A program made the position numbers and the translations under genes. The notes beneath the pieces were generated by a model, which saw only the letters and a list, made by a program, of their open reading frames with translations, made no database searches and had not been told where the DNA came from. Positions 1-64,000 of a stretch of DNA of 64,000 bases are shown here, one piece after another (positions within the stretch are counted from its first letter, which is position 1; each line of letters begins with the position of its first letter). The DNA is taken from the NCBI RefSeq assembly GCF_958298935.1, contig NC_084928.1, forward strand, positions 23,095,501-23,159,500, given 5' to 3'. Origin of the DNA: Phragmites australis. Taxonomy: Eukaryota > Streptophyta > Magnoliopsida > Poales > Poaceae.

Positions 1-2239
1 GTTACAGAAGATATGCATGTGATGATGGTGCTTATGGTAGCAATATTATATTTGTGTTTTTGATATGTGCAACATTATCGTGTGAGTGTTGTTGTGCGAA
101 TTGACGTGGGATAAGTTTGTGGAGCTTGTGCTTGAATTGTGTGTTGGTTTTATTCATGTGCAAGTGTCGTTGTGAGGGCGGATATGGTCGGTGACAGGAT
201 CGTGATTAGGTTCAGAGAGGAACGGGAGTCTAGTCGGTCAAGAGATCACGTGGAACATTCGGACTAGAGAACGGTACATATAAAGATTCATACCTTAAAA
301 TATATATAAGAGTTATTCAAATTATAGTATAATAGATATGGATTATACTAGAAGATAGTATAGTATATGGTGCAGAGCCCGTGTGATGGTGCGAAGAAAT
401 TTATTGTAAGCATGCATGCGCGCGCGCAGGAATAAAGAAAGGAGAAAAATAGGAGCTGCATGTGTTCTCATGCATGTGTCCTGTACGGAGATTAAAATAT
501 ACTGATTGCATGTGCATGTGATTAGTGGTGCTGAATTAAAAAAAAGGCATATGCATGCTGCATGCATGGTCTGGTCTCTGGTGGGCTGCTGTGCAAGGCA
601 GAGTGGCGCACGTGGAGACCAGGTGAGAAGGCCCAGGTGGGCGGCCTAGCGTGGACAAAATACATCCTTGTATGATCGTAAACGCAAGAAGACAGCCAGA
701 CAGCAGCAGCAGCAGGCGCGCGTGGGTTGTTGGTCCAGTGCGCCTGAGCTCGGCCCATGGAACGATGTGGAGCTGTTCAGGTGGCCCAGGTGGCCAGGCT
801 TTTGGAGTTGGACTCGGTCTGCTGCGTCGGTTCATAAATAGGAACCGAGACCGACGAGAACAGTACAGCGGCAAAGAGAAAATAGGAGATTAGATGAGAA
901 AAATAGGGTTCCGTGAGGAAATTTTTAGGGATGTTTTATTGGTGTATCTTGTAACTCATCTATATAATAAAGTGCAAATTTTATGAGTTTTTCTTCGTGT
1001 TTTTCGTGTTCATCGTCTCATGGTGATTTTTAGTGGATCACTTCATAGTTGCGATTTGTTTTAGTTTCATTCATAAAAATCATCATAAAACATTAAGCTA
1101 ACTCTGTGAAGATTTTGGTTGGTAGAATTTTTGTAATTCTTACTTTATTTACTTTGATATATTTTTGTCACAGTCTTTCACAGACTACTTGTGAATTTCG
1201 TATCTTTAAAACCATATATCCAATTGACTTCATTCTAATGTAAATAATTTCGTATGATTATCTAGTTTCTACGGAAAATAATTGAGGGCAATTCAACTGT
1301 TGGTTTTTTCTGGCATCACTTTCAGTGTTGTGATGGTTATATGTCTCGAACTGAATTTCGTGGAAAAATTGAATATTTATTCAGGGTGATTTAATTTTTA
1401 AATTTAGCTTTTGTAATCATTCACTCCTCTCTGATTGGGTATTTTGCGCATATTTGTTTCTACAGGTTCAATATTACGTTTGTTTATGACCGATTGAACC
1501 ACATAAATCATGTTCATAATTTTAAATTTCTAATGCATGAAAGCAAATTTTCCATTGAAACATTACACAAATTGATTTTGATAATACCATATCTCTGATG
1601 CCAGTGAAAGAAGAAGATCAAAATCCAATGTATGGGAGGAATTGACTGCAAAATGCATGAAAATAGGATGAATGAAGAAGGCTCCAAAATGCATGAAAAT
1701 AGGATGAATGATGGATTACTAAGTTACGAACACAATGCAACAAGAATCAACTCAATTGGAGTTCATTTGCTCACGTTATTAACATTTTGGTGGAGGTGTA
1801 TCGAATAAGTCTGGCTTATGTTTTTGTGCTTTAATAACCATGCAACTTAAAGAGTCCATAAGGATAACTTTTGTCACGCCAACACATGTTTTTCATGTGT
1901 AGGATATATTAAAATAAAGATAACTAATTTGATTTCATCTTCAAGAGATATTCTAATGAATGATGTATGGATGCTTCTTAGCCAGGTGGTTTGTTCTAAC
2001 CAGCATGCTGACTATAATGCTAGACAATTACACATTAGTATGAACTAACATATTATGTAACTGTTCATATAAACCATGATCCACTATTGCAATGCTTGGT
2101 AGTATGCCTCTTCAAAAATGTAATATATTACAAAAGAGTGAAGCAACAATACTGAACAAACAAGATGAATTAGAGATATGGACTCGTGAAAACTCCCACT
2201 CCAATAGACATAAATCTTCTCAAGCGGTACGCCATAGTA
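1..2239. other. Unclassified AT-rich intergenic/repeat DNA
   Basis: No convincing gene is visible here. The stretch from about 820 to 1010 looks LTR-like on the plus strand: a TATA-type CATAAATA near 832 is followed by an AATAAA-type signal near 967. I could not define TG/CA ends or a target duplication, so no element is called. A 36-bp-period direct duplication containing ATGCATGAAAATAGGATG lies at about 1651-1715. The rest shows only short chance ORFs, CA/TG-rich tracts and AT-rich sequence. Confidence 0.4.
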
Positions 2240-3605
2240 TTGGGGAATATGTAAGCTACAATAGCAGAAAACAAAATTTCTACCGCGTTCAATTAGGAAA
2301 CCATGCAAGTAAGAGATCATGGATCGTTACCACTAGATGCACAGCGCAGCGAAAGAAGAGTTATAGCAGACTGCTCCAACGTCGTACGCGTCGATGTAGA
2401 GGAAGTAATCGAACTCAACTAGGTGGTCATCCCTTCCACACAATCTCCTCCTCGAGTAGTTGTCAAGTCGATAAGTGCCGCAGTTGTAGCAGTGCCTCTA
2501 CAGTACTCACACGTCTTGGGGTGGAACACCGAGCGTCGGTGTGCTAGCACCGCATGCGTGACTAGGGTTTTGGAAGGTTGGGTGGAGATGCATGCTTAGG
2601 GTTTGGAGTGGCTGAACCGTGCGCGTCCTCACCCCACACCTCCCCTTATATAGATCCAACTAATGGACTTCCACGTTGGTGGCCTATTAGGACTCTAATC
2701 TCTCACAGATAAAAAATCCAATCAAACACATTAATGGATCCAATCTATATATGTTGTTCTAATCCATTGAGTGTGTAACCCGTTAGGTTCACATTTAAAT
2801 GCCACAACTCAAAAACCCTTTTTGGAACCAAAATCAACAACAGTATCTAGCAGGGCATATTGACTCCTGAGTATACATAAACATCATATCGGCTGAACCT
2901 TGATATACACATGCACTGATCCATTTGCCTCACAATATCAGTCAGATTCAAGGCAAGATATGTACCATCGTTGTGATAGCTTGACCATTCACCCAATCTT
3001 GTAGTAGATTATTAAACTCATGATTAACTCTTTAATCATATTAGCATGACTATGCACCTTCTAATCCAACGACATTAAGGGGCCCAGAGATATCTCTCCT
3101 ATTATATAGGAGTGACAAATTTCATCTTGATTATTCATACCCTACAACATGTTTCATGGTAAACCCAAAAAATTATCTTTATGACTATCCAGTTATGGAG
3201 TAGCATTTGACAATCCCAAAGGGTGTCACTACACATTTTGAGAATCAATAACGATCAGGTCTAATGATCCTGCATGTACACCATTTGATATTACAACTGA
3301 TGGCACATCATATAACAATATCAAAGTATCTCAGGATGGGTCTATCTAACACCATATTATCTAACATGTATTCACATTATTAATTTGATATCTTCATATC
3401 TATGATTAGTGAAACATGATCATAAATCAATGTATGCTAGTCTGTGAATCATTATTGTCCCACATAATGATATAAGATTAGTCTGTGAATACATGTTCTA
3501 ATCTTAGAATAACATCATAATAAAACAAAGAGTTTCACAAGTAAGTCATATATTTGCTAATCAATGTAAATGATAATTATTAAGAAACCAAATAACACAT
3601 TATTC
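2240..3605 (-). mobile_element. Relic copia LTR plus 3' UTR, family of the 7.1-17.1 kb element
   Basis: This stretch is colinear with 7133-8690: an LTR part (about 2240-2700) followed by the same untranslated stretch that separates the 3' LTR from pol in the copia element to its right. Shared landmarks are the ATCGTTACCACTAGATGC block, the GTGTGCTAGCACCGCAT block, and a minus-strand TATATAAG at about 2646-2654. The LTR/internal boundary is partly deleted and no pol is left. Orientation is minus because the matching element is minus. It is more diverged than the two LTRs of that element are from each other, so it is an older insertion or a different subfamily. Ends are approximate. Confidence 0.6.
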
Positions 3606-4129
3606 AAAAGTACATAAACCTAGATGCGGTATAATCATCTCTATGATTGCATCTAAGGCATATCATCAACACATAAGACCTAAATAACTGCACAACATAC
3701 AATCTAGTTGGTCGCAAGACATAAGTAGAGACAATGTTGTTTGGCCCTAGGAGAAAATAATGCTTAAACAAACTTGAACTATTTTGGCCACACTTGGCCA
3801 CTATTTAAAGGCGAGCAAAGCCCCAGTAGATGCTATGAAACAAATTAGGAAACAAAATCTGACTGTAACTCTATCTGTTACATTGTTGACTCGTTTTGAG
3901 GTTTTCGAGTTGCTCACGAGGAGTATGTTGATGGGGTTGGATCCATTGAAAAGATCTTGCCAACTTGTGGCTAAACATTTCTACTGGACTCCGTATGATA
4001 GAGATATATTCCTTTTATTGCACGACTGTTTGTTGAATCCGAGATGAATTTGGAGACCGAGTAGCAATTACATTGGAACCCAACTAGCTTGTTCCTACTC
4101 GAGATTCCGACCTTCCCATGAGTAGGAAA
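3606..4129. other. Unclassified sequence between two relics
   Basis: No recognised gene. An 87-codon plus-strand reading frame (3784-4047) starts in sequence that resembles no family I know. It lacks a promoter or splice context and is most likely fortuitous. This stretch may be further, unrecognised decay of the adjoining retroelements. Confidence 0.3.
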
Positions 4130-4446
4130 CTAGACTTGAAGTCTGACAAGCTCCCGATAAACTTCCAGCAAGCTCTGACAAGATCCCGACAAGCTTCGAC
4201 AATCCCTAGCAAGGATTCCAATTGAGCTATCTTCTCCCATATTTCTGAGTAACAAGACATCACAAGAATTATTTAGTAGCATCTCATCCTCATAAGTATG
4301 GTTATAAACATAAAGGAACGAACTCACATCATGATTTAATTGACGTGCACGAGCTCAGAGCATAGGACCTTGCAATGGTGCATCAACAACCGATTCTGGA
4401 CGATTACTTGTTGTGCGTGTATCCGCAACAGTAATGTGCTCATTAT
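4130..4446 (-). mobile_element. CRM-like gypsy LTR fragment with pol C-terminus
   Basis: On the minus strand this matches the end of the 908-bp solo LTR at 43254-44161. Both carry the coding tail with residues MLLNN...DVLLLRN.GE, the CATGATTTA.TTGACGTGCAC block, and the GTATCCG...AGTGATG-type terminus. Here the LTR tip sits near 4446 (plus strand ...GTGCTCATTA). The reading frame ends early and the inner part of the LTR is missing, so this is a fragment. In CRM-type chromoviruses the polyprotein end is known to run into the 3' LTR, which would explain coding sequence inside an LTR. Family assignment is inference. Confidence 0.5.
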
Positions 4447-4552
4447 ACCAGGACAAAGAGGCATTGAACTACATTTTTTTTTGCTTGTGAACCCTGGTTA
4501 TATTAAACATGATGTGAGTACTGAATATAGGTGAGTAGTTATATTAAATGGA

Positions 4553-5996
4553 CTATCACCAATGAGGTCATAGGTCCCGTCACCTATAGCCAAACATAAG
4601 TGACGGGTCACTATATGACTAATGAACGTTTTTTTGCGTTTTTTTAGAAACAAAACATTCAAAAATATATATTTTTTACTCGAACCACCCTAACACTGGG
4701 ACCCATCGTATATGCCCCAAAAGCCACGTCATTTTTCAAACTATTTTCAGTCTTTGCATTCTGTGGGAATCAAACCTGTGCCCTCCCTCACGTGTGAACC
4801 TCATTACCACCACAGCTATCACATCGTTGTGGTAGAAATTGGATATTTTATCCTTTTAACCTTCGTTGGCGAAGATCATAGGTGACTAATAACAGTTATG
4901 ACCTGTCACCTATGATTTGCATAAGTGATGGGTCACAGTTATGACCCGTCACTAATAAATATTTTTACTGAATTGTTGATTATTGAATTGTTTGATACTG
5001 AATTGTTTAATATTGAATTCAGTGAGAATTGATTACTGAATTGTTGATTTACATATAATTTTTTTCATCCAAATATTTTATGAATTTCTAAATATCTCAT
5101 GCTAATGATCGCAATTTGATAGACGACCCAGAGTGCCTTCGGTAAAACAAGTATGCCTTTTGCATACAGACTTTGATTTTGATGTTTTTTACATTATGGA
5201 CATCCAAAAAAAAGTTACATCTATTTCTCCCCGACTTCATCGGATTCGGTGAATTTTTTGAGGCCAAATTTGGCCTGAAAGATTGAGTTCTGACCCCTGA
5301 AATTTCTGCACCATTTTTAGAATGCGCGTTTGTGTTCATAATTGCTACACCTTACATCAAACTTAAGTAGAAGTATATAATGATTCCTATTCTAGTACTG
5401 CTGAGGTAAAAAAAATAAAAAAAAAATATTCATGCACCTGCAGCATGCACATGCATGCATGTAACAGGTCCATATAGATGGTCGAATCATGCATGCAAGT
5501 CCATCAATGTTTCAATACATTATATCTCATCTAACAAAAATCATTGTATATGTTATATATATTTCCAACATGACACCAAATTAGATACGATATATCTTTT
5601 TAGTGGATGGTAGAAGTATTATTTTTCAAATGGTTCATGCATCTAGAATCATGCATTTGTACAAGGTTGTGGCAGCTACATATACATATCTACAATACTT
5701 GTTCAAATGAAATATGCATTGGACCATCAACTTCTTGACCATTGCCCAAAATAAATCCTCATAATAGTGACCCATCACCATTAAAGTCATTGATGCTGCA
5801 CAAGAAAAAGAAAAGAAAAATATCATTATTAGTGATGGGTCACAACTTGAGCTGCCACTAATGACTAGCCTAGAACGATCATGTATGGTTAGGATGACTC
5901 AGCACTGATGAGACGTCATAAGTGACGGTGATAACTGTAACCCATCACCTATATATGACTAGCCTAAGATGATTCGTCACTGATGAGTCATCACTA
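4553..5996. mobile_element. Non-autonomous DNA transposon with GTGACGGGTCA subterminal repeats
   Basis: Both ends are packed with inverted and direct copies of a (G)TGACGGGTCA / TGACCCGTCAC motif. The left cluster lies at about 4570-4625 with further copies at 4885-4965; the right cluster is at about 5830-5995. The centre is AT-rich without an intact ORF. Clustered subterminal repeats of this kind are typical of CACTA-like and some hAT-like elements of grasses. A clean CACTA terminus and target duplication could not be fixed, so the superfamily is uncertain and the ends are approximate. Confidence 0.45.
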
Positions 5997-7132
5997 ATTT
6001 TATGTCCCTTTTGTCTGTTTTTCACATAGTGGAACAAAAATCTTCCGATATGGTATGCTACTCGCATTGAAGAACTCTGCCAATTTGTAGAGCATTATAT
6101 CATGCTTAGAGCATGTGATCTGCACCACCTTCAGGTGTTGGTGCAGCGAATGAACTTCCCCATGGATTAATGTCCTGTCTTCTGTTGCAAACCTAATGCA
6201 AAACGATGAACTTGTTTCATTGGGTATGACCATGTGCTTAAAACTATCTGAACAAACATTAATTCATTGGGTATGTGAACTTATACTCACCATGTCTAGG
6301 TGAAGAAAAAGGTTCTATAATTTTGGTGATCGCTCAAGTATGGTTGCTAATACATCAAAGTCAGGAGTTATACACCATTCACCAAGGGACAGTCTTCAGG
6401 TTTTTTTAAGTCAGTGCACGATTTCAATTCCCTCCTCAGCACCAGCTGCACATTGTACACAGAAGTGCATTGTCCATTATTATTAGAAATAGTTCAATCA
6501 TCCAATGCATTTTTCCTTAAAAAAACTATCAGCTGCATGAGTTAAAATATTATACAGTGATACTTCAATGTAGGGTCAACTAAAAGGCACAGCTTCTAAT
6601 CATCACAGGTACCAAACTACGAAATGTAAGTTATTTACTTTTTTAGCACTCAGTTCACACATGAACTGGCAGTGAACATTCTATAATGGTAACCTATGTT
6701 TCTCTAGAGACAAAAGATTGGTTAAGCTAGTCAATATTTTTCTTTATATGAAAGATTGGTTAAGGATTTTTTTTATTTACCTCAAGTGAATTCTGAAGTG
6801 TTCAAGAGATTTTGCCATTATAGTGCTGAAGTAACAAATTTACCTGATGTTATATCATGCACACACAAAAAATCTTCTGACCAAAGCCAAAAAATAATGT
6901 CCAAAGAAAATAACAGAAAAGTTAATTCTAGGGTGTTTACATTCGAGGGCACCAATCTGTAAGTTAGGTTCAAAGTTCAGTAACAATAGTAGTAGTGACT
7001 GAAAGTGTTCGACTTTTTGGAGATTGAACACTTGCTACTAGACTAGGTTCAGTAGGATAGAAACATAATAGAAATTGAATAGGATGGGTGTCCTACTGAC
7101 AAGAGTAGAAGGCATTAGAAAGACAAGAAAAC
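5997..7132. other. Intergenic AT-rich DNA, nothing identified
   Basis: Only short chance reading frames, AT-rich tracts and no recognisable repeat ends are visible. The last bases (7128-7132, AAAAC) are the candidate left target-site flank of the copia element that follows. Confidence 0.4.
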
Positions 7133-7792
7133 TGTTGGGGAACGGATAGGTTACATTAGTATAAAACAAATTTTTTTTCTACCATGTTCAACCAAGAAAC
7201 CATACAAGTAGGGGATCGTAGATCGTTACCACTAGACGCGCAGTGCAACGGAAGAAGAGTTGGAGTAGACCAATACAACGTTGTGCATGTCAATACAGAA
7301 GAAGCAGCTCTCTGACCAGCTCCGAGTAGGTGTGTCGTGCTCCTCGACCAGCTCTGAGTAGGTACGTCACTCCTTGACTAGCTCCGCGATCACGAAGCAG
7401 AAGTAGTCGATCACATCGACCACCTCGTCGACCACGAAGAGGAGCAGTCGATCTTGTCATAGTGTCCTTGTCGCCGATCAGCATCGCAGCAACGGCAGTA
7501 GTGCCTCCATAGTATCCACACGTACAAGGATGAAACGTTGTATACTGGTGTGCTAGCACCGCATCCAGCTAGGGTTTCGTATGGAGTTCAGGAAGTGGTG
7601 GCAACTAGGGTTTTTTTGGGTTAAAAATCGATGCGCCCATGGCCCCTGCCTCTTATATAGAGTACACTAATGGGCATTTAATCACATTAAGGCCTATCAT
7701 GACTCTAAACTCTAATGGAATTTTAATCATATTAAATTCCACTTGCAGATCCAATATGCATATACGATCACCTCTAGGGTATATCACCAGCA
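7133..7792 (-). repeat. 3' LTR of the decayed copia element
   Basis: On the plus strand it starts TGTTGGGGAACGG and ends ATATCACCAGCA, giving TG...CA ends. Immediately to the right is ATCTCCTACTTGCAC, the complement of the GCAAGTAGGAGAT polypurine tract that primes plus-strand DNA in plant copia elements. A minus-strand TATATAAGA lies at about 7651-7660. It shares body sequence with 16431-17146 but is shorter, mainly because it has fewer copies of a roughly 30-bp minisatellite (about 7310-7395). Confidence 0.8.
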
Positions 7793-8744
7793 ATCTCCTA
7801 CTTGCACTAGAGTCGATTATGCAAGTTTTAAATTCCATCCCTTTAGCTGTGTGACCCATTAGGTTCATGTGTAAATGGCCACTACCTAGAAACCATTTTT
7901 GAATTGTAAGCCAATAGTGGTACCTAACAGGACATATTAACTCCCAAATACACATAAAGATCATATCGGGTGCACATTGATATACTCATACACCAATCCC
8001 TTTACCACACGATACCAGTCAAGTTTAAGGTGAGATACGTGCCACCCTTGTAATAGCTCGATCATTTACTCGATCTCGTGGTGGATTACTATCTTGTGAT
8101 TAACTCCTTAATCATATTAGCATGTCCATGCACTTCCTTAATCCATCCACATCGAGGGGCCTAGAGATATCTCTCCCGTTATCTTGGAGTGGAAAATTCT
8201 ATCTTGATCATTTACATCCCAAGACATGTTTCATAGCATACTCGAAAGTTACCTTTATAACTATCTAATTACGGAGTAGCGTTTGGAAGCCCCTAAGTAT
8301 GTTACTTCACATTCTGGGAATCAATGATGATCTCAGATCAAAGGATTCTACAGGTACACCATTCGAGACTATAACTGATGGCACAATAAATAACATCCCA
8401 GCAGCGTTTCAAGATGGGTCAATACAACACCATGTTCTCTAACATGTGTCCGTATTATTGATTTGATATCTCCATATCTATCCGTGAAATATGATCATCT
8501 ATCAATCAATGCACTAATCTATGAATCATATTTGTTTCACATAATGATACGAGATTAGGGATCATTCAAAATTAACATCATAATAGAACAAAGAATTTCA
8601 CAAACAAGTCACATACTTACCGATCAATGTAAATGCTAATTATTCAAGGAACCAAATAAACAATTATTCAAAAGCATATAAACATAGGCATCTCTCACAC
8701 TCATAAGATTCAATCATGAAAGTATCTAATACCCATAGAGCTCA

Positions 8745-9256
8745 TGTGTGTCTCATGCTTGGGCTACAAGAGAGGCTTCGTCAATGGATCAATAATATTT
8801 GAATCCGTGTGCACCTTGCATATCTTTACATCACCTCTATCTATGATCTCTCGAATAAGGTGATAGTGCCATAGTATGTGCTTGGACTTCTGGCGATCAA
8901 TGCTCTTTGGCTTGTACAATGGCTCCAATAGTATCACAATAGAGGTCCACTAGACTAGACGCACTAGAGACCACACTTAACTCAGAAACAAATTTTCTGA
9001 TTCAAACAGCCTCTTTTGCAGCTTTAGAAGCTGTTATGTACTCATCCTCTGTTGTTGAATAATCAATTGTTCCTTATTTGGAACTCTTCCAACTCACCGC
9101 ACCTCCATTAAGGCAAAATACAAATCCAGACCATGATCTGAAATCATCCTTATTGGTTTGGAAGTTAGCATCAGTGTAACTATTTACAATGAGCTCCTCT
9201 TCACCTCCATAGACCAGGAATATATCCTTAGTTCTTCTGAAGTGCTTCAGGATATT
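8745..9256 (-). pseudogene. copia RNase H domain remnant
   Basis: Translated on the minus strand, this stretch shows the RNase H block with EDEYI.ASKAAKEAV (about 8997-9045), the counterpart of the copia AEYIA motif. It is broken by an in-frame TGA after KEAV and further stops. In a live element this domain removes the RNA strand of the RNA-DNA hybrid during reverse transcription. It is separated from its RT domain by the solo LTR at 9262-10193. The sequence is non-functional. Confidence 0.7.
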
Positions 9257-9261
9257 CTTAG

Positions 9262-10193
9262 TGTTGGGGGAAAATAAACCAGTCTAAGGATAATGGTTGA
9301 AGATTACTATCTATGTCCCTCTGGAGCCTTGATCTCCGGACCCTCAACTAAAGGCTCGACCTTCGAAGCCATCGGGCTCCTTCGCGCCACCTCTTCGTAC
9401 CTGCGAAGCCTTCCCTTGGCTTAACTAGCCCGGCCTCCCGAAGGCTCAGCCTCCCAAAGTCCGGCCTCCCGAAGCCCGGCCCCCCGAAACCTCGGCCCCT
9501 CGAAACCCCGGCCTTCCGGAGTCCTGCCTCCTGAAGCCTTCACCTCCCGGAGCCATGCCTCCCAAGGCCCCCATCTCCGACTGCTCGGGCTGGCTTCTCG
9601 GAGATTACATGGTGAGTCATCAGGCCTCAGGAAAGATCTACCGGAAGGGGAGCACCAGTCATGCTTTGCCTGCAAGAAAGTGACCGGCATTAAACGCCTA
9701 GGCTGGTGGACGCTGCTCTGACACCCCGATGTAATGGAGGCTATCCTGACACCCCTGACAGTGCGACACCGAGCCGCAATTGGCGACTGGCTCGCCCTCT
9801 TCAGGGGGTAGGCACCACAATAGTTACTACGGTGGATATTTATCTCCCAGGTAAGGTAGAAAGTAGTTATCTTGGATAAGACCTAGTAATTCGGTCAGAT
9901 CCCAGATATTTGTACATTGTGATAACTTATACGTCAAGCTATGCATGGCCCTATAAATAGGGGCCATGGTCGCCTGGGCTAGAGGGGGGCAAGAGGGCAG
10001 AAAGACACAGAGGTGATAAAACACCAAGTCACGTTGTGATACTCCCCCCCCCCTTCGAAATCGATCTATTTTGTCTACCATCAATACATTCGTGGTGTTC
10101 CTTCCTCTCAAACTTCATTTCCAAGCTTGAGTCTCCTCCTTAGAAGAAACTCTCGCCGTACTTGCTAGGGCAAGACAAACTCTTGCTCCAACA
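9262..10193 (+). mobile_element. Solo LTR, gypsy-type, TSD CTTAG
   Basis: The element begins TGTTGGGGGAAAAT, ends CTTGCTCCAACA, and is flanked by identical CTTAG at 9257-9261 and 10194-10198. It interrupts the copia RT/RNase H junction. A TATA box (CTATAAATAG, 9951-9960) and downstream transcribed-type sequence give the plus orientation. The left half is rich in CCTCCCGAAGCC-type short repeats (about 9420-9560). There is no internal domain, so it is a solo LTR left by LTR-LTR recombination. The gypsy assignment rests on general resemblance and is inference. Confidence 0.85.
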
Positions 10194-10205
10194 CTTAGTT
10201 GCTAC

Positions 10206-11171
10206 TCAGTGAGCTTCACCTGGGTTTGATTGGTATTTGCTAGCAATACTCAGAGCATAAGAGATATCCAAGCGCGTACAAAGCATGTCATACATGATGG
10301 ATCCAATAGCCGAAGCATATGGTATCTCACTCATCTTGTCCTGCTCATCAGGTGTTGTGGGACACTGACTCTTGCTAAGACTAATACCATGTGACATTGG
10401 CAGAAAACCTTTCTTGGAATCCTGCATATTGAACCCTTTCAATACCTTATCGATGTATGTATATTGGCTTAATCCGATCATCCTTCTCAGCCTATCTCTA
10501 TAGATTTTTATGCCCAATATGTATGTTGCCTCTCCTAGATCTTTCATTGAGAAACTCTTTCGTAATGAAGATTTGACAGCATCAAGCATTGGAATATCAT
10601 TCCCGATCAATAATATGTCATCTACATATCAGACCAGAAACACAAGTGCACTCCCACTAGCCTTTTTGTAAACACAAGGTTATTCTTCGTTCTTGATAAA
10701 GCCAAAACCTTTGACTACTTCATCAAAACGAAGGTTCCAACTCCGAGATGTTTGCTTCAGCCCATAGATGGACTTTTGAAGCTTGCATATCTTCCCAATA
10801 TTTTTTGGACCGACAAAACCTTCAGGTTGTGTCATGTACACATCCACACTTAGGTTTCTATCAAGGAAAGCCATTTTAACATCTATTTTTCATATCTCAT
10901 AGTTGAAATATGCAGCAATCACTAGGATGATCCGAATAGATATTAGCATTGCGACTGACAAAAATGTTTCATCATAATCAACACCTTGAATTTGCTTGAA
11001 ACCTTTAGCCACCAATCGTGCCTTATAGATATGAATATTCACATCCATGTCTATTTTTTTTCTTAAAACCCATTTACACTCAATGGTTTTTACACCATCG
11101 GGCGGATCAACCAATACCAAACTTGATTCTCTCGCATGGATTCTAATTCGGATCTCATGGCTCCAAGCCAT
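10206..11171 (-). pseudogene. copia reverse transcriptase remnant
   Basis: Minus-strand fragments cover most of a copia RT. KWVLRKK...KARLVAKGF lies around 10980-11075, the GF....IYGLKQTSR.W block around 10720-10835, and the catalytic YVDD around 10611-10625 with a TGA directly before it. The C-terminal block SMKDLGEATYILGIKI follows around 10490-10560. Several stops and frame changes separate these pieces. The catalytic YVDD pair is still readable but the protein cannot be made. Confidence 0.85.
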
Positions 11172-11249
11172 TTCTCAAAGTATGGTCCCACCATTGCTTC
11201 CATATAGTTTTTGGGCTCATCATTGTCCAATAATAATATATCACGCTAC

Positions 11250-12407
11250 CCCGTGGTTAGGAGCATGAACCGTTCAGTTGCACGACATGCCCTTTCAGAC
11301 CTATGTGGAGCTGGTGGCTCAACAACAGGTTCTATAACATCTTGCACATCCTGTTGAGATTTAGTAGGAGCTGAAACACTTTCTGGTGTTTCTTGAATTT
11401 CTTTGACTTGCACCATGCTCCCACTAACTCTCTTTGAGAGAAACTCTTTCTCCAAAAAGATACAATTCCAGGCGGCGAACACTTTGCCTTCTTCCTAGCT
11501 ATAGAAATAATATCCTTTGGTTTCCTTAGGATACCCCATAAAGAAACATTTATCAAATTTGGAATTAAGATATATCAGACATCAAACGTTTTATATAAGT
11601 CTCACAACCCCATATCTTAAGAAAAGACAACCCATGATGCTTCCCAATCCATATCTCATACGGCGTCTTCTCTATAGCTTTAGATGGAACCCTGTTTAAT
11701 GTAAACACAACAGTTTTTAGAGCGTATCCCCAAAAGCACAATGGAAGATTAGATTGTCTCATCATGGACCAGACGATGTCTAACAAGGTTCAGCTCCTCA
11801 GTTCATATGCCCCATTCCATTGAGGCGTTCCTAACGGAGTCCATTGTGGAACGATTCCATATTTCTTTAGATGATTATCAAACTCACGACTCAAATATTC
11901 ACCTCCATGATCTGATCATAGAAATTTAATCATCTTGCCTATTTGATTTTGCACCTCATTCTAGAACTCCTTAAACTTTTTAAAGGATTCAGACTTGTGT
12001 CTCATTAAGTAGATGTAACCATATCTACTAAAATCATCGGTGAAAGTAATGAAGTACTAAAAACCACCTCTAGCTATAGAATTTATTGGTCCACATATAT
12101 CTATATGTACAAGGACCAACAATTCATTCACCCGCTCACTTTAAGCCCTGAAAGGTGTCTTAGTCATCTTGTCAAGTAAACAAAATTTTCATGTATCAAA
12201 TAATTCAAAATCAAATGAAGCTAGAAGACCATCTTTATGAAGCTTCTCCATACGCCTCTCATTTATATGACCCAAATGACAATGCCAAACATAAATGGGA
12301 TTCAAATCATTAGACTGAAGACTCTTCGCATTAATGTTATAGACAGGGACATCCTCAAGATCTAGAATATAGAGTCCATTCACTAATAGACAACGATCAT
12401 AGAACAT
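11250..12407 (-). pseudogene. copia integrase remnant
   Basis: The minus strand shows the pre-integrase block YVWHCHLGHINERRM (around 12260-12310), then degraded core sequence, then the C-terminal block KTPYEIWIGK...LKIWGCE.Y (around 11590-11670). Integrase would insert the cDNA copy into the genome. Stops break the frame repeatedly, as in the rest of the element. Position upstream of RT confirms the Ty1/copia order. Confidence 0.8.
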
Positions 12408-12459
12408 GTCATTTAAATAAATTGATCAACACTTGTTCTTTATTATGACTTCAAAACCA

Positions 12460-12870
12460 CTATCTTTTTCCAAACATGAAGAAGAAATAATGTTTCTGCC
12501 CAAGGCCAGAAGCATAATACCAATTAATTAATTCCAAGACTGATCTTGAGGGTAATGATAAGGGGTAAGTGCCAATAGCCAGTGTAGGAACCTTTGCTCT
12601 ATTGCCGACACGAAGATCCACCTCGCCTCTTGTAATACTTCTAGTCCTTCTTAGTTTCTGCAATGATTTGCAAGTATGAATCATTGCACCGGTATCAAAT
12701 ACCCATAAATTATTAGGACGAGTAGCAAGATTAATTTCAATAACATTTATACCTGAAGTGGAAGTCTTACTTTCCTTCTTCGTATAGCTTGCAGTTCCTC
12801 TGCCAATGGCCAGACTTATGGTAGTGGTGGCAAGCATCATCAACAGCAGAGCCAGCCTTGGACTTTCCAA
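12460..12870 (-). pseudogene. copia aspartic protease remnant
   Basis: A minus-strand frame contains NLWVFDTGAMIHTC near 12690-12720, the copia protease active site (D-T/S-G-A). It follows the gag zinc-knuckle block and precedes the integrase zinc-binding block, as expected. The active-site aspartate is intact, but the flanking frame is interrupted upstream and downstream. Confidence 0.75.
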
Positions 12871-13560
12871 CAGGTTTAGGCTTAGAGCTTGAGATCTTAT
12901 CTGAGGTCTTAGCCTTGGCCTTGCGCTTTCTCTTCTTACTATCCTTCTGAACTATCATCACATGACTAGAGCTTTTCTTATGCTTTTCCTTAGAAGTCTT
13001 TAGCATACAATTCAGCCATGCTTTTCTCCATGCTATTCATATGAAAATTTAGAATGAATGGCTCGAAGCTTACAGGGAGCGACTGGAGAATCACATTAGT
13101 AGCCAACTCTGGGCTAAGGGAAAAACCAAGTTTTTTTTTTCAGACTTTCAATGTAACCAATCAGCTTGATCACATGAGGACTGATTGGCCTACATTCTGC
13201 CAACCTGCACGCAAACAAGGACTTTGAGGTGTTGTACCTCTTAGCCCTAGCTTGGTTATCAAACATGCCACATAGTCCCATAATCATATTGTAAGTATCT
13301 GTATTCTCATATTGCATTTGAAGCTCAGAGTTCATGGTGGCAAGCATGAGACAGCTAACATCAAGTACATCATTGGTGTGCTTCTCATAAGCCCGATTTT
13401 CAGCGGTTGTGGTACCCTCTTCTCTATTTGGATAGATATGTCCCTATGAGCGACTAGGACAATCTTTTTTATATATGTTTTGGCCGAGAACCTCTAGAAT
13501 GAATTCCTTTTTTTCTCTTGCTTGAGAATAATTCTCAGATTACGATACCAATCAATAAAG
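12767..13560 (-). pseudogene. copia gag remnant with degraded zinc knuckle
   Basis: A minus-strand fragment around 13114-13347 carries a capsid-type block (LATMNSELQMQYEN, then NTSKSLFACRLAE) familiar from plant copia Gag. A basic stretch follows, then CHHYHKSGHWQRNC near 12800-12840. The last is a CX2CX4HX4C zinc knuckle whose second cysteine is replaced by tyrosine. Gag packages the element RNA. The frame is broken between fragments. Confidence 0.75.
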
Positions 13561-14107
13561 TTTATTCTTGAAAGCTTATCTTTTTCAAGAATCGATTGCA
13601 AGTTAAAACTAGAAGTGTTACTAGTAGTAGGTTCCACGATCTACAACAAAAAAATAAACATGCAAATTCAGCATTAATTTTATGTGAATCTTTTATTAAA
13701 CAATTTAACAAAAGATGCTCCACTATATATTTTACAACCGTTTTCCCTCTAACAACATATAGTGTTCCAAGGTCTATATTCATCTAAATTCTAGTGAGCT
13801 TTGGCATCACTGCTAGAAACCTAGTGACACGGGTAAGCAATAACTTGCTAGTCACATCCCTATGTGACTCTTATTTGTTGGGTGACATCGAATTTCCCGG
13901 CACCCAGCACCATTCCCTAAAGTCCAAAACTGTTTTGATAGCTTTGTTAAGTAAAACCAACACTATGCTACAGATGTCCAACATTCATCACATTAATAAG
14001 ATAGTTGAAGGTACCCTACTTTGGTAGACTTACAACACAACGATCAAATTTTAATAGGTGCAGCTATTAGAAAGATATTAATTACTCTTATTTTTTTCTA
14101 AGGAAAA
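13561..14107 (-). other. 5' leader of the copia element, proximal part
   Basis: No ORF is recognisable. This is the start of the untranslated leader upstream of gag on the minus strand. It continues at 15522 beyond the nested solo LTR. A CACTGCTAGAAACC string at about 13809-13822 resembles a CACTA transposon tip but has no partner nearby. Confidence 0.5.
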
Positions 14108-14112
14108 CTACT

Positions 14113-15516
14113 TGTCGGAGGATTAACTCCTGTCGCAGGGATCCCGAGAGACCCCTTTTTAGAGATTCAACCGGGGGGATGATCCTAAATAAGTTCATCG
14201 GAGAAATAAATGGAAGTGGAAGTAAATGCAACGGCCGGTGGTCGGGGATGTTTGACCTAGTGCAAAGGGAAGTAAATGCACCGGAGTTTAGACAGGTTCG
14301 GGCCGCACGGGGGCGTAATACCCTACTCCTGTATGGATGCAATAACTGTCCCGAGGGGGGTCCCCTGAGGGTGTATCTGGTTACAAGAGTATAGTGTCTA
14401 ACTAAGAGCTTGAGGCTCCTTGTTCTTCGGCCGGAGCTCTGCTCAGGCTTGCTTGTGATGACTTCGCTTGTTGGCTTGGTTCGTTGCGTGGTTCGTCTTC
14501 TTCGTCTGGGTGTCTCGGTTGACTCTCTTCTTCTCTTTTTTCTCTCCTTTCCTATCCTTCCGATGTGCCGACTCTTTTATGCACTCGCCAGCCATGACAT
14601 ACCCCGAACGGGAAGGAAGGGGCACAAGTTTCAAGACGCCGCGACTGAGAAAGGCGTCATCATTTTCTCTGGGTGAAGTGCCAGGGGCGATGGAAAAATG
14701 CGGCGCGCGTCCGGTCGCTCGTCACTGTGGACGCCCTGGCAACTGGCGCCGTTGAGAGGGCCCACCGGGCAGCCACAGAGGCACCCGACGTGCCCGCCCT
14801 GTCTTGTTCCTCTGCAACGGCAGGGCGGCAGGCAGAACGTCTTGGTCCTGGCAACGTTATCCCGAGATATGCCGGATGATACAGGACGGGACCCGTGCAA
14901 TTAATGGCCCCACGCCTCTCTGCCAAAGCATGGCAGGGACTGACGCTGCGGCGGGAGCAGTTGGGGATGTCAGGCCGCGCACGCCCATTAAATACGGTCT
15001 CGGACCTCTGACGGGTTGACACCTCATCAGCGGGCCCCTCTGTATCGTCGGGGCACCGAGTGCTCGGGGGTACTGTTTACCTCCTCGAGCACTCTCTCCC
15101 GAGCACTCTCGCACGAACCTTCGGGGAACCGAGTGCTCGGGGGCTGCCACGTGCAACCCTAAGCACTCTCTCCCGAACACTTTTGTACTGACCCTCGGGG
15201 AACCGGGCGCTCGGGGGCTGCTGCACGCGGCCCCCCGAGCACTCTTTCCCGGAACTCAGCTCTTCTGATCGTCGGGGGACTAGGGTGCTCGGGGGTGACC
15301 GGGCACCTCCCCGAGCACTTTCTTCCCGGTACTTGGACTCGGCGGGTCATCGGGGAACTGGGGTGCTCGGGGACCAGAGGCTGTGGCCCCGAGCACCCTC
15401 TCCCGGAACTTAGATTTTCCTCATCCCACGGGAGGGACCTCGCGGGATGGTGACACGTGGTGGACGGCTGGCCTGGCCTCGGGACTCAGGGACCCCCGGT
15501 TCCTGATACACCGACA
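14113..15516 (-). mobile_element. Solo LTR, gypsy-type, TSD CTACT
   Basis: Read on the plus strand it begins TGTCGGAGGATTAACTCC and ends CCTGATACACCGACA, with identical CTACT at 14108-14112 and 15517-15521. It lies in the leader of the copia element. The minus orientation is taken from its resemblance to a common grass gypsy LTR that starts TGTCGGTGTATCAGG. The right-hand 370 bp hold degenerate tandem repeats (GTGCTCGGGG...CCGAGCACTCT). Its GC content is far above that of the host element. There is no internal region, so it is a solo LTR. Confidence 0.88.
15040..15410. repeat. Degenerate tandem repeats of GTGCTCGGGG...GAGCACTCT
   Basis: About five units of roughly 70-90 bp each contain a GTGCTCGGGG block, a GC-rich spacer, and CCGAGCACTCTCTCCCG. 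Because GAGCAC and GTGCTC are complementary, every unit can fold as a short hairpin. The array sits near the start of the LTR in its own orientation, upstream of any promoter. Confidence 0.65.
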
Positions 15517-15521
15517 CTACT

Positions 15522-16430
15522 CTATCATGATAATCATATCCACCACATATAAAACATAAAAGAATAGTATGACAGGAACATAAAAGCGTTATAGATAACC
15601 TTCTATGGTGATCTCCATCGCCAAGCTTCATGTCCTTATAGCCATCATACTCAAAAGTTCCATGATCATATACTAAGCTACTACACATTATAGCTAGCAA
15701 TGAATTATATGATAATATCAAGCATCACATGTGGACATGTAGGCTGTTATACAATACATGATAGCCTTAGACTGCAATTAACCATGACACGCAAATCATG
15801 AAATTGCATACATGCATCACATACATAATAAGCCCATACCAGTCACATCATTCTCTGCAAAAATAAGTTAAAGCGTACAATCAAATTCTAATGACGCGAT
15901 GTGAACATGCTATTATAACAATCTATGCGTGTACGCTACGCAACGACGGTCCCTGCAGGTTTCAAGGCAATGCTCTGAAAACCTCTCAGAAATACATAGA
16001 TCGTATCTATGAAATTGCTATGAAAATCTCATCGGATTGATCATATAAATCATTCATAATGCCTCAATTTCCACTGTATCAATCATATTGGTCATCGCGT
16101 GAGGTTTTCTAAAAACAACGACAACACACACAACCTCGATATTTGTTCTTCCAACCATGAAGCGGCATGTGTATTAGCCCTGATGGTGATTCCAGCCGGT
16201 AGGGGCAAGTCACATGCGCTGCCAGGTGAGAGAGCGAGCTAATCTTTTTGGTCATATGGTTTCATCGACTCGCACATCTTTCGATCCTAATTATACCAAA
16301 CCATGCATCGACCGATTGATCACATGAACTAATCACAAGAACAATAATAGATTCAATCTATACTACAATATACCATCTATATATGACCGATCTAGATCAA
16401 AAACTACGAACCTAGCTCTAATACCACTAC
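15522..16430 (-). other. 5' leader of the copia element, distal part, with PBS
   Basis: Untranslated leader between gag and the 5' LTR. At about 16416-16427 the plus strand reads GCTCTAATACCA, the complement of TGGTATTAGAGC, the primer-binding site for initiator-Met tRNA used by copia elements. No ORF or other element is seen. Confidence 0.7.
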
Positions 16431-17146
16431 TGGATAAAAAAAACTATGAACCTGGCTACGCTAACATAAAACAAAATTTTCTCTACTATGTTCAACTAAG
16501 AAACCATATGAGTAGGGGATCATAGATCGTTACCACTAGATGTGCAGCGCAGCTAGAGAGTTAGAGTAGACCAATCCAATGTTGTGCACGTCAATACAGA
16601 AGAAGCAACTCTTTGACCAGCTCCAAGCAGGTGCTTCACGCTCCTCGACTAGCTCTGAGTAGATATGTTGCTCCTCAACCAGCTCCGAGCAGGTACATTG
16701 CTCCTCGAGTAGCTCCGAGCAAGTACGTTGCTCCTCGACCAGCTCCGCGACCACAAAGCGGAAGTAGTGGACCACCTCGTCAACCACAAAGAGGAAGTAG
16801 TTGATCTCGTCATAGTGTCATTGTCACCGATCAGCACCGTAGCAACGGTAGCAACACCTCCACGGTATCCACACGCACAGGAATGAAATGTTGTACGTCG
16901 GTGTGCTAACACCGCATCCGGCTAGGGTTTCATAGGGAGTTCGAGAAGAGTGGCGGCCAGGGTTTTTTTGGTTGAAAATCGAAGTGCCCATGACCCCTTC
17001 CTCCTCTTATATAGAGCACGCTAATGAGTCTTTAATCATATTAAAATCCATCATGACTCTATACTCTAATAGACCTTTAATCATATTAAATCTCACTTGC
17101 AAATTCAATTTACATATACAATCGCCTCTGGAGCATATCACCAACA
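16431..17146 (-). repeat. 5' LTR of the decayed copia element
   Basis: The sequence lies next to the PBS and ends GAGCATATCACCAACA on the plus strand, matching the end of the 3' LTR at 7133-7792. A TATATAAGAGG promoter motif is present on the minus strand at about 17004-17014. Positions 16610-16745 hold four to five copies of a roughly 30-bp unit (GCTCCTCGACCAGCTCCGAG), more than in the 3' LTR. The inner tip (TGGATAAAAAAAAC) has diverged from TGTTGGGGAACGG. Confidence 0.8.
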
Positions 17147-17681
17147 AAAAATTGTTCAAATAGCTAACTGTGTTCACCGGAACTGAACATATCCAATTGG
17201 CCATTGAATTATTAGTAAGGAACTTCTTAATATTTCCATCAGAAAACTAAAACAGGGGCCTGCTGAAAGAATAATGGTTGAGTGGGGAACAATGCAATAT
17301 CTTATGCCTGCAAGATTACTATTCTTCTGTACTTCTAAACTCAGCCGTATTGATTTAAAAATTTATTCACTGATCTAAACAACCAAAATATCTTGTACAT
17401 ATCTAATTATTATATTAGCTTATTATTCCTACGCATATAATATTAGCAAGGCTATAACAGTGGATAACAAGGCTATAATATCAGCAAGATGATTAAGCTG
17501 TACCTCTCCTGAATGAGCTTACAGGTCCATTGTTCTAACATTTGAGAGTCTGCAAAGCATACCATCACCACCTAAAGTAATGCAACCCTCTCTCCCAAAC
17601 TTTCCTCCACAATCATCTCCGGGGTCATCCTCATACTGATTATGGTCTTGACTGAAATACCAGGACGATTTTTCTTTGCAC
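17147..17681. other. Intergenic AT-rich DNA
   Basis: No gene or element is identified between the copia 5' LTR and the first F-box/LRR relic. It may include the decayed 3' end of that relic on the minus strand. Confidence 0.35.
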
Positions 17682-18124
17682 TTACAATCTCACCATAGCC
17701 CACAGTACAGTTATCACCAGGTCCAGATCAACCAGGATCATAGTAGTCTTCAGTATCATCATATTCAGGATCATATTTATTGTTGTTGTTATTGACAGAA
17801 TCCTTAGCGCCAGCATGTGCAAAAAAGTCACCATCATGATCAGGAAGCAAGCAAGAGTCATCAAGCACGGTAGTAGCTGTGACTAGGAATTCCATGCTCT
17901 CGATCATAAGAACATAACGAAAAGGTCTGATGCAGCAGAGCAAGACTAGGTTCGGAGCATGAACCCTGAATCCAATAGCGAATTGACAGCCGATCATAGT
18001 CAAACACTTCAGCGAGATGGATCCAAACTCCTTGCCCTCTACAGAACAATCCTTGAGCTCTAGTTCTTCCAAAGAAGTGAACCTAGAACAGAGCTGCGTG
18101 ACAGCGTGAGGTTGCAAGAAACTA
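17682..18124 (-). pseudogene. F-box/LRR-type gene fragment, distal LRR copy
   Basis: The minus strand encodes LCSRFTSLEELELKDC followed by SLKCLTMIGCQF and VHAPNLVLLCC, the LRR region of the large grass F-box/LRR (FBXL/FBD-like) family. An acidic tail with NNNNNKYDPEYDD comes after it. In intact members these leucine repeats select substrates for an SCF ubiquitin ligase. There is no F-box here, and the frame begins directly next to a foreign insert (18125-18956). A second, similar LRR copy lies at 18957-19260, so this is either a tandem-duplicate remnant or part of one gene broken by insertion. Probably non-functional. Confidence 0.6.
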
Positions 18125-18956
18125 GGGCCGTGTACTCAGGTACTTATCCGGTGTTTGTTGTTAGAATTATAGGGGCTGATTTATATAACAATTCTTAATA
18201 AATCTCAAAGATTCATATTGTGGAGACGTGCTTCATGTTGAGATCCATCTTCTATTAGTATCATATTGCTAATGAAGGTGGAAGTGGAGATTTTCCCCCT
18301 ATATATATGCAAGAATCCTCATCTTTTTGGGTACACGAAAATATAAACTGCTAATTGAGAGTAGCCCTAAAATTAGGAATACTATCATTATGTGAGTCTA
18401 TATAAGAGTTAGGGTTTTTGCTTCTTTCTCTTTCTATTGTGTTACCGCTGTAGTCTACTTCATCCCGACGTTGACGTGTACTGACAACCAGAAGAGTAGG
18501 TCTCTGAAACCTTTGTTCTTGAGATCTTGCACTGGGAGAGGACGAATAAGGTTTTTGGGAAGCGCTCTGCGCGACTGGTATAGTTCTTCACCACGGCTTG
18601 TCTTCTTGGTCGCTTGGGCGCTACCCGCTGTCATCGTCAATAATTTCGGTGCATCGTCAGCAGGATCGATCGTGCCATCAGCACGGTGCAACTACCATCT
18701 TTAGCAACCTCCACAGCGCAGGACGAGTATATAAAGATCATGTTACTCGTATTTTATTTCTTGCGATTTCTAATTTCAAGTATAGTAGATCTGGTTATTT
18801 ATGATGCTTTCGTATATATGTCTAAATTATGCTCTGTTAATAAGATCATATCAGTTTATTAGTTTCTACTCATGAATTATTTATAGATTAAGTTAAATAT
18901 AAAAGTGTCTTATATTTCAATATTTGTTGCATGATAATATTGACTATTCGGTGCCT
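18125..18956 (+). mobile_element. 832-bp insert with LTR-like features between 14-bp direct repeats
   Basis: The insert is bounded by identical GTTGCAAGAAACTA at 18111-18124 and 18957-18970. Inside, TGTTAGAATTATAGGGGC at 18159 resembles a copia LTR start. A TATA-type CTATATAAGAG near 18400 and a pyrimidine-rich leader follow, giving a plus orientation. A 14-bp duplication is too long for an LTR element (usually 5 bp). The flanking repeat may therefore come from a different mechanism or from the two LRR copies themselves. The exact right tip of the LTR was not found. Confidence 0.45.
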
Positions 18957-19260
18957 GTTGCAAGAAACTATCCGATGTGATCCCAAGTTCTCGATCCAGG
19001 GAACATATCCGGAAGGTATGCTGCACTGCAGCGAGACAAGGTTCGGAGCATGAACCAAGAGGCCTCTAGGGATTTGGCACTTGATCACGGTCAAAGCTTC
19101 AGCAAGGTGGACTAAATCTTCGTGGCCAGAGGTATGAGACAATCCTTGAGCTCTAGATCTTCCAAAGAAGTACACCTCGAACAGAGCTACGTGAGGGTGG
19201 TGTCATTCAGCAGGACATGGATAAGATCATAGTCACAGGGTTGGGGTCGAAACCACGATC
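18957..19260 (-). pseudogene. F-box/LRR-type gene fragment, proximal LRR copy
   Basis: On the minus strand the order is HVLLNDTTLT, a stop, LCSRCTSLEDLELKDC, then VHAPNLVSLQC and a following ENLGS block, spread over two or three frames. This is the same LRR module as 17682-18124. The stop and frame changes make it a pseudogene. HVLLNDTTLT is the block that normally follows the RILKL sequence seen at the end of 20418-20963, so the two pieces may once have been joined, with about 1.2 kb inserted later. Confidence 0.6.
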
Positions 19261-20417
19261 CACAACCCAGAAGGTCATCCCAATTCACGGGTCGAAGATG
19301 AACAGGATTGATGTCCCATTGCTGGCTGGGTCGTCTCCCTGTTACTACGGGGACACATCCCATGGAACAAAATGTTTTAGTGAGGACCGAGAAGAGGGAC
19401 ATGGAGAGGTCGCTGTTCCTAAGAAGAAGAGATCCATAATTTCACATGATGATGATTACCCTGAGATGCTCGGACATGATAGATGGGGTGATTTGCTTGT
19501 ACTTGGGCACCTCCGAGAGTAGCTTGTCGTAGGTGATCTGGTCTAACAGCATCGTGTTATTCACCTTCTCCTTCTAATCCCCCTTGCTCCACTTTTACAA
19601 CCTCGAACCACAGCCAAAAGCAAATCTATGACGTGAGAAACCACAGGAGAACATCCAAATCCAAATCAAATCGAGTAGGAGAGATCATCTTCTTCTTCTG
19701 CTTCTTGCCTTTGAACTTAGCCAGCTTGGACGACGGTTGCAGGGCCTACGAGAATAAGCGAGATAGTCAGTAACTATCGAGGAGATTGTGGGTAGGTGGG
19801 GAGGAGTGAGGAGATTGTGGGTAGATGGGGAGGAGTGAGATGTACCATGGCAGAGGTGGCGGTGGAAATCGATATAGAGTGGGATGAGTGCCAGGTATAC
19901 GAGTTTTTTGTTAGGGTTTTTGGATAGTGACACATTATCTCTACCGTCTGATCCGATCGCAGGGCTAGGAATGAATACGATAGGTTTTGAGGAGTGCGTA
20001 TCTTCATCTGCATCCTCAAAGTTCCAAATATCAAAAAAAGCATCTATGCAATGTGACAACGTAGAAATCTCCACAGATTATTTTTATATTACATTACAGC
20101 CCATACGAAGTACTATGCACTGCACTCAAATATATATATCTTGAAATAGAGGAGGATGAAAGTACAAAAGTAGCACATTGGCTGAGTAGTAAGTGTGGTG
20201 TAGGCCAAATATAATTTTTTTATTTTTTGACTTATATATATATTAGTTAACATCTATATTTATAACATATGTCCTTAATCTTTATAACCGCAAAGTAGCA
20301 TATTGACACAGAGATCACATTCTGCATTGTTGATTTGTCGTCTCCAAGAGGTATACTACAATATTTTTGTTAGACGTCAATCCATGTCATGCGACCTCTT
20401 TTCTCGACCCTATCAAC
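19261..20417. other. Insert within the F-box/LRR locus
   Basis: No gene is recognised. It contains a 29-bp-period duplication (GAGGAGATTGTGGGTAG units, about 19779-19838) and AT-rich sequence near 20090-20400. It separates two parts of the F-box/LRR relic and is probably inserted material, but no terminal repeats were found. Confidence 0.4.
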
Positions 20418-20963
20418 TCAAATTTTTAGTGACTGGATAAAATTTAAGATCCTGAGGCGGATCTTGGTGTCGTCGCCCGCAATGAAGCTCGTGTACTCCG
20501 GCGACGGGTACACGGCGTGATGCTTCCCGGAGAGCTCGATTTCCTCCGCTCCTTGTCTGACAGCGTGGGCGATCAACGTGTTGGCGTCGCCGTCGCGGGC
20601 ATCGTGGCTCCAGCAGAGGCGGAGCGCGTCCAGCGGCTCGAGCACGCACTGCCGGAGCAGTAGGTTCTTGACGAACGCGGCGCACGCCTCCGCCCGGCGA
20701 TGGTCAGCGGAGACGCGGACGAGGCAGCCGCACGGCTGGCGGATGTCGAGCCGGCACGCGGTCGCCGACGCGGAGCCCACAGGCCGCGCAACCACTTCGA
20801 GATGAGGATCCGGATGAGGGCCTCGTCCGGGAGGCGGCTGAGGCGGTCGGGCGTCCGCCGCCGGCCCGTCGCGCGGCGCCCCTCGCCCTGCTGCGTCTTC
20901 CGGGGGCATTTCCTCTAACGGGTTACCTGCACGGACACGACGGCTGGGGTGAACACCTCGCAA
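20418..20963 (-). pseudogene. F-box/LRR-type gene, N-terminal exon remnant
   Basis: This is a GC-rich minus-strand exon. One frame reads DRLSRLPDEALIRILISKW, an F-box start (about 20790-20850). A different frame continues with CVLEPLDALRLCWSHDARDG and AVYPSPEYTSFIAGDD, the N-terminal LRR block of grass F-box/LRR proteins. The usual F-box second half (TREAVRTSVLSRRW-like) is missing between them, so an internal deletion has fused two frames. An F-box protein would recruit substrates to the SKP1-CUL1 ligase. A TATATAAG promoter motif lies near 21285. The full frame of 181 codons is an artefact of the broken gene; function is unlikely. Confidence 0.65.
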
Positions 20964-22507
20964 TCAACAACAACTCTGCATCGCGCGCAAGAAACCAACA
21001 ACGGCGAGCGGCCGGTGGCATTCCGTCGAAACAGATACACTGCATTCCAAGAACAAGAAGAGGCCACAAGCGAATTTCGCACGGATCAGCAATCGAGGGG
21101 GGAAGAAAGAACTAACGGAGCGATTGAGGAGGGGGCTCGCCGGATCTACGAGCGAGTTCTTGGTTTCTGCTGCCTCGGTACCAGAAGCAGAGTAGCTTTG
21201 GCTTAGGCTTAGGCTCTCGTTTTCGTTCGAGGAGGGAAAGGAAATTAACGCCCGAATGGGAGAGGCGGTGGCCGCTTGGGCCTTATATAAGTGGTGTCAC
21301 GGGCGGTCTTCGTTCTGTGAGGTGAGGCCGGTAGCTGTTCAAACTACAATTGCTATCTCAATTTTACTTTAGTTTTATGGATTTTTAGAGCTAGAGATAC
21401 TAAACTATAAAAAAAATTGAAACTGAAGCTATGTGAAAAAGATCTTAACTATTTCACAGTGAAGTTGTCATGTAATCTAGGAGACTAGAAAAGGAAATAG
21501 AAGCGTGCATAGGACTCTAAATAGGGGATATATTCATGGGGAAGAAGAAACACTACGGTGTGGGATCATGTTGACGAAGCACAAGATGGCTCTCAAGCTA
21601 CAACAGCTCGGCGCCGATGCGGGACGAGCAGTAATACAAGGGCTCAATGCAGAGACGCACACCATGCCGACGGCCTGGACCTTCGTTGTTGCGTTCCTTT
21701 GGCAGATCGGCCCAGAGATCCACTACCTAGTGACTTCTGCACACCAACCGAAGGCCTCCACTAATCGGTTTTCCTCTTTCCCGTGAGCTCCCTCACCTTC
21801 AATTGCCAAATGGAACAGTTCTCTTTCCACTGGAATTACATTGCCCGAATGAACACTCTGTCTCGAATCAATGACGGAGACTAGAGTTCAGTCTCTCGGT
21901 TCCACGGGAAATGCAAAACAAATTCCAATGTACAAATTATTTGCAATCCCAAAGATCAGATTGGCACAGTAGAATTATCAACTCCGTGTATACATTGAAG
22001 TGAGTCTTGGAATCACATGTCAACGGAACAAATGGCGTGGCAAATCCTGAAATGCACTTCTTAGGGCGGCGAATCCCCAATTATTTTAAAACATTTTGCC
22101 AAGAACGTACCATGTAAATTCAGATGTTTTTTTCAAAGAGGTAAATTCTGATCTTCAAGTTAAAAACCATTCGTTTTGACCGCTTATATAAAGATAGTCA
22201 TACCACAAATCCAGAGCACCTAACCAGTTTGATCCCGAAGGTTGTTACAGCAATTTCGATCACCCAGACAAGAGGCAATATCAACTATTTCTTACACTGG
22301 AACAGGAAGATCATATAAAAACTCATTATTAATAATATTAATTACATGGTCAGTAGGACTTTTGTTGCCTGCTTTACATCTCATGAATGACTAATGCTAC
22401 ATGGCCGGTTGCCGTTTCTGGCAACAAGGACTATACTATCCATATGTACACAGAGATTGGCTGTGGTACAAACATATCTTGACATGAAAATACAAACTTA
22501 GCTAAAT
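20964..22507. other. F-box relic promoter side, then featureless intergenic DNA
   Basis: The first 330 bp are GC-rich and hold the probable 5' UTR and TATA motif (CTTATATAAG near 21284-21293) for the minus-strand F-box relic. From about 21300 to 22507 I see no gene; reading frames there match nothing I recognise. The end is the 3' UTR of the CPP gene. Confidence 0.4.
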
Positions 22508-25500
22508 CTACTTTGACACACGGCCTTGGTCTTCTGATACATCATTTGATGCAAATGGTTGGGTGGGTTGGCTTGTTTTCAGATTTTCAGGGTCATCCGG
22601 AGAGTTCGATTTTTCTTTATCTTTTACTGGGGGCAAAATGGTGCTTGATCCATGATGTCGTTGAGCATCCAATTCCATCCCAGACGAGGATTTTCCTTCT
22701 GATATACCAGCAAACCATGAGCTCACCAAGTTCAATAAGAAACAAAAAAAATATTTTAAGATTAAAGCAACAGTACATTTCAAATGCAAAAGTGACTTTT
22801 TTTTTAGCATAGAAGTTGCCGTTTCAAATACCAGGGCTTAAACATTATATCAAAATAGCAGAGGATGCAAACATTTGTAAACTAAAATTCTTCATCATGT
22901 GCCAGCATTGCAAATATTTCGTTGATGATCAGTAGGGACTAATAGACAAATTTCCTTCCAAATCCCCTAAACGACAAGGTCAACAAGAATTCATCTACTT
23001 GAATTCTCATGTGCCAACGGTAGTCCAACTTGTCTGGCTCTAACTTCATTGGAGAAAGTTCAAATTTATTAATCCAATTCATCCTGCTGAATTTCCTACA
23101 TGGATGTGTTAATTTCAGTGTCTTCCAAAATGACTAATTTTCATACTAATTGATATAGCAAGGGGCGAATGCGCTTGCAATATATCCAAATGTAACAAGG
23201 CAGATATGAGAAATCAGCATCAATGTTACTGAAGGGTAGAAATATCATACTAAATTCCTCTCACCATTTACTTTTCCACGTGTGATAATGAGCCGGAGGT
23301 AATTTCGGAACTCTCTCAACACTGCATTTTCTTGCACATTGAGTAGCTCCGAATTGTCCTGATCTGGCAATGCCACTGGAATTGAACTTCTATAATCTGT
23401 TCCAAATGTGAGGTCCTGCTCATGGCACATCAGCGCTTGTGTTCCTGGAGAGGCAGGCCTAGAATCCTCTTGGTTGTTAGAGCACTGTGATCTGAAGTCA
23501 CCAGCGCTGTGCTGATCTATATTGGTCAAATTGTCAAATTGAATAGCAGCAGCTTTCTGGATTTCCTCTTTGTTCTCATCAAAATTTTGGACAGTACTTG
23601 AGCAAATTTTCCTATCTACTTCCATCTCCACTTTGTTATCTGCAAAGATGAGAATACTTTAATGAAAGAAAAAACTTTGAATGATCACAGCTTCACCTTC
23701 ATCAAATGTCAAACCAAAATGATATTTCAAGTTAGCATCAAAATGGAAGTTACACTAGATATGTCTCCTATGAAGCAAAGCTATTCATCTAGTTGCGTAA
23801 ATTTTTAGTAGAATACAGAAACCAATAGAAAAACTATCCATTTCTCTTATCTTATACACTCAACCATCTGAAAGCCTCCATCCTTGTCCAAATCATACAC
23901 ATTATCGAGCATATAAGGCAATATATAAAAAGTTCTAGGGTGCAACTAAAAAAAAGATATATTTTTTTCTTTTGTTTCTGATCATCAAGGTAGTCCATCT
24001 TTCCATCATGAATAACTGAGGTCACCAGATTTGCATTTTCATGCATGGAGGTTGAAAATAGTGCAGTTAAACAGAAAAGGGTAAAATTGTACCGGCTATT
24101 GTTTTGAATTCCTCAGCTGCCTTTCTGCATACAATCACCAAATGGCTGACTAGGTCGTTGACATCAGTAAGATGGATAGTGTTTGCTAGCGGAGACCTGA
24201 CAAAATAGCATATTTCATTAGAAGAATACACAAAAGCGCATGAGGACACATCAAAGTAATACTACTGCAATATCCACTCCCTCCATTCCCTTGTTTTGGA
24301 ATTTGGACATCGCCCCCAATGCATACCTTTGACACCACTTTACAGATTATATATTACAAAAAATATAAAATAATATAATGATATGAAAGTATTTTTGTGA
24401 TAAATCTTCTAATATTGTTTCCATATGAGAAATCTAAATACTTGTATTCATATTAATGGCCAAAGTTTTCAAAAACTCGCTTTAGACATTGGCATGGTGT
24501 CCACTACACAACTTTGACCATCATTTTTCAATAATGTATTCAACAATGCTTTGTGCTGGGTGTCCAATGTGAGCAGAACGCTTGGATGACCCATCCCCTG
24601 TCAGAGCATCAAGATGTCTGAGCCCCACATAATGCCCTTTTGCTTATTTAACTAATGCTGGCTCTGTTGTCTTCTTCAACCAAGCAAGCAAACAACCATA
24701 CTAGACCAGAGCTTCTTTTACTCGTCTCTTTCTTGCTGCTTTTCCTCCCTCCACCTCCCCCCTATATGACTGTGAGCAAACGGAACTCAGGCGCTCCTCC
24801 TTGCTCCTCTCTTTTCCCTTCCTCCAATTCTCACTCACGGCAGACGGTCACAACCTGAGCTATTGTCTGTGTAGCCATGCACAGCCTCACAGGTGGCAGA
24901 GGGGCCAGCCGAGCCTGGCCTCAATATTCCACACACCAGGCCTTGCCACAACATATCCCCCCCCCCCACCCCAACAACAACCTTGTCTGATAACGAGCAG
25001 CATGGCTGGGGACAAAACAAGGCTGTGGGCCAATCACCTCTGCCTTGAGTGAGGTTGTCTCAATTCTTGGGAGTAGTTCAAGTTGTTGCAGCAATTCTTT
25101 CCGAATGCTGCACTTGCTCTAATAGTATTTTATTTGTTGCAACAATTTTTTTAGGTAGCTTTCTTGTATTTGTTGCACAGGAGGTGAGATTCGGTTGCAA
25201 GGTCTTCACAAAAAATAATTTCATTATAGCATACTGAAATCAGTAGTCCAAGTTGTATCTAGGATTGCCTTGGATCATCTAAACCAACATATATTTTCTG
25301 AACAGAGGAAAGTATTTGGAAATATACCTAACATCATAGATTTTCATTAGGTAAGTGGCTAGTACGGTGGTACTACCTCAAGATGGCACAAACCAGAAGC
25401 AGCTAACGTCAAAGGAAAAAATTGCGGTAACACTCCAGATCTTATCATATTTGAAATGACAAGAGCCTCAATAAGGTTAGAGTTCATTTGAATTCTTTGT

Positions 25501-28500
25501 TCTCAGGTTCAGCCAAAACCAATGAAACATTTATTTTGTACTTACCTATAGAGCATTTTAGATTTACTACCAATGCACCCTTCAAATCCAGTAGATGAAG
25601 CAAGTTGTGAAGCATACATGTGGTTAGCCTAGAACACAAGAAACAATTATGAGTCCAGAGAATTTGCAGGCAAAGTTAGACAAAATTAATATCAGTGGTA
25701 AAGCGGATGAACACCGGACTAGCCTTTGACACAACCATCCAAAAGGTAAAAAAGATACTACCAAGTGAACATATGTGTCAAGGTGAATCAGAATTTAGTA
25801 AGGAAGATAATTTCAAGTTTGCAGAACCATATCATGCGAAAAATACCTCTTGAAACTGTGCCTGCGTCATATTTCCTTCACCACTTAGTCTCTGACCATA
25901 AGGATCTTCTGGGGGCCTTTTTCTACGCACTGGAGAAAATCTATACCCTGAAGATCCAATGGCTCCATTCAGAGCAACATTAGCTGCTTGTTGAATGTTA
26001 TTTCGATCACACGAATTATCCCCCTGAATTATAGCCCGTAGCTCCTCACTTCCTTCGAAGTTCTTGCAATCCATACATTTACAATTCTTGGAGCAAAGGA
26101 TACTTGCTTGGAAACATTCACAGTATTTCTTAAGGCATCCCGACTTCTTGCAGTGACAACCTTTATTATGCTTTGGAAGTGAAGGTGGCGCTCCAGAAAC
26201 ATCCTGATAGTCAGTTAAGATTAGTAAGATTAGTTAAACACATGAATGTGAGTACATAAAGAAGTATTTATCTAAATCCAGAGCCAAGTATAGAAAAGAT
26301 AACTTTAATAATGTAGCAAGAACCCAAAAGAATGAAGGGAATGGTGTCCAGGTGAAAGAAGCATGCTATATCTGACTTAACTAGATGGGCACCTCAAAAG
26401 AGTTTAAATTCAGAACGTAACACATAATGCAAAAGTAATATGTAAGCTATTAGCCATTTAGCTAATAATTGATGTTGCCATGAAATCTGCCTGTTGGTCA
26501 CCAACACACCTTCTAGCATGGGGAATCATCAAATCGAAAGTTAGGCTTCAAGTAACAAGTATGCAAGTACAGTGCAGCGAAACATGATGAAACGAGCAGC
26601 AAGGTAGCACCAGTTCACCAGTATGGACTATCCTTATTCTAGGATTCATTCTAACTTGCAGAATGCTTCATATGTGTGTCCACAAAAGAAAGCAGAAAAT
26701 GCATTGTTTCTATGACACACAATTATTACATCATGTGGGTCATATGAGGAAAACGCAAGTAAAACTACAAAAGTGCAAAACTAGCTCAGCAACTCTATAG
26801 TCCAAACAGGTTAATCTTCTATTATCCACTTTTATGTAATTATGTTACTACTTGAAGTTGAAGAGCATCTACTGTCGTGTGTAAGCTATTGGCTATTGTA
26901 GTGACACACGATGCAGCAAACCATTCTATTAGAGGAAAGAATGTACCTTCCGAATACTGAGATTATTTGGTCCATTTTCAATCTTAGGTTGAAAGGCGTT
27001 CGGATTGCGTTGCTTTGTATTGTTAATAGCTGCCTGCCTATTCTTTTCATTCTCAGGAGTGTTTCCACATTGTTTACAATTGCAGCCATCACAATAATCA
27101 CGTGCCGCGAAACACTCACAGTACCTAAGAAATAGGTATCAAGTTAGTGAGTGTACCTTCTATTCATGTGATGTTATGTTTGATAATAAATACTCATATT
27201 AAAAATTAATTAACATTGGTCAACTTGAGATAAAATACAGAAATTGATAGTATCAAATTATGAGCAAAAAGTTGAAAACACAACATTTTAATGAGCAAAA
27301 AGGAAAAAAAAAAAAAAGAAAGATAAATGGACCAAAGCTAAAACTGCAGATTTTGCTTAAAAATGATTCAGTGGACATATATTAATCTTCTTTAAAATGA
27401 AACTTGATGTATGTTACGACTCCTTTTTTTATTTGTCCAATGAATACAATCATCATTCTAGGCCAAAAGCATGGGCCTAGGTCATATAATCACGTGTTGT
27501 TAATCTGTTTTTGCACTATTGAGGACACATATAATGGAGGAAACTCTTATGGCACTAAAATTGGTCATCATATTCTTTTTTCTATTTTGCTAAGAAATCA
27601 ACCTATTCAGCTCTAGTTGACATTTTAAAAGATGAGTGTTTTCCTTAAAGAAGATATCAGTTTAGTACTTTAGTTAACCATTGACATAAAGCTTCCCTAT
27701 TTGCATGCCAATATAATGTAGAAGTATTCATTTGCAAATACCATTCAACTATATTGAGTGTATTTTAATAATTTATGGGCATGGTTAAAAGTTAAAACAA
27801 AGTTTCATGTGCTAGAGTACTCACAGCTTTAGACACTGTGAATTTTTGCAATTACAATGCTTCTTTCTCTTGGTTGGGGTGCCACTCTTCATTTCAACCA
27901 CAGGATTCCTGAAACATACAAATTTAAAGAAGTCATTAGCAAAATGTTTGCACTTTGCGAATGATTACTCTGCTTGCTTTTGTTTCTCAGAGCAAGAAGC
28001 AAAAATGTAATCACACACGAGCAATAAAATGGACTTTCATAAATAACTACCAACATCATGCAGGTTCATTCCCGTAAAAGATACAGAACTAGCATGGCTC
28101 TATTGTAACATGGTGAGATTTTCAGCACACATTCTATCCATCTGTGCTTTGAGGCATTATAAAGAAAGTGGAAAAATTGAGACAACTCCATTCACCAAAG
28201 TAATACCCGTTCTTCAAAATGACACCTCAAAGAGTTAACAAGCCAGGAATGGAATCATAGTGAATGATATAGCCTACATATCTTCTGTAGTTCACAGCAC
28301 TCCTAGTTGCATTTATAGCTGTTAAAATTCGAAATGATTGATAATGTCACGAAACGATAAATAGTCAAACCCTAATAATTCCTAACCAATTCAATATAAG
28401 TAGCCTTGCAAAGAACTGGAGTGCCTAGTGTCACATCCCAGTACAAATTAGCAGCGCATCCTCATACACATCCAATCCCACAAAACAAAAAATTCCCTTA

Positions 28501-28824
28501 ACTACAACTGAGTAACTGATATCTAGAAGAACATAAAAGCTTTTGGCAAGGCCAAATACAAACAAAATCTTATCGCTTGAATTGAGCTATGTTATCGACA
28601 TCAACAAATCAATAGACCGCGCAGTAGAATTTAAATACTCAAACGAAATAATTTGCTCACATAGGCGTGAAGGCCACTGGCCACGGCCTCGGCACCGGCA
28701 AAGCAGACTGCACCGAGACCGCTGGCTTCGGCTGCTGTTGCGGTTGTGGTGGCGCCCTCGGCTCGGCTGCCGCTGCGAGCGCCGGCGCCGGTGGCTCCAC
28801 CTGCTGCTGCTTCTCCTGCTCCAT
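22508..28824 (-). CDS. CPP family (tesmin/TSO1-like CXC) DNA-binding protein, 8 exons
   Basis: Exons on the minus strand are 28661-28824, 27825-27908, 26947-27124, 25847-26203, 25546-25628, 24093-24196, 23265-23639 and 22508-22698. All introns are GT-AG, phases agree, and the total is 1536 nt (511 aa). The start ATG opens a Pro/Gln/Ala-rich N-terminus. Two cysteine-rich CXC domains follow, at residues about 72-112 ([16 protein letters not shown]) and 157-198 ([16 protein letters not shown]), joined by a linker with the family hallmark [10 protein letters not shown]. This CRC region binds CHR-like TTYGAA DNA. Relatives (LIN54 in animals, TSO1 and TCX5/6 in Arabidopsis) act in nuclear DREAM-type repressor complexes controlling cell-cycle and DNA-methylation genes. 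The C-terminal half contains [15 protein letters not shown], resembling TCX5-like proteins. The gene appears intact. Subfamily assignment is inference. Confidence 0.93.
24275..24535. mobile_element. Stowaway-like MITE in a CPP intron (tentative)
   Basis: It starts with CTCCCTCCATTCCC, the familiar grass Stowaway/mariner tip. An AT-rich body without coding potential follows, containing CTTTGACACCACTT and its approximate complement near the far end (CAACTTTGACC). It lies inside the 1.35-kb intron between exons 5 and 6. The right terminal repeat is degraded, so the end is approximate. Confidence 0.4.
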
Positions 28825-29170
28825 CACGAAACCAAACTTCCACCGGCTTAGGTCACGGAACCAAAATCCCCAGATGGCTTCTCTGATTTAGCCACCTAAA
28901 CTACTCGGAGGGACTTCAACATCCAATCTTCCCGCGCTACCTCGCGGAATTGGGGCAGTTTGGATCAGGGAGCCAAGAAGTCGAGTTCTTTGGTGGCTCC
29001 CAACTCGGGAGAAAATATCAAAAAAGCGAGGAAAAAGAAGAGCGCCTATAGGAGGGGATCACATCCAAGAAGCGGAATTCGAGGCGGAGATGGAGAGGGA
29101 TTCAGAGCAGTGGAGTCCGAAGAAATTTGTGCCGCGGGCGGATTTGGGAGGGGGAGATGGAGTTGATGGG
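28825..29170 (-). promoter_or_regulatory. CPP gene 5' UTR / promoter-proximal region
   Basis: Sequence directly upstream of the CPP start codon on the minus strand. It is GC-richer than the intergenic DNA, lacks a clear TATA box and has no upstream exon with matching phase. The extent of the 5' UTR is unknown. Confidence 0.4.
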
Positions 29171-30376
29171 CAACGCAGTAGGTTTGTTTGGTCCTCCCCC
29201 TATTTTTTGAATCTCAAGTATTATATTATGCTTTTCCTTTTCGGAAACATTTTTTGATTTTCTCTCCGATGGTCAATCATTTTGCGCTGTTACCTGTACC
29301 AGAGGTAGAGATTAATGTAGACGGTCGACCAGGTTTTTCACGGAGATTTTCAAATTTACTTAGGGGTGAATCTCTCCCGTTCAATTTTTATTATACGAGT
29401 AATGTAAAGCTATTGGTTTTTATCCTTAAAATGAGGGACTAAGTTCAAAAGATACCAATAAAATGGGTTTCACAGCCCTCCCCTTGCCTACTCCTCTTTC
29501 CTCTCATAGTCCTGCTACATCTTTCTTCTCGTCTGTTTCAATTGCTGACATCCTCTCTATCATCATCGTTGTGCTCATGTTTCTATAAATATTTTTTTAG
29601 AAAATAAAGTTTTATTAATTTTTATTGTTACATCAAGTTAATATAATTGTACAAGAGTTTATCCCTGCCCTCTGTATAATTAATATGCACATAGTCGTGA
29701 TCTAAGAAACATCAATCCAGTACATAAAACACAAAATAAGCAAAAGTCTAACAATATTGAAACTCATCTCCTCGGTTACGGTTATTGTGCTTAGGCTTGG
29801 ATTTCTATAAATAGTTAGACATCAAGATTTAAAATCTGGCGGATGGGTCTTGCTCTACCTTACTAACATTTATGTTGACCTCTCAGCCGTTCCCATGCAG
29901 CCTCTGCTGCTTGAATCTGTGCTCGTCGAACAAAGCCTCCAGAGTCATCCTGAAACAGATTGATCATTTGCGTCAAAATTTGCTTTGTCGGATGGAGATA
30001 GTTTTCCTGGTTCTTTACAAATTCAGTGTTGTGCTGTATCTTAGATGACTTTGGATTGCTTTGAGCAATGAAGATCCTCATGGTCGGTCAGCGTTCCAAA
30101 TACAGACCTTGCGATGGTAGTCATATGGAGCTTCAGGTTCAGATTTTCAGGCAAATGTCTATCGCAATGTATTCATGAAATGTAATAAAACTCGATACAA
30201 AATAAACACATATCCTTATGATGTGGCTGGGCCGATTTGCATATTCATAAAGATAACGCAATGAAAATAGTTTAACGACACAAATCGACCTGCTGGTTTC
30301 GAGGACGCAAATAAAATGTTACAGATATTTTGGTCGAATACAACTTGAAAAGAGAGAAGAACATAAACCAGTGACC
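29171..30376. other. Intergenic region between CPP and BSD2, including likely BSD2 3' UTR
   Basis: No gene is recognised. On the minus strand, about 29860-30250 has two short codon-like stretches (72 codons at 29863-30081, and one just upstream in another frame). They lie directly downstream of the BSD2 stop and fit a 3' UTR better than a gene. AT-rich sequence with TTTTATTAATTTT near 29610 may be repeat-derived. Confidence 0.4.
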
Positions 30377-33300
30377 CTATTGTGCAGTTTCATCGAAACT
30401 GCTCAGAAATCCACCCAAGAAGCCAGCGCCATTGCAGCTACCGCATAAGATTTCACGCTTTCCTCTGCAAGATAAAGATTTTATACAGCCAATTGGGTCA
30501 ATCAAGCTGCTAAATTTCAAATGAATCGGCAGATTTCTTAAAATAGTTCTGACTGAGTAGATGTATGCCTAACAGACCATTTTCAGTGAGACCACTACTT
30601 TTGTTATACCTGCAAAGCCAGCATATCGCTCCAGCTTTAAATCGGCCGTTGAAATGGTCAACAGAATTCACCGCACTTCCCTTGCATTGGGTGCATACAA
30701 TTGCACCTGTCAATTTGCAGTTAAACTGTTAGAACAAATAAAAAACATGAAACTGGAAAGAGCAGTTTGGAGTGGATGCATATCATGCACATCTACAATA
30801 TCTATACAAGTCATCCCCACTAAGAGTGTAAATTCCAAAAGGCAGTCCCCATCCGGATCTTATGTTCTGCACCTCCTCTTCGCATCTAACGAAAGACACC
30901 ATGAACCACGGCCGGGCAGCTGCTGTGTCCGTGCTGATCACCTGAACCAAGAGCAACCTGATCCTGGATCAACCGGTCCTTCTGCGCCCGCCACAATGCA
31001 ATGTTGCTGCCTTTTTGACCACGGCGTATCATTGTATGCAACCATGGTTCGCACGAACGCAGTATGCCAGGCACCTCCATCGTGGATAGATCCATTCATG
31101 TTCATTTGTTTTTCTCCAGTAATGAAAGTTCCTGCTAAAGCAATCCCTTTGCCTTTCTATTCTACCATTTGTTTGGTCCCTAGGCATGCCGCATCAAATG
31201 GCCCTTGAGCTGTTGAGTAGATGTAGAAGTCTGATTTTGGTGTGCTTCCACTTAGGTGATTTCCTGTACATTTTGTCCTGATGCGAGCATCAATTGTCGT
31301 ATTCTGGTACACAGGTACAGATTTACTTCAATAGTTTTGTTCACAGCTTGCTGATTTCAATATGAACCAATATCTTGCCTCCATAAGTTCATGAAATGAC
31401 TCAACTAGCTAGATTCAACTAGCTAACAATTTCATGTGATTTGACCGGGTAAGAATCTATAGCCCTTTTTCTTCAGAATATTTTTTTCTCGCTCACATTT
31501 ACAGTTTGGGTCGATATTACTAATGCTGTTAAAATTATTCATGGTTGTAATCAGAGATCCTTTTGGGGTTCCGAATGTGGCTATTTTGCAGACAGAGGCA
31601 TTCTACTGATTCTTACAAGATAAAACAGGTATGTAGTTTCACATCAGTTCGTTCCAGCGGCCTCTCAAAAAAAATTCCTTCCAGCAGTTGTTGCTTTTTT
31701 GTAGCTTTCTCGATTAGGTGTTAACATTAGCCAATTCAATTGACAATCTTATCTTTTTGCAGGCACCGATAGAATTGGTGACAAGGTTCATGAAATGTTC
31801 TTCATTACATATTGACCGTGGTTTTTAAATTTCTAGACAATTCATACCTAATAAAATTGTTGTCATGCCTTATTAGCATGCTTTTTCTAAGTTATTGCTT
31901 GCTACCACAGATCATGGTCGCAAGCTTGCCAGCAAATAGCTTTAGTGTTGCATTGTTTATTTGGTGTAACTCCGTTTTAAATAGCTAGATGTGTCCTTTA
32001 CAGTTTACAATCAATTTGGGTTGACCAATTTCATTTGCTTCACCCTTCAGTTCTCAGTACAGTTGAACCCTGAAGCAGCCGTGTCCTATTTGCTCAGGCA
32101 TAGGAGTGCATTCTATTTGCTCAGGTTATACTAATCCATGTCTTTGTTCTTCCAGCTATCGGTGCAAGTAATTTCTTTTTTCACTAGCTGTCTATGTAAA
32201 TCCAAATTAATCTTCTTCATGTGTTTCTTAAGGTCATCATATCACCTTTTCAGTTACAATATACCTGCAATCAAATTGCTATTATATTCATGCCCAGTTG
32301 ATTTTGTTGTTCAGGCTTTCTATCATACACATACCATTTCATTCCATTTAGCTAGAACACAATTTGTATAGTTAGTAAATTCGATTAGAAGCCAAACATT
32401 GACCACCAACTTATCATATTATCCCCCATCTTTTAAGTTAAAAGCAAGAGACTAAAATTCACATAGCTCAGCCTATTGTTCACTTAGTAGTTGTCTCCCA
32501 CAATTCCCGCTACAACGCGCAGGGAATGCACCTAGTTAAAAAGATGTCTCAATCCACTATACAAGTATGATACATTAGAAGTGAACAAAGAGCGCTCCTA
32601 AAAATCAATGTTAACATAATCATATCTGAACAAATAACAAGAGCCTTCAGTCCAAATTACATTCCATGTGTACGGAGTTGTGTTTTAGAGCATTAAAAAA
32701 ATGGTTTTAGAGCATATTCACAAGTGCTGAACATTCTAAGATGGTGAAATAGTGAAAAAATTACCATACAGTTAAGCATATCGGTATTCAATGCTTTGTG
32801 ACAACACACATAATCACCATTTACTTAACACCATACAGAATCTTAGTATCCAGGGAAGGTAAATAAGAAAACCCAATACTGAAAGAATCCAAACCCAATC
32901 AGGAAAAACAGGGTCATCAGCTGAGTTTGTAACTAGTTTCTGCTCCAGTTTTACTTCTTTTGCAATCATTCTTACAAGTATGGAGCTACATGGCCTCTAG
33001 GTGTTACATATTGTATCCCTACATGAGCTCGAAAACATTTAACTGCGATGGAACAATTTCCTTCCTTAAAAATTCAAACAAAAGCATGCTCACCATTTCC
33101 TTCGCAGTCCTGGCAAAGAATGCTGTTTACCTTCTGAGTCTTTTTAGCACTCTGGTCATTTTCTGTGGCCTGTTTAGGAAGATAAGAACTATCTGTAAAC
33201 ATATTTCTTTCTTTCTTTCCTACCCCCAAACAGTTCTCTTACCAAATTATAGGGGGGGGGGGGGGGTAGAAAATGAAAAGGTTATTAAGATAACTAATTC

Positions 33301-34327
33301 AGAGTTTATGTATCATGTAATGGATTAAAATATTGTTAGTATGCAGAATATGCATCCTATCTTCTCAAAATAGAAGTTAGTTATGCCGTTTGCATATAAA
33401 TTTCTGCTTGCAATGCGTATATGCTAATGCACATATATAAAATACTGAATCTTCCATGTATGGAATAAAGGAACAAAATATGCACCACAATTAGAAAGTT
33501 TTTGTCTTACTCTGTATGACAAAATAAAAAACTAGGAGGCAAGCATTCCATGCATCCATTTGCTGAAGATACAGAAATCCTAGGTTGCTTGGATTGATTC
33601 TGTACCACAAGTCCTACAGGAAAAATCTTAAGAAACTAATACATCTAGAAAGGACTACCTCCATCACCTATTCACCCAAACTATTGGTTGTATGCACGTT
33701 GGACTGTCATGAACTTTCATGATCCTCGGGGCGCCTCTAACACATGATCCTATGTATCCCTCTAGTCACAAAAAGTGGTGTTTTGGACATCATCGGCCTC
33801 CAAACTGCAATTTTGACCACTATTTTATAATGTGCTATATTTATAAAACTCAGTAAAATTTTAATCTTACTAAAGAATTTTAGAATGTGGTAGTAGTAGT
33901 TTAACTATTTTTAGGCTTTCAACATCTTATTCTTATTTTCTGTAAGCTCTCACTTCAGAGTCATAGCAAGTATTCCTGATAATATAGTTTAGTTACTCGT
34001 GACAGATGAAGCAATAATTCAATAACACAAGCACATACTGCAAAAGAAAGAAAAAAGATTTTTTTGTCCCCTCTATTTCTCGCTTCCCTGCAATTTCTAG
34101 TACTAGTACTAGGAACACAAACCCAAAACATCAAGAGCAGAGCTCGAGAGACAAGGGCACACATATCGGGAGGCGGGCAACGCAAAGCAGCAGACCTTGG
34201 TCTTGACGGACAGGAGCTTGGAGCGGCGGGAGACGGGCCGGAGCGAGATAACCGCAGGAGGCGAGGTCTTCAGGAGGAGGGCTGGAGGGGATGGAGCAGT
34301 GGCCGTGAGGCTCGCCGCGGCCGCCAT
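30377..34327 (-). CDS. BSD2: BSD2-like chloroplast DnaJ-type zinc-finger chaperone, 4 exons
   Basis: Minus-strand exons are 34196-34327, 33094-33169, 30610-30706 and 30377-30464, with GT-AG introns and agreeing phases, giving 393 nt (130 aa). Residues 1-44 (MAAAASLTATAPSPP...) form a Ser/Ala/Arg-rich chloroplast transit peptide that is almost exactly exon 1. The mature part has the four cysteine pairs of a DnaJ zinc domain: CQDCEGNG, CTQCKGSA, CWLCRGKR and CGSCNGAG, then GGFLSSFDE. BSD2 (bundle sheath defective 2) is known to hold newly folded Rubisco large subunits in the stroma until small subunits displace it; in maize it is needed for Rubisco accumulation in bundle-sheath cells. The second motif ends in Ala where the consensus has Gly. 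The gene appears intact. Introns are long for such a small protein (1.0 and 2.4 kb). Confidence 0.93.
33253..33267. repeat. Poly-G run in BSD2 intron 1
   Basis: An uninterrupted run of about 14 G on the plus strand (C on the transcribed sense) lies in the intron between BSD2 exons 1 and 2. Such runs can form G-quadruplexes and are prone to length error in sequencing. Confidence 0.7.
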
Positions 34328-35487
34328 CGGGGGGCAGCGACGATACGAGGAGGAAGAGCGGGAGAGGGAGTGAGAAGAGACGGACGGCCAGTGAGAGCGG
34401 GGAGCAGGCCAATCCACTCTGCTAAGCAGCTAAGAGAAAAAGATACGACGGGCATGCAGGTTGGGTTGGCATTCAGGATGGATTTTTTTTTTTTAACATG
34501 CGAGGGAGGAAGATAACGGTTGGATAGAGATTCAATGGCTGAGGTAGTGACAAAAAAATCCTGGGAAATTTTGCATTATCGACAAATGGACACTAAAAGC
34601 TGGTTACGTGCAGCTCCGCTCCCTACCATTTTTCACCTAAACACAAAGCAATTTTACTGAAGCATATTCCGTTCGGATCGTGGATCTCATTTCCAGGCTT
34701 GGGCGGATCCACGAGATATAAGCTCAAGAGCAACATACGTGCCACCCTGAAATTGAAATTTCCAAGGAAGCTTTCCAAGAGCTGAAGACCCATAATAAAA
34801 ACGAATAACACTATGAACCATCAGCCAAAACCGGGCTTCATTGCTCACGACAGCGAGCTCTGCTACAGTGCTACTCTCTAGCCTTCAGTTATAGCTACAC
34901 TAATTAAACCTAACGAGCAGCGCACATCAACACGAAACAACAAAACACATGCCAAGAAAAATGTGCTCCCAAATGCCCATTCATGCTTCTGCCCTCGTCA
35001 GTGTTGAACCTCCAATGTCTTACTGTAGTATCGGATGAACATTCAGAGACAACTGACGATACCAATTTGCCCTCTGCAGTACAACCGACCAAGCCAGCAA
35101 CGAGAATGCCCAATAACCCGTTCTTTTCTCTGCCTCTATGGGATGTACCAATCCAGTAAGAGAATCGAATAATCGATCTGACATGACCAAACAGCCAAAG
35201 TACTCACGACCGATATCAGCATCCAACAGACAGACAAGTGAACTTGTTCATCTCCGAAATGGCCTTTCAATGTTGATGTACTGATACATCAAGCGTCTAA
35301 AGAGAGAAGTCGATTGTAACCTTACTGCAGGTCCAAACAAGAAGCAAGACACAGTTACCATGGTTCAGGACACAGTACGGAATCTTTAATATTACATGCT
35401 GCAGATGATCTCAAGTTCCAGCTTGACTAGGTTTTCCTTTCCAGATAATAGATGACAAAATGCGACCCCTAACCAGCACATGATGAC
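34328..35487. other. BSD2 promoter side and 3' flank of the zinc-finger gene
   Basis: From 34328 to about 34450 is GC-rich promoter/5' UTR of BSD2 on the minus strand. The remainder holds no recognisable coding sequence. The part just below 35488 is probably the 3' UTR of the RanBP2-type zinc-finger gene. Confidence 0.4.
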
Positions 35488-38400
35488 CTAGTAGCCGTCT
35501 TCATTCCTACCACGGGGAGCAGGAGCAGCACGTCGGTCACCTCGACCCTCGCCAGGGTATGGACCGCCTCCTGGTCTATACCCACCACGGCCACGCCCGC
35601 GGCCAGCCTCCAGATTGTTAGGTCTGCCTCGGCTTACATATGGATCGCCATAGTTGTCAGGTTGACCTCTGCCTGTGAAAGAACTCTTCATTGGTCTGTT
35701 CCGGGGAGATCGGCTTCTGTCGAGCGGACCATTCCCCCAATTACCACGAGGAGACCCTGATCGACGACGGCTCCGGTCAGCATACAACCCATCATGCGGT
35801 GGCTCCCTCCGGCTGTAGTCGTCAGTGGCAGACCAATCAAACTTCACCCGGTCCCTCATATCACACTTACCACGGAAGCCCATTCTTTCCTTAAGCGATG
35901 GTTCTGTAAATCGTCCTGCACGATCTGGGGGGGATCGAGCTGCATATCCCCTAGGATCACCCACACCCCAACCATGAGGTGGTGATCTGTACCTGGCCAT
36001 TTCTCTTGGAGGGGCGCGATCGCCTGGTGGAGCAGCAGTCCTTGGAGGCCCTCGTGGAGGGCTGAAGTAACCTGTGCGAGGGCTGCGGCTAGGTTCATAT
36101 ACTTCAGGTGCATAGCGGTACTTGTTGCAGTTGTTACAGTGAGTGCGCCGAGCAAAATTGAGATTACCACAACTGACATGAACAGCAAGAAGAAAATTAG
36201 AAACATCAAGATAAAGTATCTAAGAAAGAGTACAGCAGTAATGATGACAAGAAATCACTCACTTTGGATTCTGGCATATCCAATCGCCTTCTCTTGGTGA
36301 CAAATTCGGATCATTCCTGTGAACATATTCTCCATCAATATTAATGAAATCCTTTCCAGGAGCACTATAGCCCCTCCCATATGACCTGCCCCCTCTTTGA
36401 TATGGTGGAGAACCCTCTCGAACCCTTGCACCTCCTCTACCACCCCCTTGATATCCTCGGGTGTAACGTGGACCAACAGCACCATCAAAAGTGCTGGCTT
36501 CTTGTCTGCGCGGGCGCGGTGGTGAAGGGCCTGAATGCATTCCATATCCTGAAAAGGAAGTAACAAAAAATCCAAATAAGCACTAAAAGACAAAGGCAGT
36601 TAACAATCAGCAAGGAATGCTTACACTAGCCACATGGAACTGAAATACGCTACTCTCCAAATGTCGAAAGAGGTCATAATTGTAAAGGCAAACATCTCTG
36701 AGAGGAAATACCAATGCAACTGCAGCTCAACTGAAAACAAAACTATCTCTTCTCCATGGTTCACAATGTAGTGAGTTGCTACACATCCAAAGAATGGAAT
36801 TGGATGTTGCTACGAAAATCTTAGCTCCTTTTATCCAATAAGATCCCACAATACCATGCAAGTTAAAGTAGTCCTCAAACCTTTGTCAGGTCAATGATTC
36901 TATGTGATGAGTGGATCATTGAAGCAGTTTGTTGATGGTATCAAACAGTAGAATCAGGCAGGTCAGCCCAATGACCAGGTACTTCTCCCCTCCACATCAT
37001 TTCATAAGCTTATGCAACCATCAAGCATCACACAGCTAACCTTCCATTGGGACCTAAAGCAGAGTCCCTATGTCACTGCAAATGTCACCAAGTTGTGTTT
37101 CCCTTAAAATTTACAAAATCAACTCTTTGCTTCTGTTTTCTCGACCATAAAAAGAGTTTAGCCTATTTAGCATGCAGTGTCTTGGACAAAAATGATCTTT
37201 CAAGTGTCCCACATGGCAACTGAGACAACTCAATATTGAGGCAATACGTACATCCCTTGATGCTTCAAGACATCAAGATGTGAGTGTGCCCAGCAATTCA
37301 ATTGCAAAACAGTCTCTGCAGCACCCAGTTACTTTCCTATCTCAACAACATCCCGTCCTCTAAGGCTCAAACAACTTGCTCGAAAGATCGGCAACAAAAA
37401 TGGCATGGTCCTATTGCTAAAATGTACCCAATGGATTGGCTCATTATGCGATCAAAAACTCAAAGGGTGTGTTGGACTGTTGGTCAGTTTCAGGTTCATA
37501 TTATGACAAAGTATCTAGATATCCATGTTCCAAATTAACTTCAACAAACTCAGGCTTTTAGTTTGTATAAACAAACCCTAAATACAAGCACTTAAACCAC
37601 ATCTTCCTGAATGATACTTCCAAGTCCATCTCAGCCTTGATCTCCAAAGCTCAAAGGTTTAATTATTGATGACAGCAAGAACCAACTCATTATGTTTGTA
37701 TCAAAGTTCTTAGATATCCATATTCCAAGTTAATTCCAATTGTCAATGTTCTCAGGCAACACCCTAAGCACTTGCATGGCACAGCTGTGTTGATATGACC
37801 TCAAATCTGAAGTTCATCTCATCCCTCCATTACTTATTACCACCACACTTCAAGCTTTTTCAGAGTACACCATACTGCACATGCAAATGCGACTGCCTTT
37901 TCACAATATTTGCACCAGGAAGGCAGGATGCTTCCCAAAGCCAGTCAAGTTGGAAACTGTTATAGTAGAACAGCAAATTCCATACTTCATTTGAATTATA
38001 GTGGAGCTTGCAGTGCTTGGCCATTACACTGAACATCCAAGCCAGCAAAGAATTAGAAGATATTTACAATTTCAGCATATCAGGTGGTTTCAGACATTCA
38101 CACAGTGCATTATACCCTAGATATGGTGCTTCAATAATGAAAAATATTCATATAAAGCAGGCTTATATGAACTAAACTATTTGGTAAATATAGCTGGTAA
38201 GATACGCCTCAAACTCAGAGAAATACTGTTAAAATTGATGAAATCATGTTAAAACAAGGCAACTCATTTGGTAAACGAAGGAACACAAAAGACAAGGATG
38301 TAGTGAATAGTAATACAATTACGAACTATATGTGAAATGAGCATGCATAAAAACATACGATATTAAAATGCTATCGTAAATGAAAAGAGCATCTTAATTG

Positions 38401-39543
38401 TACTAAATCCCTCGGAAACACTGACACGAGTAAATTGCCCCACCTGCACCTGCACCGCGTACCGTGTCCAATACTGACACGGCACCGATACGGCGTCGAT
38501 ACGTATTGCTGAAGTATCGATTATTATCGGAATTAAAATAATCTTTGGAATTTCGGACACGTTGCCGACATGCGCGGGACGCGGCGTCGACTCGCCCTGG
38601 CCCAACTCACGGGGTTATCCCTCCCCCAACCTTAGCACGCCGCACCGCCTCGCACCTTCTCCGCCTCATCTAGCAGCTCGGTGAGCCTCTACATGTCTTG
38701 TAGATGCTCTCATGTGCTTCACATTGCTCAATTAGTGGCCGTAGCCCAACATGCATGCACCCCCAAACGCCGCCACCACACAACGGCACAAGTGCGCCGT
38801 CAGCGTAGCTCCGACCATTTTCGGCCATCGAGTAAGTGCCCACGAGATCGCCTACAACCCCTCTTGCCATTTCCGTCAAGCCCTGATCAAGATCCACCTC
38901 CGTTGGCTACCGGCGAACAGAGCCGCCGACCGTGATTCCCCTGCCCAGTGCCACCAACAGGTGGGCCCAGCTTGTCAGCCGAGTCATTAGCATGGGAGGT
39001 ACCGGTGGCAGCAGCTCCAGCCGCAGTAGATCGACGCCGCCCGCAGCAGATCACCACCACTAGCCACCTGAGATTTACACGTTCCGCCGCCAGCCGGCGC
39101 TCGACCTGCCTGTGAGTTCATCCTCTTTCCCAATTGTTCCCTGCCCTGGCTGACCGGTTGCTTGTTCTGCTGCTCCTAGTTGTTCAGTCTAACCAGCTTG
39201 AATGTTCTATTATGTACGTTTCAACTTTGTTTCAATTCAGTTTTATACAACTGACCAGCTGCAGCCTGCAATTCAACTAATTTCTTTTATCAATTATCAT
39301 TCATGAATCAAGCATTCAAGTGTTTTCTGTTACATAAGCAGACGTGCTGATCTGATCAAGTGATGATGCTACTTGTTTGGCTAGGTGAATGCCATTGCCA
39401 ACGCCAATTATTCAGTTATTCATCGAATGAATTTAAGTGATCATGCTACTTGCTGAAGCCTGAAGTTATTCACTGAAGTGATACTTCCTGGCTGATACGA
39501 AGAATTGAAGAGGCAAGGATGGTCTTACAGGTACATTTTTCAG

Positions 39544-39597
<54 letters not shown>

Positions 39598-41426
39598 TTT
39601 AATAATAATTACTATATATATTACTATAAAGTATATAGCCGCACCACGGTATCAGTCATTTTGGGAGAATGCCGTACCGCGGTGTCCGATATGTGTCGTG
39701 TCCGATACGCGTGCCGGTAACGGTGTAATCTAGCTAAATCCAAGTTCCTTAAATGTTAGATCTTGCATACTAGAATTTTAAGATGACGAGTGATCTACTT
39801 AATGAAGTGCTCAAACAGAAAAAAAAGAATTATACTTGATGAAAGAAAAACAGGTAAAGCAGTTTATACAGGTGTTAGTGCCCTAGCTATGCACAATGCA
39901 CAACACCTATTGACAAGAGGAATCATGGATGATACATGGTAGCTATATCCCATGGCTTCATGCACATGATACATGCAAGAATAATAAAAATCATCATACA
40001 CAGGTATTCTCTGGGTGGAGGCCTGCTGGATCATATCCTATTGACACTAGCAAGCAACATGAACCATAGAAGTATCATGCAGGTCAGAGGTTTCAGGCCA
40101 ATAAAACATTACTCAAGTAGCACTTGCTACTTGCTTCAAGTATATGAGGAGCAACAAGACCACTTACAATAAAAACCTCAAATGGATAAATTGCTCAGTG
40201 AAAATAATATTATCTATGTTCTCTTTTATTTGTTGTCCTATAATGCATGCAGTCGCCCTTTTAACACTTTGACCACTTGCGCATATAAGTACTTAGATTT
40301 GTCACATAAAAAATCATATTGGTAGATTTTCCATAAGAAGTATTTTCATATCGTTATATTTCCTATCAAAATAATAGTCAGTGTTGTGTATTTTAAATCG
40401 TGCCAATCAAAATAAAAGAAAAGTAACGGAACCAAAACCATCTCATGATAAAACATATCATGTGAGTAATTATGTAGCTTTAAATTTCCATTAGCATTAG
40501 CACATTTCAACCAAAAAATCATTCAATCAAAGTTACAGTTCTGCAATCTTTGTAAACACAATCCAAAGCCTTAAACGAAATAAAACTGTGGCTTCTTTAA
40601 CAGACGTGGCAAAAGTTAATTGCAACAAATCTTGCATAGCCTAACAATTCTTCCACATATATTAACACAGAGCTAACTGTAATAAAATAAATTGCAACCA
40701 AGACAAAGATGAGGAATATCACCATACATCTAATTGTTATAAAAAATCCACATCCAGTATCAAGATACGAAATCATCTACTCATCATCTATGGGCACTCA
40801 ATACGTAATAAATTGAAATTATCTAAACAAAAAAAGGTAAACACTGGCGTGCGAATCCAGCAACGCTGGACAAAAGAACTCTGCAAAATCCTAAACATCA
40901 TCCAAAAAAATCAACTAAACACGTTCACAGAATCCATACAAATAATATTAGAAAAAAAATAGAAAGATTCAAGGGTTTCCAACAGACCTTGCGGTTCGTC
41001 ATGGAAGCGCGAGTGCCGAGGAGGCTGAAACCGGGGCGGGCTGAAGCGGCGGCGCTGGGACGGGGGGCTCCCAGGACGGCGCCTCTCTGGGGGAGGCGGC
41101 GACCGGCGCCTCTCCCACCCGCGGGGGGCCGGAGCCGGAGGCGAGAAGTCGCGCCCGCGGCGTGGGGGCGGAGATCCGCGGCGGAGGCTGCCGCCGGCGG
41201 GGGAGGACGAGCGGGCGGTGCGGGAGGCGGAGGGCGGGGAGGATCCCCCGTTCTCCTGCTGCGGCGGCCTGACGACGAGGCTGCTGAGGGGGGCGCGCGC
41301 GGGCTGCGGCGGCGCGGGCGACGGGTCCGCCTCGGCCTCCGGCGTGCTCCGCGGCGGCGTGGTGTCCTCGTACTCGTCGTCGTCGTCGTCGTCTTCGGCG
41401 TCGTCGCCTCTGCCGCGCGGCCGCAT
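35488..41426 (-). CDS. RanBP2-type zinc-finger, RS/RG-rich RNA-binding protein, 3 exons
   Basis: Minus-strand exons are 40988-41426, 36263-36548 and 35488-36172, GT-AG introns, phases agree, total 1410 nt (469 aa). Residues 5-25 include a run of six Asp; the rest of exon 1 is Pro/Ser/Arg-rich with RRRSPPPP- and [12 protein letters not shown] SR repeats. Exon 2 is RGG-like. One RanBP2 zinc finger spans residues about 236-257: W-I-C-X4[13 protein letters not shown]2-C, split by intron 2. Such fingers (ZRANB2, TAF15/FUS, plant homologues) bind single-stranded RNA with GGU sites and work in splicing or transcription. The C-terminal 200 residues are Arg/Gly/Ser-rich ([24 protein letters not shown]) and presumably disordered. 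No RRM is seen, unlike TAF15. Nuclear location is inferred. The gene appears intact; the exact orthologue is not assigned. Confidence 0.9.
38395..39735. mobile_element. Insertion in intron 1 of the zinc-finger gene with GATACGG-type ends
   Basis: The left edge carries GTGTCCAATACTGACACGG and CGATACGGCGTCGATACG. The right edge carries GCGGTGTCCGATATGTGTCG and GTGTCCGATACGCG. The two edges are partly inverted relative to one another. The middle is unrelated, contains a (TA)n tract and no intact ORF. It looks like a non-autonomous DNA element or retro-derived insert, but target duplications were not identified. Boundaries are approximate. Confidence 0.4.
39546..39595. repeat. (TA)n microsatellite, about 25 units
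   Basis: An uninterrupted TA dinucleotide run inside the intron-1 insertion. It is expected to be length-polymorphic. Confidence 0.9.
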
Positions 41427-42640
41427 CTCGATGCGCGTGCTGCGGGGGGCGCCGCCTCTCTAGGGTTCGGGTTTGGGGAGGGAGGGCGAGATTGGAGGGG
41501 CTACGTGTTGCGGCTTTTGACTAAACCATCGGACGAAGCGGGTCAAGTCCAGACCGCAGGCTCGGTTTTAGAGGTTATCTATCCAATGTGGTTTTGGAGG
41601 GGCGGCTGGGGTCCGGCGCCCCCCGCGGCTGTTTCAACTCGTAGATAGTAAAAATTGAATCGTATAATTTAGTTTTTAGTTATTATAATTCAACGACATG
41701 TCTTTTATCAGCATCTGTATATGATACAATTTAATTTTCATAATTCACAATCTATAAACTTTTTTTATAATCTATAGTTGAAACAAATAAGCCTTAAGCC
41801 GGTTAGAGTAACGCAATCGGTTGAGCACCATCCCCTTACTCACACGGCGGAACGAAAATTCTACTAGATCATACGGATGCATGGATTATCATAATTGATT
41901 ATTTGCGTTGAGATTCATGCTGTAGAGGTAGGTGAAAAAATCAATAGATAGATAAGTATCAATTGGAAGGGATGGACGGCCGAGATAGCCTGTATGTTCA
42001 TAACCCCTTGTGGAGTTGTCTTTCCCTTCGCCGGCCACTTCGCGTTGAGACTATGACAAGGGTTTTCCTTGCCCCAAACCATTGCATTAATGATTCGTAA
42101 ACCATCGATCTTACAAACTTATGAATGAGTTAGATGATACTTCCTAAAGTCGAATCACATGGCACACACAAAGATTTATATAGATTCATGTCTCTCTTAG
42201 GATAATAGCTCTATGTTCTGTTTGTCTTGTATTAATCTACAAGTTTGTTTATAAGGGAATGTTGACTAGTCTAGATAGATCTAAACCTAGTCGAAGGGTT
42301 TCTTGTGCGTAGTCGTGGAGGATCGCTAATGTAGATGGCTTGAGGATTCAAGACTTTTGTAGGCGTGAATGGTATGAATAGATTTCAATCGGCTTGTCCT
42401 CCATAATGTCTCATGGCTCTCTATATATAGGGGATCATCATATCTTTTATTTTACTCTTTTCTTATTATTCTTAGAGATAAACTTTCATATTTATGAGGT
42501 ATCTCGGGTACCTGTGAGTAGTTTCTATACATCTTAGGATTCCCTTCTTCGCATAGAGATATGTCATGAGAATATAGGAATCTTAGGGGGTCTGGATACG
42601 GTAATTTTATACTATCTATGATCAAACCCCTATCAGTACG
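41427..42640. other. Zinc-finger gene promoter side, then unclassified repeat-like DNA
   Basis: From 41427 to about 41600 is GC-rich and is the probable promoter and 5' UTR of the minus-strand zinc-finger gene. From about 41650 onward the sequence is AT-rich. The part around 41870-42600 (with a TATATATAG near 42422) resembles a decayed LTR or leader, but no ends or domains could be assigned. Confidence 0.35.
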
Positions 42641-43253
42641 TGAAATGAGCTTAGACAGATCAAAAATTTAGTCAGCAAAGATAAACATTTTGACGGACTG
42701 CATCTTCGAGTTGTAATTGAAACTCCTTAAATTTATAATTTTTGCACTAGTTTAAAATTTTGCTAAAATTTAAATAGGAGTTGTAAATTTTGTTTAATAG
42801 AAGAAATTAATTTCTAAATTTAAATTGCCATAGGTTATATTTGTGTTTGATGCATTCATGTTGTAGTAGTTGTAATAGGGTTTTATGCTTGAAAAATGTT
42901 TGCAAAAGATCGCTAGAAGTCGCTCCTTTAAAACCCCTTTTAAATTTGGTTCAAAATGTAAAAAGAAAAGGATTTTTGAAATTGTAAAACTCTTCCTAGG
43001 CCGAATTCCTTTAGTCTGGCCCAAATCTCCTCCCCCCCTTCTTTTCTTTCCAGGCTGCCTCCCTCCCTCTCCCGCTTGGGCCCGACCCAACCATCTTTTC
43101 CCCGGCCCAACTCCTCCCTCCCCCATTCTCCTTTCCTCTATCCGCGTGGGCCGCCTTCGCTTCCCCTACGCTAGGTCGCACCCGAGCCGGCCTTCCCTCG
43201 CACCTGAGCCTCCCTCTCCTGCGCTCTCTCCTTGCCAAGTGGGCCTGGCTGGA

Positions 43254-44161
43254 TGATGAGTAATGTTGGCCTGATCTTCCGATAGGTAGCGATAAGTCGG
43301 TGGGTGGAGAACTCGACGTTGATGATCTAAAGGCTTCGACCCGATCAGATTGTCTCCCTTGCAATCACTACACCACAGCTTCGTTGGTTATCAACCGTGT
43401 CGCGCGGTTGACCTCGCCAAGAAGGCTCAATCCCTGCAAGCGTACCGAGAACACAAGTAAGAATGTAGAAGATGCAATCTGAAATATTCCTAATAGAATT
43501 CAAGCACTCGAAGTTGGGTTTCCACAAACACTTGCGGCGGCCTAGTCGGTCCGGAACAAGAGCGAAAATCTCATAATCTGTGTGTAGATCAATATCTAAG
43601 CAAAATCCAACCCTAATTAGGGCGACGGCTACTGTATATAAAAGACTAGGGTTGGCCAAGGACCCCTGGACGCGTCCCTAATGGACTCCAACACGTTACA
43701 AGGCCCAACGGCCCAAAAGATGGTGGCGCAGCACCCTGACAGATTCTGGACATCCACTTGTTTCGATAATTCCTGTTGACTCAGAAAGAATTTGGATATG
43801 GGACCAGTTCCGTTGGAAATCTTATCTCCTTAGCTTTCCAACCATGTGTAGAACGTCAAAAACGGAGTCCGTATGCGTCCTGGGCGACGATTTTAGTGCA
43901 TACTGGTCCTGGACTCCGAAACGAACTCGAACTTGATTGGACCTCCACCTTGGCTTGGGCGCTCTTGCTGTTCTTCTCCCGTGTTCCTCAGTAATAATAC
44001 ATCATAATTATTCAGTAGCATCCCATCCTCATCAAAATATAAAGGAACACTAAGGAACGAGCTCACCTCATGATTTAGTTGACGTGCACGAGCTCGTGTC
44101 AATGGACCTATTGTTGGAGGAATACTCGGTGTGTGTATCCGAAAGAGTGATGTCCTCATCA
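43254..44161 (-). mobile_element. CRM-like gypsy solo LTR nested in the Tekay-like LTR, TSD CTGGA
   Basis: Perfect 5-bp target duplications CTGGA flank it (43249-43253 and 44162-44166). Ends are TGATGAG...CTCATCA, a TG...CA terminus within a 7-bp inverted repeat. Read on the minus strand it opens TGATGAGGACATCAC, the type of start known for centromeric chromovirus (CRM/CRR) LTRs. The same strand then encodes a polyprotein-like tail, IGPLTRARARQLNHEVSSFL ... LLRNTGEEQ, stopping at 43893. CRM-type elements are known to let pol run into the 3' LTR, so coding sequence inside a solo LTR fits. CRM assignment is from memory of the family. Confidence 0.75.
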
Positions 44162-45031
44162 CTGGAGCCGTCAATCCACCCGCCCAAGCCGCCCCCTCCC
44201 ACCCTCTCTCTCTCTGCGCGTGGGCCCGCGCCGAGCTGAGCCGCGCGCCTGAGCCCACCGGCTCCGCTTCTTCCCCCTCTCGCTCGCTGTTTTTGCCCCC
44301 AAATCTCACAAATCCGTGCCTCCCCGAGCCGTTTCACGTCAATCAATGCTGCACCCACAATCCCCTCCCCATAATCATGCGTCCTGGACCGTTTCCCCCT
44401 CCATAACCCCTCTCAAATGCGAAAACCACCACATTTATCTCCATTAAGGCCACCGGCCATTTTCTTCGAATCCGGCTGATACTCTTCCCCTCTCGCGCAT
44501 ATAGGCCTCCCAATGTCTTCCTTGCGATGTTCTGCATCCATTCCACCCGTTTCCCCTTGCTTTTCACTCGGATTCGTCCTTGGTGTCGTCATCTTCTTCA
44601 ACTCTGGTGAGCTCTGCCACCGCGTCGATTCTCCGCGCCCAAGCCACCATTGACCCTGATTCTTCCCACTTTGGTGTTGCAGGGCCTCCAGTAGATCCTC
44701 CTGCCGCTCCTTGGCTTCTCCCTGCCACCGAAACCCCGTCCGCGCTGTGTCCGAGCCCCGCTTTATGCTCCTCTCCGTCGTCGGCCTCCCACAGCCCCTC
44801 TCCGTCATCGAGAAGCCCGTGGTGAGAATCCCCGTGCCCTCCTCTTTGTTTTGTGCCATTCCCCGATGAGTTTCATGGCCGGAAGCGCGACTTTGCGCTT
44901 CTCTGGCGAGGTTCCAGCCATGCGCAACCGTCGGCCATGTCCAGCGCTGCCTAGTCCGCTCCCATTCACCCCAAGCCATCCAATCTTGATCGTGTGGCTC
45001 AAATCGCAAACCCCTTCACTCTTTTGTAATC

Positions 45032-45087
45032 GGTCCACCATGGACCATGGATCGACCCTCAGGTCGTGGTCCATGGGTCCATGGACC
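45032..45087. repeat. Long imperfect hairpin built on GGTCCATGG
   Basis: Two arms of about 26 bp flank a CTCA loop. The left arm runs GGTCCACCATGGACC...CGACC and the right arm GGTCG...GGGTCCATGGACC. Internal GGTCCATGG palindromes allow several registers. It lies in the 3' half of the Tekay-like LTR. Confidence 0.65.
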
Positions 45088-46806
45088 TTTTTTTAAGGTT
45101 TTCTATGAACAAGAATTCTTATTCACTTTATGATGTCATAAATAAGATTTTCAGTATAAAAACAAATCGGTTTATTCTCGGAAAACAAGTAAAATTTGCA
45201 AAAAAGCCCATGGAACTTCAAAAGCTTATAACTTTTTACTCGTAGCTCCAATTTGGGCGATTTTCACGCTCAAATGTTCGTAGCGATGTGTAAAATTTTT
45301 TTATAGGATTTTTACCTAGTCTTATTACTGTTTGATGTATTGTTCTTATTAGTGTCCCTTGTATGCTTTTAGTACTGTTTGGTGTATTGTTCTTATTATT
45401 GTTTGGTGTATTGCAGAAAAGTCCCTGGGTTTGTCGATTAGGAGGTGATCAGTTCAAAAATCTGCAAGATGAAGTTTTTAAAGACTTTGAGCTACCCTCA
45501 GCTAAAGGCAAGTGTCATTGAACATCTTGCTCCCGTTTTAGGATTCATGTGTAGATATTTATTCTTTCATGGCATGCTTGTCTAAACTGTAATCCCATGT
45601 TAGGGTTTACTAGCTGATGTATGATTATTCCTTGCCGTCATTGATGAGTCATGATTATTGAAGGTTAGATATGCTAGTGCTGTTATAGTTGGGTAAATGT
45701 TAATCTTGACTAATAATTATACAACAAGAATCGGGTATGGTAATTTTGTAGCAACATGGTATAAGGATCCCAACTGAATGTTTGTATGATGATGGTGCAG
45801 GAATGCATGTGCCTGGGTAATGCATAGTTGGTTTGTGGTTGTCTTGTGTGAGATCGTTAGGACCGATTCTTGAAGCATGTAACCTGGCTAAATCGTACAA
45901 CCAAGAGGTTTATATGAGTACGGCCTGTCCAACTAATTGGCCACCCCTCCAGTTCTGTAGGCACCAATGGACGGTTGAGTGGCACAACAGGGGACTTCTG
46001 CAGTGATGGAATCGTCTGTTAGCGATAAAACATCAGTGGGTGCCTACGGATCGGAGAGAGCTTTGTAAAGGTCTTGTAGTGAGACCCTGACTCCACACAC
46101 CAAAAGTGTGAAGCAACACGGGAATCATGACTTGTGGGGAAAGCTGTGCAAACTCTGTAGAGTATAAACCTGATTGATCAGCCGTGCTCACAGTCAAGAG
46201 CGGCTTGGACTTTTTTATGATTAGTTGGGATCAGGATTTTGGTATAGTTGGTCGGGTAGCCGGGTAATGGAATTACCTGATGAGTCTTGGTAGTCAGATG
46301 GAATCCAATGAGTTGTTCCCCTTGTTATAGTTGTGTCTCCCCACTTAGTAAATAGGATGCCCGTTGTTGAAGTCATAGGTCATAGTTGCTTAATGCAGTT
46401 AACCAGTGTCTAACCTTTCCTTGACTTTAGCCCCATAGCATGTTTACCCTACACTTGTGGAGTACATTTTGTACTCACACTCGTAGTCCCCTTTCTTGCA
46501 TCCCTCTGCTGTTCAGAAGCCGTCAATGAAGCTGCATCCTTCGATGAAGATGACTCGACCTGGAGCTCCTATTCTAGGCTGGTGTGCCACCGGACGCCTG
46601 TGAAATATTGAAGACCCTCTGGCGCTGAAGCTCTCTTTTTACGTTGTGTTTTCTTTTAGACCCTCAGGTCCTTTTGTAATAAGTTAATATCGTTATTGTA
46701 ATAATGACACTGTTATGATACATTGATGATGTAACGCATATATGAAACTTGATCTTGGTATATATGTGTTGTGCCCAGTTTTGTTCCTTTAAAACTGGGT
46801 GTTACA

Positions 46807-47289
46807 GTACCTCAAGTCCCAGGATAAGATGGTACATCTAACCGGGATCTCGGAGTCCTCAGGTCGTCTAGTCAGGATTCTGAATACCTCTGAGTACTCA
46901 TGAGAGTCCTCAAGAAGGTATTCTGTCCGAATAGGAATTCGGAGTCATCCAAGAAATATCATCCTAATTTTACTAAACGATGGGGAGAAAAGACTTATCA
47001 TTGATCGGGTTTGAAATTTGAACCATTAAAGTGGAGATTTTGCGTAGTGGTGAAAAGAATCTTTCCCTTGCAAAAGATCATGATGACGTTTGGAAACTGT
47101 GTGTGTACGGCGGAGTAGTGCGCTGTTCTCCCTGGGGTACTATTCCAACTGCCCCACATGTGTCGAGAGAAATCTCGGGTATTGAATGCAATGAGACGTT
47201 AACGCAAGAGATCTTAGTCCTGAGCTATACTCAGAACCGTTATTGCACTAGTTGGGGAGCCGTCAAGCACCTCTTTGTTTGCGTAGCGA
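46807..47289. other. Unclassified repeat-like DNA left of truncated element B
   Basis: No family is recognised. It begins at the Tekay-like LTR target flank and ends where homology to copia RNase H starts. The open frame 47031-47402 spans this junction and is therefore chimeric. Confidence 0.4.
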
Positions 47290-47580
47290 GCCCGTTGAGG
47301 CAAACTTTGTTAGATTATGAAGTTGAGTTCAAAATAGTACCTCTTTTGTGTGATAATGAAAGTGCTATGAAAATAGCCACAAATCTAGTCCAACACTTTT
47401 GAACCAAGCATATTGATATTCGCCATCATTTTCTTAGTGATCATATAAGCAAAGGCGATATCTAGTAGATAGTTTGCGGACCGAAGATCAATTAGCGGAT
47501 ATTTTCACAAAACCTTTAGATGAGTCATTTTTGCAAGTTAAGAAATGAGCTTAATGTTATCGACTTCTCAAATGTTGCTT
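47290..47580 (+). pseudogene. Element B RNase H C-terminal remnant
   Basis: Residues matching the element A RNase H tail run from QTLLD through CDNESAMKIA to a TGA just after VQHF. Out-of-frame pieces follow matching HIDIRHHFL, LADIFTKPLDE and the terminal SNV block. It is dead because of the stop and frame changes. It marks the pol end, after which the spacer and extra ORF follow. Confidence 0.8.
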
Positions 47581-47821
47581 GAACCAATGGGCACATGATG
47601 TTTGGAGTACTTATATATTCTAGCAATCATACATTCACAAGTTCATATTGCTTGTATTTATTTCTTTTTAATATGTAAATTTGTTACATTTTTTTAATTC
47701 AAGCTTATATTTCTATGATTATGTTTATGTCCAATTGCATATGACTCTATCACATTTCGTATCTCTAAAGATCATATGGTTATCAATATCTCATTTGAAA
47801 TTTCTAGAGCTATGTTGTTCT

Positions 47822-48437
47822 CGCGGTCTGACCGCCAGCCAGCTCGGTCTGTCCACCATATCCATAAGAGAGAAATTTCTAGAGCTATGTTCTCTCGCGG
47901 TCTGACCACACCAAGCCTTGGTCTGACCGCCAGATCTATACAGAAACTTTTTGAGCCTCTGGACTCCTGCGGTCTGATCGGCTCGAGTCTTGGTCTAACC
48001 ACCAACAACTGTTAAGTCCACATTGATCTTTTTCTTTCTCCCCCGGTCCCTATCTCTCTCAACCGAACACATCTTCTTTTCTTCTCTCGTGAACCTGTGC
48101 CATCGGTGCAAACTCAAGGGAGCCCAAAATCCTTCGTTCCCGGTCGAACCGTGACCATCCCCGGTCCAACCGCGAACACCTTCATCATGTCTTCTCGGTA
48201 TTTCCTCGATTTTCTCTCTTTTTACCATGGATTTTAAGGTTTTTTCATGCCTGGGGTTTGAAAAAGAGGATTCATCTTATGAGACCTGGATTTGAGATAA
48301 AGTTGAAAGTAATGACTTGCTATGGTCTAAATTAGACTATGCTCAAAATTTGATTGGTTAAAACTTCAAATTTCTTCAAAATCCATCAAATCAGATCTAT
48401 TTGCATGTTTGCGGTCAGACCGCAGCCTGTGCAGGTT
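47822..48437 (+). repeat. Palindrome array 1 of element B, in the pol-extra ORF spacer
   Basis: It includes GCGGTCTGACCGC at 47822-47834 and GCGGTCAGACCGC at 48411-48423. Partial copies (GGTCTGACCGCCAG, CGGTCTGATCGG, CCGGTCGAACCG) lie between them. Each full copy has 6-bp arms around one base. The array lies about 90-700 bp upstream of the extra ORF start at 48527. Confidence 0.8.
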
Positions 48438-48526
48438 TGACCACCAGCAGAAACAGAAGTTGATACCTTCACTATTTCATCTTGTATCAATTCAATTCCT
48501 TTATTTAATTTCTTGTGACATATTAT

Positions 48527-49953
48527 ATGATTAGTAAAAGTGGAAGTGGCCTTGGGAAGAGATTGAAAAAGCTTGTGGCCAGTCGGGGCAAGAGTAAGAA
48601 AAGATTAGTGGAATCTAATTCAGAGGATGATCGTCAGGACTCCGATTTGATGCCACCTTAAGACATCAGTGAGCAAACCTCATCTTTTGCTGGTAATATT
48701 GATATAGAAAATCCTGAAATTTAATTGAGTACACAAGAGCTAGAAATATTTATCAATATGTTGTAGATAATGATGCATCTCAACCACATTTTCACACCAT
48801 GGTCCAACAAGATGTCTTCTATGGTCATATTCTAATTAAGAACGATTTTGAACAAAAATGGATATATTGGGCCTATGTGAGAAGTCAGCCTAGCATGGAT
48901 GGTTTAGCTGATATATTTCATGAGCTAAGTTTATATGAGTTAGTGAGTTTCAAATGTAATTGGAATGCCACTGTCATCACGCGGTTCTATACAACAGTTG
49001 AGATTTCTCATGAATCTCAAAAAAATGAGTGGATGGTAGGAACAAGAAAATTTGAAGCTTCATTTAAGGATTTTGCAAATGCCATAAGAACCCCCTATGA
49101 TATTGTTTATGGCACCATTTATATAAATGATGAAGCTTGTTTGGCTAAAAATGTGTGGAGTGCCTTCTATGAGCCACAAGAGGCTGTTCCTAGAGTCATA
49201 CTTGGGACAGTGATTGGATTGAAGGTATTATCCGTTACAATTAATAAAATTGTGAGAGCCACTTTTTCTTCAAAAAAAGTGGAAACAGTGATGCTATTCG
49301 GGATCACTACTGGAATATTATTAATCATACCATGAACAGGAGGAAAATCAATGTGATTAAGTACATTCTGAAGGCCATTGATGATATCATAGTGATCGTA
49401 ACTCCAAACCTTTATTTTGCTCCATTTATAATATCTCTTGTTCTCATGAAGACAAACTTTCGGTATGCATGTTGTGATATTAAACATATGGGATACAAGC
49501 CGTTCAAAGTTAATCCTCGTATTCTGAATAGAGGTCAGGGAGGTCAGGATATTCTTGCAGCTCAGGGAGGTTAGGATGAGAAACCTCAGCATTATGTTCC
49601 TCCTCAAGCTCAGCCAGCTCTAGAGCCAGTTCCTCCTCAGTGGGCACCTCCAGCTGGTTTCTTCAATCCCTATATGGCATCCATTCAGCAGGGCTTTCAA
49701 CAGAGTTTGGATTCTTTCCAAGCTAGTTTTCAGCAGAACTTTCATCAGCTTATGATGTTAGAACTCCAATCTAGTCGTCTATCCATATCTCTGGCTCGTG
49801 AGGACATGGCCGCTCTCAATACTCAGAACCAAGAACTGAATGCAATGTTTCACAACCTCTCTTGGACAACAGCGACTTGATGATTAGTTCACTGCCTTCT
49901 TCGATCATTTCTACAGCATCTATCCTCCTCCTCCTCCTCCTCAGGATGACTAG
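48527..49953 (+). pseudogene. Element B extra ORF, homologous to the 736-aa ORF of element A
   Basis: It starts at ATG 48527 with a basic N-terminus (GLGKRLKKLVASRGKSKK), comparable to the Lys-rich start of the element A ORF, then stops near 48659 and reopens in other frames. The middle part (48799-49335) contains a FYTTVEI block aligned with FYATVWI of element A, followed by similarly spaced hydrophobic residues. The end is Gln/Pro-rich with a CTC (Pro/Leu) run near 49924 and stops at 49953. Function is unknown. Position is that of the Sirevirus envelope-like ORF, but no membrane segment is apparent. Broken by at least two stops. Confidence 0.7.
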
Positions 49954-50482
49954 GCCTTTTGGTATTTGATGCCAAATGGGGAGAAGTTGGAAGAAGTGAA
50001 GAAGCTATCTTATAGTGCATCCTTGTTTCTTTAAGCATTGTAATGAACTATGTTTGCATCTTTACATATTTTGGTTGAGAACTATATGATGAACTATGTT
50101 CATTTGCTTATCTATATGTTTTAACTTTGTTGGATGTCTCGAGAAAAATGTTCTTAAGTGATATATTGGATTTTAGTGATCTTATTGATTATATTGATCA
50201 TATCTCTTTCCTCGGATCCATATATATAAGGTAAACTCCATCAAAATTCTTTTTTAATCTATAACTTGTGCTATTTTTCTTCTCTTTAATCTTATGGGCA
50301 CATGTGTAGGGTGAGCTTACCTTAACATGATTTTTTATAGCAAATTATCTTTATTTAACTTCATTCTTGCTATAGAAACTCACCTTTGAGTCTTCTTTTT
50401 CCTAATGGCTAAAAGTGGGCTCAAAACTTAAACCACATCATTTCTTAGTGTTATTGTCATAAGTTACCAAAAATGAGGAGAT
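49954..50482 (+). other. Element B 3' untranslated region with polypurine tracts
   Basis: Purine-rich blocks AAATGGGGAGAAG (about 49974) and AAAAATGAGGAGAT (50469-50482) are the counterparts of the repeated polypurine tracts of element A. The second directly abuts the LTR and would prime plus-strand DNA synthesis. No ORF. Confidence 0.65.
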
Positions 50483-52173
50483 TGAAGCATCTAGGCCCCT
50501 AATTCGTGTTTTGGTAATTAATAACAATATGTCTTTTGTGGACTAACATGTTTGAATAAGTTATGAAAATGTTAGTCACAAAGATGTTGTGGAGCTAGAA
50601 AATGCATGAGTGAAAAACATGAAGAATGGCTAGCTCAAGGAAAAGATATAATTATATGGCATTTTCTTTTGCTGGTCAAAAGGAGATTACAGAAGAGAAT
50701 TTGACCGGACTGATAGGATAAGTGTCGTACTATAAAGATGGGTTGATGTGAGTCTGCTGGAGGTATCTATAGTGCCACAATTGCTCAAACTTGTATTTCA
50801 TATAGAGTGGAAAATTTAGTTTGAGAGAAGCTAAGGAAATTCTCATCTTTGGGATGTTTTTGAGTTCTGGCTGTTTGACCGCTAGAGAAGCTGGTCTGAT
50901 CGGTGTATAAAATCTCCTCAATGTTGAGTAGAACCCAGTCCCGGTCTGACCGCTGGAGAAGTCGATCTGATCGCTGTATAAAACCTCCTCGATGCTGAGT
51001 AGAACCCAGTCCCGATCTGACCGCCGGAGAAGCCGGTCTGACCGCCGGAGAAGCCGGTCTGACCGCTGTATAAAATCTCCTCGATGCTGAGTAGAACCTA
51101 GTCCCAATCTGACCGAAGGTTGTGCCGGTCTGACCTCCAAACGACATGAGGGATTTGGATCCTCTGGTCTGACTAGCGGTCTGACCGCCAGCTTGGCCGT
51201 TCTAACCGCCCTGGGAACATTGAGTTTTGGCACTCTGTTCCCTGCTCGCGGTCTGACTGTGAGGGGTCACGGTCTGACCACCGGTCGTGTGTCAGGGTCA
51301 TCATGACACTTTCTATAGCCGTTGTAAAGGCAGCTGTCCGACCACCAAGTGACCTGCGGTCAGACCGCCAGAGTCGCAGAGCTGTCTTTTCAACAGCAAC
51401 GGCTACTTTCTTGAGTGTGGGCTATAAATAAGAGCTTGGCTGGTTCAAGGAACCTAAGCTAGCATTTCATTACAACCCTTTGAGCTCTTGCCTTCCTCCT
51501 CTCCCTCTTTTGGCTTAGTGATAGCATCTTTGAGAGTGTGAGAGTATCTAGTGCATAATTTTCAAGAGTTTGAGCATTGAGGCACTAGTGATCCTTCAAG
51601 CAAGCTTCATCAACTTGTTACTCTTGGAGGCTGCTGCCTTCTAGATGGCTTGGAGGTTGTCGCGCTATTGAGCCCTTCAAAGAAGATTGTGAAGGATCCA
51701 CGACTGTGATTGTGAGAGGCTTGAGCATGCCTTGCCAGAGCGGCAAAGTGAGTGCTACACTAGTGGAATCGAGGTATTGAATAGTTCTTGTTCTATTCCG
51801 GCTTAAGATCAAGTTGCTCGGTGTGAGCCCTTTCTCATGTGAGAATTGGATACTTGATAGAGAAGTGGTTTGAAACTTGAACTCACCTCAATTTGGATTA
51901 GGGGTGATCGGCAAATCACCAATACCACGGGATAAATTTTGTGTGTCATCTGTTAAGCAATTTACTTTCATGCAATTTAGTTTATGCAATTTATCTTCCT
52001 GTAATATAAATTGCTGCATGTCACACTAGGATTGCAAACCTTGACATAGCTCTTAGTTGTTTTCATATTGCTCTAGTGATGCTTAGTTTACTTTTGCAAG
52101 TTTCATTGATCGCTTAGCAATTAGTTTAAAACCCGCATATTCACCCCCTCTAGTCAGTATCCTAGATCCTACA
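50483..52173 (+). repeat. 3' LTR of element B (1691 bp)
   Basis: It begins TGAAGCATCTAGGCCCC, right after the polypurine tract, and ends CCTAGATCCTACA, preceded by TATTCACCCCCTCTAG, a typical Sirevirus LTR end. The TATA box TATAAATA is at 51423-51430. Upstream lies palindrome array 2 (about 50890-51375). The start matches the element A LTR start TGTAGCATCTAGGCCCC, showing relationship despite different bodies. Confidence 0.85.
50890..51375 (+). repeat. Palindrome array 2 of element B, with 71-bp tandem repeats
   Basis: Many GGTCTGACCGCC-type copies are present, with full palindromes at 51176-51188 (GCGGTCTGACCGC) and 51356-51368 (centre A). Units beginning GTATAAAA at about 50905, 50976 and 51068 repeat with periods of 71 and 92 bp; the 21-bp difference is an extra GCCGGTCTGACCG segment. 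The array ends about 50 bp upstream of the TATA box. Confidence 0.8.
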
Positions 52174-52530
52174 CCTGGGGGTTGCATTTCTTCGATAGCT
52201 TTGATCTTGTCGGGATTAACCTTGATTCCCCAGTATGACACTGAACACACACTTCTCTGAGTTAAGCATGACTCTGTGCTTGCATAGAATGTTGAAGGTC
52301 TCTTGTAAGTTGGAGATATGATCTTTCTTCTTTTTAGTCTTGATGACAAGATCATCGACATAGGCTTTGACATTTCACCCAATCTGGCCGTGAAGATTTA
52401 TCTGCATGCCCCGTTGATAGGTGGCGACAGCGTTCTTCAATCCAAAGGGCATTTTAACGTAACAAAATACTCTAACGATGATTACTGGATAACTACCATA
52501 TACAGGCATCCTAGGGTTTTCCGCAATTCT
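52174..52530 (-). pseudogene. Ty3/gypsy reverse transcriptase fragment
   Basis: The minus strand carries KAYVDDLVIKTKKK (about 52320-52365), with the RT catalytic YVDD, then a CKHRVMLN block and NPDKIKAIEEMQPP (about 52180-52215), the gypsy RT segment beyond the active site. It contains stops and is cut at 52173 by the element B LTR end, so element B probably inserted into this older gypsy element. Confidence 0.75.
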
Positions 52531-53242
52531 CAAGGCGTATCTCTATTTTCGGGAACGGAATCCCTGGATGAAAGGAAACAACTTGTAGGTACCCAAGGTA
52601 TGTAGTAAATAGGGAAGTTTATCTAAGTATGAGAAGAATGACTCCAGAGGACGTATGGTGCTACTTATATATACAGAGTCTCAGGCCCTTGCTGAGGACA
52701 AGCCATTAGAAGTTGCATAAATTGAACAAGTCAATAACAGCCAGAAGACACCTGAAGCCGAGCAAGGAAGTCACCGACTAGATTTATATTCATCTAGGCT
52801 AGCCACACCTACTTGTATTAGGTTCAAATCAATACAAGATAGACATGAAAAAGGGTTATTATTCTCAGGGAGGCTCGAACCTGTATAAAAAACCCAATGT
52901 GTTCTCCTATGATTCGTCTACTCAAATCATCCTCTATTTATTTTACAAATTCGTAAGATCGGCGGTTCACCAATTATCAGTAGCTGGCATCGTCCGTGGG
53001 GATATGACAATAGGCATTGAAGAGTCTACACAGAACATGCCATTAGCTTTGGCCAAGCCTTCGCTGAGAATCGGTTTCTCGGATGAGGCTTTGACAACTT
53101 TGCCCCGCTTCCCGGCAAACCGGTGATTGATCAGGTGAATTTTGACAAAGAACTTTCTGGCGACGATTGAAGCGATTAGGTAAGTCATTTTATGGATCAA
53201 TGCACCAAAGATTACGGCCTAGAGTTCGAACCACTCGGCTGC
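52531..53242 (+). mobile_element. Gypsy LTR 3' end and primer-binding region remnant
   Basis: At about 52986-53003 the plus strand reads TGGCATCGTCCGTGGGGA, a one- or two-base variant of the TGGCGCCGTCTGTGGGGA string found right after the 5' LTR in many plant gypsy elements. The upstream 350 bp would then be its LTR tail. Orientation is opposite to the RT fragment at 52174-52530, so at least two gypsy relics are present. It is cut at 53243 by element A. Confidence 0.5.
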
Positions 53243-55006
53243 TGAAAGGATCGAATAGCCCAAGAGGGGGGGGGGTGAATTGGGATATTAATTTTGTTTT
53301 AATTAACTACTGCTTGACCAAATAAAACTTATAAGAAACGCAAGTAAGGAATTTTAACTAGCACAAGATAGCTAACCACGCAAGAATTAACTAAGAAAGA
53401 CAATTCCTAAGAAGAACTTGCAATAATAACAAAGCTCAAAATAAGATGCAAGAAAGTAAAGAGTTGGAGAAGACAACACCGATTTTTTTCCGAGGTTTCG
53501 AGAAGTTGGCACTTCCCCCTAGTCCTCGTTGGAGCATCCACCAAGGATGTCGCTCCCCCTTGAGTCACCAAGGCTCAAGTGCTCCCTCTTGATTACCCCT
53601 TCTCCATCTCCGGATTGGCGGGTATCAAACCAAGTACATCCTCTTTTTCCGGGGCTCCCACAATTGCTCCAAGAGCTCACCGAGAAATCCTCCGATCACC
53701 AAGACCGTCTAGGTGTTGCCAACCACCAAGAGTAACAAGCCTCAAGCTTCACTTGACAAAGACCAAGCCTAGACAACAGCTAGATGCATACTTGTTACTC
53801 TCCAAGCACTCAAAGAAGTCCTTAATCCTCAACTAAGAACTTAAAATGGACACAAGTGCAACCTCTCTTGCCTCTAAATGACACACCAAGTGTATGAGCT
53901 GCTACAGGGTCGTAAGAGCAACTGTTGAAACCAACTGAGTGGGTATTTATAGCCTAGAGATCAAAAATTAGCCGTTGGCTAACCACTCTCATTTTACTGT
54001 AATCACCGGATAATCCGCTGGCTATATCCTTAAGATCACCGGATAGTCCGGTGGGTTCAAACCCAGAGCCAGCTGTCACTAGCCGTTGCACGGCAACATT
54101 TGTCCGGTGATAAACTCCGGTGAACAACAGTCAACACCGGATAATCCGGTGAGTACAACTCACCCGACCCTTCGAATTTCAGAACCTTCTGCAAGAAATA
54201 CTCCGGTGATATTTTTGCTAGCACCGGATAATCCGGTGAGTTCAATTTGTCTGAGTTTCTTCACAACATTTCTCCGGTGGTCTGCCAGCTAAGTCACCGG
54301 ATAGTCCTGTGAACGTAATTTTCCACTGTGGCCCGAAGCAATGCTCTCTGCAAGAAATAGTCCGGTGTTCATATTATGCATTCACCGGATAATCCGGTGG
54401 GTACAAAATTGTTTTTCTCCGAAAATTTTCTCTGCTGGAAAAGCTCCGGTGGTCACCGGACTTTCATCACCGGATATTCCGGTGTAACACTTCTGAAATT
54501 TTTCATATAATTCGGATGCCTCAATTAGTGTTTATCCGGTGAGTATTAGACATCCATCAGAGGATAATCCGGTGAATAAATGTTTTGTGAGTTTGTCCAA
54601 TTCAACTCTCTTTGAGCTCTAATTCCTTGACAGCTTCACCATGGACTTGTATGCTCTACCTAGTGCTAGAATTTAACAAGTGTGCATCATCTACGTCTAG
54701 ACTCACTAAGTCAAGCTACTACTTTTAGCCCCCCTTTATAGTACGGTCAAAAGACAAAAAGAAAAGGAGACCTATACTACTCTAAGTATCCTCCATCTCC
54801 TTTGTGACACTTAGAACTAGAAGATCCTTAGTCTTAAAGCATATGTCCTTTGATTGTCCATATAAGCACTTTAGGGACCAAGATTAACCAAATGTCATTG
54901 TATACTGAATTTTTGATTCCCTTCAAAACAAATTGTTAGTCACAGTAATATGGTTGTCATTAATCACCGAAACACTTACCACTTACCTAGGGGCCTAGAT
55001 GCTACA
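53243..55006 (-). repeat. 3' LTR of element A (1764 bp)
   Basis: In the element's sense it starts TGTAGCATCTAGGCCCC at 55006, immediately after the polypurine tract CCAAAAAGGGGGAGAT (55007-55022). It ends at 53243 with CTATTCGATCCTTTCA, preceded by a CACCCCCCCCC run. The TATA box GGCTATAAATACCC is at 53941-53954 (minus). Palindrome array 1 lies upstream of it in the element's sense. Confidence 0.88.
54004..54574 (-). repeat. Palindrome array 1 of element A, in the LTR
   Basis: About a dozen full or half sites are present. Exact CACCGGATAATCCGGTG lies at 54135-54151, 54222-54238 and 54383-54399; close variants are at 54004, 54037, about 54297 and about 54469; half sites CTCCGGTG lie between. 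Arms of 8 bp flank one central base. The nearest site is about 50 bp upstream of the TATA box in the element's sense. Confidence 0.88.
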
Positions 55007-55412
55007 ATCTCCCCCTTTTTGGTGATTGATGACAACACAAATAACAATAGAGATATGAATTTGAAGAGCAACCTATCATACTAGGCAAAAGAATGTATAA
55101 AGCAATAAAAGCGAGATAAAGCCTAGCGCTACAAAACTATCATGCTAGAATAGGTAGGAATTATGCGAGCATGAAAATAAACACAATGTGATGACAGGCG
55201 AAACACATCCATATACAGAGCCAGATAGCCTGTCATAACATCAAAATCAATCCATAAGATCCAACATTTCAAAACTAGCTACCCAAAAATCTAACCTCCC
55301 CCTGAATCAAAATCTCACTAGACCCCCCAGCTACTTTCTCTACCAACTCCCCCTATTACTAGACTCTCCCCCTTTGGCATCTAAGCACCAAAAAGAGAAA
55401 ACTAGGACATGA
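55007..55412 (-). other. Element A 3' untranslated region with repeated polypurine tracts
   Basis: On the minus strand, AGGGGGAG-type tracts occur at about 55009-55020, 55298-55308, 55349-55359 and 55366-55378. The one nearest the LTR is the functional primer site; the others are duplicates. Multiple polypurine tracts before the 3' LTR are a Sirevirus hallmark. Confidence 0.8.
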
Positions 55413-57623
55413 CTAAGCAGCCGGAGCTGGAGAAGATGGAGGACCCGATGCTGTCGAAGAAGGTGCCACGACGAACTGAGAACCGTCGGCCTCGGAGTCG
55501 GAGCTGGACGAACTGTGACCCGCAGCTGCTGTCGCCTCAACGATCTGATCCTGCACTGACTGAAGAGTAGCATCTGGAGCGTCAAGTGCTGGCTCAGCGA
55601 CTGAAGAAGGCACAACTGATAGCTGAGGGACATGAGGAGAGATGACTGGCTGCTGCTGCTCGGGGACTGTCGGCTGTGGAGTGTCCTCGAAGCTCAGAGG
55701 GCCAGTGGGTATAGGAGAAGTCAACGATGGTAACACTGGCCTCTGAGACATCCCAGCAGGCAGAGAGTACACTCCGGAGGCCAAGAGAGCTGACAGAGGG
55801 AAATCGGACCCTGGAGTACGCAAGAGTGCACTGACACTGCCTGGGAGATGACTCGGGGCAGGAGCCGAAGCAGGTGCTGGAGCTGGCAACTGAAGGCCCT
55901 GTGCCTGGAAAAGAACGGAGAACAATCTGGCGTTGTTCTCACGGTCTGCCTGAAGTGCTGCAAACATGGCCTGCTGCTGCTGCTGTAGTGACTGCATCAG
56001 TGCAAACTGCTGCTCCTCTCGGCGGCGAGCATCCTCCGCCTGAGCTGCCTGCTGCTGCTGCATCTGCCGAAGGATAAGAGTGATCTCCGAAGGCACTGCA
56101 GCAGAGGGCTCGGTGGTAGCTGTCTCAGTATCTGAGGAAGGAACTGAAGTCTGAGGCGCACCCTGAGTAGAACCACCAGCCTCAGCATCATGACGTCTCG
56201 GGAGTGGTGGAATGAACTCGATATCCTCCGAGTCACTATCGTCGTCTTCCAAGTCTATGAAGGCATGAGGTAGCTCTGCCTCGGCCTCTGCAAGGGCCTG
56301 GTCCTCAGCGGCAACTCTGTCTCGCTCCTCTGCTGGGATTTGCCACTGAGCCTGCGCCATAGCATGCTGTCCGCGACGTCTGTCCGTCGGAGCGCTAGGA
56401 ATATAGTCCGGGAATCGCTTCGGGGATCGCTGGTAGACGCCAAGATGCTCTGGATAATGAATCGAGCGAGCCAAAAAATATGAGATGAAATGCGCGAATG
56501 GCTGCTGTCTGCCCAGACCCTCTGCTATGTTATCCTCAATCTCACACAAGATGAGATCTAAAATGTCGAACTGCTGATGAGTGAGGATAGATAAGAGCAA
56601 CCACTGCTGGATACTGGTGATAGCCTCTGCGTTCCCGATCCTAGGCAACAGGCTGTGTCTGAGTGCAAAGTGAACTGCCCTCGCCTCCGGAGTCAGCATC
56701 TCTGGCAGTCTCAGTGAACCTGGAGGAAAGGGTGACCTGAACAACAGACGGATCTCGTCATCCGTCGGGAAAACGCCACCGGTCAGAGGACGACGAGGAG
56801 GATGAGCGTTCGGATGAACAACCTCATGCAAGAATCTGGTACTCTCCTGAAGCCTCAGAGCCTCGAGCATATCTGCCCGGTACAATTTGTAGACCTCTCC
56901 CTGAAACATGAACTGAATGAACGACCTGTCGGGAGCGATCCATACTGTCGCATAGAATATTCTGATCCAATCCCCAACATATCTGTCCACCTGAGTGAGG
57001 AGAGCGGTGAGACCGGGGAATGCATCAAAGTGTCGTCTCACATCTGCTCCCCCTGCAGCTGACTGCAAGTACTCCCATCTCAGCGTCCTGTGCTGGCTTA
57101 ACTGAACGCTCTTCCTGCCAAATGAGCGATAGAAGCTCTCCTGTACCACTGTCCAGAACCGGGGATCAATCCCCTCCTCTCTGACCTTAGGGAACCACTC
57201 CTCGACTGGTACGAATCTCAGCCTCTTGATCCTCGGACCCTTGCAGGACGTGAGATCAAGCAAACGGACCTCTCCCTGAGCTGGAGGCTGCTGCTCAGAC
57301 TGCTCGGACTGCTGCTGCTGTTCAGACTGCTCGGACTGCTCGGACTGCTGCTGCTGTGTCTCTACTGCCTCTAGCTCCTGGCGAACCCTCTTCCGGCCCC
57401 CTGACCGGCTGGAAGGCGTCGAACCTGACCTCCCGGAAGCACGAGTGCGGGTGGAACGGCGTGTAGGAGGGGTGGTCTCATCTCTGATCACAAAACCCTC
57501 CTGCCTGTTGTAGGCATCAACAGCAGCAAGCGCTCTGTCCCATTCCTTCTGAGTCTTTGACTTCTTCTGCTTCGGCTGCTCAATTGCCTTGCCCTTGCCC
57601 TTGTCACTGCGATTACGACCCAT
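55413..57623 (-). CDS. Extra ORF of element A between pol and 3' LTR, 736 aa
   Basis: Uninterrupted from ATG at 57623 to the stop at 55413. Residues 1-30 are Lys/Arg-rich (KGKGKAIEQPKQKKSKTQK), a possible nuclear signal. Residues 89-113 are Gln/Ser/Glu repeats. A probable folded part covers about 125-420 and includes the block FYATV (223-227) followed by a hydrophobic pattern, reminiscent of the FYANL block in Athila ORF1/plant retrotransposon gag-like proteins. A Glu/Asp-rich stretch near 470-490 precedes a Gln/Arg-rich probable coiled coil (about 535-580) and a Pro/Ser/Ala-rich tail. I see no signal peptide or transmembrane helix, so an envelope role is not supported by sequence. It lies on the same strand as gag-pol with its own upstream palindrome array. 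Function is unknown; a structural or regulatory role is inference. Confidence 0.85.
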   Translation of the reverse strand: MGRNRSDKGKGKAIEQPKQKKSKTQKEWDRALAAVDAYNRQEGFVIRDETTPPTRRSTRTRASGRSGSTPSSRSGGRKRVRQELEAVETQQQQSEQSEQSEQQQQSEQSEQQPPAQGEVRLLDLTSCKGPRIKRLRFVPVEEWFPKVREEGIDPRFWTVVQESFYRSFGRKSVQLSQHRTLRWEYLQSAAGGADVRRHFDAFPGLTALLTQVDRYVGDWIRIFYATVWIAPDRSFIQFMFQGEVYKLYRADMLEALRLQESTRFLHEVVHPNAHPPRRPLTGGVFPTDDEIRLLFRSPFPPGSLRLPEMLTPEARAVHFALRHSLLPRIGNAEAITSIQQWLLLSILTHQQFDILDLILCEIEDNIAEGLGRQQPFAHFISYFLARSIHYPEHLGVYQRSPKRFPDYIPSAPTDRRRGQHAMAQAQWQIPAEERDRVAAEDQALAEAEAELPHAFIDLEDDDSDSEDIEFIPPLPRRHDAEAGGSTQGAPQTSVPSSDTETATTEPSAAVPSEITLILRQMQQQQAAQAEDARRREEQQFALMQSLQQQQQAMFAALQADRENNARLFSVLFQAQGLQLPAPAPASAPAPSHLPGSVSALLRTPGSDFPLSALLASGVYSLPAGMSQRPVLPSLTSPIPTGPLSFEDTPQPTVPEQQQPVISPHVPQLSVVPSSVAEPALDAPDATLQSVQDQIVEATAAAGHSSSSSDSEADGSQFVVAPSSTASGPPSSPAPAA

Positions 57624-59730
57624 CTGACAGATGCAACGTGAAATAGAGATGAGTGATCATATTGGGTTTAAGATTTCGAATGAAATTAACCCTAAACGGA
57701 ACCCTAAGCATGGATGGATATGAATTGAGACAATCATGCTATGGATATAGGCAAGAGACAATAGATATTGATCAATTGCATAGAGTAAGACATGAATTTG
57801 GGCAAATTAATCAAAATAGGCATGAATTTGAAGCAAATGTGAACGATTTTGCTTGAATTTGAGTGAAATGAGCAATATATGGTACAAACAGATGAACATG
57901 CCCTAGTAGGTGATGAAAAGGTGGAGATGAAGCTAATTTCTTGATTTGATCACGGCAAGAGGCAAGATTTGACAAAATTCATCTAATTTGACATGAATTT
58001 GAGGCAAATTTGTATTAAAGTCAACGGATTTAACAAGGAAGACGCATAATTGATGAACATGCTCTCAATTTATGTCAATTGAAACTGAATGATCACAAAG
58101 TTGAGAGAAATTGACTCAAATTTACATGAATTTGAATGAAATTTGCATGGATTGTCTTGAATAATCACGAATTTGGCCAAATTATGCGCAATTTTGACTA
58201 TCATGTACTCAATTCATGTCTAAAAGATGGAATAGCAACAAATTGGATCAAATTTGCTTTGATTTTTGAAGAAATTTCATGAATTTTGGCACACAATTGT
58301 ATGAATTTGATCTAGGGCTTCATCAATTTGAGTACACCGGCCACAAATGTGCTCACCACGATGAAGGAGAGAGAGAGGAGGTGGCGGTGATGTGGTCACG
58401 ATGGCCGGCGGCGCAGGAGGGGCGGCGGCGGTGAGTGGGGCACGGCGGAGGCGGCTCTGCGCGCGGGAGCTCGGGGCAACGACGGGCGACGAGCCGGCGC
58501 TGGCAACCTGGTGGCGCCGGTGGACGGTGCGACTCCGGCGGCGGCGCTAGGGAGCTGGGAGGCGGTGAGTCGGCGAGGTGGCGCGAGGACGTCCGAGCGG
58601 CGGAGAAAAAACGAGAGAGCCGGCCGACCGGGAAGACATATATGACAGGTGGGTCCCGCAGTTTTTTGAAAGCACCGGATAATCCGGTGGAGGAAACAGA
58701 GAGCACCGGATAGACCACCGGACTAATTCTTGCAGAACCAAATTTCAGAGACCGAAATCTTCTGTTCACAGGATGTTCCGCTGAGCTTATATTTAGCACC
58801 GGATGACATCACCGGATATTCCGCTGATCACCAGGAAAAGACAGCGGACTAATTTTTGCAGAACTAAATTTTTGAAGGCCGAAACCTATTATACTCACCG
58901 GACTTTCCGCTGATCACAACATAACATCACCGGACTTATGTTAAGATTTTGAAGTTCAGTGAACTGATGAGCACCGGAATGTCCGCTGATAACTAACTGA
59001 TCACCGGACCATTGCCATGGTTGAACTGATCTGAGACAGAGATTACAGGATATTCCGCTGGTAAAATGAAAGGAGCGCCGGACTATCCGGTGATATGAGA
59101 AAAACCAGGCTGAACTAATTTCTCTCACTGAGTCCAAGTTTCAAATAACCACTCAACATAAACACATATTTGGACCAGTTTGAGTGAATCCCTTACCCTC
59201 TCAAACTCTCATTTACAAATATTTGCCAAAAAGGCTCTAACATATATAATTTTTGAAATAATCAAATAAGAGCCAAAGAAGATGGTAGAAAACACCAAGG
59301 AAATATTTGAGCCATATTTCCTATGAACTTAAAGATGAAGGCTTTAAATTCGCTAGGACATGACTCAATAGGCATTAAGCACTTATATCTTTCTAATCAC
59401 ACTTTTAGAAGTGTACGTTCACATTGAGAGCGAACTATAATCTCAAAGAGTGATATTCTCCTTTGTGATCTCTCTACCACCAATGCTTAAGCAATGTAAG
59501 ACATATGCATGAAAGTAGACATGAGTGCATATTATATGACATGTGAATGCGAAGCGTAAAATTAATCTATCTTGTCATATTACTTCCCTTCTCAAGCTTC
59601 TTCATGGTGAACCCAACAACATACCTTGAGAAGAACTAGTGACTTACCATTTCAAGCAAAACCCATGTCCACCATTACCTTGAGACGGTTAGACAAGGTC
59701 CTATTATGAATGCATCTATATGACAAGGTA
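57624..59730 (-). other. Spacer between pol and the extra ORF of element A
   Basis: It has three parts in the element's sense. First, AT-rich sequence after the pol stop (59730 to about 59100). Second, the palindrome array (59092-58673). Third, a GC-rich block (about 58650-58370, GCGGCGG-type), then AT-rich sequence with GAATTTGA-type words leading to the ORF start. It carries no intact gene; short frames in the GC-rich block are unconvincing. The order palindromes, GC-rich block, then ORF recalls a promoter plus 5' UTR. Confidence 0.6.
58673..59092 (-). repeat. Palindrome array 2 of element A, upstream of the extra ORF
   Basis: The exact CACCGGATAATCCGGTG is at 58673-58689. Variants ending CCGCTG (for example CACCGGACTTTCCGCTG near 58895 and CACCGGAATGTCCGCTG near 58974) and CGCCGGACTATCCGGTG at 59076-59092 follow. 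The same core is found in the LTR array, 4 kb away. Confidence 0.85.
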
Positions 59731-61395
59731 TCAAATGACATTAGAAGCATCGATCGCATTTAGTTCATTTCGTAATCTACTAAAAGTGGCTTCATCTAGA
59801 GGTTTAGTGAAGATATCCGCCAGTTGATCTTCCGATCGAACACTACTAAGAGAGATATCATTGTTTGCCACATGGTCTCTTAGAAAGTGATGACGAATAT
59901 CAATGTGCTTTGTGCGGGAGTGTTGAACGGGATTGTTAGCAATTTTTACGGCACTCTCATTATCACAAAGGAGTGGAACCTTCTCTAGACGAACACCAAA
60001 GTCTAACAAGGTTTGCTTCATATAGAGGATTTGAGCACAACATGCTCCGGCGGCAATGTATTCTGCTTCAGCTGTGGACAAGGCTATTGAATTTTGCTTC
60101 TTAGAACTCCAAGAGACTAGGGATCGCCCTAGCAAGTGGCACCCACCCGAAGTACTCTTGCGATTCACATGGCATCCGGCAAAGTCCGAATCCGAGTATC
60201 CAAGCAGTACGAAACTAGCACCTTTTGGGTACCACAAGCCTATGCTAGGTGTATGCTTTAGGTATCTAAGGATTCTTTTTACCGCACCAAGATGAGATTC
60301 CTTAGGATTAGCTTGAAAACGAGCGCACATGCATACACTAAACATTATGTCGGGCCTAGATGCGGTAAGGTAAAGGAGTGACCCAATCATCGAACGATAG
60401 AGTTTTTGGTCAATCGATTTACCCGTTTCATCCAAGTCGAGATGTCCATTTGTAGGCATGGGGGTCTTGATTGGCTTGCACTCTTCCATCTTAAACTTCT
60501 TGAGGATATCTCTCGTGTACTTCTCTTGATGGATGAATGTCCCTTCCTTTAATTGCTTGATTTGGAATCCAAGAAAGTAATTTAGCTCACCAATCATCGA
60601 CATCTCGAACTCCTTAGACATCATATCACCAAATTCCTTGCAAAACTCTTTGTTAGTTGAACCAAATATTATATCATCAACATAAACTTGACACAAGAAA
60701 AGCTCATTGTCGATGATCTTTGTGAACAATGTGGTGTCCACCGTCCCTATCTTGAATCCTTGGTTGATGAGGAAGTCACGTAGGCGTTCATACCAAGCTC
60801 GTGGGGCTTGCTTGAGACCATAAAGTGCCTTGACCAACCTATAAACATGATTAGGATATCTAGGATCTTTGAAACCGGAGGGTTGTTCAACATATACGAG
60901 TTCATTAATAAGGCCATTTAAGAATGCACTTTTCACGTCCATTTGATAGAGTTTTATGTTATGATGTGAAGCAAATGCTAGAAGGATACGGATGGCCTCA
61001 AGCCTTGCCACGGGAGCAAATGTTTCGCCAAAATCCAAACCTTCAACTTGTGCAAAGCCTTGTGCGACAAGTCTTGCCTTGTTGCGTACCACCACACCAT
61101 GTTCATCTTGCTTGTTGCGAAAGACCCACTTTGTTCCAATTATGTTCTTGTCTTGAGGCCTTTCCTCAAGTATCCATACCTCATTTCGAGTAAAGTTGTT
61201 GAGTTCTTCTTGCATTGCCATCACCCAATCAGGATCAGTGAGAGCCTCATCTACATGTGTGGGTTCTGAACAAGAGACAAACGAGTAATGTTCACAAAAT
61301 GAAGCACACTGACGAGAGCGAGTTTGTACTCCCCTAGATGGACTTCCAATGATCAAGTCAATCGGGTGATCCTTGGAAATATGTGTATGCTTCAC
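59731..61395 (-). pseudogene. Element A pol, RT and RNase H part (554 codons open)
   Basis: The frame is open from 61395 to the stop at 59731. RT blocks: KWVFRNK, KARLVAQGF, QMDVKSAFLNG, YGLKQAPRAWY, and catalytic YVDD at residues 238-241. RNase H blocks: GYSDSDFAG, ALSTAEAEYIA, CDNESAVKIA and HIDIRHHFLRD, ending LADIFTKPLDE. RT copies element RNA into cDNA and RNase H removes the template. All catalytic motifs are present. The frame follows directly in phase after a premature TAA (61396-61398), so it lacks its own natural start and is the downstream half of a broken polyprotein. Confidence 0.9.
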
Positions 61396-62965
61396 TTATG
61401 GTTGTTGAGGTGTATTTTGTGGTGATCCAACATCTTGAGCTTGAGCTTGAGCTTCCTCTTGAGAGATATGGACATCATGTGATGGAAGTGGTTGATCATC
61501 TTTGTCTTCATCTTTATCAACTTGTGGTGCCATTGAGGTGTGTGGTATTAAAGTAGAGGGTACATCTTCATCGTCCTCCTTAGGCTTGATATCCCCAATT
61601 GCCATATTCTTCATTGCATCTCTCAAGGGTTCATCACCTACATCATCACAAGAAATATCCTCTCCTTGGGAGCCATTAGATTCATCAAACTCCACATCAC
61701 AAGTTTCTTCAACAAAGCCGGTGGCATTGTTGAATACTCGATATGCTTTGGAGTTTGATGCATAGCCAACAAGAAAACCAATGTCACAACGTTTTTCAAA
61801 CTTGCCTAGGCGTTCCTTTTTCTTGTAGATAAAACACTTACACCTGAACACCCGGAAGTAGGAGACATTGGGTTTTCTCCCAATAAGAAGCTCGTATGGC
61901 GTTTTTTTTCAATAGTCGATGGAGGTAGACTCGGTTAGAAGCATGGCATGCCGTATTGATTGCTTCCGCCCAAAACTTCTCCGGAGTACCATACTCATCT
62001 AACATTGCTCTTGCAAGTGTAATCAAGGTCTTGTTCTTCCTCTCTACTACGCCATTTTGCTGAGGTGTGTAGGTTGATGAAAACTCATGTTTGATGCCTC
62101 TTTCTTCACAAAAATCTTCAATTTGAGTGTTCTTGAACTCCGTCCCATTGTCACTCCGGATCTTCACAAGTATAGACTCAAACTCATTTTGAGCCCTTTT
62201 TGCGAACTTCTTGAAGATTTCAACGGTCTTTCCTTTGTCATCTAAAAAGAAAGTCCAAGTATATCTTGTATAATCATAAACAATGACAAGACAATATAAA
62301 TTACCACCAAGACTTTTGTAGGTAGTTGGTCTGAAGAGGTCCATGTGTAGAAGTTCCAAGGGTCTTGACGTAGACATCATGGACTTGTATGGATGAGGAC
62401 TTGCAACTTGTTTTCCGGCTTGACACGCACTACACAACCTGTCCTTCTCGAAAACCACATCCTTCACACCAACCACCTTCCCATTTTTGAATACCTTCTT
62501 GAGTTGGCTCATCCCAATGTGTGCAAGCCGACGATGCCAAAGCCAACCCATAGATGTCTTGGTGAAGAGACATGTAGTCAAGCTAGCATCATTAGAGGAA
62601 AAATCCACAAGATAGATATTCCCATGTCTAAATCCTTTGAATATTAGGTCATTATGCTTCTTACTCGTTATGATAACATCAACATCACTAAACAAGCATG
62701 TGAAACCCAAATCACATAGTTGAGCTACGGAGAGTAGATTGAAGCTAAGTGATTCTACTAAAAGAATATTGGAAATAGAGAGATCTTTTGAGATAGCCAC
62801 CTTACCCAAACCTACCACATTTGCCTTAGAGTTATCACAAAAAGTGAATTTATCATGATTATCCACTTCATCTTCTAGAGAGGTGAACATCGTTACATTG
62901 CCGGTCATATGTTGTGTACATCCGCTATCAAGCACCCAATATTTTCCACCGGCTTTGTAGTTCAC
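61396..62965 (-). pseudogene. Element A pol, protease and integrase part, frameshifted
   Basis: The first frame (62965-61838) carries the protease site VLDSGCTQHM (residues 11-20), the integrase zinc motif H144-X3-H148...C178-X2-C181 and the catalytic triad D209, D272 (KIRSDNGTEF) and E308 (PQQNGVVER). At an 8-base A run (T on the plus strand, 61902-61909) the frame shifts. The integrase C-terminal block (RCKCFIYKKKERLGKFEKR) continues in the frame 61851-61396, which ends in TAA at 61396-61398. Two breaks therefore make pol inactive. The gag stop at 62980 lies in a different frame. Confidence 0.88.
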
Positions 62966-62979
62966 CTACACACATGTGA

Positions 62980-64000
62980 TCAAGCCTTTTGTTTAGGTAC
63001 CCAACCAAGTTTGGTACATTTTATGTGAGATACAAGAGATTTAGGCACCCAAAGTTGCCTAGGAAGTTTGCCCTTAGCTTGAGTTCCAATGAATTTTGCC
63101 ATAATTTTACCATTTTTAAGCTTATGCAATAGAAAATGATGATCATTAAATGTGGACTTGTATTTAGAAGGCAAAATAGGGAGAGGTTTGGTAGGAATTG
63201 GACACTCCCTTGTGTGGTGTCCGGTGACTTGACAATGTTGGCAATATGAACCAACTTCCTTGATGAAACAATTCTTGATCTCCGGTGTCTTTATGACCCT
63301 TTTTACCGGGTTGGGGAAGCATCCAAGTCCTTTCTTGTTGTAGTACAAAGCATTCATCATGAGGATTTCCTTGTGCTTGTACTCCCCCTTAGTCAACCGG
63401 GCCACACAAGATTTGAGACTTGCAATTTCACTTTCAAGCTCTTGCTCCCTTGCATGGTTAGTCTTAGATGATGATGTAATATCACATGATATATCAAGAA
63501 GATCATCACAAGAGGTAGATGCATTGACCTTAACTACATCATTATCAACCAATTCATCCAAGCTATGATCAATGGCATCATAGGCATATTCAAGTTCTTG
63601 GTGTTTGTATATTAGGCCATCATTCTCAAGTTTTAGCTTATAGTTATTTGCTTTAAGAGACTTGTTGGATTCAACTACTTCATCATATTTTCCAAGCAAA
63701 TTATTGTGTTTAGTGAGCAACTCATCATGTTTAGAACTAAGCATGGAGTTAGCATTTTCAAGCAACTTGATTTTAGCCTTTTGCCTCTTGATGATAGCAG
63801 CATAGTCATTCATTAGCTTAGATAGATCATTAGAAGAAAGACCATTATCATCACTACTATCATCTTCCTCACTACTCACCTTGTTGTTACCTTTTGCCAT
63901 GAGGCACATAGGTGGTGGAGGTAGAGGTGGATCATCATTGACGATTGCGAGACCCGCGAAGTTGTTGTCATCATTATCACTTGAGTCATCACTTGAGCTC
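62980..64000 (-). CDS. Element A Gag, 5' part outside the window
   Basis: The frame is open from the window edge (64000) to the stop at 62980. An internal Met lies at 63909, but the frame extends past it, so the true start is outside. Counting from that Met, residues about 35-170 are rich in Lys/Glu/Leu heptads and probably coiled coil. The zinc knuckle C-X2-C-X4-H-X4-C (CQHCQVTGHHTREC, 223-236) would bind element RNA. A DPPLPPPP stretch precedes the Met. Gag forms the cytoplasmic virus-like particle. The long, coiled-coil-bearing Gag fits Sireviruses. It appears undamaged within the window. Confidence 0.85.
   Translation of the reverse strand, partial: SSSDDSSDNDDNNFAGLAIVNDDPPLPPPPMCLMAKGNNKVSSEEDDSSDDNGLSSNDLSKLMNDYAAIIKRQKAKIKLLENANSMLSSKHDELLTKHNNLLGKYDEVVESNKSLKANNYKLKLENDGLIYKHQELEYAYDAIDHSLDELVDNDVVKVNASTSCDDLLDISCDITSSSKTNHAREQELESEIASLKSCVARLTKGEYKHKEILMMNALYYNKKGLGCFPNPVKRVIKTPEIKNCFIKEVGSYCQHCQVTGHHTRECPIPTKPLPILPSKYKSTFNDHHFLLHKLKNGKIMAKFIGTQAKGKLPRQLWVPKSLVSHIKCTKLGWVPKQKA

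Follow-up and report, generated by a model that had tools for sequence, protein, structure and literature searches.

Organization of the locus

The window, by which we mean the whole 64,000-nucleotide stretch of Phragmites australis DNA analyzed here, carries two retroelements on opposite strands, which we call A and B (Table 1). Element A lies on the minus strand. It has a copia-type pol (integrase-type domains, together with RVT_2, between 59731 and 62965 minus), an ENV-position reading frame that is still open, and four exact copies of the Sirevirus polypurine tract AGGGGGAG at 54000-56500 minus. The corresponding Sirevirus PBS is TATCAGAGC after the 5' LTR, and our string search covered 52500-56500 minus, around the 3' LTR of A. 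Another Ty1/copia pol remnant lies at 8770-12293 (minus), 25-38% identical to the pol of A in pieces; the repeats at 7161-7793 and 16466-17147, which are 80-84% identical, may be its LTRs.

Element B, judged by its sequence, is what is left of a Ty1/copia element after decay, namely its 3' portion. Its pol is represented by the RNaseH end, and nothing of the rest was detected upstream of 47157 when the proteins of A were used as queries; the window self-comparison gave no second copy of its LTR. The ENV-position reading frame of B is split into pieces across more than one frame. The ends of its 3' LTR were placed from the sequence, with GAGGAGAT followed by TGAAGC on the left and a polyC signal ending in CCTACA on the right, and the Sirevirus-type polyC-rich signal CCCCCTCT is present near the 3' end, at 52144. 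No exact copy of the Sirevirus polypurine tract occurs within 47501-50600, where we found only GAGGAGA (50475) and GGGGAGA (49978); the tract in front of the 3' LTR is assigned as a degenerate polypurine tract.

Table 1. Features of elements B and A, with window coordinates
Feature	Position	Strand	Basis or remark
RNaseH end of Ty1/copia pol, B	47157..47576	+	tblastn with RT-RNaseH of A: 43.5% identity, 147 columns, E 4e-23
Pre-ENV array, B	47823..48444	.	10 sites (<=4 mismatches), arranged as five 21-bp doublets
Lysine/arginine-rich open piece, ENV position of B	48509..48661	+	ORF list; net charge +5 over 50 residues
205-aa open piece, ENV position of B	48718..49335	+	weak match, positions 11-118 of the A domain profile
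108-aa open piece, ENV position of B, another frame	49248..49574	+	weak match, positions 188-244 of the A domain profile
Proline/glutamine-rich open piece, ENV position of B	49575..49880	+	ORF list
3' LTR, B, ~1.7 kb	50483..52173	+	sequence, junction and polyC search
LTR array, B	50870..51368	.	15 sites (<=4 mismatches); 21-bp doublets and one triplet; units repeat mostly at 71-72 bp
TATA box CTATAAA, B	51422..51428	+	shortly after the last LTR-array site
LTR array, A, CACCGGATAATCCGGTG type	54004..54574	.	upstream of the minus-strand CTATAAA at 53952
Open ENV-position ORF, A	55413..57656	-	747 aa, stop to stop
PF20167-like domain of that ORF, A	56382..57209	-	predicted fold resembles DNA-bound VANC21
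Pre-ENV array, A, CACCGGATAATCCGGTG type	58673..59092	.	between pol and the 747-aa ORF

Palindrome arrays of element B

A first-pass annotation of this DNA had reported two palindrome arrays in element B, one before the extra ORF and one in the LTR, and these prove to be real and far above chance: at <=2 mismatches, 17 of the 18 window matches to GCGGTCNGACCGC are array sites of B, against an expectation of 0.41 and a largest count of 3 in 100 shuffles. With <=3 mismatches the pre-ENV array has 8 sites, the LTR array 13 and the rest of the window 12. At <=4 mismatches the arrays grow to the extents given in Table 1, with 25 sites in all, but since there are 94 equally loose matches elsewhere in the window, the four weakest of these sites owe their assignment to position alone. 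Both arrays are in the places originally indicated, although the second starts ~20 bp earlier than had been supposed, and the LTR array does precede the LTR TATA box, as claimed; a further CTATAAA is found at 50730, upstream of this array. The accompanying description of perfect arms around a single central base, however, applies to only 4 of the 25 B sites (47823, 48411, 51176 and 51356) and to 4 of the 20 sites of A (the latter taken at <=6 mismatches).

This arrangement is that of the repeated motif (RM) of the Sireviruses, a high-copy palindromic motif with a CGG-CCG core that occurs in the LTRs upstream of the TATA box, with extra copies before ENV when that gene is present (PMC2829016). 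Element B likewise has palindromic CGG-CCG repeats before its ENV position and in its LTR before the TATA box, and by motif and placement its arrays are identified as the Sirevirus RM. The arrays themselves are thus already known, because Bousios et al. 2010 (PMC2829016) describe the RM at both of these places. If likened by motif core alone, B resembles the rice element Osr10, which has the same RM core, CGGTCTGACCG, in the same two places; the copy numbers of Osr10 are 12 ahead of ENV and 10 within the LTR, compared with 8 and 13 (<=3 mismatches) or 10 and 15 (<=4) in B (PMC2829016). Unlike the RM as described in the available text of PMC2829016, where we found neither feature, B has fixed 21-bp doublets and obeys an N5 rule.

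A trace of low methylation, in the form of CpG protection, was also sought in the arrays and is unsupported: the spacers have CpG observed/expected ratios of 0.42 and 0.46, and the neighbouring DNA is not significantly different (p 0.20 and 0.11). Inside the motifs the ratios are 0.99 and 1.07, so that CpG is kept there.

A half-site and gap common to both elements

The position and geometry of the arrays are conserved between A and B, as had been noted at first, but the accompanying view that the two palindromes are unrelated, with negligible sequence identity, has to be abandoned. Both elements share CGG-N5-CCG, which occurs at 23 sites in the window: 11 in the arrays of B, 11 in those of A, and a single one elsewhere. 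In 60 simulated windows the mean was 2.93 and the maximum 6. At every other spacing from 0 to 15, CGG and CCG are combined 5 to 15 times each, almost always outside the arrays. The differences between the A and B motifs are confined to the inner bases and the outer flanks; since the half-site and the 5-bp gap are common to both, this comparison suggests one kind of binding protein whose specificity has shifted. Palindromes of the GGTCCATGGACC type also overlap one another in a cluster at 45032-45087, outside the arrays of both elements.

Such a protein could perhaps be supplied by the host. Host transcription factors would then read the palindromes and activate transcription from the LTR as well as from an internal promoter of ENV, the shared CGG-N5-CCG being due to a host protein family. 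The host LOB-domain factors are candidate CGG-CCG readers; a thin literature search for host families with a CGG-N5-CCG motif, LOB-domain factors included, gave nothing usable. A CGG half-site that does not vary between elements agrees with a conserved host protein, and so do the nearly identical RMs carried by distant monocot and eudicot elements, the RMs in 4 of 13 elements that have no ENV, and the chiefly stress-related sites among the PLACE matches (PMC2829016). Bousios et al. did consider stress-related host factors as RM readers, but found no common site for a single factor (PMC2829016). Moreover, inner bases that change by family and linker copies tied to the presence of ENV (9 of 9 elements with the gene, 0 of 4 without; PMC2829016) fit an element-encoded factor better. 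We consider a host reader unlikely, if still the main rival. With respect to the gap, the 13 published RM consensuses comprise 8 with N5, 3 with N4, 1 with N6 and 1 without the core (PMC2829016), and the RM of OPIE-2 and PREM-2, CACCGGACTGTCCGGTG, is close to the motif of A (PMC2829016).

Paired sites at a 21-bp spacing

The sites of B are organized in doublets. Twelve of the 23 neighbouring gaps within its arrays are exactly 21 bp, whereas no pairs occur at 18, 19, 20, 22 or 24 bp and just one (51333/51356) at 23 bp. Limiting the count to the 21 stronger sites leaves 19 gaps, of which 8 are 21 bp long; simulation gave 0.386 such gaps on average and never more than 3 in 2000. Across the 12 doublets, from which the 23-bp pair is omitted, identity is 0.78 and 0.74 for the motif, 0.32 in the 8-bp spacer and ~0.30 in the flanks; in the subset of 9 doublets without recent copies the values are 0.77 and 0.72, 0.29, and 0.28-0.30, respectively. 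Tandem duplication units are visible in both arrays (the pre-ENV array has units of 74 bp, the LTR array units of 21, 71 and 92 bp), and because part of the pattern is tandem duplication, common descent accounts for some of the 21-bp spacing. Nevertheless, a spacing that is kept despite diverged spacers suggests selection, and two helical turns, or 21 bp, would place two dimers on the same face of the helix. Spacings in element A are looser, with 30-33 and 56-57 bp recurring in a gap list that omits one loose site of the 20, at 58716. These two spacings are seen among the LTR sites of A, which recur as three triplets, against the exact 21 bp of B.

An LTR reading frame in a protein database, P0022, gave a match (E 9e-6; 51% of the query aligned at 38% identity) and is probably the LTR frame of a relative. 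Of the 7 gaps between its strict motif peptides, 4 measure 7 codons, with patterns that were chosen post hoc, after the peptide had been seen; a looser dipeptide set has the 7-codon spacing in just 3 of 12 gaps.

The palindromes might also act as nucleic acid structure, forming hairpins upon transcription that feed small RNAs, with tandem duplication maintaining the arrays as a by-product. Both arrays of B do fold as RNA better than shuffled sequences (z -3.55, with 1 of 100 as good, and z -4.27, with 0 of 20), small RNAs are in excess at the palindrome clusters of maize Sireviruses (PMC10760457, PMC5311732), and 1 of 21 copies has a double change that keeps the pair (A-T at positions 3/9). 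The other departures, however, are one-sided, 7 of 21 copies retain the outermost pair, and the arms in B are short (5-6 bp). Furthermore, a fixed 21-bp spacing over diverged spacers is not what hairpin selection would be expected to leave, and the small RNAs may reflect a host response rather than a function. This structural reading seems improbable to us; the hairpins and small RNAs may instead be a consequence of the arrays.

The protein at the ENV position

The best AlphaFold2 model of the PF20167-like domain of A (mean pLDDT 80.6, pTM 0.81) has as its best structure match the DNA-bound VANC21, with a borderline fold score. VANC21 and VANC6 belong to the Arabidopsis VANDAL elements, and VANC proteins bind short motifs that are arrayed in the non-coding DNA of their own family, where they cause a loss of DNA methylation, with targets that differ from family to family (PMC5735166, PMC10398659). 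The arrays of A and B recall this system in several respects: short motifs are arrayed in the element's own non-coding DNA, the motif varies by family, the protein would be element-encoded, and the fold of the DNA-bound domain is possibly the same in the predicted A protein. The differences are that VANDALs are DNA transposons, that we detected no sequence similarity, and that the motif of A and B is a palindrome with a CpG. In addition, DUF1985, a domain shown in VANC (PMC5735166, Fig. 5 legend), is absent among the 12 families matched by 20 members at E <=10, a search in which the HMMER filters drop most weak matches; the A protein is not classed as a VANC because neither it nor its relatives match this domain. 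PF20167, by contrast, was matched by all 20 members in the Pfam search, A itself at E 0.14 only. BFVD gave 204 matches at E <=10, none of them at E <=0.001. A partial similarity to PF20167 (Transposase_32) is also reported for the extra ORF of another LTR retrotransposon, a sunflower Athila element, but this belongs to a different lineage, and RM arrays are not mentioned in the available text (PMC11728184). After the VANC-like domain of A, a long helix is predicted at residues 524-585 of the ORF (55413-57656 minus), which could serve dimer formation.

Compared directly, the ENV-position ORFs of A and B show a weak likeness. The comparisons gave nothing at 1e-3, an E of 0.044 for the two as a pair and an hhalign probability of 6%, and a shuffle test on the summed score was not significant (19 of 300). 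However, when the A-domain profile was run against the 478 ORFs of the window, the two main pieces of B ranked third and fourth, at E values (0.11 and 0.2) that fall short of HMMER inclusion; they are collinear on the profile, and the score of the larger piece was reached by 1 of 1602 scored shuffles (2000 made). Among these comparisons the profile test alone was suggestive, and we take the ORF of B as probably a distant relative of that of A. Among 68 candidate homologues of the 205-aa piece none passed, and Pfam gave no relevant match to the four B pieces. The second-ranking ORF of the 478, a 52-aa frame at 46022-46177 (minus; profile positions 5-40, E 0.0058), is possibly a remnant of another such gene and possibly due to chance.

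That the position encodes a true envelope-like protein, unrelated to arrays that regulate only its promoter, would agree with the historical annotation (PMC2829016) and with the hydrophobic stretches that two of the B pieces contain (means of 1.73 and 2.14 over 19 residues), but is highly improbable in view of an A protein without a strong hydrophobic segment (maximum 1.41; 1.27 to 1.68 in 19 relatives), with a lysine/arginine-rich start (net +5 over residues 12-60), and with a DNA-bound protein as the best structural match of its model.

A proposed VANC-like reader for the Sirevirus arrays

We favour the interpretation, with a probability of roughly 0.48, that B is the 3' remnant of a decayed Sirevirus of the ENV-containing kind and that its arrays, the RM, are dimer sites for an element-encoded, VANC-like factor acting against silencing. 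Each 11-bp CGG-N5-CCG core would offer a protein dimer a binding site of two-fold symmetry, and the 21-bp pairing (about two helical turns) would bring two dimers, perhaps cooperatively, onto one face of the helix. The reader would most likely be encoded between pol and the 3' LTR and be a VANC-like DNA-binding protein, not an envelope. On the LTR array it would prevent DNA methylation from closing the promoter, while at the pre-ENV array it would drive or protect the expression of its own gene. The inner and flanking bases would have shifted by family along with the protein, in a co-evolution like that of the VANDAL transposons.

The idea that each family follows its own, possibly element-encoded factor had been advanced from the sequence at the outset. 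An element-encoded factor gains unexpected, if still weak, support from the VANC21-like fold predicted at the ENV position of A and from the B ORF, which looks like a distant relative of the A protein; a strict rule of one factor for one family, however, is at odds with the published distribution of RM and ENV and with the nearly identical RMs of distant elements (PMC2829016). There are RM elements without ENV and, conversely, six Sireviruses with ENV but without RMs (PMC2829016), and these, like the borderline fold score, speak against a VANC-like mechanism. A generalization is more tentative than our reading of B itself: the Sirevirus envelope-like genes, perhaps together with PF20167 ORFs such as that of Athila, may encode VANC-type sequence-specific anti-silencing proteins, the arrays being their targets, on which dimers would bind in pairs spaced by two helical turns, with RM elements that have no ENV borrowing the protein of their relatives.

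Sireviruses are said to make up 21% of the maize B73 genome (PMC10760457), and in 2010 it was still unsettled what their ENV gene and their palindromes do (PMC2829016); in the texts available to us we found nothing since that settles either. If the ENV gene does encode a VANC-like reader of the palindromes, both questions would have one answer, and sequence-specific anti-silencing would be used by LTR retrotransposons as well as by DNA transposons. Through the predicted VANC21-like fold of the gene in neighbouring element A, the arrays acquire a testable idea of function. In sunflower, SIRE-lineage elements are reported to have a strong internal drop in CG methylation while CHG stays high (PMC12844716); the former would fit the anti-silencing idea and the latter is at odds with a loss in every context, although neither is a test of it. 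In the texts available to us no published link between Sireviruses and VANC was found, PMC13317346 naming both but separately, and the doublets or such a link may have been mentioned before. A scan of viral contigs for the doublet pattern returned 33 stretches, among them L023 9015-9924 with five copies and L026 371-848 with four.
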